A program made the position numbers and the translations under genes. The notes beneath the pieces are model-generated. The model did not search any database. It was not told the origin of the DNA and saw only the letters and a list, made by a program, of their open reading frames with translations. A stretch of 38,453 nt of DNA from Paenibacillus bovis (GTDB taxonomy: Bacteria > Bacillota > Bacilli > Bacillales > Bacillaceae_C), in the NCBI GenBank assembly GCA_007679095.1, contig VEFU01000044.1:1-38453 (forward strand), in the 5' to 3' direction. This document shows positions 1-38,453 of this stretch, piece after piece (the stretch's first letter is position 1; each line of letters begins with the position of its first letter).

Positions 1-29
1 TCAAAAAGGAACTAATTGGGTGGCAAACC

Positions 30-70
30 TCTGCATTTTTAATTGCATTATTCTGCATTTTTCTATTGCA
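30..70. repeat. Direct repeats, candidate TnsB-binding sites
   Basis: Two near-identical copies lie in tandem at 30-47 and 52-70. Each begins TCTGCATTTTT and ends ATTGCA, and their starts are 22 bp apart. A shorter related copy, TCTGTATTTCTATGC, lies at 292-306. Tn7-like elements carry several transposase-binding sites of about 20 bp inside each end, next to the tns genes. The position and spacing fit that role, but this is inference because no matching inverted copies were found downstream of tniQ-2. Confidence 0.4.
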
Positions 71-291
71 AAATACAGCCAGATTAAATTTATAAATAAT
101 GCGAGAGAAATTCGAAAGATTATCATACAAATGATGTCATATCCTCTGATTGATAAACTCTAAATTTAATTGAAAAACCGAAGTAATAGAAGTGGTTATT
201 ACTATAACTTTTTTCGAATTGCGTGCACTATAAGCCATGTGGAGTGTTGGAGATTAAAATCGATAACTTAACGAGCTTTTTATTTGCATTT

Positions 292-306
292 TCTGTATTT
301 CTATGC
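292..306. repeat. Third, diverged copy of the upstream repeat
   Basis: TCTGTATTTCTATGC resembles the copy at 52-70 with one substitution and a few missing bases. It sits about 220 bp downstream of the paired copies and about 200 bp upstream of the tns promoter. It may be an inner transposase-binding site; support is weak. Confidence 0.25.
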
Positions 307-381
307 TTTAATAAATAGGTAGAAATTTTGGAAGAAAATCCAAATATACTGAAATAAGAACTTAATAATGATAAAATGCGG

Positions 382-443
382 AAGCACCGCTAATATACGA
401 TGGGTTACGTACCTGCATCGTTTTATTAGTGGTGCTTTTTTTT
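382..443 (+). terminator. Long hairpin plus T-tract upstream of the tns operon
   Basis: AAGCACC-G-CTAATA-T-ACGATG (382-402) can pair with CATCGT-TT-TATTAG-T-GGTGCTT (416-437), giving about 19 pairs with short bulges and a loop of 13 bases. An uninterrupted run of T follows. This is an intrinsic terminator shape. As no gene precedes it in the window, it may block transcripts entering from outside the element, or it may end a gene or RNA that begins before the window. Confidence 0.7.
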
Positions 444-507
444 ATTGTTATTTTAACAGAAGGAGGTAAGTTTTTCAAACGAAATTAAATCTAACTTTCA
501 ATTTCCA

Positions 508-536
508 TTGAACGAAAATTACTTTTAGTGTATAAA
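508..536 (+). promoter_or_regulatory. Predicted sigma-A promoter of the tns operon
   Basis: TTGAAC (508-513), a 17-base spacer and TATAAA (531-536) fit the vegetative sigma-A consensus. Transcription would start around 543, about 40 bases before the tniQ-1 ATG. It is the only good promoter seen between the 382-443 hairpin and the first gene. Confidence 0.6.
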
Positions 537-557
537 ATACTATTTTTTGCTAATAAT

Positions 558-575
558 ACCCCCGAAAGTAGGGGT
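558..575 (+). promoter_or_regulatory. Hairpin covering the tniQ-1 ribosome binding site
   Basis: ACCCC (558-562) is complementary to GGGGT (571-575) across a loop of 8 bases (CGAAAGTA). The GGGG is the only Shine-Dalgarno-like sequence before the ATG at 585 (spacing 10). The stem would hide it, which may keep translation of the first transposition gene low. Confidence 0.35.
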
Positions 576-584
576 TAGAAAATT

Positions 585-1862
585 ATGGAAAGAAGTATTT
601 TATATAACATAGAACCTATAGGAAAAGGGACACCTTTAGTTGAATCCTTAACTAGCTATATAACAAGGTTAGCAGATGCCCACTGTGTTCTCACAGGAGA
701 TTTAATTTCGATGGTATATGCTCCTTTATTAAACAAGGAGTATTTAACGAGGATTTCAAGGCGTGGAGGTAATGGTTTTTTTGACTCTGCAATAGGTATT
801 AATGGTTTGGGAAAATTAGCACTTGAGTTTAGTGATTTAACTGAAAAATTTACTGGAAGATCAGATATAAGCTCTACTACCCTCCAAAATTGGTCAGTAA
901 CATTGCCAAACAGGGGATTATTAAAGACAACAAAATCATGGTGTCCTTATTGTTATGAACAATCTAGATTAAATGATGAGGTAATTTATGACCCATTAAT
1001 ATGGAATTTCCAACTTGTTAATTACTGTTTAAAACACAAAAAACCACTAGAAAATATTTGTGGGAATTGTAGTAACACAGTACCGGTAATCAATAGAAAA
1101 TCACACCCCGGATATTGTTCCAGATGCGAAGCTTGGTTGGGTAATACCACTTCAATGAATGAAGGAATCTTAAAGAATACAAATGAGTCCTTATCTGATA
1201 TTCAGTTTATAGGAGAATTGTTGGCTAATAATGATCTTCAGTTATCAAATAGAAATCCGACAAATTCACTAAAATACTATATTGATGAAGTTTTTGATAA
1301 ATCTCCTTCAAAAGCTGCTCAGAGTTTTAATATACCAAGGTCAACATTGATGATGTGGATAAATGGTAAACATCTACCTACTCTTAAATATTTATTAGTA
1401 ATTTGCAAGATACTTGGAATTTCTCTAATAGAGTTTCTACATACAAAAAATCCTCAAATAAAAATAGGTTCGACTAAAACCATAGAAACAGGGAGAAATA
1501 AACATGATCATAAAAAAATAAGAAGGATTTTAAATAAAGTGATTGAGACTAAACAACCAATATCAATTAGTGAATTAGCGATAATGATTGGTTGTGACCG
1601 CAGGTTACTATCAAGAATGTATGAAACAGAATGTAATCAAATCAAAGAAATTTACAATGATCACTTACAAGAAAAAAAAGAAGATAGGTTAATTACAAAA
1701 ACTAATCAACTTAAAGATGCTGTAAATCTATTAGTAAAACAAGGAGTTTACCCAAGCAGAAGACAAATAGAAGATATTTTAGGAACTGGATTCCTGAAAG
1801 AGAAAACAATGCAAGAAAACTGGAATGAATTAAAAAAGGAGTTGTTAACGAATGTCTATTAA
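585..1862 (+). CDS. tniQ: TniQ-family target-selection protein (first copy)
   Basis: This 425-residue protein belongs to the TniQ/TnsD family, whose members choose the target site of Tn7-like transposons and recruit TnsC. The N-terminus (residues 9-40) has the family opening, with IEPIGKGTP followed by ESLTSYITRLA. Two zinc sites are visible: C120, C123, C148, H151, and C159, C162, C178, C181. Residues 234-286 look like an XRE-like helix-turn-helix, and the C-terminal third is charged and probably helical. It is a clear paralogue of the protein at 6607-8112. Its stop overlaps the next start by 11 bases, so translation is probably coupled. Which site it recognises cannot be read from the sequence. 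Confidence 0.85.
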   Translation: MERSILYNIEPIGKGTPLVESLTSYITRLADAHCVLTGDLISMVYAPLLNKEYLTRISRRGGNGFFDSAIGINGLGKLALEFSDLTEKFTGRSDISSTTLQNWSVTLPNRGLLKTTKSWCPYCYEQSRLNDEVIYDPLIWNFQLVNYCLKHKKPLENICGNCSNTVPVINRKSHPGYCSRCEAWLGNTTSMNEGILKNTNESLSDIQFIGELLANNDLQLSNRNPTNSLKYYIDEVFDKSPSKAAQSFNIPRSTLMMWINGKHLPTLKYLLVICKILGISLIEFLHTKNPQIKIGSTKTIETGRNKHDHKKIRRILNKVIETKQPISISELAIMIGCDRRLLSRMYETECNQIKEIYNDHLQEKKEDRLITKTNQLKDAVNLLVKQGVYPSRRQIEDILGTGFLKEKTMQENWNELKKELLTNVY

Positions 1863-2706
1863 CGAATATCAAATCAATAAATTAAGAGGATCAACAAGAC
1901 CATTTGAGAAGGCAATTATTGAATATATTTGTCTGGATACTTTTGTGTATATTCCTAACAGAAAAACTCTTCTGAGCAGGCCATGGTTAACGATATTGTT
2001 AGATGATTACTCTAAGAAAGTATTAGCGTTTTATTTATCATTGAATGGTCCATCGTATATATCCAACATGATGGTGATAAGGGAATGCGTTAAAAGTCAC
2101 TCTCGACTCCCTGAAACCCTATTGATGAATAATGGGAAAGAATTTAAAAGCGATGAGTTTAATAATTTATTAGCTTTATTTGGAACTACAGTCCAATTTT
2201 ATCCAAGTCCTATCCGATTTGAATCTAATGATTTATCTGGCATTGTTAATAATTTCGTTAGGAATGAAATTGAACGTGAAGAGTCTTTTTGGTCCATGGG
2301 AAATTTGAAAAAGTCACTTTCTATGTTGCTTTATGAAGTATATGATCGAAAAAATCATCAAGCATTAGGAACGAGTCCAAGAGAAATTTTTCAATCCACA
2401 TCTTATCGGATAGGTAAATATGGCACAAGATTAATACGTTATGATAATGAATTCAAGTTGTTAACTTATCCAATAGTTGAACGTAAAGTTATCGAGGGAC
2501 GAGGGATTAAAAACAATAATTTATATTATTGGACTATAGAATTTCTCCAACCAACATTTAATGGGAAAAAGGTAAAAGTTAAATTTGACCCCGTAGATTT
2601 AGACATTGCATTTGTTTGCATAAATGGCAGTTGGAAAAACCTTGATAGAACCAGCAATTTTATTGAACCGAGGAAAAAAGTAAGGAGTATCAATATAAAT
2701 GATTAA
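1852..2706 (+). CDS. Catalytically inactive TnsB-like protein
   Basis: This 284-residue protein matches only the RNase-H-like integrase core and following beta-barrel of the TnsB part of the next gene. Shared blocks include RPWLT-L-D-YS--VLAFYL, LRECVK, LYEVYD, IRYD and a GRGIK-NN-YY segment. All three DDE positions are changed. The first Asp (HIDHT in the active copy) is Glu24, the second (VDGGKDF) is Asn93, and the Glu is Leu128 or Ser129 depending on one gap. About 20 residues after the third motif are missing, as are the N-terminal DNA-binding region and the C-terminal tail. The frame is intact, has a good AGGAG site, and overlaps its neighbours by 11 and 8 bases. That suggests a retained accessory role rather than a decaying copy, but the role is unknown. 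Confidence 0.8.
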   Translation: MSINEYQINKLRGSTRPFEKAIIEYICLDTFVYIPNRKTLLSRPWLTILLDDYSKKVLAFYLSLNGPSYISNMMVIRECVKSHSRLPETLLMNNGKEFKSDEFNNLLALFGTTVQFYPSPIRFESNDLSGIVNNFVRNEIEREESFWSMGNLKKSLSMLLYEVYDRKNHQALGTSPREIFQSTSYRIGKYGTRLIRYDNEFKLLTYPIVERKVIEGRGIKNNNLYYWTIEFLQPTFNGKKVKVKFDPVDLDIAFVCINGSWKNLDRTSNFIEPRKKVRSININD

Positions 2707-5428
2707 GGACTTTGATTCATTATGCAATAAAAAAGGAATTAGTGATGAGAATAAAAACTATATCAATAATAGTATTAGAAATGCTGAACCGGCTCGTAAG
2801 GTTCGAAGCGGAGCGGGAAATGTTCCAGGTTTTTACTCTAGTAAAAAGATGGGGCTAACTATTCAGTTTGAAAGCCACACACTTGAATTGTGTGCAATCT
2901 ATTTAATGGAGTTTGATAAAGGCGTTTATGAGTATTATGACCAACCTGAAAGCTTCACCATCAATTATAAATTAAATGGTAAAAATCGAGGATATAGATA
3001 TACCGCTGACTTCTTTGTGATATCGGAAGATTTTATTGGTTGGGAAGAGTGGAAAACAGAAAAAGAACTATCTAAGATGATTGAAGAATCACCAGAACGT
3101 TATATATTAGATGAAAATGGACAGTGGAGATGTCCACCTGCCGAGGAGTTTGCAAGGAATAAGGGGTTATCATTTAGAATACGTTGTTCTAATGAAATTG
3201 ACTGGAATCTACAAAATAATATTCGTTTTTTAGAAGACTATCTTTTAGAAGAAAATCCTACAGTTTCTTTGCCTAGTCGGAATATTATTCTTAATTATGT
3301 TAAATCCAAACCTATGATTACTTTGGAAGATTTGTTATCTATTGAAGATACTGCATATACCGCAGATGATATTTACAAACTAATTATTCTGGGTGAAATG
3401 TATGTAGATCTCGAGCGTTTTCTTATTATAAATTTTGATAAGTTCCCTTTATTTATAAATAAAGAAACGGCCGATGCTATCCTGTATGTTAAGGAATCAA
3501 AAAACAAAGAAGTAAATGAAAAAACTGAAAACGAAGTAACTTTGGAAATTGGTAAAGAAATACTTTGGAATGGAAACCCGTGGACAGTTATTAATATTGG
3601 TGAGACTGAGATTTCTCTTTTAAATGAAACTGAAAAAATCATTCCATTACCAGTAAATGCATTTGAAGAATTAATAAAAATGGGTAGTATTAAGTCTTTT
3701 GAGAATGAACTATCAAAAAGTGATGAAGAATCTGAACTGATGGAAATCATAAGATCAGCAAGTCCCGAAACTCTCGCAGAAGCAAATGAGAAGTACAATA
3801 AATATAGAATGTATATAGATGGAGAAATTGTAGATGTTCCTTTGAGAACACTTAGATATTGGAAACGCAAAGTATTAAATGCTGAAAAAAAATACGGAAG
3901 TGGGTTTGTAGGGCTAATTCCGGAAAATCACAATAAAGGGAATTATACACGTAGAATAAGTAAAGATGTGATTGAATTAATGGATGAACATATTACAAAT
4001 CACTATGAAAATAATAAGCAAAGAAATAAGTCTTCAGTATATAGATTATTTAGGAATGCATGTTTAGAGAAAGGGTTTGAACCTCCAAGTAATAAAACCT
4101 TCTTTCAAGAAATTGAGAACCGTTCAAGCTACGAACAAGATATAAAGCGAAGAGGTCCTAAAGCAGCCTATAATAAAGAACCTTTATATTTGGAATTATC
4201 GCTTACTACACCAAGACATGGTACTAGGCCTTTTGAAATTGTGCATATAGACCATACAGAGCTTGATATTCAACTTATTTGTTCAAAGACCCAGAAAAAA
4301 CTAGGAAGGCCATGGTTAACTTTATTAGTGGATGCATACTCACGAAGAGTATTAGCTTTCTACTTAACATTTGATCCCCCATCTTATAAGTCATGTATGA
4401 ATACTCTTAGGGAATGTGTTAAGAAATATTCGCGATTTCCAAAAACAATAGTAGTAGATGGCGGAAAAGATTTTCAAAGTACTTATTTTGATACTTTATT
4501 AGCAACATATAACTGTCATAAAAAAATTAGACCAGGTGCAAAGCCGAAGTTTGGATCTGTTTGTGAGAGGCTTTTTGGTACAACAAATACGATGTTTATT
4601 AACAATTTAGCAGGTAACACACAATTATCAAAGCTAGTTCGACAAATGACAAAAGAGTTTGATCCGCGCAATCTGGCTATATGGAACTTAGAAATATTAT
4701 ATGAATTTTTAGCCAAGTGGCTTTATGAGGTCTATGATCAAGAAGAACATACTACTCTTAATCAAAGTCCTCGTGATGCCTATCAACAAAATATAAGAAA
4801 AACAGGTGAAAGAAAGCAAACATACATTAGATATGATACGAATTTTGAAATGATGACACTACCAACAACACAAAAAGGAACTGCAAAAGTTCAGCCCGGA
4901 AAGGGAATTAAGATTAATAATTGCTATTATAATTCGTATGAATTGAGCAATCCTGTTGTTGAAGGAAAACAAATCCCAGTCCGTTATGATCCATTTGATT
5001 ATAGTAAAGCATATGCTTATGTTGGGAATTACTGGGTACCTCTTCATTCCCAGTATGAGCTGGAGTTTGAAGGTAAGTCAGAGAAAGAAATTAAACTTAT
5101 TACAGCGGAAATTAGGAAGAGAAAGAGGGAAACTCAAAAACAAAAAATAAATGGTGTTTCAGCTTCAGAAATTGTGGATTTCTTAAAAAGTGCCGAAGCT
5201 CATGAACTTTTAGAGACTCAGAGACTTAAGGATCAAGCACTTAGGAGGTCATTGAGAGTAATTAGTGGGGGAAAAAGCACAGCTGCTTCCAGTATAAACA
5301 CCGAAAAAGTGTTAAGGAGTAATGAAAATAAAAGTTTTGAGGAGAAAGATTCTTCTAAGAAAATGGAACATGTAAAATACGACGGTGAAGATTTTACTGA
5401 ATTTAAAAAGTATGGGGAGTTTTTCTAA
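2699..5428 (+). CDS. tnsAB: TnsA-TnsB fusion transposase
   Basis: One 909-residue polypeptide joins the two halves of a heteromeric Tn7-like transposase. Residues about 50-180 are a TnsA-type restriction-endonuclease fold with candidate catalytic residues E63, D104 and E117-x-K119; TnsA cuts the 5' ends of the element. After a linker and a predicted helical DNA-binding region (about 350-480), the integrase core carries D518 (HIDHT), D587 (VDGGKDF) and E623 (CERLFG). The last two are separated by 35 residues as in classic DDE enzymes; TnsB cuts and joins the 3' ends. A barrel domain and a charged tail follow; in Tn7 the TnsB tail contacts TnsC. The stop overlaps the tnsC ATG (TAATG). TnsA and TnsB together should give cut-and-paste transposition. 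Confidence 0.9.
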   Translation: MIKDFDSLCNKKGISDENKNYINNSIRNAEPARKVRSGAGNVPGFYSSKKMGLTIQFESHTLELCAIYLMEFDKGVYEYYDQPESFTINYKLNGKNRGYRYTADFFVISEDFIGWEEWKTEKELSKMIEESPERYILDENGQWRCPPAEEFARNKGLSFRIRCSNEIDWNLQNNIRFLEDYLLEENPTVSLPSRNIILNYVKSKPMITLEDLLSIEDTAYTADDIYKLIILGEMYVDLERFLIINFDKFPLFINKETADAILYVKESKNKEVNEKTENEVTLEIGKEILWNGNPWTVINIGETEISLLNETEKIIPLPVNAFEELIKMGSIKSFENELSKSDEESELMEIIRSASPETLAEANEKYNKYRMYIDGEIVDVPLRTLRYWKRKVLNAEKKYGSGFVGLIPENHNKGNYTRRISKDVIELMDEHITNHYENNKQRNKSSVYRLFRNACLEKGFEPPSNKTFFQEIENRSSYEQDIKRRGPKAAYNKEPLYLELSLTTPRHGTRPFEIVHIDHTELDIQLICSKTQKKLGRPWLTLLVDAYSRRVLAFYLTFDPPSYKSCMNTLRECVKKYSRFPKTIVVDGGKDFQSTYFDTLLATYNCHKKIRPGAKPKFGSVCERLFGTTNTMFINNLAGNTQLSKLVRQMTKEFDPRNLAIWNLEILYEFLAKWLYEVYDQEEHTTLNQSPRDAYQQNIRKTGERKQTYIRYDTNFEMMTLPTTQKGTAKVQPGKGIKINNCYYNSYELSNPVVEGKQIPVRYDPFDYSKAYAYVGNYWVPLHSQYELEFEGKSEKEIKLITAEIRKRKRETQKQKINGVSASEIVDFLKSAEAHELLETQRLKDQALRRSLRVISGGKSTAASSINTEKVLRSNENKSFEEKDSSKKMEHVKYDGEDFTEFKKYGEFF

Positions 5429-6534
5429 TGGATCTAAGTTACCCAAAAGAAATATTATTTCAATCTATTGATGAAAGAATAAACTTTTTCGAAAAAAGGA
5501 CTATGGCGCACCCTAAATTAGTTGATTCGTATGAAGATTTAATGGGAAAAGTGGATGTCTTAAGTGGAAAAGGTAAAGTTTTACTGGTATATGGTCCAAG
5601 TGGTGTAGGTAAGTCTACATTGTTAAAAAAAGTAAGAAGTGAGTTTATAACTAAATTTTACGATGATATGTTAGAGGATAAAGGACTTATTCCAGTTTTA
5701 TCTTTAGAGGCATTTGCTCCCGAGGATGGAAAGTTTGATTGGATTGACTTTTATACTGAAGCACTAAGAAATTTAGATGAGATCTTAATTGAGGAAAAAA
5801 GATTACCATTACATGAAATAGGTGTTACAGTCCCAAACGAAAAAACAAAAAGAAAATTGAGACATTCTTTGATTAATGCAGTTAAATATAGAAAAGTTAA
5901 GGTTATATTAATCGATGAAGCACAACATATGACAAAGGTTGCGAATTCAAAGGGATTAAGGAATCATATGGATGCCATTAAATCGTTAGCATCAATATTT
6001 GGGATCCCAATCATACTATTTGGAACTTATGAATTATTGAGTTTTAGAAATATTAACGGACAATTGGGGAGAAGAACAACAGAGATTCATTTTTCTAGAT
6101 ACAACTCGGAGAAAGTTGATGAAATTAAAGCATTTAAATATGTCCTATTGTATTTCCAAAAGTCATATCCCTTACTTGAAGAACCTGACCTTATTAATGA
6201 GTGGAAGTATTTCTATAAGCACACTATAGGATGTGTTGGAACTCTCAAGGATTGGTTAAATGATACTTTTAACTCAAAAATGAAGGATAATATAGAAACA
6301 AAAACCCTTGTCTTAAGTGACTTTAAGAGATTTGAACCAACAATTGACCAAGCATATGTCATGGCTTCTGAAATTACAAGCGGTGAAACACAGCTTATTG
6401 AACAAAAAGAAGAAAAAGAAAATAAACTTAATAGTTGGTTAAAGCTAGACGAGAAAGAGGAAAACAGCGAACCAAAAAGTATTAATAAGCGTCCTGGAGA
6501 AAGAAAACCGAAACGTGATAAAACAGGTACTTAA
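5428..6534 (+). CDS. tnsC: TnsC AAA+ ATPase, transposition regulator
   Basis: This 368-residue AAA+ protein has a Walker A motif, GPSGVGKST, at residues 56-64 and a Walker B, ILIDEAQ, with D163 and E164. TnsC-type ATPases bridge the TniQ target selector and the transposase, and they mediate target immunity. A conserved region with FGTYEL and a sensor-like RRTTEIHF follows Walker B. The C-terminal 60 residues are lysine- and glutamate-rich and look disordered. The gene shares one base with the tnsAB stop (TAATG), the strongest coupling in the operon. A 72-base gap separates it from tniQ-2. Confidence 0.9.
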   Translation: MDLSYPKEILFQSIDERINFFEKRTMAHPKLVDSYEDLMGKVDVLSGKGKVLLVYGPSGVGKSTLLKKVRSEFITKFYDDMLEDKGLIPVLSLEAFAPEDGKFDWIDFYTEALRNLDEILIEEKRLPLHEIGVTVPNEKTKRKLRHSLINAVKYRKVKVILIDEAQHMTKVANSKGLRNHMDAIKSLASIFGIPIILFGTYELLSFRNINGQLGRRTTEIHFSRYNSEKVDEIKAFKYVLLYFQKSYPLLEEPDLINEWKYFYKHTIGCVGTLKDWLNDTFNSKMKDNIETKTLVLSDFKRFEPTIDQAYVMASEITSGETQLIEQKEEKENKLNSWLKLDEKEENSEPKSINKRPGERKPKRDKTGT

Positions 6535-6606
6535 GTTTAGTATTTTTATAAATGATATTTAAATATTCAGTTAAAGTAAGACCAATAATAGAAATGGAGT
6601 GGTTCT

Positions 6607-8112
6607 TTGAATGATATGAAATTTGATAACCTATTTTTGGACAAACTTAAAATCCCCCCCAGGAGTACACTTTATAATTTAGAGCCAATTGGTCTTGGGA
6701 CTCCATATGCGGAAAGTCTCACCAGTTATATTTCTAGATTGTCACAAAGTCATAATTTGAAAGTAACCACGTTAGTATGTAAAACTTTTACTACATTAGT
6801 AAATAAAGAATATATTGAGCAAGCATTTCAGACTGGTGGTTTTGGTTCTTCAATAAGATATATCAATGGAAATAGCCCTGTGAGTCTAGAGTATGTTTCT
6901 GCATTGGAAGAGTTAACTACAAGAAAAGACCTACTTTATTTAACTATGAATTCTTGGTCTGGGTTATTTTCAAAAAATGTAATAGGTGATACTAGAAAAT
7001 GGTGTCCAATATGTTTAGAAGAATTAAAAAGTAATGGGAAAGAAGTTTATGAGCCATTAATATGGTACATTAAAGGTATTGATACATGCGATAGACACCA
7101 AGTAAAACTTGAAGACAAATGTACAAATTGCGGCAAGAAATTGCAGTTCCTACACAATAATTTAATTGTTGGACACTGCCAATATTGTTCAGTATGGTTA
7201 GGGAGAGATAATCAAAAAAATTCTACTAACTTATCAGAATATGAAATATTTCTTTTTAATACCTTTAAACCATTAATAGAAAATGCTCTAGGTCTACAAT
7301 ATATACCAACAAAATGGAAAATTGGACATGTTTTGAATAAAGTTATGAAAGAAAACAATTTTATCAGTGTAACTCAATTTGCTAAATATTTTGATATCCA
7401 TCAAACCATGTTATCTAATTGGATTAATAACAAAGCAAAACCCTCAATTGAATCAATGTTTAAAATTAGCAATAAGCTTAATCTATCAATCTATGAGTTG
7501 TTTTATTGCAACCAAAATTGGAGTAACATTAATATTCAAGGTAAAAAAAGCTTTAAACGAAGTTTATTGTCAGTAAAAGAAATAGAAAATGAGTTAAGAA
7601 AGGCGATTAATGATAAACGAAATATTAGTTTGCATAAACTATCCAATGAAAAAAACTTTTCTTATATGACTGCTAAAAGAAATTTTCCTAGTTTGTGTGA
7701 GAGGTTGAAGGCTGCATATAAAACTAATAATAAAGTAGAAGAAATTCTACGCAAAGATGAAATTGATAAGAAATTAATGGCAACATTAGAGTTAGAGCCT
7801 CCGATAAGTTTTATGCAGTTTTCAATTAATACAGGGATACCTATTGTTAATGCAAAAAGATATTCCCCAGAACTGAGTAAAAAAGTAATAGATAGATATT
7901 TAAAATTTCGTGCAGAAGAGAAAGCCAAAAGATTTAGGGTTATTGAGGAAGAGATTAGGAATGTTATATTTGAATTAGATAGAAATGGAATCTATCCTGG
8001 AATAAAAACTGTTCAAAAAAAGTTATCTGATCCAAATTATTTTATTAAAAAGGAATTTAGAACAGTCTGGGAAATTGAATTAGAAAAATTAGGATATAAA
8101 AATAAAGTTTGA
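6607..8112 (+). CDS. tniQ: TniQ-family target-selection protein (second copy)
   Basis: This 501-residue TniQ/TnsD-family protein is a paralogue of the protein at 585-1862. Residues 25-60 repeat the NLEPIGLGTP and ESLTSYISRL opening. Zinc ligands are C133, C136, C161, H164, and C172, C175, C191, C194. A helix-turn-helix lies at about 252-298. The C-terminal 200 residues are longer than in copy one and contain two further predicted helix-turn-helix-like segments, as in TnsD proteins that read a fixed attachment site. The TTG start is chosen because GGAG lies 7 bases upstream; the next in-frame ATG is three codons later. Two selectors would allow two target pathways, which is inference. Confidence 0.85.
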   Translation: MNDMKFDNLFLDKLKIPPRSTLYNLEPIGLGTPYAESLTSYISRLSQSHNLKVTTLVCKTFTTLVNKEYIEQAFQTGGFGSSIRYINGNSPVSLEYVSALEELTTRKDLLYLTMNSWSGLFSKNVIGDTRKWCPICLEELKSNGKEVYEPLIWYIKGIDTCDRHQVKLEDKCTNCGKKLQFLHNNLIVGHCQYCSVWLGRDNQKNSTNLSEYEIFLFNTFKPLIENALGLQYIPTKWKIGHVLNKVMKENNFISVTQFAKYFDIHQTMLSNWINNKAKPSIESMFKISNKLNLSIYELFYCNQNWSNINIQGKKSFKRSLLSVKEIENELRKAINDKRNISLHKLSNEKNFSYMTAKRNFPSLCERLKAAYKTNNKVEEILRKDEIDKKLMATLELEPPISFMQFSINTGIPIVNAKRYSPELSKKVIDRYLKFRAEEKAKRFRVIEEEIRNVIFELDRNGIYPGIKTVQKKLSDPNYFIKKEFRTVWEIELEKLGYKNKV

Positions 8113-8237
8113 CGAGATATACAAGTATATTAAAATTTTCAAGTTATAATTTTTCAATTAATTCTCTTTATTAAGCCTGAGTGATTAATGACGAACAAAT
8201 TTATTTCAGTTGATAAAAATAGATGAAAGTAAGTGCT

Positions 8238-8271
8238 AAGAACCCCAACAATTTGTTGTTGAGGTTCTTTT
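8238..8271 (+). terminator. Terminator of the tns operon
   Basis: AAGAACC-C-CAACAA and TTGTTG-A-GGTTCTT pair around a short loop and are followed by TTTT. It lies about 125 bases after the tniQ-2 stop. Confidence 0.8.
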
Positions 8272-8447
8272 ATAATATTTTAGAGTAATCATTGAACCGT
8301 AATATTGCCGGAAGTTTTAATTTGAAGCATAAGGTAGCCGAGAGTATAAGGAAATTTTATATAGTAATTTAAAAAAGGTAAAAAAATAACACTTTTAACA
8401 TCTATTGTTTTAAAAATATATTTAAAAACATTGTAATATCAATTGAT

Positions 8448-8488
8448 GGCAAGGATATGCTTCAAAGTTAGGCAAGGATATATTTCAA
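8448..8488. repeat. Two 18-bp direct repeats
   Basis: GGCAAGGATATGCTTCAA (8448-8465) and GGCAAGGATATATTTCAA (8471-8488) differ at two positions and start 23 bp apart. They lie between the tns terminator and the 3' end of the LAGLIDADG gene. They could be binding sites near a transposon end or endonuclease-related; neither is shown. Confidence 0.6.
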
Positions 8489-8500
8489 GTCACAATCAAA

Positions 8501-8908
8501 CTATAATTCGAAAAAAACTTCTTCAAACTTAATTTTTCTCATTAATGATTCTGGCGTATATTTGCCATTTCTCGGTGTTACTAATTCATAGTTTTGGATG
8601 ATCCATTGTGCACGCTCTCTTTTTTGATTAACTCGAAGAAAAGGTGCAATATTTTTTAATATATTTAAGACACATTCTTTTTTCTTTATATTTAATGTAT
8701 ATGAATTTTTATGTCGCTGAGGGTTATAGTTCTTTTTATTGCTAATATAGCCTCCTGTCAATGTAATAAGATAATGTAATAATTCCAAATCTGTAGAAGA
8801 AATCGTAATACATGGTCTTCTATGTTCATTTTCATGCATTCTTGTCAACGTGATTGTTCCTTCACCATCCACTATCCCTGCTAAATAAGCAGCTTCCCAT
8901 TTTTCGAT
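8501..8908 (-). CDS. Single-motif LAGLIDADG endonuclease, start codon missing or non-standard
   Basis: Reading upstream of the first GTG (8872) in the same frame gives IEKWEAAYLAGIVDGEG, a clear LAGLIDADG motif. The true protein therefore begins near 8908, about 135 residues long. Enzymes of this family with one motif act as homodimers and cut long DNA sites, usually to spread introns, inteins or themselves. No ATG, GTG or TTG lies between the in-frame stop (8924-8926) and the motif. An ATC at 8908 sits at correct spacing from GGGAGAG, so it is either an unusual start or a mutated one. A GTG start at 8872 would remove half the motif. No intron or intein is visible around it. Confidence 0.65.
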   Translation of the reverse strand: MEKWEAAYLAGIVDGEGTITLTRMHENEHRRPCITISSTDLELLHYLITLTGGYISNKKNYNPQRHKNSYTLNIKKKECVLNILKNIAPFLRVNQKRERAQWIIQNYELVTPRNGKYTPESLMRKIKFEEVFFEL

Positions 8909-9043
8909 TTTAAATCTCTCCCTTTATAGTTACTTTTATTTCCTATAAACTATTTCATCTATTTTGAATATGAAGTACAAAGTTTCCAATTTACACTGTA
9001 CAATAAACTAAATCTAATGATTAATAAATTGGAGATGAAAGAC

Positions 9044-9412
9044 TTGAATGATAATTTAAAGCAACATTTAAAAGATTTAGAAGAAAGCCATATAGCATTA
9101 AATATTCGAAATGATCCTGATAAACTAGCTAATATATTAGCGGATGATTTCATGGAAATAGGTAGTTCAGGATATATATATGATAAAAAAGACTGTCTGG
9201 AATTTGGGGTTGTATTGACGGAAATGTCGCTCCATAACTATGAAATCCATCCATTAGCCAAAGATGTTGTGTTAGCAACATACTTAATCGTTGATAAAAC
9301 AAGAGAACGAAATACACTTCGTAGTTCCATCTGGAAGTATATCGATGGGAAATGGCAGCTCTACTTTCACCAAGGCACGATAACGCAGTTGCAAATAACG
9401 GATACATATTAG
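9044..9412 (+). CDS. DUF4440 / NTF2-like (SnoaL-fold) protein
   Basis: This small cytoplasmic protein of 122 residues fits the DUF4440/nuclear-transport-factor-2-like fold. It has an N-terminal helix pair with HxALN-RND--LA-ILADDF-EIGSSG, then strands ending in SSIWKY-DGKWQLYFHQGT. Family members are small cone-shaped barrels that bind ligands or act as simple enzymes; the substrate here is unknown. The TTG at 9044 is chosen because GGAG at 9031-9034 lies 9 bases upstream. An in-frame ATG at 9017 lacks a ribosome site. It stands alone, with the S8-like gene 97 bases downstream. Confidence 0.7.
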   Translation: MNDNLKQHLKDLEESHIALNIRNDPDKLANILADDFMEIGSSGYIYDKKDCLEFGVVLTEMSLHNYEIHPLAKDVVLATYLIVDKTRERNTLRSSIWKYIDGKWQLYFHQGTITQLQITDTY

Positions 9413-9508
9413 AGGTAAAGATTAGTTGATTTAGTGTAAAAAAACAAGATAGACAATTTGATATGATAAATAGAGTATTTAGACAATGTCACCATAAGGA
9501 GGAATGAA

Positions 9509-10987
9509 ATGTACACTTCTTTTTTGGCTGATCCAAATTGGGAGAGATTAGGTTTTGAAATGCCACCTGACGAAACAAACGCGGGCAAAGGGATTGGAAT
9601 TGTAATCACAGATACAGCAATCCATCACCCGCTCATTCAACATTTGGCAGGGAGATTAAAAAGAGTAACTGTAAGTGAGGATTTATCTGTTAACTGTGTT
9701 GATATTATTCTTGAAGAACCACAGGAATCTTCACCTTATCCTAGTTATGCAGAACATGGAATGATGTCTTTATTTCTATTATCCCACCTTCCCTTTGAGG
9801 TTAACGGAAAAAAGTATGTTGGACTAGTACCGAATGCAACCTTTATTATGATAGATTCGCATGATCCCGTTCAATTGAAAAAAGGAATGGAATGGATTAT
9901 GGAGAGACGTGAAGAATGGAATATTAAAATTGTTATTAACCTCCAAATTATTGGAGGTGATCCGAGTATTAGGCCAACTTGTGATGAACCTCTTGTTCAA
10001 GCAATGAAGCCAGCTTTATATTCTGGTGTATTAGTGATCCAAGCTAATGGCAATTCACCTGCAATTAATAGTAATTCTCCGATTGATTTTTTTGCGATTG
10101 GTGGAAGTGATGATCATGGACAAGCTAATAACATGAAAAAACCGTATCCTCAGGCAACTATTGGAATGAATGGTGATGGCCACTTTAGACCCGATATTTT
10201 GGCACCGTTTACCTATTTGCCTGCACCTTACTATCATGCTAGAGAAACAGACTTATATACTCCTTACTATAATCCTGCAGTTTCAAATGTAAAAGTATCC
10301 TATTTCGGAGGAACTTGTGGATCGGCTACATTAATAGGTGGAGTGTGTGCATATATTCTCGCAAAGTACCCAAAACTTACTGTAGATGAATTAAGAGCTG
10401 CGTTAATTCACTTTGGAACGCCATTAGGAAATAATCAACAACTTCTTCCAATGGTTAATGTGGCAAAAACATTACATGCTATTGAAACGGAACAATTGAT
10501 TCCATCGGTTCCGAGTTCTCTAAAAAAATCACTTAGACATGAAAGTTTGATTAAAGAATTAAAAAGAGGAATAGAATTAACTAAGCTAATAGAACAAAAA
10601 AGTATATCAAGAGAAGAATTATGGAAATTTGTCGATGATCCGTCTCCTTACGTACAAAAAGTAGCGATATGGGGACTTCATAAACCATCTGATAATAGAG
10701 AAAGAGCGTTAGCATGGAAGTACTTTTACAATTTAAAAGATGATCGATTAGGTGTTAGAGAAGCATGGAGTTATATGCTACTTTTTGGAGCAATAAAAGA
10801 GGAACTAAATCAATGGATGCGAGTAGTAACCGATTCATCTACTGATGTAAGACATTGTGTAAAGCATTTTTTAGCACAATATTATCCTGAAGCACCCAGC
10901 TTAGAACATACACCGGATACTAACAAGGAAGTCATACAAATGATTGCTGATCCTGTTTTAAGGTGGTATAAAAGTTTAATCATATGA
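9509..10987 (+). CDS. Cytoplasmic subtilase-fold (S8) protein with Cys at the nucleophile position and a HEAT-like C-terminus
   Basis: This 492-residue protein has a subtilase core at residues 28-330. Asp35 (VITDTAI), His83 (AEHG) and the oxyanion-hole Asn182 (ANGNS) are in place. In the motif normally GTSMA-P--AG it reads GTCGSATLIGG, so the nucleophile position is Cys270, with a Ser two residues later. It could be a cysteine-variant protease, use the shifted Ser, or be inactive. There is no signal peptide or propeptide, so it should act inside the cell. Residues about 340-480 are short paired helices (DDPSPYVQKVAIWGL, DSSTDVRHCVKHF) that look like HEAT repeats and may bind a partner. The AGGAGG site is strong. 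It is a single-gene unit with its own terminator. Confidence 0.75.
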   Translation: MYTSFLADPNWERLGFEMPPDETNAGKGIGIVITDTAIHHPLIQHLAGRLKRVTVSEDLSVNCVDIILEEPQESSPYPSYAEHGMMSLFLLSHLPFEVNGKKYVGLVPNATFIMIDSHDPVQLKKGMEWIMERREEWNIKIVINLQIIGGDPSIRPTCDEPLVQAMKPALYSGVLVIQANGNSPAINSNSPIDFFAIGGSDDHGQANNMKKPYPQATIGMNGDGHFRPDILAPFTYLPAPYYHARETDLYTPYYNPAVSNVKVSYFGGTCGSATLIGGVCAYILAKYPKLTVDELRAALIHFGTPLGNNQQLLPMVNVAKTLHAIETEQLIPSVPSSLKKSLRHESLIKELKRGIELTKLIEQKSISREELWKFVDDPSPYVQKVAIWGLHKPSDNRERALAWKYFYNLKDDRLGVREAWSYMLLFGAIKEELNQWMRVVTDSSTDVRHCVKHFLAQYYPEAPSLEHTPDTNKEVIQMIADPVLRWYKSLII

Positions 10988-10996
10988 ATGATAGAA

Positions 10997-11036
10997 AAAA
11001 TCCTGTCACTTACTAAATCCGGAGTGGCAGGATTTT
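10997..11036 (+). terminator. Terminator of the subtilase-like gene
   Basis: AAAATCCTGTCACT pairs with AGTGGCAGGATTTT around a loop of 12 bases, with one G-U pair. It begins 10 bases after the stop codon at 10987. The rest of the gap up to 11294 shows no coding frame or recognised element. Confidence 0.75.
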
Positions 11037-11294
11037 GATGTTGGATGTATTAGTAATTCCCTTAATCTAGTTATTTTCGCTACTTTTCTAACGAAAACAC
11101 TCCTTTGAAGTAGATAGCCTGCAATCTTATTCGCTTTTTGTTTTAACCCTTCTTCCTTATTGATAAATAGTCATTCTTTTTCTCAATAAAGATAATTCGA
11201 CAAAAGTGGCGTTTTCCCTTCTTCTATTGCAGGTTATTCTTATGGAACAGCGAATATAGTTATATAAGTCAAAAATCCCAGGTGAGGTGTGAAT

Positions 11295-11783
11295 ATGGCG
11301 ATTCGAACTGCTGCAAGAGCGGTAATAATTAAGGACGGCTCCTTACTAGTTTTAAGAAGAACGGGTGTACAAGGTGAGTTTTATGTTCTACCAGGTGGTG
11401 GACAAGAGCATGGCGAAAGCATTTTTGACACCCTTAAAAGAGAAGTGCTGGAAGAGGTTAGTTTACATGTTGAAATGGAACAACTTTTATTTATAAATGA
11501 ATTTATTGCAAAGAGAGACTCGTTATTTCCAGAAGAGGACGGAGATATACATCAAATTGATTTTACCTTCTTATGTAAAATTACATCGGAAAAAGAAGCT
11601 GAAGTCGGAGAAACACCGGATGTATTTCAAATTGGAATAGAATGGATTCGATTATCAGAGATTACCGATTACAATAAGCATCCTAAAGACGATGTGAACT
11701 TCATCATGGGAGCACCTACAAGGGATATGTTGGCAAAATGGATTCAAGATCGGGAGAATTTTAAAACACCGATATTTATTTAG
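11295..11783 (+). CDS. Nudix hydrolase
   Basis: This protein of about 162 residues carries the Nudix box G-x5-E-x7-REVLEEV from residue 35, in the form GQEHGESIFDTLKREVLEEV. Nudix enzymes split nucleoside diphosphates linked to another group. The substrate cannot be inferred; sequences of this type are often annotated as MutT-like. The ATG at 11295 is preferred over a GTG at 11289 because AGGTGAGG lies 7 bases upstream of it. It is the first of four closely spaced genes (to 13480) that alternate Nudix and HAD families and probably form one operon. Confidence 0.85.
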   Translation: MAIRTAARAVIIKDGSLLVLRRTGVQGEFYVLPGGGQEHGESIFDTLKREVLEEVSLHVEMEQLLFINEFIAKRDSLFPEEDGDIHQIDFTFLCKITSEKEAEVGETPDVFQIGIEWIRLSEITDYNKHPKDDVNFIMGAPTRDMLAKWIQDRENFKTPIFI

Positions 11784-11798
11784 TTGGAGGGATATGCA

Positions 11799-12350
11799 AT
11801 GAACATCCAAGCTATTTTCATAGATAGGGACGGGACAATCGGTGGAGGAAAGGAAGTTCTATATCCGGGAGTGTTTCAGCTTTTTCCACATGTGGCTAAC
11901 TCTATACAGCAATTAATGAATGCAGGTGTTTTAATTTGTTCTTTTACAAATCAACCAGGAATCTCTCGAGGAGAAGCTACAGTAGACAGTTTTTTCGAAG
12001 AACTTATTAACTTTGAATTTGATAAAATTTATCTTTGTCCACATCAACATACAGAAGGTTGTCCATGTAGAAAACCTTCTTCTGGAATGCTACAAAAAGC
12101 CGCAAAGGAAAATAATTTGGATTTGCGGAAATGTGTAGTAGTCGGTGATCGCTGGACGGACTTAGTTGCAGCGGACGAAGTTGGATGTATAAAAATACTA
12201 GTGAAAACCGGCAGCGGTGAAGAGGCTTATCAAAAGTATATTCATAATGAGTATTTTGGTCGCTGGGCAGAAGTGACTCCTGATTTTGTAGCAAAAGATT
12301 TCAATGAGGCGGTTAGGTGGATAATCAATATAGGTAATGCTCATGAATGA
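11799..12350 (+). CDS. HAD-IIIA phosphatase (HisB-N/GmhB-like)
   Basis: This HAD hydrolase of 183 residues has the nucleophile motif FIDRDGTI, a threonine motif SFTNQPG, and the lysine/aspartate motifs RKPSSGM and VVGDRWTDL. A cysteine-histidine loop, CPHQHTEGCPC, just before the lysine is the zinc-binding signature of histidinol-phosphatase and heptose-bisphosphatase (GmhB) relatives. It therefore likely removes phosphate from a small sugar or amino-alcohol phosphate. The start is the ATG at 11799, 7 bases after TTGGAGG. It begins 15 bases after the first Nudix gene and precedes the second. Confidence 0.85.
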   Translation: MNIQAIFIDRDGTIGGGKEVLYPGVFQLFPHVANSIQQLMNAGVLICSFTNQPGISRGEATVDSFFEELINFEFDKIYLCPHQHTEGCPCRKPSSGMLQKAAKENNLDLRKCVVVGDRWTDLVAADEVGCIKILVKTGSGEEAYQKYIHNEYFGRWAEVTPDFVAKDFNEAVRWIINIGNAHE

Positions 12351-12366
12351 GAAAGGATAGTGAAAA

Positions 12367-12813
12367 ATGGCTGGTTATATCCAAGAACTACGAAAATTAA
12401 TCGGGAGTAGACCAATCATTCTAATTGGATCGACAATAATTGTGATGAATGATGAAAAGGAAATTTTATTTCAACATCGATCTGATACTAAAGAATGGGG
12501 CTTACCAGGTGGGGCAATGGAATTAGGGGAAAGCTTGGAAGAAACAGCTGCACGCGAGTTATATGAAGAAGCAGGATTAAGAGCGGAGCATTATAAGTTC
12601 ATCGATATTTTGTCAGGAGCAAATCTTTATTATCAATATCCGAATGGTGATGAAATATTTAATGTAATATGTGTATACATTGCAGAAGGGGTAAGTGGTG
12701 AATTAGCAATAAATGATGATGAAGGCTTGGCTCTAAAGTATTTCTCTCTACATAACTTACCAAAAAATATGGATGAAAGAGCGAGATTGATTTTAGAGAA
12801 GCACTTTATCTAA
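12367..12813 (+). CDS. Nudix hydrolase
   Basis: This protein of 148 residues has a textbook Nudix box at about 44-66 (GGAMELGESLEETAARELYE, then EAG). The N-terminal SRPIILIGSTIIVMND strand and QHRSDTKEWGLPGG segment match a common Bacillus Nudix subgroup of unknown substrate. It is separated by 16 bases from both neighbours. Its pairing with HAD phosphatases fits stepwise clean-up of a nucleotide-type phosphate ester, first splitting the diphosphate and then removing the phosphate; this is inference. Confidence 0.85.
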   Translation: MAGYIQELRKLIGSRPIILIGSTIIVMNDEKEILFQHRSDTKEWGLPGGAMELGESLEETAARELYEEAGLRAEHYKFIDILSGANLYYQYPNGDEIFNVICVYIAEGVSGELAINDDEGLALKYFSLHNLPKNMDERARLILEKHFI

Positions 12814-12829
12814 ACTTGGAGGTTGAAAA

Positions 12830-13480
12830 ATGACACTAGCAGTCATTTTTGATATGGACGGAACACTATTTCAAACAAATAAAATATTAGAGCTATCACT
12901 AGAAGATACATTTAACTATTTACGAAAACAAAATAAATGGGATACCGTAACTCCTATTAATACATACCGAGAAATAATGGGGGCGCCTCTACCAATAGTT
13001 TGGGAAACTTTATTGCCTAATCATTCTCTGGATGTAAGAAAAGAAACCGATACCTACTTCCTTCATAGCTTAATAGAAAATATACAATATGGAAAAGGTG
13101 CATTATATTCGAATGCAAAAGAAACTTTCGAATTTTTGAAGGAAAATGATTATGAAATCTATATTGCAAGTAATGGGTTGATAAAATACTTAAAAGCAAT
13201 TGTAAATTACTACCATCTCGACGATTGGGTAACTGAGACATTCAGTATTGAACAAATTAATACTCTGAATAAATCAGACTTGGTTCAATTCATCATAAAG
13301 AATTATAAGATTACGAATGGTGCTGTAGTTGGAGATCGGCTATCAGATATACTAGCAGCTAAAAATAATGGTTTACTTTCAATTGGATGTAATTTTGATT
13401 TTGCTAGAGAAGATGAGCTTGATCAAGCAGATTTTGTGATAGATGACTTACTACAAATAACATCGATTCTAGTAAAATAA
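12830..13480 (+). CDS. HAD-superfamily phosphatase (phosphoglycolate-phosphatase-like)
   Basis: This 216-residue HAD hydrolase with a helical cap starts FDMDGTLFQTNK (nucleophile and acid Asp near the N-terminus). It has a SNG threonine-type motif (IYIASNG) and a final GDRLSDILAAK motif. The general family covers phosphoglycolate phosphatase and beta-phosphoglucomutase relatives. The cap sequence does not identify the substrate. An AGGTTG site precedes the ATG. It closes the Nudix-HAD-Nudix-HAD run. The 230 bases that follow hold no recognised gene. Confidence 0.85.
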   Translation: MTLAVIFDMDGTLFQTNKILELSLEDTFNYLRKQNKWDTVTPINTYREIMGAPLPIVWETLLPNHSLDVRKETDTYFLHSLIENIQYGKGALYSNAKETFEFLKENDYEIYIASNGLIKYLKAIVNYYHLDDWVTETFSIEQINTLNKSDLVQFIIKNYKITNGAVVGDRLSDILAAKNNGLLSIGCNFDFAREDELDQADFVIDDLLQITSILVK

Positions 13481-13710
13481 AGAAATAACAATTAGTGGGC
13501 ATTGATATTCGAGCTGTATTTCTAGACCATGATATCACAAAGGCTGGTAATAAACTATTGGGTACCAAAAGAATTGATACAAGTGCAATGTAGAAATAAT
13601 CATCCGAACTAGTGCATATCCTAAACAGAAATGATTCCATTGATTCATTTCTTTGGTTCCTTCATTTGTTAATATTAAGTAGTTAAACTGAAGAAGAAAG
13701 GATGATACAT

Positions 13711-14325
13711 ATGTTCAAAAAAATCGCTGCAGATGCTCTTGGGTTATCAGATATTGGAAAAATTATTTCGCCTGCTGATTATGATAAAACCGATGCTGAT
13801 GATTACGTAATGCATGAGGATAATGAAAAAATTTATTTCCTAATTAAAACAAAAGCAGATGAGTATTGCTTTACGAATTTAGCATTAATTCATGTAGATG
13901 GAGATAGTGCTATTTCGTCGAAAAGAACATTGAAGCGCTATACGTATTCTCAGCATAAGATTTCTAATGTGTTACTGGAAACAGCCGGGAAGATTGATAT
14001 GGATGTAGAGATAAAATTTAAGTTTGGCAATCAACAATTTGATATTGATGTTAGGAAGGATCAAATTGAACAACTGAAGGACTTATATAAATCACTCCTT
14101 CGTATTGCGGAAATTACGCATCATAATGAAATTTATACAAATATGGCAACACAAAGTCTCGATAAAGCGGTCAGTGTATTACAAAATTCGAGAACAGACG
14201 ATAGTCAACTAGCGGATACGTATAAAGGGCTAACGGAGTTTGGTTTTGAATGGTTAGCTTCGACACGTGAGAAATATCATACTTCTGATTTTGGTAGTGT
14301 TTTTGAAAAATATATTAATAATTAG
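13711..14325 (+). CDS. YvbH-like bacterial PH-domain protein
   Basis: This 204-residue protein resembles Bacillus subtilis YvbH. It has an N-terminal PH-like domain (residues about 1-125, MFKKIAADALGLSDIGKII onwards, strands such as KIYFLIKTKADEYCFTN and a conserved SSKRTLKRYTYS segment). A helical C-terminal oligomerisation region follows. The biological role is not established; YvbH-type PH domains form rings. There is no signal peptide. The ATG at 13711 is chosen because GAAAGGA lies 8 bases upstream. It is a single gene ending in a terminator. Confidence 0.75.
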   Translation: MFKKIAADALGLSDIGKIISPADYDKTDADDYVMHEDNEKIYFLIKTKADEYCFTNLALIHVDGDSAISSKRTLKRYTYSQHKISNVLLETAGKIDMDVEIKFKFGNQQFDIDVRKDQIEQLKDLYKSLLRIAEITHHNEIYTNMATQSLDKAVSVLQNSRTDDSQLADTYKGLTEFGFEWLASTREKYHTSDFGSVFEKYINN

Positions 14326-14330
14326 AAATC

Positions 14331-14360
14331 AAATCACCTTATCTGATAAGGTGATTTTTT
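14331..14360 (+). terminator. Terminator of the YvbH-like gene
   Basis: AATCACCTTATC pairs perfectly with GATAAGGTGATT around one base and is followed by a run of T. It begins about 6 bases after the stop. Confidence 0.85.
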
Positions 14361-14452
14361 TATTATTACAGCTTTAGCAAGTATTTACATAATTATTCCT
14401 AAATTACCCATACTGAGATTAATACTTTAGATTTAATAATGAGGGATAAGCT

Positions 14453-16141
14453 ATGTCATTGTGGAAAAAGAAGAGGAATCATCTCAACAAGCAGAAAAAG
14501 AATAACCAAGTTCCACATGTCCAATTAGAGAAATATGAGAATAAAGAAATAAGCGGTGACTTATCGGAGACAATCACTTTTATCAATAAAGTAATAGGAG
14601 ATAATTCTGACTTCATCGTACGTAAGATTACCATCTTCGGAACATTTAAAGTTGCGGTATTTTATATATCCAATTTAATTGATGTATCGAGTGTTAATGA
14701 AGACTTATTAAGACCATTACTTTATCCGCCCCAACATGTGAATACAAAGGAAATAAATCGCTTAAATATTATTCAGCTACTAGAGGAAGAAGTACTGTAT
14801 CACAGTGAAATTACACACGAATCAAAAGTGTATGCACTTGTAGAAGCTATTTTAGCAGGTGAAACGGTAATTGCTATTGATGGAGTTCAAGAAGCATTTC
14901 GTATTGATACTCGTGAAGTAGAGAAACGATCTATCACTTCTCCAGAAACCGAACAAGTAATCATCGGTCCAAGAGAAGGGTTTATTGAAAGATTAGGAAC
15001 AAATATTGGCTTATTACGGTATCGTTTACCATCATCAGATTTTTGTGTGAAAACGATGACGATTGGCAGAATTACTAAAACAAAAGTTGCTATATGTTAT
15101 TTGAAAGGGATCGCAAATCCAGTATTAATAGAAGAAGTCGAAAAACGACTAAAAAAAATTGATATTGATGCAATTCTCGACGCCGGTTATCTCGAGCAAT
15201 TTCTAGAAGACAATCATTTAACACCCTTTCCACAAACATTATTAACAGAAAGACCAGACAGTACAGTTGGGAATTTGATTGAAGGTAGAGTAGCTGTACT
15301 CCTGGATGGATCTCCATTTGCATTACTTGTTCCTGTTGTCTTTAGTCAATTCTATCAGGCAACGGAAGATTATTCATCAAGATTTGTATTGGGGAGTTTT
15401 ATCCGTCTAGTTCGGATGTTAGCACTAGTATTCTCTCTTGTCTTTCCTTCGCTATACGTTTCCTTTATATCATTCAATCCAGAATTACTACCTACTGAAT
15501 TTGCAGTTGCAGTTGCTGGAGGAAGGGCAGGAGTACCATACCCGGCTGTAATAGAGGTTTTGATTATGGAAGGAGCAATGGAAATACTCCGGGAAGCAAC
15601 CGTCCGCTTGCCAAAGCAAATTGGTGGGGCATTATCGATTGTTGGGGTATTAATTATCGGTCAAGCAGCTGTGGAAGCAGGTCTATCAAGTCCTATTACC
15701 GTTGTAGTAATAGCAATGACAACAATTGGTTCTTTCGCTACACCAGTATATGGAGCATCCTTTGCGTTAAGAATGTTACGGTTTCCTTTGGTAATCCTTG
15801 CAGGTATTTTTGGTCTTTATGGAGTAATGATTGGTCTTATTGTGATACTCAATCACATGTTGTCTTTAAAATCGTATGGTATTCCATATATGAGCCCAGT
15901 CTCTCCTGGAAATCCAGAGGGAATGAAGGATGTTATCATTCGTTTTCCGTTTCAATGGATGCCGAGAAGACCAATCATTTTTCATCCTGAAAATGATATT
16001 CGAGTAGGTATGAATAAAGAAATTCAGACAGAATCGAACAACCCTTTAGATATACCTCTTGAGAATAAAGGAAAGGATGACCAGAAAGGTGACAAAGACA
16101 AAGGAAATAACACTAGTACAAACGGCAACAATACTAATTAG
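14453..16141 (+). CDS. Spore germination receptor A subunit (GerA family)
   Basis: This 562-residue protein is the A subunit of a GerA-type germinant receptor, which sits in the inner spore membrane and responds to nutrients. The first 280 residues are the soluble part, with conserved segments such as NKVIGDNSDFIVRK, GETVIAIDG and REGFIERLGTN. Membrane segments follow from about residue 320, including the family motif around PELLPTEFAVAVAGGRAGVP. The last 50 residues are hydrophilic and rich in Asn, Lys and Asp. The gene overlaps the B-subunit start by about 65 bases. Which nutrient is sensed cannot be told. Confidence 0.95.
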   Translation: MSLWKKKRNHLNKQKKNNQVPHVQLEKYENKEISGDLSETITFINKVIGDNSDFIVRKITIFGTFKVAVFYISNLIDVSSVNEDLLRPLLYPPQHVNTKEINRLNIIQLLEEEVLYHSEITHESKVYALVEAILAGETVIAIDGVQEAFRIDTREVEKRSITSPETEQVIIGPREGFIERLGTNIGLLRYRLPSSDFCVKTMTIGRITKTKVAICYLKGIANPVLIEEVEKRLKKIDIDAILDAGYLEQFLEDNHLTPFPQTLLTERPDSTVGNLIEGRVAVLLDGSPFALLVPVVFSQFYQATEDYSSRFVLGSFIRLVRMLALVFSLVFPSLYVSFISFNPELLPTEFAVAVAGGRAGVPYPAVIEVLIMEGAMEILREATVRLPKQIGGALSIVGVLIIGQAAVEAGLSSPITVVVIAMTTIGSFATPVYGASFALRMLRFPLVILAGIFGLYGVMIGLIVILNHMLSLKSYGIPYMSPVSPGNPEGMKDVIIRFPFQWMPRRPIIFHPENDIRVGMNKEIQTESNNPLDIPLENKGKDDQKGDKDKGNNTSTNGNNTN

Positions 16142-17183
16142 TACGGTTATTGGTGTTGGAGTATTACGATTGCCATTAATAGCTGTTGAATACGGAGATA
16201 CTGCCGCTCCAATTCTTACATTCGTAGCTACTATCTGCTCTTTTATCATGCTTATTGTACTTTGTAAACTCGGTATTCGCTTTCCGAATCAAACGATTAT
16301 TGAATATAGTGAAGAAATTGTAGGGAAGTGGCTAGGAAAACTATATAGTATTGTTGTTATTGTTTTTTTTACGATATTAACTGGTTTGACTTCTAGAGAA
16401 TTTGGGGCAGTAGTTGTTACAGCTGTGTTGAAAGAAACCCCTATAGAGGTAACAGTTATTGTAATGCTATTACTAGCAGCTATTTTTACACGAGATGATT
16501 TAAATACATTTACGTATATTCACAATTTCTATGTTCCGGCTATTTTAATACCAGCTATCATAATAGTAGCTGTGTCATTAAAAGATGCCAATGTACTGTA
16601 TTTGCAACCGATAGTAGCAACAGTGGATAAAGACATGTTTACTGGAGTTTTGACAATTACAGCTTTATTTCAAGGTGCATTTATTATGAGCTTGATTATT
16701 CCGTACATGCAAAAAGAAAAAAAAGCTATAAAAGCAGCTTTTTGGGGTATTTTGATTTCAGGTGGACTATATGTAATGATCGTTATTGCTTCCTTGGCAG
16801 TATTTGGACCGGAAGAATTAAAAAAAACAATGTGGCCAACGCTTGAATTGGCGAGGGCTACATCATTACCCGGGAATTTATTACAAAGGTTAGATGTAGT
16901 CTTTTTAGCGGTTTGGGTAACAGCTGTATTCACAACGATATTCTCAAGCTATATGTTTACTGTATATTCAATGAGCAAATTTTTAAAATTAAAAAATCAT
17001 AAGCTCTTTACTTTTTTTATCCTCCCTATCGTGTTTGTGATTGCAATGATTCACCAGGATACGGTTGAAATGTATCAGATTATTAGTATCTTTGGGAGAC
17101 TAGGACTCATTGCTACAATAGTTATTCCAATATTACTTTTGTTCATAGCAAAAATAAGAAAACTTAAAGCGAAGGGAGAGTGA
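16077..17183 (+). CDS. Spore germination receptor B subunit (GerB family, APC-fold)
   Basis: This protein of about 368 residues is almost entirely hydrophobic, with around ten membrane helices and the APC-transporter fold of GerB subunits. The first helix contains STVIGVGVLRLP, typical of the family. The B subunit binds the germinant and, with A, forms the receptor. The ATG at 16077 is chosen because AAAGGA precedes it; a TTG at 16059 is the alternative. It overlaps the end of the A-subunit gene and is followed after 6 bases by the C-subunit gene. Confidence 0.93.
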   Translation: MTRKVTKTKEITLVQTATILISTVIGVGVLRLPLIAVEYGDTAAPILTFVATICSFIMLIVLCKLGIRFPNQTIIEYSEEIVGKWLGKLYSIVVIVFFTILTGLTSREFGAVVVTAVLKETPIEVTVIVMLLLAAIFTRDDLNTFTYIHNFYVPAILIPAIIIVAVSLKDANVLYLQPIVATVDKDMFTGVLTITALFQGAFIMSLIIPYMQKEKKAIKAAFWGILISGGLYVMIVIASLAVFGPEELKKTMWPTLELARATSLPGNLLQRLDVVFLAVWVTAVFTTIFSSYMFTVYSMSKFLKLKNHKLFTFFILPIVFVIAMIHQDTVEMYQIISIFGRLGLIATIVIPILLLFIAKIRKLKAKGE

Positions 17184-17189
17184 AATATT

Positions 17190-18395
17190 GTGTCCAAAAC
17201 AATAATTCGTTTATATTTTATCATTCTCCTATTTATTCCGATGTTATCTGGTTGCTGGGATAGTTTAGATCTCGAAAAGAGAGCAACCATTCTTAGCATT
17301 GCTATTGATAAGGCTGATCCAGATGCAAACGTAGAACATATAACTCATTTTAAGGAAGAAAGCAGTTCTACTGACCAAGAAATGATACGATTAACAGCAC
17401 AGATTTCTGTTCCAGGACGAATACCTCTAGGTCCAGAAACTGGCGGTGGTGAAAAGGAGCCTGTATGGATACTCACATCTTACGGACATACACTAGAGGA
17501 TGCATTGCTTAATTTACAACAAGAGCTGGCTGATGATTTGTTTTTAGGACACTTGCGAATTATTGTGATTAGTGAGGAATTAGCGAAAGAAGGAGTTGAA
17601 CGCTTTAATGATTATTTGCGTAGACAGCCAGAAGTGCGAAGAACCGCATGGCTAGCTATTTCTAAAGAAGAAGCGGCCAAATACATGGATATAGCTCCTA
17701 AACTAGAACGTGTTCCAGCATTATACTTAACGAGTATGGTGTCAAATGCAGTAAATTTAGGGAAATTTCCAAATGATACGATTGGATTGTTTTGGCGAAC
17801 ACTTTCCAGTAAAGGAAAAGATGCTTATCTCCCCTATTTAGAAATCAGAGAAAATGAAAATGTTCAAATAAATGGTCTTGCTTATTTTAAAGGTGATAAG
17901 ATGCTGGGGAAGATTGACCCAATTGAAATTGGGTTATATATGGCTGTAGTCGGCGAAAAAGAAGGGGGATATGGGGCGTTAGTTAAAATACCAGGGACGA
18001 ATGATGAAGTGTTAATTCGCGCGGTCCGAAGAAAATCGGAGATCAACTCCAAAATAAAGAACGGGAAGCCGAACATCCATGTGAAGATTCGATATGAAAG
18101 TGAGATACAAGAAAATGAGAGTGTTACAACCGAATTAAATAATGAGAAAGTCCTACGTCAATTAGAAAAACAAGCAAATAAGGATACAAAGAAAAACGTA
18201 GAGAAACTAATTAATACTTTAAAAAGTAAGGAATCAGATGTATTTGGGTTTGGTGAATACATTCGTGCAAAACATCCTATTTATTGGAAAAGAGAGATAC
18301 AGACAAAAGAAAATTGGGCAACCTTTTATAAAGATTTAGATGTAAGTGTTGAAGTAGATTCACATATACGTGGGGTAGGTATTAAAGCGAAGTAA
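17190..18395 (+). CDS. Spore germination receptor C subunit, lipoprotein (GerC family)
   Basis: This 401-residue protein has a lipoprotein signal peptide ending in LSGC with the lipidated Cys at residue 22, followed by the usual WD-LDLEKRA motif. The body shows the three-domain GerC pattern, with segments such as GHLRIIVISEELAKEG, NDYLRRQPEVRRTAWL and GLAYFKGDKMLG. It would be anchored to the outer face of the inner spore membrane. The start is GTG, 10 bases after AGGGAG. It is third in the A-B-C order standard for these operons. Confidence 0.95.
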   Translation: MSKTIIRLYFIILLFIPMLSGCWDSLDLEKRATILSIAIDKADPDANVEHITHFKEESSSTDQEMIRLTAQISVPGRIPLGPETGGGEKEPVWILTSYGHTLEDALLNLQQELADDLFLGHLRIIVISEELAKEGVERFNDYLRRQPEVRRTAWLAISKEEAAKYMDIAPKLERVPALYLTSMVSNAVNLGKFPNDTIGLFWRTLSSKGKDAYLPYLEIRENENVQINGLAYFKGDKMLGKIDPIEIGLYMAVVGEKEGGYGALVKIPGTNDEVLIRAVRRKSEINSKIKNGKPNIHVKIRYESEIQENESVTTELNNEKVLRQLEKQANKDTKKNVEKLINTLKSKESDVFGFGEYIRAKHPIYWKREIQTKENWATFYKDLDVSVEVDSHIRGVGIKAK

Positions 18396-18431
18396 ATTTA
18401 TGTTGCCAACTAAAATGGGAGGTACTACTAA

Positions 18432-18635
18432 ATGCTTGATATAGGATATACCTATTACCTCATTTTTTTACTTATTTTAACAGGTGTAATGATGATGATA
18501 GTGGATGTAAAAGCGTATAATAAAGCAAAAATGAAAAGGGAAAAGAAATATGCAAAGATTTTAGGCTGGGTAAATATTATTCTTGGTGTAATGATATACA
18601 TTGCTAATTTGACCTATGAAACCTGGTTTTGGTAG
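18432..18635 (+). CDS. Small two-helix membrane protein, germination-operon D-type (CLC_0170-like)
   Basis: This 67-residue protein has two membrane helices (about residues 5-25 and 45-65) joined by a basic loop, DVKAYNKAKMKREKKYAK. The second half, ILGW-NIILGVMIYIANLTYE-W-W, resembles the CLC_0170 family of small proteins often found next to ger genes. D-type proteins of this size can modulate germinant receptors in Bacillus. The ATG has a good GGGAGG site and follows the C subunit by 36 bases, so it is likely the fourth gene of the operon. Confidence 0.75.
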   Translation: MLDIGYTYYLIFLLILTGVMMMIVDVKAYNKAKMKREKKYAKILGWVNIILGVMIYIANLTYETWFW

Positions 18636-18674
18636 CCTCTTTTTATGTTAGCTAGGATATTAGGAGTACAATAA

Positions 18675-18818
18675 ATGAAACACTATCAGCTGAATCAGTT
18701 AACAATTCAAATAGGACGCATTTGTATGCAATACGAATGGAGATTATATTCAGAGGACAATCTAAATAAGATTAACTTTACCAGCGGAGGAAATACACGT
18801 AGACTCCTACGGGAATAA
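18675..18818 (+). CDS. Possible 47-residue small protein running into a repeat
   Basis: An ATG with TAGGAG 8 bases upstream opens a 47-codon frame (MKHYQLNQLTIQIGRICMQY at the start). The last twelve or so codons, including a TRRLLRE end and the stop, come from the intergenic repeat beginning near 18785. The first part does not look repeat-derived. No family is recognised. It may be a real small protein whose end was replaced by the repeat, or chance. Confidence 0.3.
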   Translation: MKHYQLNQLTIQIGRICMQYEWRLYSEDNLNKINFTSGGNTRRLLRE

Positions 18819-19030
18819 AGGCCTCAATGAGACCCCGCAGTGCGAATAGCACGAGGAGGCTCATTAGCCTTGTCTAGTTGTAGGCGCTATCGGCTCGAGG
18901 TCAAATAACCTGAGACATGAAAGGCAAAGACCGCCTTTCTTTGTCTCAGGTTATTTGCTTGTCGCCGATAAGCAAGCGCCTTTCACTTTTCTAAGCCCGT
19001 GGAAAGCGAAGTGTATTTCCGTAGCGGTAT
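18785..19030. repeat. Bacillaceae intergenic hairpin repeat, full copy
   Basis: This gene-free stretch is filled by a structured repeat. The left arm (GCGGAGGAAATACAC) and the complement of the right arm (GCTACGGAAATACAC) are related inverted ends. Inside, CAAATAACCTGAGACA (18902-18917) pairs perfectly with TGTCTCAGGTTATTTG (18942-18957). The right arm at 18976-19030 reappears in opposite orientation at 27216-27270, with 52 of 55 bases the same. Such elements are dispersed in Bacillaceae genomes. Between two convergent genes it may end transcription from both sides. Confidence 0.75.
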
Positions 19031-19089
19031 AGTTGCAATAATATTATTCAGATTTTAATTTGTTCCAATGTTATTGGAGTAAAAAAATA

Positions 19090-19818
19090 TCATTTAAGTT
19101 TACTAGCAGCTAATGTATCTAACAAAAACGTGGCACCAGCATGTGTTTGGAAGTGTGAAGCGGGAACATCATCACTTACTGGACCGTGAATGGCAAACTT
19201 TACGATATCTGCCTTTTCTTCACCATTTGCTACTACAAATACTTCTTTACTTTGTAATAACGTCTTCATCCCTAATGTGATGCCTTTTGTAGGGATAGGA
19301 TGATCATCTGTAAAATATTTTTTGCTTTGTACTAATGTTCTTTCATGTAAATCGATAACGCGAGTCGGAGCGTTTGCAGAACTACCTGGCTCATTAAAGC
19401 CAACATGACCGTTCATTCCAATCCCAACAATGGCTAAATCCAATCCTCCCATATGCTCGATAATCGCGTTATAGCGTGCTGCTTCAGCGTCTAAATCTTT
19501 TGCCTCTGAATTAAACGTAAAAATTCTATCTTTATTAATTCCTGTTGGCTCGTAGAATAATTCAGTAATTTGCTGATAACAGCTGAACGGCGAACTTAAT
19601 GGGATACCTAAATATTCATCCAGTGTAAACCAATTAATAAAGGAGAAGTCTGCTTGTCCAGCTTGATGTAAATCAACAAGAGCCTTATACATTCCTTTCG
19701 GTGTTGTACCAGTTGGTAGACAAATATTTACTTCCTTTTTTTGTTTAGACAGCTCAATAATGGCTTGTGCAGCTGCTAGACTTAATGACTCGTAATCACT
19801 TTTTATTACTAGATTCAT
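19090..19818 (-). CDS. nagB: Glucosamine-6-phosphate deaminase
   Basis: This 242-residue enzyme converts glucosamine-6-phosphate to fructose-6-phosphate and ammonia. Family motifs are visible: the phosphate loop CLPTGTTPKGMY, the catalytic-Asp segment NWFTLDEYLG, and NGHVGFNEPGSS holding the ring-opening region. The length is standard. The ATG at 19818 follows GGAG by a normal spacing and lies 23 bases inside the end of the AraC gene, so the two are translationally coupled. It is the last gene of a minus-strand unit GH4-AraC-NagB. It would channel amino sugars freed by the nearby glycosidases into glycolysis. Confidence 0.92.
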   Translation of the reverse strand: MNLVIKSDYESLSLAAAQAIIELSKQKKEVNICLPTGTTPKGMYKALVDLHQAGQADFSFINWFTLDEYLGIPLSSPFSCYQQITELFYEPTGINKDRIFTFNSEAKDLDAEAARYNAIIEHMGGLDLAIVGIGMNGHVGFNEPGSSANAPTRVIDLHERTLVQSKKYFTDDHPIPTKGITLGMKTLLQSKEVFVVANGEEKADIVKFAIHGPVSDDVPASHFQTHAGATFLLDTLAASKLK

Positions 19819-20716
19819 GAAAAGACTCCATTCTTTGTTGTTTGTTAACATGCTGTTTTCGATAATTAGAAGGGCTAACACCAACTAACTTCTTGAAAAC
19901 CAGGTTAAAATGAGTGACATTTTTATAACCTACTTTATAGGCTATATCAATAATCGCAAGATTGGACATGAGCAAATGTTCGATTGCCATTTGTACACGT
20001 TTATTTGTGATAAATTCAATGATAGAGAACCCAGTATTTTTCTTAAATTCACTGCTTAAATACGTAGTAGAAACTCCTACCTGTTGTGCGATTTTCTCTA
20101 GTGTAATATCTTCATGGAAATAGAATTGATTTATATAATCCAATGCCATCGATACAATTGGTTTTAACTTTTTCCGGGAATGATGCTTAAGTGCACTATC
20201 GTCACTTTTTCCATACGCCCTTTTTAATTCGATTAATAACCATTGAAGCAATGAGGAAATTGCTGATAAGGTATAATCATCCTGATTCTCATACTCTTTT
20301 AAAAGATGCTGAAAACTATGTTCCAATTTTTCCTTTAGCTCTTTATCCGTATGGAGCTGATGGGAAAAATCAGAAGGGCGATGAAAAAATGGAGACAATA
20401 GGTCGTCTGCTGAATTAGAATAACCATTTTGAATAAAGGAGTGATCAAATATAATTACAACGGCATCAAATCCTTTATCATCGACTAATTGGCTTTTATG
20501 CAATTCATTCTTACCAATGACAAATAGGTCACCTTTATTAAATTTATACAGTTTATTTTCAATAAAATAATTACCTGATCCATCTAACACATAAAATATC
20601 TCGAGAAACTCATGCCATTCAAAGGGCATTTTCCAATTTCCCTTATTTTTATATATGGATATCTTAAATGGAAAGGAAAAGTCCTTTGATAATTCGATTA
20701 CTTGTTTTGTCGTCAC
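19796..20716 (-). CDS. AraC-family transcriptional regulator
   Basis: This 306-residue protein has an N-terminal cupin-like ligand domain (residues about 20-110, with EWHEFLEIFYVLDGSGNYFI). The C-terminal double helix-turn-helix of the AraC family is at about 195-295 (ITLEKIAQQVGVSTTYLSSE, then DIAYKVGYKNVTHFNLVFKK). Such proteins usually activate sugar genes on binding a carbohydrate. It starts with GTG 11 bases after the GH4 gene and ends overlapping nagB. Its position next to a divergent promoter pair suggests it controls both the minus-strand unit and the GH20 gene; this is inference. Confidence 0.9.
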   Translation of the reverse strand: MTTKQVIELSKDFSFPFKISIYKNKGNWKMPFEWHEFLEIFYVLDGSGNYFIENKLYKFNKGDLFVIGKNELHKSQLVDDKGFDAVVIIFDHSFIQNGYSNSADDLLSPFFHRPSDFSHQLHTDKELKEKLEHSFQHLLKEYENQDDYTLSAISSLLQWLLIELKRAYGKSDDSALKHHSRKKLKPIVSMALDYINQFYFHEDITLEKIAQQVGVSTTYLSSEFKKNTGFSIIEFITNKRVQMAIEHLLMSNLAIIDIAYKVGYKNVTHFNLVFKKLVGVSPSNYRKQHVNKQQRMESFHESSNKK

Positions 20717-20727
20717 AATATTTCACC

Positions 20728-22011
20728 CTAGTTATTAAATAAAGGTAAAAATTCCTTATGTGTTTCTAATAATTCATCTAACGTCTTTTCTGCGGCTGAT
20801 AGACTATGAACAACAGGATCGACTAATAATGCTTGAAGAGCTTTTTGTCTGTCACCCGTTACAGCTGCATCTACTACTAAACGTTGAACGGATATTTGCA
20901 TTTCACAAAGAGCAGCAATTCCATCAGGCAAGTCACCCATTGTTAATCCTTGAATCCCATATCCACTTACTAATGCCGGTACTTCTACAATTGCATCATT
21001 GGATAGATTCGTGATACAACCGTTATTCGGGATATTCACTGCTTCTACATATTCGTTACGATTTTCAACGATAGCGCGAATAATCTTAAAGGCAATCTCA
21101 CCAGATGGTTGTGTTAATAGATCTCCGAGTTCATCCGTTCCATCTGCTAAGCGAGTTAGTTTTTCCCACATCTCAATACGGTGGTTATTTGCCCATTCAA
21201 AGTTATATCCTTCAAGCCCAGCATCTTCCCAAGCATAAGCTAAATATTCACCAATATGATCGTCACTTGGTGCTGGCCAATAGCCAAAGTGGCGGAACAT
21301 CTTCCGTGATAGTGGATCATGTGTTTCACCTAGTTGGGCTTCTTTTTCACGTAATTCAGGGTATAAGTCCTCACCAGTTTTCTTATCGCGAATATCAAGG
21401 AGCCATAATAGATGGTTCACTCCACCAACTTTAATGTCAATGTCCTCACGATTTCGTCCTAAAATGTCTGCAACTCTATCTCTACCCATCATTGCTCCAT
21501 GACATAAACCTACTGCTTTAATATTTGTATATTTATTGATTGCCATACAAATTCTGCTTTCAGGATTTGTGAAGTTGATCAGAAGAGCATTCGGACATAA
21601 TTCTTCCATATCACGGCAAATATCTAAAATTATCGGAATGTTACGGAGTGCATGTGATAGACCACCTGGGCCACCATTTTCCCCTAGTACTTGTTTTATA
21701 TCATTTTTAATTGGAATTTCCCAATCTTTTTTCCATAATTCATCACGTTTCATTGCAATGGAAGTAATAACGAAATCAGCATCGTGTAATGCTTGACGAC
21801 GATCTGTAGTACTTTCAATAATAAGTCCAGTACCCGCCTCTTCATTCATTCTTTTCGCTAGACGAGTAACAATATCTAAAGTTTCCGCATTAACATCAAC
21901 TAAAACTAGTGTACTACCTTTTAACTCTTTCATTTGAATAGCATCACGAAGAGAGCCTGGACCAAATGAAACACTACCCGCTCCAATAATGACAATTTTA
22001 ACTGAACGCAT
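20728..22011 (-). CDS. Glycoside hydrolase family 4 enzyme (CHG type)
   Basis: This 427-residue GH4 enzyme uses NAD+ and a divalent metal to break glycosidic bonds by oxidation and elimination. The N-terminal nucleotide fold has IIGAGSVSFGPGSL. The metal and substrate motifs are NFTNPESR, GLCHGAM (Cys ligand) and GGVNHLLWL (His ligand). The CHG form differs from the CHS form in the other GH4 protein at 25846-27147, so the two probably act on different sugars, possibly one uronic or amino sugar; the substrate is not determinable. The ATG follows GGAGG. It is the first gene of the minus-strand unit. Confidence 0.88.
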   Translation of the reverse strand: MRSVKIVIIGAGSVSFGPGSLRDAIQMKELKGSTLVLVDVNAETLDIVTRLAKRMNEEAGTGLIIESTTDRRQALHDADFVITSIAMKRDELWKKDWEIPIKNDIKQVLGENGGPGGLSHALRNIPIILDICRDMEELCPNALLINFTNPESRICMAINKYTNIKAVGLCHGAMMGRDRVADILGRNREDIDIKVGGVNHLLWLLDIRDKKTGEDLYPELREKEAQLGETHDPLSRKMFRHFGYWPAPSDDHIGEYLAYAWEDAGLEGYNFEWANNHRIEMWEKLTRLADGTDELGDLLTQPSGEIAFKIIRAIVENRNEYVEAVNIPNNGCITNLSNDAIVEVPALVSGYGIQGLTMGDLPDGIAALCEMQISVQRLVVDAAVTGDRQKALQALLVDPVVHSLSAAEKTLDELLETHKEFLPLFNN

Positions 22012-22128
22012 CTCAATTCCTCCAATTGTTTGTTATACTGTCATTACTTACATTATACGTTAGTAGAATTGGAATCTAATGATTTTTTTGGAAAAACTTT
22101 AGATATTTTTAGGTGTTAAATGAAGTGA

Positions 22129-22157
22129 TTGACATTCTATATCTATATATTTATTCT
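22129..22157 (+). promoter_or_regulatory. Predicted sigma-A promoter of the GH20 gene
   Basis: TTGACA (22129-22134), a 17-base spacer and TATTCT (22152-22157) lie about 35 bases before the GH20 start, within the 180-base gap between the divergent units. The -35 box is perfect; the -10 box matches 4 of 6. Confidence 0.6.
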
Positions 22158-22191
22158 TGAGAGAATTTAGGGACATAGGAGGATGATTTGC

Positions 22192-24090
22192 TTGTCAGAT
22201 TTATTAATAGTACCCAGGCCACAAACTTGTGAATTCAGTAGTGGTCACATAACAATTGATTCATCGTGGAAAATTACTTGTACAGATTATCGACTAACAC
22301 AAGTTGAAGTAGAATTGCAGGAATTGCTACTAGCGCAATTACATATAGAAGTTCCACTTTCTAGGACTGGAAATTCGCAGATAAACTTAGAGTTGAATGA
22401 GTCTTTACAAGAACAAGAATACAAACTAGTAATTAAAGAAGCTTCCATTCAGATTATTGGTGGCTCTGTGCAAGGTGTACACTATGGATTTGTTACGCTA
22501 AAGCAAATAATCATGCAGTCTGGTTCCTCACTTCCAACTCTTAAAATTCATGATTGGCCTGCATTTGAAGTAAGAGGATTTATGCATGACATTGGTAGAT
22601 TAAAAATACCAAAAATAGAAACGGTTTATCGAATGATCGATATATTAAGTGACTTGAAAATAAATCAATTCCAGTTATATATGGAAGGGTATTGCTTTGA
22701 ATATGAACAATATAAGCAGAATTGGCCAGTGGCAACCCCTATTACGAAGGAAGAAATGCAAGCAATTGATCGCTATGCGAAGCAGAAGTTTATTGAGTTA
22801 GTGCCAAATCAAAATAGTTTTGGGCATATGGAAAAGTGGTTAAACAATGATGCATTTTCATATCTTTCTTTATATGAAGAATCAGGGGGGAATCGTGGTT
22901 CTACTCTAGATCCGACAAATCCAGCTTCCTTCCATTTTGTTCGTAATCTATTTAATGAATTACTTCCTGCATTTAGTAGTAATAAAGTGAATATTAATTT
23001 TGATGAGCCTTTCGATCTCGGTCGCGGAAAGAGCAAGGAGTTAAGTGATGAAGTTGGAGTCGGCAATGTTTACGTCCAATTCTTTGAAAAACTGTATCAA
23101 CTTTTAGCGAAAGAACATGGAAAGAGTGTCATGCTATGGGGCGATGTTTTAATGAATCATCCTGAAATGCTAGATAGACTGCCGAAAGATATTACATTAT
23201 TGGACTGGGGCTATGATCAAAAAATGAAAACTTTTGAAAAAAATGGCCCGGCATTACAAGCGTCAGGCATCGATTTCTATTTTTGTCCTGGTACGAGCGC
23301 GTGGCATTCCCTTGCTGGCAAAACGGATAATATGATGAACAATATAGAGGATGCTGTTGTTGCAGGGAAAAAGTATGGAGCAAAAGGGATATTAAATACG
23401 GACTGGGGTGATGTTCATGGCAATTGGCATTACCTACCTATTAGTTACCCGGGAATGGTATATGGTGCTCAACTTTCTTGGAATGTAGAGAATAAAGGGA
23501 AAGCAGATTTAGTGAAATACTTAGATCGTTTTATTTTTAAAGATGAGCAAGAACAAATAGGACAGTTATTGCTTGATTTAGGTAATTACTTTCAACTTGA
23601 GGGCTATGACCTTCATGACTCAACAATGACATACAATACTTTAACTAATGGCCTTTTATCAGCTGAAAAGGATAGGGAAATTTATCTAGATAATCTCTGG
23701 GCACTGCGTGAATATTTCGATATCCATTTTGATCAATCTGTTTTAAATCACTATGATTTCGCTGGCTTTCGAAAACTAATTGCTGATGCCAAAATACGTT
23801 TAGAACAATCGGTACTTCAGTGTGACGACAAAGAAATAGTATACATGGAAATACAAAATACAATTCGTTTCATAGAACATGCGGTTACATTAAAAGAAAT
23901 GATTAAGAAGGACGAGCAGAATCCGACGAGATTTGAGAAAATGAAATCTCATTTACTAGAAATACTTTCCGCCCACGAACCACTTTGGAGATACAGAAAC
24001 AAAGGCGGAAACTACGAAATAAGTATAAAAACGCTTCAATCACTTTTAACGCAATATGAAGATATGATAGAAAATGAGAAGCAGTCTTAG
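22192..24090 (+). CDS. Glycoside hydrolase family 20 protein (beta-N-acetylhexosaminidase-like)
   Basis: This protein of about 632 residues has an N-terminal GH20b-like domain (residues 1-115, ending in VHYGFVTLKQII) and a TIM-barrel with the Asp-Glu catalytic pair at 271-272 (NINFDEPFDLGRG). It also has the aromatic/acidic pocket segments LDWGYD and NTDWGD. GH20 enzymes remove terminal GlcNAc or GalNAc by substrate-assisted catalysis. There is no signal peptide, so it acts on imported oligosaccharides. The TTG at 22192 is chosen because AGGAGG ends 9 bases before it; the ATG at 22183 is too close. A long helical C-terminus follows the barrel. Confidence 0.85.
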   Translation: MSDLLIVPRPQTCEFSSGHITIDSSWKITCTDYRLTQVEVELQELLLAQLHIEVPLSRTGNSQINLELNESLQEQEYKLVIKEASIQIIGGSVQGVHYGFVTLKQIIMQSGSSLPTLKIHDWPAFEVRGFMHDIGRLKIPKIETVYRMIDILSDLKINQFQLYMEGYCFEYEQYKQNWPVATPITKEEMQAIDRYAKQKFIELVPNQNSFGHMEKWLNNDAFSYLSLYEESGGNRGSTLDPTNPASFHFVRNLFNELLPAFSSNKVNINFDEPFDLGRGKSKELSDEVGVGNVYVQFFEKLYQLLAKEHGKSVMLWGDVLMNHPEMLDRLPKDITLLDWGYDQKMKTFEKNGPALQASGIDFYFCPGTSAWHSLAGKTDNMMNNIEDAVVAGKKYGAKGILNTDWGDVHGNWHYLPISYPGMVYGAQLSWNVENKGKADLVKYLDRFIFKDEQEQIGQLLLDLGNYFQLEGYDLHDSTMTYNTLTNGLLSAEKDREIYLDNLWALREYFDIHFDQSVLNHYDFAGFRKLIADAKIRLEQSVLQCDDKEIVYMEIQNTIRFIEHAVTLKEMIKKDEQNPTRFEKMKSHLLEILSAHEPLWRYRNKGGNYEISIKTLQSLLTQYEDMIENEKQS

Positions 24091-24105
24091 TTAGGCTGCT
24101 TCTTT
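24078..24105 (+). terminator. Terminator overlapping the GH20 stop
   Basis: GAAGCAG (24078-24084) pairs with CTGCTTC (24096-24102), followed by TTT. The stem includes the last codons of the gene. The tail is short, so read-through into the next gene is possible. Confidence 0.5.
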
Positions 24106-24289
24106 CGGATGTCAACGCAAAAAAATAACTGAATTTCATAAAACTACCCGTAGTCCATCAATGAAACGGAATCAATACCCACACTAAAAAATCCTCTTAC
24201 TATTATAATTTTTCATTTCCTTTTTCAGAAGAAGGTCTATAATAGATGGATAGAATGATATTTTTATGATAAAAATGAGGGAATTCCCA

Positions 24290-25609
24290 ATGCAGAAGCA
24301 ACAAAATGTTGCATTTTTAACTTTAGTTAATTTTTTTATTCCATTAAGTTTATCCGCTACGTTAGTGACCGTTTCGCATGTAATTATTAATAGTACGTTA
24401 GCGCGGTCTTCTAACCCAGCAGTAGTCATTGCTAGTTATTCAGTTGCGATGAGTTTATTTGGTATTTTTGAACGATGTGCTGTAATATTGCGGCAAACTT
24501 GTGCAACTCTTGTAAGAGATAAGCATTCGTTTAAACTAGTATCAAGGTTAACGATGTTTGTGTTGGCAGCAATATTAATTATCAGTTTAATTATTGGTTA
24601 TTCTCCAATAGGAGACATGTTTTTTCTTAAAGTTCTTGGTGTGAAGGAACATATGCTGGAGCCAACACTATCCGCTTATCGTGTGTTGATGTTCGTGACC
24701 ATTTTCTCCGGGATTCGTTGTCTTTATCAAGGTGTAATAATCACCAATTTGAAGACAAAATGGCTCACCATTGGTATGATATTCCGACTTGTATTCATGG
24801 GTGGATTAGCATGGGTGCTATTACATTTTGGTTTAGTGGAGCATGGCTATATTGGCTCGATTATCTTTTTAGTCGGGATGGTTGTGGAAGCAATTGTCAG
24901 TTTTATAGAAGGGCGTTCCATCGTTAATAAGATTCCTGATAAAAAACCTGACCATCATGTGGTTCATTCATCGCAAGTGCGTAAGTTCTATTCGCCGTTA
25001 TTAATGGCATCGCTCATTGCGGTTATGATATCACCTGCTATCAATGGGGTACTAGGTTGGAGTAAAGATGCCGAAATTGCGATTGCATCATATGCAGTTG
25101 CTTTTTCGATTTTGAATTTACTTCTTAGCTTTGCATCTTATCTCCACCAAATAGTGATAAATTTTTATGAACAAGATGCTAAACTTGTTCTGCGTTTTAC
25201 GATGATTTTTAGCTTAATACCTACTTTATTATTAATTGCAATTGCTTTTACTCCAATTGGCGCTTGGGGCTTACAACACATAATGGGTGTTTCGGGTGAA
25301 TTACTAGATCAAAGCTTAAGAGCATTGAAGTTTTTCATTGTGTTCACATTATTCTTCCCTTGGCTTGATTACGTAAATGGCGTATTAATGCTGAAAGGGC
25401 AGACAAAAGTAATGACATTCTCGCAAGCCGGAAATGTGATTACAACCATCACATTTTTAATCGTTCTAATTCTTTTAATCCCAAATGGAAGTGGCTATAT
25501 CGGTGCATTGGCGCAATCACTGGGCGTCATGGTAGAAGCCTCGATTGCATTCATCATGTTAAGAAGATACATGCATAAACCATTATTAAAAATTAGAAAA
25601 CTAACATAA
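24290..25609 (+). CDS. Multi-pass membrane protein of the MATE/MOP type
   Basis: This protein of 439 residues has about twelve membrane helices in two similar halves. The segments NFFIPLSLSATLVTVSHVII and FYSPLLMASLIAVMISPAIN occupy equivalent places at the start of each half. This fits the MOP superfamily, which includes MATE exporters and the related ANKH-like proteins. The substrate is unknown. The ATG at 24290 follows GAGGG by 8 bases. It lies between the GH20 and GH4 genes, about 200 bases from each, with its own terminator, so a link to sugar metabolism is only by position. Confidence 0.7.
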   Translation: MQKQQNVAFLTLVNFFIPLSLSATLVTVSHVIINSTLARSSNPAVVIASYSVAMSLFGIFERCAVILRQTCATLVRDKHSFKLVSRLTMFVLAAILIISLIIGYSPIGDMFFLKVLGVKEHMLEPTLSAYRVLMFVTIFSGIRCLYQGVIITNLKTKWLTIGMIFRLVFMGGLAWVLLHFGLVEHGYIGSIIFLVGMVVEAIVSFIEGRSIVNKIPDKKPDHHVVHSSQVRKFYSPLLMASLIAVMISPAINGVLGWSKDAEIAIASYAVAFSILNLLLSFASYLHQIVINFYEQDAKLVLRFTMIFSLIPTLLLIAIAFTPIGAWGLQHIMGVSGELLDQSLRALKFFIVFTLFFPWLDYVNGVLMLKGQTKVMTFSQAGNVITTITFLIVLILLIPNGSGYIGALAQSLGVMVEASIAFIMLRRYMHKPLLKIRKLT

Positions 25610-25619
25610 ACGAAAATGG

Positions 25620-25662
25620 GAGTTATTGAGTTATCTAAAAGACGACTCAATAACTCTTTTTT
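25620..25662 (+). terminator. Terminator of the MATE-like gene
   Basis: GAGTTATTGAGT (25620-25631) pairs perfectly with ACTCAATAACTC (25645-25656), followed by TTTTTT. Confidence 0.9.
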
Positions 25663-25767
25663 GTATATATGTATAAAGAATTTACTAAAGTTAAATACTA
25701 TCTTGTTTTACGATAATTGAAAAAACAGCAATATTTTACCCTATTACCGCATATTTTTACCATTGAG

Positions 25768-25781
25768 TGTAAAGCGGTTTC
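25768..25781 (+). promoter_or_regulatory. Candidate CcpA (cre) site
   Basis: GTAAAGCGGTTTCA matches the cre core (AAnCGnnnnCA) and most of the 14-base consensus; only the leading TG is inverted. It lies 64 bases before the GH4 start, where carbon-catabolite repression of a sugar gene is expected. Confidence 0.45.
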
Positions 25782-25845
25782 ATTCTACTATAGATAATAG
25801 ACATAACTGAAAAAATTTTATTACATACGATGGGGAGGAAGTTAA

Positions 25846-27147
25846 ATGTCCAAAATTACTTTTCTAGGAGCGGGGAGTACAGTATTTGCCAAAAATGTAC
25901 TAGGTGACTGTATGCTTGTTCCGAGTCTTCAAGATTTTGAGTTTGCACTGTATGATATTGACCTTGAAAGATTAAAAGATTCCGAGAATATGTTAAACAA
26001 CTTAAAAAACACCACAAAATCCACTGTAAAGATTAAAGCCTATACAGATAGAAAAGAAGCGCTTCGTGGTGCAAAATATGTTATTAATGCCATTCAAGTT
26101 GGTGGTTATGATCCATGTACAATTACTGACTTTGAGGTTCCAAAGAAATATGGATTAAGACAAACAATTGCCGACACAGTTGGTATCGGTGGTATCTTCC
26201 GTAATCTACGTACCATCCCAGTTATGTTAGATTTTGCAGAAGATATGCAAGAGGTTTGTCCAGACGCTTGGTTTTTAAACTACACCAATCCAATGGCAGT
26301 GTTAACTGGAACAATGATTCGTTATGGTGGTATTAAAACTGTGGGTCTATGTCACAGTGTCCAAGTTTGTGCCGACCACCTTTTACGCCATTTAGATATG
26401 CCAACAGATAATGTACAATCAAAAATTGCTGGAATAAATCATATGGCTTGGCTATTGGAAATTACTCGCCATGGGGAAGATCTATATCCTGAAATCAAAA
26501 GACGTGCTGCAGAAAAACAAAAAACGAAGCATCACGATATGGTGCGCTTTGAGCTAATGAAGCGTTTTGGTTATTACGTAACAGAGTCTTCTGAGCATAA
26601 TGCAGAATATCATCCATATTTTATTAAGAGTAATTATCCAGAGCTTATTGATCAATTGAACATACCGTTAGATGAGTATCCACGCCGTTGTGTAAATCAA
26701 ATTGAAGGCTGGAAAAAGATGCGTGATGACCTAGTGAATAACAAAAATTTAGAGCATCAGCGCTCACATGAGTATGGATCTTATATAATTGAAGCAATGG
26801 AAACAAATATTCCGTTTAAAATTGGAGGAAATGTTCTAAATAAAGGTAGATTGATTAGTAACCTACCAGAAAATGCTGTAGTAGAAGTACCTTGTCTTGT
26901 GGATAGCAGTGGTGTGACTCCTACTTATGTTGGTGATTTACCTGAACAGCTTGCCGCACTAAATCGGACTAATATTAACACGCAATTATTAACAATAGAA
27001 GCTGCGATCACAAGAAAGAAAGAGCATATTTATCAAGCTGCAATGTTAGATCCTCATACAGCAGCAGAACTTTCCATGGATGATATTGTAGCGCTTTGTG
27101 ATGATTTAATAGAAGCACATGGTGATTGGTTACCATCCTATAAATAA
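25846..27147 (+). CDS. Glycoside hydrolase family 4 enzyme, alpha-galactosidase/alpha-glucosidase (CHS) type
   Basis: This 433-residue NAD+ and metal-dependent glycosidase has a Rossmann start TFLGAGSTVFAKNVLGD. It also has NYTNPMAVLTG, the metal Cys in GLCHSVQ and the His in AGINHMAWLLEI. The CHS motif is that of MelA alpha-galactosidase and AglA alpha-glucosidase relatives, which act on non-phosphorylated alpha-glycosides. No transporter gene is adjacent. A GGGGAGG site precedes the ATG and a cre-like site lies upstream, so glucose repression is likely. Confidence 0.9.
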   Translation: MSKITFLGAGSTVFAKNVLGDCMLVPSLQDFEFALYDIDLERLKDSENMLNNLKNTTKSTVKIKAYTDRKEALRGAKYVINAIQVGGYDPCTITDFEVPKKYGLRQTIADTVGIGGIFRNLRTIPVMLDFAEDMQEVCPDAWFLNYTNPMAVLTGTMIRYGGIKTVGLCHSVQVCADHLLRHLDMPTDNVQSKIAGINHMAWLLEITRHGEDLYPEIKRRAAEKQKTKHHDMVRFELMKRFGYYVTESSEHNAEYHPYFIKSNYPELIDQLNIPLDEYPRRCVNQIEGWKKMRDDLVNNKNLEHQRSHEYGSYIIEAMETNIPFKIGGNVLNKGRLISNLPENAVVEVPCLVDSSGVTPTYVGDLPEQLAALNRTNINTQLLTIEAAITRKKEHIYQAAMLDPHTAAELSMDDIVALCDDLIEAHGDWLPSYK

Positions 27148-27215
27148 GCACAATTATAAAGTGTGTGACAAAACTATTTTAACTAGGAGTAAGTGAGAAC
27201 AATGTTAGTTCAATA

Positions 27216-27270
27216 ATACCGCTACGGAAATACACTTCGCTTTCCGTGGGCTTAGATAAGTGAAAGGCGC
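27216..27270 (-). repeat. Partial copy of the 18785-19030 repeat
   Basis: These 55 bases match the reverse complement of 18976-19030 with three substitutions. The matching part stops at GGCGC, so only one arm is present. It lies in the 486-base gap between two convergent genes. Confidence 0.8.
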
Positions 27271-27341
27271 TCTTTGCCTTTCGTACAGCACTTTCAGTTA
27301 CAATAGGAAGTGCTTCATGCAAATTAATGTGTCTAAAGAAA

Positions 27342-27386
27342 AAAGCCAAATTATCTTGAAAAAGTTCAAGGGATAGTTTGGCTTTA
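27342..27386 (+). terminator. Terminator after the GH4 gene
   Basis: AAAGCCAAA (27342-27350) pairs with TTTGGCTTT (27377-27385). The inner bases TTGAA and TTCAA extend the stem. It is about 200 bases after the stop, with the partial repeat in between. Confidence 0.7.
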
Positions 27387-27440
27387 ATTCATTTTCAATT
27401 CTTTTGTAGCAGCCCCCCTTTTTCAATATTAAATTTTTAG

Positions 27441-27626
27441 GCTCTGTTAAAGTTCATTGTTGTTAACAACTTAGTTGATTGTAGAGGATGTACACGATAC
27501 TCCTGCGGGAACAGCACGAGCCTCAGCTAACTTGGCAAAGCGGTTTTCTTTGCCAAGTTAGCTGAGGCCGTGCCCGCGGAAAGTGAGTGTACGGGAGCGA
27601 AAATCAACAACAGAGTTTAACAGAGC
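27441..27626. repeat. 186-bp inverted-repeat element (MITE-like) downstream of the purine permease
   Basis: GCTCTGTTAAA (27441-27451) and TTTAACAGAGC (27616-27626) are perfect 11-bp inverted ends. In the centre, a 20-bp arm starting CCTCAGCTAACTTGG (27521-27540) pairs exactly with 27548-27567 around a 7-base loop. Intermediate segments (ACTCCTGCGGGA and CCCGCGGAAAGTG) resemble the 18785-19030 repeat. No transposase is present. The end nearest the permease is followed by a T run and lies 7 bases past its stop, so it probably acts as its terminator. Confidence 0.75.
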
Positions 27627-27633
27627 TTTTTTA

Positions 27634-28929
27634 TTAAGCAACAAATGCAAAATATAATATAAATAATACCCCTAAAACATACATAATTGGATGTATTTCC
27701 TTAAAGCGTTTTTGAGCAATAAGAGTTAATGGATAAAGGATAAAACCTAAGCCGATCCCTGTAGCAACACTCGACGTTAATGGCATCATAATAATAATGA
27801 TGAATGCAGGAATAACAATCTCTAACTTACTCCAGTTAATTTTACTAATCTCCATTGCCATTAATGAGCCAACAATAATTAAAACTGGCGCAGTTACTTC
27901 TTCCGTTATGACGGAAAGTAAAGGGGAGAAAAATAGTGTAATAAAGAAACAAATGGAAATAATAATAGAAGTAAATCCAGTACGTCCACCGACCGCAATT
28001 CCTGCAGTTGATTCAACAAATGAAGCAGTAGTAGATGTCCCAAAGATTGCCCCAAGTACACCTGATGTAGAATCAGCAACAAGGGCTTTCCCAGCATTAG
28101 GTATTTTATTATCTTTCATTAAGCCGGTCTTACTAGCTACTGCAATTAATGCACCCGCCGTATCAAAAAAGGCTACGATTAGAAATGTGAAAATTACAGC
28201 TATGATTTCGGGTGAGAAAATATCATCTAGATGAATGAAAACAACACCAAAAGTTGGTTTTAAACTAGGAATATCACCGACAATCGAAGTAGGAATGTCG
28301 ATTAATTTAAAGAACATCCCAATAATGGTTGTGATGACCATACCGTAAAAAATCCCACCATTAATTCCTCTTACTAACATAATGATTGTAATCATGAAAC
28401 CAAAGCAGGCTAAAGCTGTTGCAGGAGAGGTCAAGTCTCCGATCGCAACAAATGTATCATTGTTTGAAACAACAATACCAGCATTCTTACAACCGATAAA
28501 AGCAATAAAAAAACCAATTCCTGTTGCAATCGCATGTTTCAGATCTTTTGGAATTACATTAATTATTTTTTCTCGAATTTTCATAAAGCTTAAAATCATG
28601 AAGATAATACCAGCAACAAATACACCTGTTAATGCTATTTGCCATTCAATCCCCATTCCAATACAGACAGAAAACGTAAAGAATGAGTTTAGGCCCATAC
28701 TAGGAGCAATACCTATCGGGTAGTTCGCTAGTATACCAATTAATAATGAACCAACGATAGCAGATAATGCAGTCGCTGTAAAAACAGCTCCTTTATCCAT
28801 TCCTGATTGACTTAAAATAATTGGATTTACGATTAGGATATAGGCCATGGAAAGAAACGTGGTGATTCCAGCAAGTGTCTCTTTCTTATAAGTTGTATTA
28901 CGTTCATGAAATTGAAAAAAATTGCGCAT
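27634..28929 (-). CDS. pbuG: NCS2-family purine permease (hypoxanthine/guanine type)
   Basis: This 431-residue protein has about 12-14 membrane segments and belongs to the AzgA-like branch of the NCS2 family. The motifs TFLSMAYILIVNP, GLNSFFTFSVC and FDTAGALIAVASKTG are characteristic. In Bacillus the members PbuG and PbuO import hypoxanthine and guanine. The guanine riboswitch and terminator directly upstream support guanine/hypoxanthine as substrates. The symbol is given for best fit; PbuO is the alternative. It is a single gene, with its stop next to the inverted-repeat element. Confidence 0.88.
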   Translation of the reverse strand: MRNFFQFHERNTTYKKETLAGITTFLSMAYILIVNPIILSQSGMDKGAVFTATALSAIVGSLLIGILANYPIGIAPSMGLNSFFTFSVCIGMGIEWQIALTGVFVAGIIFMILSFMKIREKIINVIPKDLKHAIATGIGFFIAFIGCKNAGIVVSNNDTFVAIGDLTSPATALACFGFMITIIMLVRGINGGIFYGMVITTIIGMFFKLIDIPTSIVGDIPSLKPTFGVVFIHLDDIFSPEIIAVIFTFLIVAFFDTAGALIAVASKTGLMKDNKIPNAGKALVADSTSGVLGAIFGTSTTASFVESTAGIAVGGRTGFTSIIISICFFITLFFSPLLSVITEEVTAPVLIIVGSLMAMEISKINWSKLEIVIPAFIIIIMMPLTSSVATGIGLGFILYPLTLIAQKRFKEIHPIMYVLGVLFILYFAFVA

Positions 28930-28959
28930 TAAGATTAACTCCTATTCTATAAAGGAAAT

Positions 28960-28993
28960 ACATTAAAAACGTTGACCAATTTGTGACAACGTT
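28960..28993 (-). terminator. Riboswitch-controlled terminator
   Basis: On the minus strand AACGTTG pairs with CAACGTT around a loop of 12 bases and is followed by TTTTT. It sits between the guanine aptamer and the permease start. It is the expected off-switch when guanine is bound. Confidence 0.75.
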
Positions 28994-29035
28994 CTTCGTC
29001 AGCAAGAATAGGAAAAAATACTATTTTCTCATATT

Positions 29036-29101
29036 CCTGTAGACAAGCTATTTATGGTAGCTGGTAGACACGTCCAATCCATATTATTGGACTTATACAG
29101 G
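29036..29101 (-). promoter_or_regulatory. Guanine riboswitch aptamer
   Basis: Read on the minus strand, CCTGTA and TACAGG form P1. GTCCAAT/ATTGGAC closes the P2 loop AATATGG. AGCTA/TAGCT closes the P3 loop CCATAAA. The junction has GTGTCTACC and the CTAC of J3/1. These match the purine riboswitch, and the loop sequences can form the known kissing contact. The pyrimidine that pairs with the ligand is C, so guanine or hypoxanthine rather than adenine is bound. Ligand binding should favour the downstream terminator. Confidence 0.9.
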
Positions 29102-29281
29102 TTTGCTATCACAACAACAAAGGAAATTTTATCAATTGTAGACGAAGTTCGTCAATGAAAAACAAAATAGATTCATTTTTCTTAGAATTAAACTTCAAAA
29201 TGCTTCTTATTTAACAAACTGCGATGAAAACCATATAATTGAGAAATAATAAATATAAGTAACTAAAAAGGAGATAACACT

Positions 29282-30037
29282 TTGGTACAATCAAAACTAA
29301 ATTCAAAAGTTCTATCCATTTTGGAAGATAAAATACAATTGATAAAAACAAATGAAGGTGCAATTTATTTAGTTGGTCCAATTAAATTACCCGTAAATCT
29401 ATATGGCGAAACCGTTGTTTTTCAATGGTATTGCTGGTTAAATCAATGTGAAGTTACAGAGGATTTCCAACTGATTATTGATCGGTTATCTTCGGCAAAC
29501 TTAGCGGAGTATCAGCAATCGAGCGTATTAGTATATGGTGATTTCGGTTTTGCAGACGATGCTATGATTAGAATGCATTCGATTTGTCATACTGGAGATA
29601 TTTTTGGTAGTAAACGTTGTGATTGTGGTTTTCAGCTAAAACAATCCATGAAAATGATAAAGGAACATGGAACAGGCGCATTATTCTATTTAGCAAATCA
29701 TGAAGGTCGTGGTATTGGTTTATTTAGTAAAGCAATGGCCTATCTACTACAAGAAAATGGCTATGATACTGTAGAGGCAAATAATGGATTAGGTTTTGTA
29801 GATGATGCAAGAAATTATAGTGATGCAATTCATGTACTTAAGGCATTAAGAACGAAGCCAGTTACTTTAATAACAAACAACCCGAAGAAACTTGCTGCAT
29901 TAAAAGAGTCCGGTATGCACGTATCTGGTAGAACACCATTATGGGGAGACATTTCTGAGTACAATGAAAACTATTTACAAACGAAGATCGATAAATCAGG
30001 TCATTTAAAAGAAGAAGGAACATGTTCCAATGACTAA
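29282..30037 (+). CDS. ribA: Stand-alone GTP cyclohydrolase II (RibA-like)
   Basis: This 251-residue enzyme would open GTP to a diaminopyrimidine, the first riboflavin step. The zinc site is MHSICHTGDIFGSKRCDCG (three Cys). EGRGIGL, VEANNGLGF and TNNPKK are all present. In most members the first motif reads HSEC; here the Glu is Ile, so activity or product may differ. Unlike the Bacillus subtilis RibA fusion it lacks a DHBP-synthase domain and instead has about 90 extra N-terminal residues. The start is TTG after AAAGGAG. It overlaps ribD by 8 bases. No FMN riboswitch is seen upstream. Confidence 0.85.
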   Translation: MVQSKLNSKVLSILEDKIQLIKTNEGAIYLVGPIKLPVNLYGETVVFQWYCWLNQCEVTEDFQLIIDRLSSANLAEYQQSSVLVYGDFGFADDAMIRMHSICHTGDIFGSKRCDCGFQLKQSMKMIKEHGTGALFYLANHEGRGIGLFSKAMAYLLQENGYDTVEANNGLGFVDDARNYSDAIHVLKALRTKPVTLITNNPKKLAALKESGMHVSGRTPLWGDISEYNENYLQTKIDKSGHLKEEGTCSND

Positions 30038-31142
30038 TCATGAATTTTATATGGATTTAGCGATAAAAAATGCGAGAGCAATGAAAGGTCAAACAGATCC
30101 GAACCCTTTAGTAGGTGCTGTAATTGTAAACAATAATCGTATAGTTGGTATTGGTACTCATTTAAAAGCTGGTGAACCGCATGCAGAGATACATGCACTA
30201 CGTATGGCTGGTAATGAAGCGAAAGGGAGCACAATATATGTCACATTAGAACCCTGTTCTCATCATGGACGGACTGGACCATGTGCAGAAGCTCTTGTTG
30301 AAGCTGGCGTACAAAGAGTCGTTATTGCAACATTAGATCCAAATCCAATTGTTGCCGGAAATGGTGTGAAAATATTAGAATCTGCAGGTATTGAAGTTAT
30401 TGTAGGGATTTGTGAACAGGAATCAAAGAAGATGAATGAAGTTTTTAACAAGTTTATTGTTCAGAAAAAACCATTTATAACTTTAAAGGCTGCATCTACT
30501 TTAGATGGAAAGATTGCAACACATACGATGGATAGTAAATGGATAACATCTGAAGAAGCTAGATATGATGTTCACAAGCTCCGTAATGAAAACATGGCGA
30601 TTTTAGTAGGGGTCAACACAGTGTTGGAGGACAATCCTGAATTAACAACTAGAATTCCAAATGGTAGGAGCCCGATACGTATTGTAATGGATTCTACACT
30701 AAGGATTGCATTAGAAAGTAAATTAGTAACGGATAAGCAAGCACCTACGTGGATATTTACAAGCCAGGCTTATAATAAGGATAAGAAGAAGAAATTAGAA
30801 GATCAAGGAATTTTAGTTTTTGTAACAAAAGGAACGGAGTCTGTTGATACAAGCGAAGTAGTTGAAATTTTAGGAGAGAATTTAGTCTCTTCCTTAATTA
30901 TTGAAGGGGGAGGCAATATCCATGCCTCTTTTTTAGAAGCCAGGTTAATTGATAAGATAATCTTATATATGGCACCAAAACTTGTAGGAGGTCAAAACGC
31001 ACCTTCTTTCTTAAGTGGAAATGGTGTAATGAAAATGGCTGATGCCATAAATATTAGTAATATGACTATTGAGATGATTGGCCCGGATATTAAGTTTACT
31101 GGGTATCCGGATTATGTTAATGAAGAGAAAATTAACCAATAG
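30030..31142 (+). CDS. ribD: Bifunctional diaminohydroxyphosphoribosylaminopyrimidine deaminase / reductase
   Basis: This 370-residue protein has an N-terminal cytidine-deaminase-like domain with the zinc ligands in HAEIHAL and PCSHHGRTGPC. The C-terminal reductase domain (about residues 145-365) has TLDGKIATHTMDSKWITS and LVGVNTVLEDNP. It carries out the second and third steps of riboflavin synthesis on the RibA product. The overlap with ribA means the pair is co-translated. The lumazine and riboflavin synthase genes normally next to it are absent here. Confidence 0.93.
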   Translation: MTNHEFYMDLAIKNARAMKGQTDPNPLVGAVIVNNNRIVGIGTHLKAGEPHAEIHALRMAGNEAKGSTIYVTLEPCSHHGRTGPCAEALVEAGVQRVVIATLDPNPIVAGNGVKILESAGIEVIVGICEQESKKMNEVFNKFIVQKKPFITLKAASTLDGKIATHTMDSKWITSEEARYDVHKLRNENMAILVGVNTVLEDNPELTTRIPNGRSPIRIVMDSTLRIALESKLVTDKQAPTWIFTSQAYNKDKKKKLEDQGILVFVTKGTESVDTSEVVEILGENLVSSLIIEGGGNIHASFLEARLIDKIILYMAPKLVGGQNAPSFLSGNGVMKMADAINISNMTIEMIGPDIKFTGYPDYVNEEKINQ

Positions 31143-31200
31143 TTTAGAAATTAAATATTTCCTCAGCTGATAACTTTATATTATCGTAACAACATTTTGA

Positions 31201-31248
31201 AACGAACTATCTAGATTTTTCTATTATAGATGATAGTTCGTTTTTTAT
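31201..31248 (+). terminator. Terminator after ribD
   Basis: AACGAACTATC (31201-31211) pairs perfectly with GATAGTTCGTT (31232-31242), followed by TTTTT. The remaining bases up to 31434 show no recognised feature. Confidence 0.85.
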
Positions 31249-31434
31249 TTACATCAAACTTCCTTTTTCTCATCCTCTCTAATTTATATGGAATAATACT
31301 AGTAAAACTCAAATATTTTGAATCGTAATGTAATCGCATATATATGTAGTAATAAATAGTTTCCTTACATACTTTTGGAAATGAAATATCAAAGAAAAGC
31401 ATATATATGGATTATCTGTAGGAGGTGGGGAGAT

Positions 31435-31605
31435 ATGGAACATAATGTATTTGATAATGATTATCTGCAACAATTAACAAAAGATGAATTAATCGAGATT
31501 ATTATTGAAATGAGGGAAGAAATTAATAAAGAGAATATCTCAGGCAAAAAGAAAAAATTTGAAGAAGAAGTGTTCCCACTTTGGAGGCCGCCATGGGATA
31601 AATAA
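31435..31605 (+). CDS. Small acidic hypothetical protein
   Basis: A 56-residue frame starts at the ATG at 31435, 8 bases after a strong AGGAGGTGGGG site. The protein is helical and charged (LTKDELIEIIIEMREEINKE) and ends in a Trp-Pro motif, PLWRPPWDK. No family is recognised. An in-frame upstream ATG would lengthen it, but without a ribosome site. A terminator follows directly, so it is a single-gene unit. The strong ribosome site makes it likely to be real. Confidence 0.6.
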   Translation: MEHNVFDNDYLQQLTKDELIEIIIEMREEINKENISGKKKKFEEEVFPLWRPPWDK

Positions 31606-31639
31606 AAAAAAGCCGCATAGTAATATGCAGCTTTTTTTA
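31603..31639. terminator. Bidirectional terminator
   Basis: AGCCGCATA (31611-31619) pairs with TATGCAGCT (31624-31632) with one mismatch, between a run of A and a run of T. It serves both the small gene on the plus strand and the MFS gene on the minus strand, whose stop lies inside it. Confidence 0.85.
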
Positions 31640-32923
31640 TTCTATCTGTAGTTTAAGTTCTACCTTAGTTTTGTCATTCTCTTTTTTATCATTTGGTTTT
31701 ATTGCCTTAAGTGCCAGTAAGGCAGCGATAATACTAAGAACACCTAAAACTAATACCATGTCGATTATTTTATCTTGCATTAAAATAGCAACAATTGGTG
31801 GCCCAGCAGCAACACCGGCAAATCGCATCGCACTAAAAATAGAGGTTATTGTTCCTCGCATTTCCTTATCAATACTTTGAGTAATAATAGCATCTAAACA
31901 AGGAAGTGCAGCACCAATTCCTATTCCACTAATTAAAAAAATCACAATAAGAAATACAAACTTATCGGAAATTAATGTTAATCCAACCATTGCTCCTGTA
32001 AGGAGAATACTGAAAAAAGTAATCCACTTCATTCTCGATAAGTTGTCCTTAATCATCTTTCCAGTTGTAAAAGATGCAACACATAGTGCAGCCAGTGGAA
32101 TAGCTAAGAGAAATCCCTTTTTTAACCCGTCATAACCATATTTATCCTCTAGAATCGAAGATAAATAAAAGAGTAAACCAAATAAAATAAACATAGCGAT
32201 GGCTCCGATGATAAAAACAGCAAACAACCATTTTTTATGTTCCTTAAAAATTTCTTTTGTATTTTTAGTGAACTTACGGAATGAAAGTGGCTCTTCGTCA
32301 CCTTTTGGTTTTCTTACAAATATTATGATCAGGATTAGTGATATTAGGCAAAACATTGGAATTGACCAAAATGGGAAAAACCATATAATCCCAGCAAAAA
32401 AAGAACCAACTATTGGACTTAACACTTTACCAAATGTGTTAGATGTTTCAATAATTCCTAGTGAAGTACTAACTTCATGTTCATCTTTGTAAAGGTCGCC
32501 AACTAAAGGTATGACGATTGGAAAAGCTCCAGCCGCACCAACGCCTTGAAGAATGCGACCAATAATTATCCAGATAAAGGCAGGGCTGGGATCTAGCTTC
32601 CATGCCGCCCATGCACAAATTAATCCTCCTAGTCCAGCGAGGATTAGGGAAGGGACTATGACAACTTTTCTGCCATATTTATCTGAAAGGAATCCTGCGA
32701 CTGGTATTAGAAAGATCGCTACAATTGAATACACCATAATAATATAACTTGACTGAAGTTTTGTTATTTCTAACTGTATTTCCAGTAATGGAAGAATAGG
32801 TATTAACATGGAATTACCTAAAGTCATAATTAATGGAATTGTTGCAATTGAAACCAATGCCATTTTAGAAACTTTTGGTTTTTTATTTACGGTTTTCCCA
32901 ATACTATGTTCGAATAGGTCCAT
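31637..32923 (-). CDS. MFS transporter, probable drug exporter
   Basis: This 428-residue protein has twelve predicted membrane helices of the major facilitator superfamily. The loop motif GFLSDKYGRKVV follows helix 2, and helix 5 has GIIETSNTFGKVLSPIVG, the proton-antiporter motif C pattern of DHA1-type drug exporters. A long central loop (KPKGDEEPLSFRKFTKNTKE) separates the halves. The substrate is unknown. It is a single gene, and its upstream region shows no clear regulator or binding site. Confidence 0.85.
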   Translation of the reverse strand: MDLFEHSIGKTVNKKPKVSKMALVSIATIPLIMTLGNSMLIPILPLLEIQLEITKLQSSYIIMVYSIVAIFLIPVAGFLSDKYGRKVVIVPSLILAGLGGLICAWAAWKLDPSPAFIWIIIGRILQGVGAAGAFPIVIPLVGDLYKDEHEVSTSLGIIETSNTFGKVLSPIVGSFFAGIIWFFPFWSIPMFCLISLILIIIFVRKPKGDEEPLSFRKFTKNTKEIFKEHKKWLFAVFIIGAIAMFILFGLLFYLSSILEDKYGYDGLKKGFLLAIPLAALCVASFTTGKMIKDNLSRMKWITFFSILLTGAMVGLTLISDKFVFLIVIFLISGIGIGAALPCLDAIITQSIDKEMRGTITSIFSAMRFAGVAAGPPIVAILMQDKIIDMVLVLGVLSIIAALLALKAIKPNDKKENDKTKVELKLQIE

Positions 32924-33022
32924 AACAAATTCCTTTCAGACTTTATATGTTTAATATCCACCAATAAACTTTTTTTATCCGACTTCATGATAGGTGGTAA
33001 TTAAAAAGGAAAAATGGATTTA

Positions 33023-33451
33023 TCACTTTTCATCTGTTACAGCTATTTCAGTAAATTGGAAGTCGTTACTTTTAGGAATTTGTAATTGCAATATATTGTC
33101 CCTTATTTGTGCAACAGCTCCTTTTTTTTTGACGAGACAAGGTAATGTTATCTTTTTTTTGCCACTTTGATCTAAGTTTTCTATATATACAATATTCGAT
33201 GTGTGGTACACTTTTATTTCTTTATCAATCATCTGTGCAGGTAACTTTATTTGAATAAAAACATCATCAAAACTTTCGAAAATAGTGACATCACTATTAG
33301 CTGGAGGCTTCTCTGTTTCTTTAACTTGTTGTTGACCCTTCATCACATTTTTCATCGTTTCATTTACAAATGAATGAACGTCCTCAGGATTTAATTGTTG
33401 CATTAACTTTTGTATGTCATTATTAAAAGGATATTTTCCCCATGGAAACAT
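33023..33451 (-). CDS. Hsp20/alpha-crystallin-like protein
   Basis: This 142-residue protein has an N-terminal region, MFPWGKYPFNNDIQKLMQQL, and a C-terminal alpha-crystallin-like sheet domain (about 50-140) with DVFIQIKLP, IKVYHTSNIVYIENL and NILQLQIPK. Members in Bacillus act as small heat-shock proteins or spore-coat-associated proteins of the CotP/GerT type. The A-x-x-x-n-G-v-L signature is weak, so a diverged spore-type member is more likely than a classical chaperone. Single gene. Confidence 0.65.
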   Translation of the reverse strand: MFPWGKYPFNNDIQKLMQQLNPEDVHSFVNETMKNVMKGQQQVKETEKPPANSDVTIFESFDDVFIQIKLPAQMIDKEIKVYHTSNIVYIENLDQSGKKKITLPCLVKKKGAVAQIRDNILQLQIPKSNDFQFTEIAVTDEK

Positions 33452-33822
33452 GACTTCACCCCATCGATCAGGACTTTCTCCTATATACTATGTGAAACAA
33501 ATAAAGTGGGTATTTAATTTTGCTGAAAACCAATTTTATTTTAAAAGTGGACTATTTCTGCTAAGAATAAACGGAATAAGTAAAACAGTTTGATTTTTCC
33601 AGAAACCATAGTAAGATGAAGGTGATTATACTATTAATAAGCGTTATCCGACATTTTTTGCGAATAATTGCAAAGAAATTCTTTTAGGTCTTTATATTGC
33701 TTTGAAACAGTGATAGAATATGGCATGAGAGCGTTTTACAAAATTAGTTCTCATCGATAATTATTTGGTAAAATTCTTATAGATAAGAATAATATGGTTG
33801 AAATGGTGGAGGCGTATCGTAG
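33452..33822. other. Leader region of odhA
   Basis: The gap between the Hsp20-like and odhA genes holds no coding frame. TAGAAT near 33714-33719 could be a -10 box with a poor -35 upstream. TGAGAGCGTTTTACA (33726-33740) is a weak cre-like sequence. A strong ribosome site (GGTGGAGG) precedes the ATG. Confidence 0.4.
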
Positions 33823-36660
33823 ATGAGTAAAGAGGCTTTATATCAGAGTGCACCGTGGAAAAATTTCACTGGCCCCAACCTCGGATATGTAATTGAAGTG
33901 TATGAGGAGTATTTAGAAGATCCAGAAAAAGTAGACCCCGAATTAAGAGAATTATTTGACGAGTGGGGTGCACCTACACCTGGTGTCGATGTAATGACAA
34001 CAAAAGGGCAGGCTGATATTTCCTTTCAATTACCGGCAAATCCAGATGTATATAGCAAAATCGTCGCAGCAGTAAAACTAGCCGATAATATCCGTACTTA
34101 TGGTCATTTAGCAGCAGAGACCAATCCTTTATTTGAAAAAGAGCAGATTAGAAGATTAGAATTATCAGAGTATAATCTAACAGAAGCTGATTTGAAGAAA
34201 GTTCCTGCTTCATTTATATCACCTAATGCTCCTTCAGATTTAAAGGATGGACTTGATGCCATCAACCATCTGAAAAAAGTATATACGCAACGGATTTCTT
34301 TTGAATACCATCAAGTACATGAGCTGGAAGAAAGAAACTGGCTTCAACATCAAATTGAATCTGAGAAATTTTATCCTTCCTTAACGAAGGAACAAAGGTT
34401 AAATTTATTATATAGACTTGCAGAAGTTGAGGGGTTTGAATCCTTTATACATAGAACGTTTGTTGGACAAAAGCGTTTCTCTATTGAAGGACTTGATACT
34501 CTCGTACCATTAATGGATAAGATTGTAAGTGCTTCAGTAGGATCTGGTACAAGAACAATTAATATTGGTATGGCGCACCGTGGACGCTTAAATGTCCTTG
34601 CTCATGTTTTAGAAAAACCATATAAACTAATATTCTCTGAGTTCCAACATGCTCCAAATAAGGATTTGATTCCATCAGAAGGATCAATTGGAATTACTTA
34701 TGGTTGGACTGGTGATGTAAAATACCATTTAGGTGCAGACCGTCAATTGAAACAAGGCGATTCTGTAAGGGCAAGAATAACACTTGCTAACAACCCAAGT
34801 CATTTAGAGGTAGTAGGACCTGTTGTTGATGGATATACACGTGCAGCACAGGAAACACGTAATCAATCTGGATATCCAATCCAAAATCTTGATAGTTGTT
34901 TAGCAATATCAGTACATGGAGATGCTGCTTTCCCAGGTGAGGGAATTGTTCAAGAAACGTTAAATATGGGTCGTCTAAAGGGATATAATACGGGAGGAAC
35001 TATCCATATTATAGCCAATAATATGATTGGTTTTACAACAGAGAGCACAGATTCACGTTCAACTAAGTATGCTTCAGATATTGCTAAAGGATTTGAAATT
35101 CCTATTGTGCATGTTAATGCAGACGATCCTGAAGCTGTACTAGCAGCGGCAATCTTAGCTTATAAATATAGACAAAAATTCCATAAAGATTTTGTAATTG
35201 ATTTAATTGGGTATAGAAGATTTGGTCACAATGAAACAGATGAGCCTATGGTAACAAATCCTCTTCTATACAAAAAGATAAAAAATCATAAGACTGTAAA
35301 AGAGTTATATGCTGAACGCTTAATTGAAAAGGGTTTATTATCTAAAGAGGAAGCCGAAAAAATCGATGAAGAGATAAAAAATAAGCTGCAAAGAGAATAT
35401 GAATTAGCAGCTAAACATAGTGAAGATCAAGATACTGAGATGAACCCACCAGAATACATCATGAAAGGTTTTCAAGAACCGAAAACTAGTGTACCGATGG
35501 AGGAATTACAGCAACTTAATTCTGAACTTTTAAAGTGGCCAGAAAACTTTAATGTGTTTCAAAAGTTGAGTCGAATATTAAAAAGAAGAGAATCTGCCTT
35601 TAACGGAGATGGAAAAATAGATTGGGCGCATGCTGAATCACTTGCTTTTGGTTCAATATTAAAAGAAGGTACTCCAATTCGCTTAACAGGTCAAGATTCA
35701 CAAAGAGGTACATTTGCTCATCGAAACCTAGTATTACATGATGAAAATACTGGTGAAGAGTATATACCGATGCACCATATATCTGGATCAAAAGCATCAT
35801 TTGTAGTGTACAATAGCCCATTAACAGAAGCTGGAGTAGTTGGTTTTGAATATGGCTATAATGTATTTGCACCAGAAACACTCGTGATATGGGAAGCTCA
35901 ATTTGGTGATTTTGCAAATATGGCACAAGTATATTTTGATCAGTTTATATCTTCTAGTCGAGCTAAGTGGGGACAAAAGTCAGGACTTGTAATGATGTTA
36001 CCTCATGGTTATGAAGGTCAAGGACCAGAGCACTCCAGTGGAAGAATGGAAAGATTCTTACAAAGTGCTGCAGAAAATAACTGGACAGTTGCAAATGTTT
36101 CGACTGCAGGTCAATATTTCCATTTATTAAGAAGACAAGCAGCAACATTGCAAAAAGAAGAAGTGAAACCTTTGGTTCTGATGACACCAAAATCACTTCT
36201 ACGTCATCCATTAGCTTCTGTGGATGTTACAGATTTAACGGAAGGGAAATTCCAATCCGTTTTAGAACAAAAAGGATTGGGTGAAGACCATAACGCAGTT
36301 GAGCGAATTATTCTTTGCAGCGGGAAGATTGCTATTGATTTAGAAGAATATGTGACTGAAAAAGATAATCTAGAATGGCTCCATATTTTACGAGTTGAAG
36401 AATTGTATCCGTTCCCTAAAGCACAAATCGAAAACATTTTATCGCGTTATCCAAATGTAAAAGAACTAGTTTGGGTACAAGAAGAACCAAAAAATATGGG
36501 TGGATGGATGCATGTTGATCCTTATTTAAGAAAACTAGCTCCTCAAGGAGTAGAGGTGAGATATATAGGACGCCGTAGACGCTCTAGTCCTTCTGAGGGT
36601 GACCCAACGATTCATCGTAAAACACAAAATCTAATCATTCAAGAAGCAATGAAAAGATAA
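33823..36660 (+). CDS. odhA: 2-oxoglutarate dehydrogenase E1 component
   Basis: This 945-residue thiamine-diphosphate enzyme decarboxylates 2-oxoglutarate in the citric acid cycle and passes the succinyl group to the lipoyl arm of E2. The N-terminus carries the short E2-binding segment (APWKNFTGPNLGYVIEVYEE). The active centre has MAHRGRLN, HGDAAFPGEG with the cofactor Asp, and IANNMIGFTT. The C-terminal half has the HGYEGQGPEHSSGRMERFL and WVQEEPKNMG blocks. The length and motifs are those of Bacillus OdhA. It is followed by odhB after a repeat-filled gap of 335 bases. Confidence 0.97.
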   Translation: MSKEALYQSAPWKNFTGPNLGYVIEVYEEYLEDPEKVDPELRELFDEWGAPTPGVDVMTTKGQADISFQLPANPDVYSKIVAAVKLADNIRTYGHLAAETNPLFEKEQIRRLELSEYNLTEADLKKVPASFISPNAPSDLKDGLDAINHLKKVYTQRISFEYHQVHELEERNWLQHQIESEKFYPSLTKEQRLNLLYRLAEVEGFESFIHRTFVGQKRFSIEGLDTLVPLMDKIVSASVGSGTRTINIGMAHRGRLNVLAHVLEKPYKLIFSEFQHAPNKDLIPSEGSIGITYGWTGDVKYHLGADRQLKQGDSVRARITLANNPSHLEVVGPVVDGYTRAAQETRNQSGYPIQNLDSCLAISVHGDAAFPGEGIVQETLNMGRLKGYNTGGTIHIIANNMIGFTTESTDSRSTKYASDIAKGFEIPIVHVNADDPEAVLAAAILAYKYRQKFHKDFVIDLIGYRRFGHNETDEPMVTNPLLYKKIKNHKTVKELYAERLIEKGLLSKEEAEKIDEEIKNKLQREYELAAKHSEDQDTEMNPPEYIMKGFQEPKTSVPMEELQQLNSELLKWPENFNVFQKLSRILKRRESAFNGDGKIDWAHAESLAFGSILKEGTPIRLTGQDSQRGTFAHRNLVLHDENTGEEYIPMHHISGSKASFVVYNSPLTEAGVVGFEYGYNVFAPETLVIWEAQFGDFANMAQVYFDQFISSSRAKWGQKSGLVMMLPHGYEGQGPEHSSGRMERFLQSAAENNWTVANVSTAGQYFHLLRRQAATLQKEEVKPLVLMTPKSLLRHPLASVDVTDLTEGKFQSVLEQKGLGEDHNAVERIILCSGKIAIDLEEYVTEKDNLEWLHILRVEELYPFPKAQIENILSRYPNVKELVWVQEEPKNMGGWMHVDPYLRKLAPQGVEVRYIGRRRRSSPSEGDPTIHRKTQNLIIQEAMKR

Positions 36661-36666
36661 AAAAGA

Positions 36667-36899
36667 GGAAGGCAACGCCCAGGGGCGACAGGCAAATGTT
36701 CTGCCGTCAAGAAGTTGCATTATAACTTCGTGCCGGCAGGTTATTTGACCCCGAGCCCCTGTTGCCTGAAGCTGGACAAAGAAAAGCGGAAGGCAACGCC
36801 CAGGGGCGACAGGCAAATGTTCTGCCGTCAAGAAGTTGCATATAACTTCGTGCCGGCAGGTTATTTGACCCCGAGCCCCTGTTGCCTGAAGCTGGACAA
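36667..36899. repeat. Tandem duplication of a hairpin repeat between odhA and odhB
   Basis: Two copies, 36667-36779 and 36788-36899, are identical except for one missing base and are separated by 8 bases (period 121). Each begins GGAAGGCAACGCCCAGGGGC and ends AGCCCCTGTTGCC plus a short tail, so its ends are inverted. Inside, CTGCCG and CGGCAG flank GAAGTT/AACTTC. In RNA each copy should fold into a large hairpin. The GC-rich content is unlike the surrounding DNA. It lies inside what is normally one operon. Confidence 0.9.
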
Positions 36900-36995
36900 G
36901 CAATATTAGAAACTGAATATATCCATATGTTTAAAAAAATAAGCAGCGTATAACTAGAGACTACTAGATGGTTTATACTTAGAGGAGGATTTAAA

Positions 36996-38252
36996 GTGGC
37001 TGAAATTAAAGTGCCTGAATTAGCAGAATCCATTACGGAAGGTACAATTGCACAATGGTTAAAGAAAGTTGGAGAACATGTTGAAAAAGGGGAATATATT
37101 GTAGAACTTGAAACCGATAAGGTTAACCTCGAGGTAATATCCGAAGAGTCTGGAGTACTTACAGAATTAAAGGCAGCAGAAGGTGATACGGTTCAGGTAG
37201 GAGATGTTATTGCCATTGTTGATGCTTCAGCTATAGGTGAAGTGAAAGAAGAAGCTCCAACTACCGAACCTGAAAAAGTAGATGAACCGAAAGCTGAACA
37301 CGAAGTGAAAACAGAAACAAATGCAGAACCAAAAGTAGAAGAACCTGTTCAGGATAAAAAGGAACGCTTTATCGCTTCTCCTGCAGCACGTAAGTTAGCT
37401 AGAGAAAAAGGTATTGATCTAAGTAACGTGCCGACTACTGATCCTCTTGGACGCGTGAGAAAACAAGATGTTTCTTCTTATTCCGACCAACCAAAGCAAG
37501 AAACAAAGTCAGTCCAAAGTACAAAACCAATGCCTGAGCATGAAATTGGTAAACCTGTTGAACGTGTTCGAATTTCAAGACGTCGCCAAACTATTGCTAA
37601 GCGATTAGTAGAAGTGAAACAAAATACAGCAATGTTAACAACATTCAATGAAATTGATATGTCCGCAGTAATGGATTTGCGTAAACGTAAGAAGGATAAA
37701 TTCTATGAACAACATGATGTTCGTCTTGGTTTCATGTCATTCTTTACGAAAGCTGTTGTAGCTGCTTTAAAGAAATATCCTGCTGTAAACGCAGAATTAC
37801 AAGGCGATGAATTGTTATTGAAAAAATACTACGACATTGGTGTTGCTGTTTCAACAGATGAAGGATTAGTTGTACCAGTAATTCGTGATTGTGATCGAAA
37901 GAATTTCGCGGAAATTGAAGCTGATATATTAGCGGTAGCGAAAAAAGCTCGCGATAATAAATTGGCACTAAGTGATCTGCAGGGCGGAACATTTACGATT
38001 ACAAATGGTGGGGTATTTGGTTCACTATTATCTACACCAATCTTAAACGGAACACAAGTTGGTATTTTAGGAATGCATACAATTCAAACAAGACCTGTAG
38101 CGATTGATGCAGAAAGAATGGAAAATAGACCAATGATGTATGTAGCATTATCATACGACCACCGTGTTATTGATGGAAAAGAAGCGGTAGGCTTCCTTGT
38201 TACAATTAAGCAACTTTTAGAAAACCCTGAAGATTTACTATTAGAGGGTTAA
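36996..38252 (+). CDS. odhB: 2-oxoglutarate dehydrogenase E2, dihydrolipoamide succinyltransferase
   Basis: This 418-residue protein has an N-terminal lipoyl domain with Lys42 in ETDKVNLEV. An acidic, proline-rich linker and a peripheral-subunit-binding domain ([19 protein letters not shown]) follow. The C-terminal catalytic domain ends with the active-site [16 protein letters not shown]. It transfers the succinyl group to CoA and forms the core of the complex. It starts with GTG after AGAGGAGG. The ribosome site is strong, which may offset losses from the repeats upstream. Confidence 0.97.
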
Positions 38253-38300
38253 TTCCTAAAAAAGTGATTGAGATAAAGTAGTATAAATATGCCCTTAAAG

Positions 38301-38326
38301 CCGAACTATTTTTAGTTCGGTTTTTA
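38301..38326 (+). terminator. Terminator of the odh genes
   Basis: CCGAACT (38301-38307) pairs with AGTTCGG (38314-38320), followed by TTTTT. It begins 48 bases after the odhB stop. Confidence 0.85.
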
Positions 38327-38453
38327 TTGTCCTTAAAGTGTAGCCCATAAAGAATTGACTTTCTACAATATAAGTTGGCTCTATAATATTTGTTGGGGTT
38401 GTCCTACAATTTTTATGCAAAAAAATACACGCATATATCCAATTCTCTTATAC

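Follow-up and report, generated by a model that had tools for sequence, protein, structure and literature searches.

The window, i.e. the whole stretch of 38,453 nucleotides from Paenibacillus bovis that was analysed, starts with a Tn7-like operon. According to open reading frames and Pfam matches the operon fills the first 8.5 kb and comprises tniQ1, a TnsB paralogue, tnsAB, tnsC and tniQ2, all on the forward strand. tniQ1 (585 to 1862) codes for a TniQ/TnsD-like protein of 425 amino acids (Pfam TniQ, E = 6.8e-12). It is followed by the paralogue (1852 to 2706), a catalytically broken TnsB core of 284 amino acids with an RNase-H fold and a beta-barrel only. The tnsAB fusion (2699 to 5428, 909 amino acids) has an intact DDE triad (D518, D587, E623) by Pfam and alignment. 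tnsC (5428 to 6534, 368 amino acids) was identified by Pfam as a TniB-like AAA ATPase, and tniQ2 (6607 to 8112) encodes 501 amino acids (Pfam TniQ, E = 5.3e-14). This joint occurrence of TnsA, TnsB, TnsC and TniQ/TnsD genes is that of a Tn7-like element. A further hallmark of such elements is TGT...ACA ends with repeated TnsB sites. A left end of this kind, with repeats of the GGCAAGGATATGCTTCA type and a terminal TGTGACTTGAA, is located on the reverse strand at 8447 to 8494, and matching ends were found in relatives. Because the left end is at 8494, the paralogue is situated inside the element, the cargo of which lies mostly beyond the window. A LAGLIDADG-like ORF abuts the left end (window 8501 to 8872, reverse strand; Pfam E = 0.0014, below the cut-off). 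In G206 and G162, too, reading by eye places the end of a similar ORF next to the left end.

Two hairpins upstream of tniQ1 were read by eye on the forward strand. One is terminator-like with a T run (378 to 440) and has a counterpart upstream of tniQ1 in all five related elements. The other, CCCC-GAAAG-GGGG, is immediately 5' of the tniQ1 start (558 to 575); its counterparts are also present in all five, a weaker one in L058. To judge from their sequence, the hairpins at window 378-585 possibly control operon expression, and CCCC-GAAAG-GGGG may act on translation. An Rfam search of window positions 1-1000 returned a chance match only.

The inactivated TnsB core

A sequence-only reading of this DNA had described the paralogue as an intact frame with its own ribosome site, overlapping both neighbours. 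This was borne out: the ORF 1852-2706 has zero internal stops, overlaps tniQ1 by 11 nt and tnsAB (start at 2699) by 8 nt, and is preceded by AAAGGAG, which ends 10 nt before the ATG. Likewise, only integrase core and barrel are kept, as had been stated. The protein begins at the RNase-H domain and stops about 20 residues past the barrel; the N-terminal DNA-binding domains, the TnsA part, helix IIIalpha and the C-terminal tail with the TnsC hook are absent. It is 35% identical to its own TnsAB across 282 residues (E = 4e-54). Pfam detected Mu-transpos_C (E = 8.6e-6, above the curated cut-off) and rve (E = 2.5e-6, under the curated cut-off).

D, D and E occupy the triad columns of all 34 intact TnsAB compared. 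In the window paralogue Glu24 aligns with D518 and Asn93 with D587, in agreement with the earlier assignment. The third pair proposed there, Leu128/Ser129 for E623, was not firm since the counterpart of Glu623 is alignment-dependent, i.e. a gap in two alignments and Asn126/Asp127 in another. Counted from the second triad column up to Trp662, there are 54 residues in the paralogue versus 75 in TnsAB. Part of the catalytic Glu region has been lost, and the RNase-H scaffold and the barrel have been kept. Of eight conserved columns in the first strand, the window copy retains two. In DDE enzymes one Cys or Asn substitution in the triad suffices to abolish catalysis. By these alignments the window paralogue does not possess the triad of an active TnsB transposase. 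That all three residues are replaced applies to this copy, yet not to its relatives. In the Halalkalibacter copies the first Asp is a Cys, the Glu is kept, and an Asp is aligned at the second triad place after a 2-residue insertion. The Peribacillus remnant kept the first Asp, has a Cys at the second place and lost the third place. The expectation that the gene always lacks DDE therefore held in so far as the triad is broken in every dead copy compared, but the lost residues differ by lineage.

Distribution, origin and selection

Whole genomes were searched in overlapping groups: 34 of the family, 397 of the order, 43 and 41 of two further families, and 398 of the class, the latter with a profile of dead copies. 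The matches in these tallies, e.g. in 3 of the 34 family genomes (two of them distant) and in 37 of the 397 order genomes, were mostly TnsAB or distant transposases. Short copies beside TnsAB were present in G000, G062, G388, G065 and G354 (order search) and in G448 and G456 (further families); the class search with the dead-copy profile detected short copies only in G000 and G062. A search of viral contigs gave no relative. A plasmid search gave 800 records with 36.4% identity in the top one, and among the matches listed (20 of 800) 19 were under TnsA-domain, integrase or Mu/transposase genes and one under none.

A genome contig scan yielded 32 loci. When 19 loci, the window among them, were combined with 25 of the 32 scan loci (seven places being common to both sets), 37 distinct elements could be read that have tniQ1 as well as tnsAB; in some of these, genes are broken. 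The remaining seven scan loci have no tniQ1 upstream of tnsAB. In the gap between tniQ1 and tnsAB, phmmer found a paralogue ORF in five of the 37 elements and a relic was seen in one more; the 31 others had no paralogue ORF match there. A search for relics in 12 of these 31 (11 gaps, one too short) gave a best match of E = 0.022. Thus, a broken TnsB paralogue is indeed retained in the operon, and it occurs at the same place in other Bacillales elements. It is intact in the window and, with 271 amino acids each, in Halalkalibacter akibai (L057) and H. okhensis (L079), in which it stops before the tnsAB start without overlap. In Peribacillus acanthi (L055/L044) it is broken by a frame change and a TAG; in H. 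urbisdiaboli (L058/L045) only the barrel is left, the core being deleted. At E = 0.01 Pfam detected Mu-transpos_C but not rve in the H. akibai paralogue, and nothing in the 124-residue ORF of L058. In Paucisalibacillus (L056) a 48-codon relic scored 62 against the window copy, a value reached by 0 of 1000 shuffles; against the other dead copies 0, 1 and 4 of 1000 shuffles were as high. Since none of 1000 shuffles reached its score against TnsAB either, the relic demonstrates a TnsB core, not specifically the dead clade. These six elements, which carry the paralogue or its remains, form a clade by TnsAB (support 99/93), and TnsAB of the five relatives are 67 to 77% identical to that of the window. 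In the three relatives with a decayed paralogue tniQ1, tnsAB, tnsC and tniQ2 are open. The notion of a stable fifth component was not upheld in view of these broken, barrel-only or relic states in three of five relatives.

Phylogenies of the TnsB core were calculated from 34 intact TnsAB and the short copies, once with 40 rows and once with 39 after exclusion of the L043 copy. They omit duplicate loci, the barrel of L058 and the relic of L056 (both too short), and ten scan loci with split or partial TnsAB (L069, L071, L073, L076, L077, L078, L081, L082, L084, L086). In two of the latter, inserts of 2 to 3 kb split tnsAB (L069, 12154-15175; L071, 11965-13881). The dead copies of the window, L055, L057 and L079 are a single clade (100/98; 100/99 without L043) and have one origin. 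The clade adjoins TnsAB of the same six elements, a placement which is not firm (83/72 with the L043 copy, 81/62 without). Dead copies evolve much faster than TnsAB; the window branch is 1.11 versus 0.11 for its TnsAB. The best explanation is that the paralogue is an old partial tnsB duplicate which lost catalysis. A recent duplication within the window lineage was rejected (AU test, p = 1.65e-5), and an origin within the L037-L050 subfamily was disfavoured (p = 0.02). Another short TnsB core, in L038, lies between tnsAB and tnsC (6658-7665, reverse strand; 335 amino acids), retains an intact DDE and shares 67% identity with its own TnsAB. A common origin with the dead clade was rejected (p = 1.2e-4), i.e. 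it arose separately. In L043 a broken TnsB core with stops is located upstream of tniQ1 (6917-7795); its D, D and E are aligned in place, and in the tree it groups with the dead clade at 94/96 (not starred), its branch being very long.

Selection was measured as the earlier reading had advised. In the one well-measurable pair, H. akibai and H. okhensis, dN/dS of the paralogue is 0.33 and thus below 1 (bootstrap CI 0.19-0.64; 40 substitutions). For the same pair the values were 0.52 for tniQ1, 0.12 for tnsAB, 0.067 for tnsC and 0.31 for tniQ2; tnsAB is nearly identical between the two. About 3 kb of tnsAB and part of tnsC are near-identical at about 11000-14000 of both loci, and the flanking operon differs by several percent. 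This tract apparently stems from recent recombination. Compared with a neutral simulation, the third-position excess observed in the paralogue pair has P = 0.0016 and its shortage of nonsynonymous codons P = 0.01; lack of stops alone was not significant (P = 0.095). The paralogue is under purifying selection in the Halalkalibacter pair. The window copy is 41.6% identical to that of H. okhensis (about 41% to both Halalkalibacter copies) with dS near saturation. It may be argued that drift alone would hardly allow a frame to stay open at such distance. The window and Halalkalibacter lineages have retained an open frame for long. Hence, selection acted on the gene over much of its past, and nevertheless it has decayed in three of the six elements. 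Despite this selection the gene is dispensable. The window copy could be relaxing, considering its long branch and the two of eight first-strand columns. The earlier reading had held that absence from all related elements, neutral dN/dS or frameshifts in close relatives would indicate a recent decaying duplicate; the frameshifts do exist, absence and neutrality were not observed.

Insertion at ssrA and possible role of the paralogue

The six elements of the paralogue clade sit 3' of ssrA, the tmRNA gene, that of the window by inference across contigs. ssrA was identified with Rfam tmRNA in L055, L057, L058 (via L146), L056 (via L148) and the window genome (via L145), and was placed by eye in L079. 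G206, G162 and G116, all without the paralogue, are also 3' of ssrA (tmRNA 3' end by eye); ARAGORN reported no gene on these three stretches, perhaps owing to an insert. As elements without a paralogue occupy this site, it does not require the paralogue. A need of the paralogue for ssrA targeting was rejected, the relic-only L056 being at ssrA as well, and a role of the paralogue in selecting this target is unlikely. In several hosts an insert of about 300 nt seems to split ssrA close to its 3' end (L145, 1111-1433; L057, 8025-8330). This looks like a group I intron; Rfam reported no intron in the L145 and L057 inserts.

Flanking 5-mers, candidates for the 5-bp target-site duplication of Tn7-like elements, matched at six of seven end pairs (G448, G388, G162, G829, G206, G062); in G062 the 5-mer is TTTTT and the two ends come from different contigs. 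In the window genome the right end (G000:C121:55432) lies on another contig than the left (window 8494); we infer that both bound one element. Their 5-mers, TTTTT and ATCAA, do not match, which is suggestive of two elements or of a rearrangement. In the available parts of the open-licence literature no description of Tn7-like elements at tmRNA was found; PMC10121019 mentions transposons of unspecified type at the tmRNA locus of E. coli. The solved sequence closest to the window TnsAB is PmcCAST TnsAB (9bw1_M, E = 4.8e-147, profile A4). Elements of the PmcCAST type (PDB 9bw1) resemble that of the window in having a tnsAB fusion, tnsC and two tniQ genes, and dual TniQ-TnsD Tn7-like loci are described in part of PMC10293859. 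Both target sites are beside RNA genes, tRNA for dual-TniQ/PmcCAST-type elements and tmRNA for the window's. Unlike the PmcCAST type, the latter has an extra dead TnsB-core gene between tniQ1 and tnsAB. An inactive TnsB paralogue was not found in the accessible portions of open-licence papers, including PMC10293859 and PMC8649781.

An AlphaFold model and structure comparison assigned the paralogue to the RNase-H and barrel fold of the TnsB/MuA type. It best matched short TnsB chains of solved transpososomes in which the DDE domain and the barrel region are ordered. We take these chains for non-catalytic structural TnsB subunits; the match may partly be due to AlphaFold's placement of the two domains. 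Structural subunits in TnsB/MuA transpososomes are like the paralogue in combining a DDE domain without catalysis with a barrel. There, however, one full-length polypeptide fulfils both roles whereas the window has a separate, shorter gene.

Our tentative proposal is that the paralogue acts as a brake which occupies an interface of the transpososome, an accessory regulator of transposition surviving in some lineages. A regulator is more likely than a required part. By analogy to homologous structures it would dock where an inactive DDE domain and barrel normally sit, at the structural TnsB positions and/or at the TnsC face touching the TnsB barrel. Lacking the DNA-binding domains, the last helix and the TnsC hook, it is too incomplete for a normal subunit. 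The simplest outcome would be titration of TnsAB or TnsC, lowering or timing transposition, and in the window the overlaps with the tniQ1 end and the tnsAB start would tie its amount to both. A brake should aid persistence; the gene, however, has been lost on two or more occasions. It is unlikely that the paralogue is instead a specialised structural subunit, replacing one or both non-catalytic TnsB in a hetero-tetramer of TnsAB and dead copy. The best structural matches with only DDE domain and barrel region ordered would fit, as would the two non-catalytic protomers of four in known complexes (excerpts of PMC9527255 and PMC13228271). Yet helix IIIalpha, which stabilises the ShCAST tetramer (PMC9371665, in part), is absent, as are DNA-binding domains that would seat the subunit on the second end site, and three relatives lost the gene with the other genes open. 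These losses, the long window branch and the triad lost differently per lineage would rather suit a decaying duplicate with a former role or none, the window copy drifting towards loss. We doubt this because under drift stops are expected at 41.6% identity with dS near saturation, and because of the purifying selection in the Halalkalibacter pair.

The gene overlap couples the paralogue to tniQ1 and might hint at a TnsF-like adaptor which acts with TniQ1 in target choice or immunity. In the available text of PMC10293859, TnsF of Tn6022 is an inactivated tyrosine recombinase that selects the target, a precedent for an inactivated recombination enzyme retained in a Tn7-like operon. The paralogue, however, is of the DDE type and dispensable for the ssrA site, which G206, G162 and G116 (no paralogue) and L056 (relic) share; such an adaptor has a small probability. 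Smaller still is that of an inert protein, the open frame of which is kept as a translational bridge to set tnsAB expression. The overlap with both neighbours in the window would permit this, but selection in the Halalkalibacter pair is at the amino-acid level and its gene does not overlap tnsAB. Overall, a titrating brake appears most likely, followed by a structural subunit or a decaying duplicate. In a wider sense, a Tn7-like lineage may have split the TnsB jobs, which we consider somewhat improbable: TnsAB would catalyse and a dedicated, permanently inactive DDE-barrel protein would fill or block a structural position, tetramer composition controlling transposition. If it binds the transpososome, the paralogue would be a natural handle on the restraint of Tn7-like and CRISPR-associated transposases and, for genome-insertion tools, a natural source from which a dominant modulator could be derived. 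It represents a phylogenetically traced transposase duplicate that was selected for after active-site loss. The Tn5 inhibitor is a transposase minus its N-terminal DNA-binding part, made from the transposase gene itself. The paralogue shares the lack of this part, yet it is the product of a separate, diverged gene.
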